Assembly: GCA_023512255.1 (NCBI GenBank)
Contig: JAILZY010000150.1
Coordinates: 1-5,027, forward strand
DNA: 5,027 nucleotides
Direction of reading: 5' to 3'
Origin: a bacterium
Lineage (GTDB): Bacteria > SZUA-182 > DTGQ01
Positions 1-5,027 of the stretch are shown piece by piece. Positions within the stretch are counted from its first letter, which is position 1, and each line of letters opens with the position of its first letter. The position numbers and the translations under genes were made by a program. The notes beneath the pieces are model-generated. The model was not told the DNA's origin, did not search any database, and saw only the letters and a list, made by a program, of their open reading frames with translations.

Positions 1-72
1 ACTATTGTCTTTTACCTCAATACCCTTACCCTGCGGCTTATCTCCTCCTCCTAATTTAAACATGGGGAACAT
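1..72 (-). CDS. possible divergent gene, N-terminal fragment, product unknown
   Basis: A minus-strand reading frame opens with ATG at 72-70 (second ATG at 63-61, in-frame GTG at 90-88) and stays open for 24 codons to the window edge. The peptide starts MFPMFKLGGGDKPQGK and continues with a polar stretch rich in Gly, Lys, Asp and Glu, which looks more protein-like than the competing plus-strand frames. No Shine-Dalgarno sequence precedes either ATG. An extended -10 element at 81-89 would place the transcript start almost on the first ATG, so the message would be leaderless or nearly so. I do not recognise the family. The fragment is too short to exclude chance: about one random frame in three stays open this long. 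Confidence 0.35.
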   Translation of the reverse strand, partial: MFPMFKLGGGDKPQGKGIEVKDNS

Positions 73-80
73 CTGGATTG

Positions 81-89
81 AGTATATCA
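81..89 (-). promoter_or_regulatory. extended -10 promoter candidate for the divergent gene
   Basis: Read on the minus strand the sequence is TGATATACT: a TGn extension followed by TATACT, which matches the sigma70-type -10 consensus at 5 of 6 positions. No good -35 box lies 16-18 bases upstream, as is usual for extended -10 promoters. Transcription would begin near position 74, next to the ATG at 72. Confidence 0.35.
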
Positions 90-93
90 CGTC

Positions 94-122
94 TTGACAA
101 AATGATCTTCTCCTGGTATTGT
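94..122 (+). promoter_or_regulatory. sigma70-type promoter candidate (TTGACA-N17-TATTGT)
   Basis: A perfect -35 hexamer TTGACA (94-99) is followed after exactly 17 bases by TATTGT (117-122), which keeps the key T, A and final T of the -10 consensus. TGG directly before the hexamer supplies an extended -10 TGn. The predicted start is near 129. It points toward the large repeat-protein gene but would give a leader of about 410 bases that passes through the terminator at 385-448. This is the best plus-strand promoter I can see in the upstream region. Confidence 0.55.
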
Positions 123-129
123 TAAACTA

Positions 130-162
130 TAATTTATCCTTAATTTATCCTTCATTTATTGG
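130..162 (+). repeat. 11-bp tandem direct repeats, response-regulator-like site
   Basis: TAATTTATCCT occurs twice head to tail (130-140 and 141-151), followed by a degenerate third copy TCATTTATTGG (152-162). The 11-bp spacing places equivalent bases about one helical turn apart, the layout bound by OmpR/PhoB-family regulators. The half-sites can be read as TTTATC-N5-TTTATC-N5-TTTATT or as CTTAAT-N5-CTTCAT. The regulator cannot be named from sequence alone. The repeats lie just downstream of the predicted start at about 129, so they would repress that promoter or serve another one. Confidence 0.45.
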
Positions 163-168
163 CAATGG

Positions 169-190
169 CTGGTAATCAGGAAGATTACAG
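169..190 (+). repeat. inverted repeat / leader hairpin
   Basis: GTAATC (172-177) and GATTAC (183-188) are perfect inverted repeats around a five-base loop AGGAA. CT/AG outside a one-base bulge extends the stem to eight pairs. If transcription starts near 129, this is the first hairpin of the leader. It could equally be a dyad operator. Confidence 0.3.
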
Positions 191-199
191 CTCAGCAGC

Positions 200-221
200 T
201 AGTTAACAAATAGTTAACAAA
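200..221 (+). repeat. perfect 11-bp tandem repeat, TTAACA-N5-TTAACA site
   Basis: TAGTTAACAAA is repeated exactly head to tail (200-210 and 211-221). The core TTAACA-N5-TTAACA has the same 11-bp periodicity as the repeats at 130-162. It also resembles the published Bacillus PhoP box form (TTAACA-like hexamers with about five-base spacing). That resemblance is noted as a family-type pattern; it does not identify the regulator, especially in a diderm. Each half contains the palindrome GTTAAC. Confidence 0.45.
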
Positions 222-384
222 ATCCGTTAGCAGATGGAAATCCCCATCGCTGGGCAATAACTTATCGGCTCAAGTAAGCTGGTTTGATTGATCGGTATCC
301 TGTCTGGCAGAAAGATTTATCTTGATTGCTACCAGATATAGGAAAACCATAAGAGAAAAAGCCTAAGAGCTATAGACAAAGTTG

Positions 385-448
385 AAGCCATGAAGGCTTC
401 TTGCGGCAGGGAATGCCAGCGAGAAGGTTCATGGCTTTTCGTTTTTTT
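385..448 (+). terminator. strong intrinsic terminator or attenuator upstream of the repeat-protein gene
   Basis: AAGCCATGAA (385-394) pairs perfectly with TTCATGGCTT (428-437). Inside that stem, CTTCTTGC (397-404) pairs with GCGAGAAG (419-426) with one G-U pair, and GGCA/TGCC closes a five-base loop GGGAA. About 22 base pairs in total are followed by TTCGTTTTTTT (438-448), the form of a Rho-independent terminator. No complete plus-strand gene lies upstream in the window for it to end. It must therefore end a leader or small RNA, or act as an attenuator for the gene at 538. GAAGCC (384-389) can alternatively pair with GGCTTC (395-400) across ATGAA, which is mutually exclusive with the long stem. 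Confidence 0.75.
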
Positions 449-537
449 AGGATATTTTTTAGCCTATGTGTTCAGGGTATATATTTGTATATCTTTTTTA
501 ATCTTATCTTAATGAGAAAAATAAGGAACAATACGGG

Positions 538-2436
538 ATGAGAAAAGGGCTTTTTCTTGTTTGGCTGATGACTTTTGGGCTAGTTATGGCTCTTGGGGCT
601 CATTCTTTGGCCGCCTCTCACACTGAGGATAAAAATGGTGATGGGAAACCAGATCTTTGGAGCTACTACAGCCAGCAGGGAGACTTAGAGCGGGTTGAAA
701 TTGATGCTAATTTTGATGGCCGGATTGATACCTGGCAAACTTACCAGGTGGGTAAGATCACGCTTATGATTCGTGATACCAATTTTGACGGGAAGAAAGA
801 TACCTGGGACTTCTTCGAGCAGGGGATAAGGATAAGGCAGGAGCAGGATCAGGATGGCGATGGCCGGATCGATCTTTGGATCACTCTAGGCAAGGAGGAG
901 AAGGTATCTGCCACCAGCAGGGATACGAATAAAGATGGAAAAGCGGACCTTTGGATTGAGTACGATGAGCATGAGAGGCCAAAAGTGGAGCGCTGTGACC
1001 GCAATTTTAATGGCCAGGTTGATCTTATCAAGCGCTATCAGAGTGGAGAGCTGCTCGAGGTTGAGCGAGATACGGATACCGATGGCCGCATGGATAGCCG
1101 CGATTTTTATCAGCAAGGGAAGCTGGTGCGGCAGGAGCAGGATAAAAACGGGGATGGGAAGGCGGATAGCTGGCTTTTTTTTAATCCAGGTGGTGAAATC
1201 AGGGAAATCCACAAGGATCGAAACTTCGATGGCCATGTTGATCTTGTCGCTGAATACAAACAAGGCTTGCTAGAGCTTCAGAAGCGAGATGAAAATTACA
1301 ATGGCCGCACGGAGATTAAGGATTATTTCCAGCAAGGGAAGCTGGTGCGGCAGGAGCAGGACAAGAATGAGGATGGAAAGACTGACCTTTGGCTTTTCTT
1401 TGACGCCGATGAAAAGCTGGCCAAGAGTGAGCAGGATACTGACTTTGATGGCCGGATCGATCAGCGAAGCTTTTATGAGCAGGGGCAAATAGTGCGCGGC
1501 GAGGAGGACCTGGATAAAGATTCAGTCTTTGAGCGGATAAGCTACTATGAACATGGACAGCTTAGGCGACAGACTCAGGATGAGAACAGGGATGGCCGGC
1601 CTGATCTTGAGATCTTCTTTGATATTAAAGGGTTGGTGGAGAAAAGCCTGATGGACCAAAATAAAAACGGACGTATGGATTGCTTTACCACCTTTGTCAA
1701 AGGGGTTATACAGAAAAGAGAGATTGACACTGATGATAACAGCAAGGTGGATCTATGGATTTATTACCGGATGGGGAAAGCCGTCGAGCAGCAAGAGGAC
1801 AAGAATGGAGATGGCAAGGTGGATCTATGGGTAGAGCTTGATGCGGCTGAGCGGCCGAAAAAAAGCCGGCAGGATTCAAATTTTGACGGACGCTGTGACC
1901 TTTGGGCTGAATATGAGAAGGGCAAGATCCGCAAAGCCTGGCATGACAGCGATGCTGATGGGAAACCCGATACCTGGGATTTCTATCAGGCCGAAGAGCT
2001 CATCAGGAAAGAGCAAGACTCCAACGGTGACGGAAAACCCGATATCTGCTGGCATTATCAGGGCGATAAGGTCCAGCGCAAGGAACTTGATACCAACCTC
2101 GATGGCCGGATGGATGTCATTGAAATTTACTCCTCAGCCGGTAAGATGATTCAAAGCAAGATTGATGAGGATCATAACGGCAGCTTTGAGCTCACCTGGT
2201 ACTACGATGACCATGAGCAGCCGATTCGGGGGGAGAAGGACCAGGATCAGGATGGCCGGCCTGATCTTTGGCTTTTTTACCAGCTCGGAAAGCTTGAGCA
2301 CACCGAAGAGGATACCGACCATAATGGCCGGGCTGATCTTTGGACTTACTACGATCAGTCTGAAGCTGTCATCTGCCGCAGACGGGATATGAATCGTGAT
2401 GGAATAGCGGACAAGATTGAGAAAATTGCTCGCTAG
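538..2436 (+). CDS. secreted Asp-rich tandem-repeat protein, probable calcium-binding solenoid
   Basis: The 632-residue product starts with a classical signal peptide: MRK, then a hydrophobic core to about residue 20, with likely signal peptidase I cleavage after A25 or A26. There is no lipobox Cys and no later membrane segment. From D31 to the end it consists of 25 units of 24-25 residues, the last truncated. Each begins with a loop of the type D-x-N/D-x-D/N-G-x-x-D, often followed by L/T-W-x-x-Y/F and a G-K/E-L turn. Such loops resemble thrombospondin type-3 and dockerin/EF-hand-like calcium loops; calcium binding is inferred from the motif. Units 10, 13, 16 and 22 have degenerate loops. 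AGGA at 524-527, ten bases ahead, supports the ATG. exbB follows after 52 bases on the same strand, suggesting one operon. I know no named gene; a structural or adhesive envelope role is a guess. Confidence 0.9.
   Translation: MRKGLFLVWLMTFGLVMALGAHSLAASHTEDKNGDGKPDLWSYYSQQGDLERVEIDANFDGRIDTWQTYQVGKITLMIRDTNFDGKKDTWDFFEQGIRIRQEQDQDGDGRIDLWITLGKEEKVSATSRDTNKDGKADLWIEYDEHERPKVERCDRNFNGQVDLIKRYQSGELLEVERDTDTDGRMDSRDFYQQGKLVRQEQDKNGDGKADSWLFFNPGGEIREIHKDRNFDGHVDLVAEYKQGLLELQKRDENYNGRTEIKDYFQQGKLVRQEQDKNEDGKTDLWLFFDADEKLAKSEQDTDFDGRIDQRSFYEQGQIVRGEEDLDKDSVFERISYYEHGQLRRQTQDENRDGRPDLEIFFDIKGLVEKSLMDQNKNGRMDCFTTFVKGVIQKREIDTDDNSKVDLWIYYRMGKAVEQQEDKNGDGKVDLWVELDAAERPKKSRQDSNFDGRCDLWAEYEKGKIRKAWHDSDADGKPDTWDFYQAEELIRKEQDSNGDGKPDICWHYQGDKVQRKELDTNLDGRMDVIEIYSSAGKMIQSKIDEDHNGSFELTWYYDDHEQPIRGEKDQDQDGRPDLWLFYQLGKLEHTEEDTDHNGRADLWTYYDQSEAVICRRRDMNRDGIADKIEKIAR
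922..2016 (+). repeat. five consecutive 73-residue (219-bp) super-repeats
   Basis: Unit lengths inside the repeat protein follow a regular 25-24-24 order. Units 5-19 (residues 129-493) form five triplets of exactly 73 residues each. Units 1-3 form one more triplet, and unit 4 is an extra 25-residue unit between them. Members of a triplet share features. The first tends to DxNGDGKxDLW, the second to DxNFDGxxDL with EY, and the third to an FYQQGKLVRQEQ-like tail. From unit 20 onward the order becomes irregular (24, 25, 25, 24, 25, 16). This implies the gene grew partly by duplication of 219-bp blocks. Confidence 0.75.
1111..1361 (+). repeat. 32-bp exact direct repeat, copies 219 bp apart
   Basis: The stretches 1111-1142 and 1330-1361 are identical over 32 bases (beginning CAGCAAGGGAAGC). 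Both encode the QQGKLVRQEQD segment that ends units 7 and 10. The offset of 219 bases is exactly one 73-residue super-repeat. Identity also at third codon positions points to recent duplication or gene conversion; selection on the protein alone would not require it. Confidence 0.8.
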
Positions 2437-2449
2437 GAGATAAAATTTT

Positions 2450-2480
2450 TATAAGGAGGATTTATAAGGAGTATAAGGAG
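2450..2480 (+). promoter_or_regulatory. exbB: three Shine-Dalgarno-like TATAAGGAG copies before exbB
   Basis: TATAAGGAG occurs three times, at 2450-2458, 2463-2471 and 2472-2480. The last lies eight bases from the exbB ATG at 2489 and is the functional ribosome binding site. The first two have no ATG, GTG or TTG at a usable distance, so they may be ribosome standby sites or products of short tandem duplication. They help fix the exbB start. Confidence 0.7.
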
Positions 2481-2488
2481 AAAGAACA

Positions 2489-3124
2489 ATGTCCATAATT
2501 GATTACTTCTTAAAAGGTGGACCGCTGATGTTTCCCATTTTACTCTGCTCTCTGGTCTCTGTGGCTGTGGTTTGCGAGCGGCTATATAGATTTCGCCAGG
2601 CACGGCTCAAGGACCCGCTCTTTCTGGATAGAATCAAGGAAATGATTAAGGATGGCAAGGTTGATGAGGCTCTGAGGGAGTGTAAACAGGCTAAAAACCC
2701 TATCGGGAATGTTCTAGCCAGGGGAATCGAAAAATCCCACTACAGCGGATGTTGCAAGAATCTTTCCGAGATAGAAAAGGCTATCTCCCATGCTGGCCAG
2801 CAGGAGCTTCGAGAGCTTGACCGCTATATGCCTACCTTGGCTACTATAGCTAACATTGCTCCCCTGCTTGGGCTTTTTGGCACCGTAACCGGACTAATCA
2901 AGGCCTTTATGGTTATCCAGCAACTAGGCGGGAAGGTCAATGCCAGTGTCCTGGCTGGCGGCATCTGGGAGGCGATGCTGACTACTGCTTTTGGCCTATC
3001 TGTAGCCTTGCCCACGGTAGTAGCCTATAATTACCTGGTGGGGAAAATAGAAAATTTCAGCCACGAAATGCAGGACTCATCGGTTGAGCTTCTTGAGGTT
3101 CTGCACGAAAAACAGATAGTGTGA
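2489..3124 (+). CDS. exbB: ExbB, MotA/TolQ/ExbB-family proton channel subunit
   Basis: This 211-residue inner-membrane protein forms the pentameric proton channel that powers TonB together with ExbD. Three membrane segments are visible at about 12-32, 117-139 and 160-182, with a cytoplasmic loop between the first two, the standard family topology. The signature ANIAPLLGLFGTVTGLIKAF (121-140) ends in the second segment. WEAMLTTAFGL (160-170), with E161 and T165/T166, then P175 and N181, matches the conserved third segment that lines the proton path. Length is typical for short ExbB/TolQ proteins. A strong Shine-Dalgarno sequence supports the start. exbD begins 32 bases downstream. TolQ is the alternative name, but the TonB-type gene downstream and absence of tolA/tolB/pal favour ExbB. 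Confidence 0.92.
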   Translation: MSIIDYFLKGGPLMFPILLCSLVSVAVVCERLYRFRQARLKDPLFLDRIKEMIKDGKVDEALRECKQAKNPIGNVLARGIEKSHYSGCCKNLSEIEKAISHAGQQELRELDRYMPTLATIANIAPLLGLFGTVTGLIKAFMVIQQLGGKVNASVLAGGIWEAMLTTAFGLSVALPTVVAYNYLVGKIENFSHEMQDSSVELLEVLHEKQIV

Positions 3125-3156
3125 AAAAAGCTGCAAAGTTTTGGGGATAAAAAATC

Positions 3157-3558
3157 ATGCTCGACCTAACCTATAGAAGAAAGCTTGACGCCTCAATGAA
3201 TATGACTCCAATGATTGACATCGTTTTTCAATTGCTAATCTTCTTTCTCCTGACCACAAACTTTATTACCACTGAGGGAATTCAGGTGAAACTCCCGCAG
3301 GCCAAGGCGGCTGCCGCTCAGATACAGGAGGAGATCACGGTTTTTATCTCCAGAGAGGGCAGGGTGTTTCTCCAGCAGCAGGAGTTGAACGAAGGGCAAC
3401 TTCAGAGGCGTCTTCAGACCCTGATCGCCAAGAGTCGGAATAAGCTGGTGATTGTTAAGGCGGATCGGGAGATTGCGGTGAACAAAGCGGTCAAGGTAAT
3501 GGATATCGCCAAAAGGGCCGGGGCGGAAAGGCTTTGTATCGCCACGGACAGGGATTAG
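3157..3558 (+). CDS. exbD: ExbD, TolR/ExbD-family biopolymer transport protein
   Basis: The 133-residue product has the ExbD layout: a short cytoplasmic N-terminus, one membrane helix (about 19-39) and a periplasmic domain. MNMTPMIDIVFQLLIFFLL (14-32) contains the membrane Asp D21, equivalent to the protonatable Asp essential for proton-motive-force use in ExbD/TolR. VKLPQA (44-49) is the usual post-membrane motif. The C-terminal domain ends with the family pattern IVKADREI...VMDIAKRAGAERLCIAT (98-130). The start is preceded by GGGGA at 3143-3147, nine bases away, a modest ribosome binding site. It works with the adjacent ExbB. No clear terminator follows, only a weak GGCCT/AGGCC pairing at 3559-3591. 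Confidence 0.93.
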   Translation: MLDLTYRRKLDASMNMTPMIDIVFQLLIFFLLTTNFITTEGIQVKLPQAKAAAAQIQEEITVFISREGRVFLQQQELNEGQLQRRLQTLIAKSRNKLVIVKADREIAVNKAVKVMDIAKRAGAERLCIATDRD

Positions 3559-3595
3559 GGCCTTGGGCTGCTTTGGTTTGGCTGGGAGGCCTGTG

Positions 3596-3697
3596 ATGGT
3601 TGAAAGAGTCGGTCAAATGGCTAAGTGGTTCTATCGTCAAGTCCGAGAGCAGAGCCAATTATCTACAATAGACTTTATCGTAAATATAACTAATTGA
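3596..3697 (+). CDS. possible 33-residue small protein downstream of exbD
   Basis: The ATG at 3596 is preceded by GGGAGG (3584-3589) at six bases, a better Shine-Dalgarno than that of exbD. The peptide begins MVERVGQMAKWFYRQVREQS and ends at TGA 3695-3697. It is amphipathic, with basic and aromatic residues, has no signal peptide and no membrane segment, and I recognise no family. It starts 37 bases after the exbD stop and could be translated from the same message. The last ten codons run into AT-rich DNA, so it may instead be the remnant 5' end of a truncated gene. Chance is a real alternative at this length. Confidence 0.3.
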   Translation: MVERVGQMAKWFYRQVREQSQLSTIDFIVNITN

Positions 3698-3780
3698 AAA
3701 TAAACAACTTTTAAAAAACTAAAGATTCAACCTAACTCTTTATATATCAATAGGTTACTTAAAACTTATTAAGTCTAATT

Positions 3781-3873
3781 AATTGTATGGGGGTAGGGGA
3801 ATTACCCAATCAATTGTGGGTAGGAGTACCTTTGTAGGGATCAATTGTAGTAGGGGAGTTCCTTGTGCCCGCT
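3781..3873 (+). repeat. three degenerate 31-bp tandem repeats
   Basis: AATTGT begins each copy at 3781, 3812 and 3843, exactly 31 bases apart. It is followed by G-rich GGGTAGGGGA-like sequence, then a pyrimidine-containing TTACC, TACC or TTCC block. Copies 1 and 2 both end in ATC. Copies 1 and 2 can form small stems: GGGTA/TACCC at 3791-3807 and GGTA/TACC at 3819-3830. The sequence resembles the GTAGGGG...CCC intergenic repeats seen in many environmental genomes, but that link is by eye only. Confidence 0.5.
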
Positions 3874-3878
3874 CAAAG

Positions 3879-3911
3879 CTTGCGCTCTTTGTTAGCGAAA
3901 GGAGCGCTAAG
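3879..3911 (+). repeat. 12-pair hairpin, GCGCTC/GAGCGC stem
   Basis: GCGCTCTTT (3882-3890) pairs with AAGGAGCGC (3899-3907) through nine pairs including one G-U, around the loop GTTAGCGA. Beyond a single bulged T3908, CTT/AAG adds three more pairs. No T-tract follows, so it is unlikely to be an intrinsic terminator. It lies about 90 bases before the tonB start and may be a leader structure or an operator. Confidence 0.4.
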
Positions 3912-3918
3912 GAATAGG

Positions 3919-3954
3919 TTTTGCAAAAATAAGTTTCAAAGAAATAGTTTGAAA
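3919..3954 (+). promoter_or_regulatory. palindrome and dyad upstream of tonB, possible operators
   Basis: TTTTGCAAAA (3919-3928) is a perfect 10-bp palindrome. TTTCAAA (3934-3940) and TTTGAAA (3948-3954) are perfect inverted repeats separated by seven bases. Both lie 50-85 bases before the tonB start, a plausible regulator-binding position. They do not match the Fur 19-bp box closely, so iron control is not supported by what I can see. Confidence 0.3.
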
Positions 3955-4002
3955 GAATAAATAAAGAGCCAACTAACTGTAAAGATTAAGATTACTTATA
4001 TT

Positions 4003-4839
4003 ATGGCTAAAAGAAGAGCAAAGAATACGGCAATAAGATACGGTTTTCTTTTTTCCTTTTTGTTGCATGCCCTTTTTTTTCTGGTTTTGGGGCTGATGGT
4101 TCAATCCCGCTCTTTTGATCTTCCGATCGAGGTAGAGCTGAAAGATCTGTCCCTAGAGGAGGATAGCCAGCTTAAAAACCAGGTTGTGCAAGACCTTCCC
4201 CGGCCATATTTACCCATCAAGCCGCCTTTGCCTCAGAGCGAAGAAGCAGCTAGAGGCAAACTTGCGGCTCAGCTTATGCCAGCCCCTCTTCTCTCGGCTA
4301 GCTCAATTCGTCCGCTTCCGACCTCGGCAGCAGCATCCAGGGCCGTGGAAAAGATCTACACTCCCCTGCCACCTGATTCTGCCCAGCGCTCTGTGGGCAG
4401 CAATTTCGGTGGGTCGGGATTTGGCTATTCTTCGGGACAGTCTGGCAGCGGATCAGCCTCCTTTGGCCAAATAAAACCGATCCCCTTGCCCCAGATTCCG
4501 CTTCGGACCGCGGCTGCCTATGAGCAGACTGATCAGACCATAGCCTATAGGCACCTGATCCACCAGCACATCAACCGCTACAAACGGTTTCCGCCCTTGG
4601 CTGTCAGACAGGGCTGGGAGGGAAGTGTTGGTCTTAGATTTTTACTTCATCGCAATGGGCAGGTGGAGGAAATTCAGGTAATTAAAAGCTCAAAGATCGC
4701 CATTCTCGATGAAGCGGCTGTGGCTGCGGTCAAAAGCGGCAGCCCCTTTCCTCCTTTTCCTAACAGTATTACTGACCCATCTCTCTGGTTTGAGGTAACC
4801 TTGAGTTTTGAGCTGCGGGGACGCTACGGCCTAATGTGA
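4003..4839 (+). CDS. tonB: TonB-family energy-transducing protein
   Basis: This 278-residue protein spans the periplasm and passes force from ExbB/ExbD to outer-membrane receptors. A basic N-terminus (MAKRRAK) is followed by a membrane helix at about 13-33 holding the TonB SxxxH motif (S18, H22), which couples to the motor. Residues 60-125 are Pro-rich (RPYLPIKPPLP at 67-77) but lack long Lys-Pro/Glu-Pro runs. A Gly/Ser-rich linker occupies about 130-155. The TonB C-terminal domain covers about 181-271: RFPPLA in place of the usual YPxxA, then GSVGLRFLLHRNGQV, IKSSKIAILDEAAVAAVK, and the closing strand FEVTLSFEL. The ribosome binding site is weak: no GGAG-type sequence precedes the ATG, and TATATT abuts it. 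No other start lies ahead of the helix. It is detached from exbD by 444 bases. Confidence 0.9.
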   Translation: MAKRRAKNTAIRYGFLFSFLLHALFFLVLGLMVQSRSFDLPIEVELKDLSLEEDSQLKNQVVQDLPRPYLPIKPPLPQSEEAARGKLAAQLMPAPLLSASSIRPLPTSAAASRAVEKIYTPLPPDSAQRSVGSNFGGSGFGYSSGQSGSGSASFGQIKPIPLPQIPLRTAAAYEQTDQTIAYRHLIHQHINRYKRFPPLAVRQGWEGSVGLRFLLHRNGQVEEIQVIKSSKIAILDEAAVAAVKSGSPFPPFPNSITDPSLWFEVTLSFELRGRYGLM

Positions 4840-4995
4840 GATTGGGTAATGGAAAAAACATTGGATTTATCTATGCTTTAAAACCTTGCTTTCACACCTC
4901 ATGCTATCTTCCACTCTATTATAACCTAATCATCAAGATCGTATAGTCATACCTTATGCCAGAGCGAATGCTTGATTGCATTTTAAAATCAATCA

Positions 4996-5024
4996 GTTAA
5001 CTTTCACAAAATGTGTGAGTTAAC
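4996..5024 (+). repeat. 29-bp inverted repeat with GTTAAC ends
   Basis: GTTAACTTTCACA (4996-5008) pairs with TGTGTGAGTTAAC (5012-5024) around AAA. Twelve of thirteen positions pair, counting one G-U, with a single T-T mismatch. No T-tract is visible before the window ends, so terminator function cannot be judged. As DNA it could be a dimeric regulator site for the next gene. AGTTAAC, at 4995-5001 and 5018-5024, also forms the core of the tandem repeat at 200-221. The stretch 4840-4995 holds no gene that I can support. Confidence 0.5.
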
Positions 5025-5027
5025 ATT

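Follow-up and report, generated by a model that had tools for sequence, protein, structure and literature searches.

The leader of the operon encoding an Asp-rich repeat protein, ExbB and ExbD carries a small RNA element which recurs before apparent nickel-uptake genes and probably acts as a factor-dependent transcription antiterminator of a nickel-uptake regulon, whatever the factor. It appears to turn nickel import on and off in a manner not described before. The evidence is comparative throughout: genome sequences were used to compute the element, its two alternative pairings, an upstream hairpin (P1), the promoter, the gene set and the distribution against the repressor NikR. The window, i.e. 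the whole analysed stretch of 5,027 bases, is the complete contig G000:C13, and G001 was the comparison genome of the same genus. Feature coordinates are given in Table 1.

Table 1. Features of the window.
Feature	Position	Strand	Basis or remark
Promoter TTGACA-17-TATTGT	94-122	+	consensus scan; hexamers kept in G001; transcription start expected near 129
P1 GUAAUC-AGGAA-GAUUAC, presumed recruitment hairpin	172-188	+	conserved in G001; recurs in homologous leaders
P2 GAAGCC-AUGAA-GGCUUC, putative antiterminator hairpin, exclusive with the terminator	384-400	+	covariation at 5 of 6 pairs, unmatched in 500 shuffles
Terminator: outer stem 384-394 with 428-438, inner stem-loop 397-426, U-tract to 448	384-448	+	fold z-score; covariation at 5 of 10 pairs
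Asp-rich repeat protein, 632 aa, N-terminal hydrophobic segment	538-2436	+	ORF; controlled gene
exbB	2489-3124	+	PF01618
exbD	3157-3558	+	PF02472
tonB	4003-4839	+	PF03544; 444-base gap from exbD, co-transcription with exbD not assumed

Terminator and P2 as exclusive structures

The hexamers of the sigma-70-type promoter (94-99 and 117-122, 17 nt apart) match the consensus at 10 of 12 positions and include an extended -10 TG, which agrees with the original prediction. Both are letter-identical in G001 despite the divergence of most of the leader, in which, apart from them, mainly the block around 172-188 and the terminator are kept. Promoters of the same kind stand before many other copies of the element. 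The upstream leader (122-384) was discarded as a conserved aptamer, as no convincing homologue was found beyond the promoter-proximal block in G001. Several hairpins had been proposed for this part; the z-score of 129-380 is only -2.2, and the hairpin at 172-188, which had not been singled out, is alone conserved and recurrent. Since 129-380 is not conserved outside P1, the idea of a small RNA of about 320 bases was not supported.

The segment 384-438 folds into a conserved stem of 23 pairs (RNAfold; 22 had been claimed), followed by the U-tract of an intrinsic terminator. Its energy is -34.2 kcal/mol and its z-score about -5.7 to -6.0, no shuffle being as stable. The competing GAAGCC/GGCTTC pairing, also noticed before, corresponds to P2, and its segment (384-400) folds to -7.9 kcal/mol on its own. 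In an alignment of 37 copies, the terminator stem was paired in 98.4% of cells, with double changes at 5 of 10 pairs, and P2 (AAGCC-AYGAA-GGCUU) in 91.9%, with double changes at 5 of 6; each covariation score was matched by none of 500 shuffles. These figures are inflated by the relatedness of the copies, so that more weight falls on individual compensated changes where copies have diverged. Such changes occur in the nik-operon copies of G001 (ACC-ACGAA-GGU ... UUCGUGGU) and G005 (GUC-ACGGA-GAC ... GCGUGAC), where the changed base is still partnered in both structures. Whereas conservation is poor among its terminator partners, the GGCUU segment is nearly invariant, which suggests that selection acts on the alternative pairing or on its recognition. 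The inner stem-loop is real, its sequence unconstrained; it is almost missing in the receptor leaders of G259 and G121.

The 5' leader holds a terminator with an exclusive alternative pairing. Both pairings are conserved, covary and recur in leaders of one functional gene set, which strongly favours the attenuator with two competing folds that was originally predicted. The absence of compensatory changes in homologues had been named beforehand as evidence against this idea; they were found, and the idea survives. In all of 35 copies, folding favours the terminator over P2 by 6.9 kcal/mol or more, so the leader should terminate unless helped. A leader peptide starting from the AUG within P2 was rejected, because element lengths are not kept in multiples of three.

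Distribution of the element and the genes behind it

With the leader as query, the hairpin was matched at orthologous genes and also at numerous further sites in related genomes. Its consensus reads (A)AAGCCAYGAAGGCUUU, a variable stem-loop and the partner UUCRUGGC, then U's. About 35 copies of the P2/terminator element were found in 8 of 9 class genomes and 10 copies in 4 genomes outside the class; G005 has a single diverged copy, detected by covariance model. For the pattern search, the outer arms were fixed and positions 9-13 left free. This arm-only pattern matched in 7 class genomes alone and in 0 of 51 genomes outside the class, and the reversed control pattern had no match in any genome searched. 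A second covariance model (E-values of these models being rough) was run on 386 genomes and added G284, G270, G259 and G121, which are kin at domain level only, and no other genome.

A strong palindrome in many copies, some with T-runs on both sides, would also be expected of a constitutive terminator, a dispersed palindromic repeat or a DNA operator without RNA switching. We consider this very improbable: the copies are located in 5' leaders, in several cases as two elements facing outward between divergent genes, and the genes behind them make up one functional set; the arms are fixed while inner sequence and length vary, the two RNA pairings covary, and P1 loops recur.

Among the commonest families of 100 downstream genes were the TonB-dependent receptor plug (12) and barrel (10), DUF4198 (10), ABC ATPases (8), CbiM (6), CbiQ (5), FmdE (5) and ExbB (4); FecCD, periplasmic binding proteins and tetrapyrrole methylases were rarer (3 each). 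The labels NikK, NikL, NikM, NikN, NikQ, NikO, hypE and CooC were assigned by family membership, gene order or inspection. For NikK and NikL, a role as periplasmic components of nickel transporters has been proposed (PMC545781). In G284, the element stands before a NikMNQO-type operon running on into hypC and hypD (Pfam) and a hypE-like reading frame, a run belonging to [NiFe] hydrogenase maturation. One element precedes exbB-exbD-tonB in G259 and one a methyltransferase-tonB-exbB-exbD-receptor run in G270; in the window the element precedes the repeat protein-exbB-exbD operon, with tonB further on. The set has exceptions: an element also stands before amino-acid permeases, a methyltransferase and an excisionase-like HTH protein, which are not obviously nickel genes, and before some unknowns. 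We give high weight to the element and to the view that the downstream genes form a nickel-type uptake set. The transporter families concerned carry nickel or cobalt, so cobalt is conceivable as well.

The element defines a candidate regulon and predicts new nickel genes, namely those for the Asp-rich repeat protein, DUF4198 proteins, FmdE, exported tetrapyrrole methylases and dedicated exbBD-tonB sets. The repeat protein has about 30 repeats of the type DxNxDGxxDxW and no Pfam family; an NCBIfam match (Lsa25.6) was below cut-off. Its homologues in G001 and G002 sit behind an element and that in G003 has none in front, hence control of orthologs by the element is not universal. The homologue in G004 lies inside a receptor-DUF4198 operon, for which reason the repeat protein of the window may be an outer-surface or periplasmic metal-binding protein. 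Tetrapyrrole methylase-like proteins (PF00590; L097:966-1874, L100:3777-4664, L107:3697-4563) with an apparent N-terminal export signal adjoin TonB receptors and DUF4198 genes under presumed element control. The gap between exbD and tonB in the window (3559-4002) has no obvious gene and no copy of the element.

The upstream hairpin and the proposed mode of antitermination

P1 and P2 are the only C-ANGAA-G hairpins with a stem of at least 5 bp in the window, both strands having been scanned. Many P2 elements are likewise preceded by a second, separate hairpin that repeats the closing pair and loop of P2; in most cases it stands downstream of the promoter. An ANGAA hairpin was found within 300 nt upstream in 24 of 48 leaders (shuffled mean 0.78, maximum 4; reverse strand 2), and in 20 of 48 when a C-G closing pair was demanded (0.18 expected). 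P1 had been spotted in the alignment of window and G001 and was counted afterwards; as a guard, loops were also tallied without a presupposed loop. In stems of at least 6 bp within 200 nt upstream of the 48 elements, the commonest 5-nt loops were AUGAA (9 leaders) and ACGAA (4). In 15 aligned P1 hairpins, themselves picked by this pattern, the stem sequences are free and C-AnGAA-G is constant. The P1-P2 distance ranges from ~40 to >200 nt. Only half of the leaders have a recognisable P1, and in several leaders lacking it the P2 element follows the predicted promoter directly. P1 lies outside the terminator, so pairing within the terminator does not explain its conserved loop; recognition by something can.

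The simplest route for switching on would be a factor which holds P2 and is recruited by P1. From the comparative evidence we infer a protein factor, nickel as the signal and induction at low nickel. RNA polymerase would start near 129, make P1 and reach the P2/terminator segment. By default, the 5' arm of P2 would pair with the 3' arm (428-438), forming the strong terminator, and transcription would stop near 448. Under nickel shortage, the ANGAA loops would be recognised by an RNA-binding factor, loaded on P1 where P1 exists, which would keep P2 closed; the terminator would be blocked and polymerase would proceed into the repeat protein-exbB-exbD operon, or, elsewhere in the genome, into genes for TonB receptors and NikMNQO. 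Once nickel suffices, the factor would be released and uptake would stop. Of the options offered originally, a regulator-dependent attenuator fits best and an undescribed riboswitch is less likely.

A small metal riboswitch, in which the RNA itself (P1, P2 and inner hairpin) would bind Ni2+ or Co2+ unaided by protein and tip the balance between P2 and terminator, has in our estimate a small chance of being correct. The same letters are kept across lineages sharing only the domain, and so far no protein has been seen to accompany the element everywhere. However, the conserved element consists of two tiny hairpins and a terminator arm, which makes a riboswitch less likely; the inner hairpin is sequence-free and almost absent in two copies, and a loop repeated in P1 is typical of protein recognition. 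Nor does the sequence relate to riboswitches of Rfam: cmscan matched no Rfam family in the window and no Rfam riboswitch, RF02683 and RF00174 among them, in ~233 kb of element loci, in line with the earlier failure to match riboswitch cores. Matches to mir-7918, Plastid-rpoB and L20 leader at permissive thresholds were below gathering scores and look like chance. A literature search on the motif letters and nickel attenuation found nothing relevant. Should RNA alone sense the metal, the element would rank with the smallest riboswitches; should a protein take part, this would be a metal-responsive RNA antiterminator, a kind not known to us so far.

Several known systems resemble the element in part. 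LicT/SacT-type RAT antiterminators stabilise, as proteins, a hairpin overlapping the 5' arm of a terminator. Their layout is similar; hairpin, signal and gene set differ. The NiCo riboswitch (czcD, RF02683) is a larger multi-helix aptamer before efflux-type genes; it shares with the element RNA control tied to nickel or cobalt genes, but here uptake genes are controlled and cmscan gave no match. Similar in layout is the dual-hexaloop motif of ANTAR targets (EutV, NasR, AmiR), with two small same-loop hairpins, of which the second overlaps an intrinsic terminator and excludes it, and termination by default (PMC3369931, PMC8934654). It is nevertheless unlikely that the factor is an ANTAR-domain protein and the element a variant ANTAR target. 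The layout of P1 followed by a P2 overlapping the 5' arm of the terminator, present in the window and about half of the leaders, and the A at loop position 1 are shared. In contrast, the ANTAR loop is a hexaloop with A1 and G4, whereas here it is a pentaloop A-N-G-A-A with G at position 3 and an invariant C-G closing pair. P1 is often missing, and its distance from P2 is long and variable, whereas 20 extra nt abolish EutV action (PMC8934654). The genes controlled are those of nickel uptake rather than eut, nas or ami, and no ANTAR family was among the 25 commonest families of the 100 downstream genes. Owing to the pentaloop G3 and the P1-P2 distance, the element was not filed as an ANTAR target.

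Two further arrangements were seen. In G007, two complete elements stand in tandem before FmdE genes (G007:C75:4777-4901 and G007:C117:3486-3685; L116, L114); they carry the variants CATGAA and CACGAA, and the first may act as P1 for the second. A half element near 12199 on the minus strand of G000:C89 (L037/L097) retains P1 (TTGCCTC-ATGAA-GAGGCAA) and P2, and has in place of the terminator arm a ribosome-binding site just before a TonB-receptor gene. It could be either a decayed copy or a translational version.

Signal, NikR and CooT

A calcium or metal signal had been envisaged; nickel is the most likely one, rather than calcium. An antiterminator of the same kind responding to cobalt or a corrinoid instead is doubtful. 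CbiM/CbiQ, tetrapyrrole methylases and chelatase-like AAA proteins downstream would suit it, but hypC-hypD in one operon, DUF4198/NikK-type components, CooT and the exclusion of NikR point to nickel. Cobalamin riboswitches (RF00174), which likewise belong to corrinoid/cobalt-related genes, are present in all nine class genomes, elsewhere than at the hairpin loci scanned, so these genomes have B12-type control besides the element.

In its kind of targets, the element resembles the NikR regulon of delta-proteobacteria, which covers nikMNQO, nikK and nikL under the operator GTGTTAC-N13-GTAACAC (PMC545781); NikR, however, is a DNA-binding repressor, whereas the element is RNA and occurs in genomes without NikR. 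NikR (PF08753) was absent from G000 and every class genome with the element; it was found in one class genome, G004, which has neither element nor CooT. There, GTGTTAC-N13-TTGACAC (G004:C11; L121:4899-4925) overlaps a promoter-like sequence of the receptor-DUF4198-repeat-protein operon. This site is two mismatches from the delta-proteobacterial consensus, and is weak on its own, as 17 of 200 whole-contig shuffles contain such a site. A similar receptor-DUF4198 operon in G002 has the RNA element at its leader. Apparently, the element takes the place of NikR at nickel-uptake genes; as there is a single negative genome, mutual exclusion is suggested rather than proven. Many bacteria that lack NikR have no known regulator of nickel uptake; of the organisms with NikABCDE, less than half were found to have NikR (PMC2667541).

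As the antitermination factor, CooT (PF10133; solved relative 6fan) is the best candidate, though a tentative one, which we infer from its gene context and properties. CooT has so far been known as an accessory protein of Ni-CODH, and its group (COG1532) carries the annotation of predicted RNA-binding. The protein is a dimer and binds nickel with a Kd of 9 nM (PMC6006190). A CooT operon, with DUF3842, lies directly behind elements in G000 and G001, and in G005 the CooT gene adjoins a transporter-like membrane gene and an ATPase gene. The search for CooT covered the class genomes. CODH, full-length or partial, accompanies CooT in every case and is missing from G004, which gives the absence of CooT there another possible cause; given this co-occurrence, the presence of CooT was not accepted as proof of a role as factor. 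The element nevertheless provides CooT with a concrete candidate role: it is conceivable, if far from assured, that a metal-sensing RNA-binding protein of the CooT family is a nickel-dependent antiterminator which reads ANGAA hairpins and replaces NikR in several lineages. A truncated CooT fragment (L140, G001:C33:16645-16734) lies just upstream of one element, as if this had been a cooT operon formerly.
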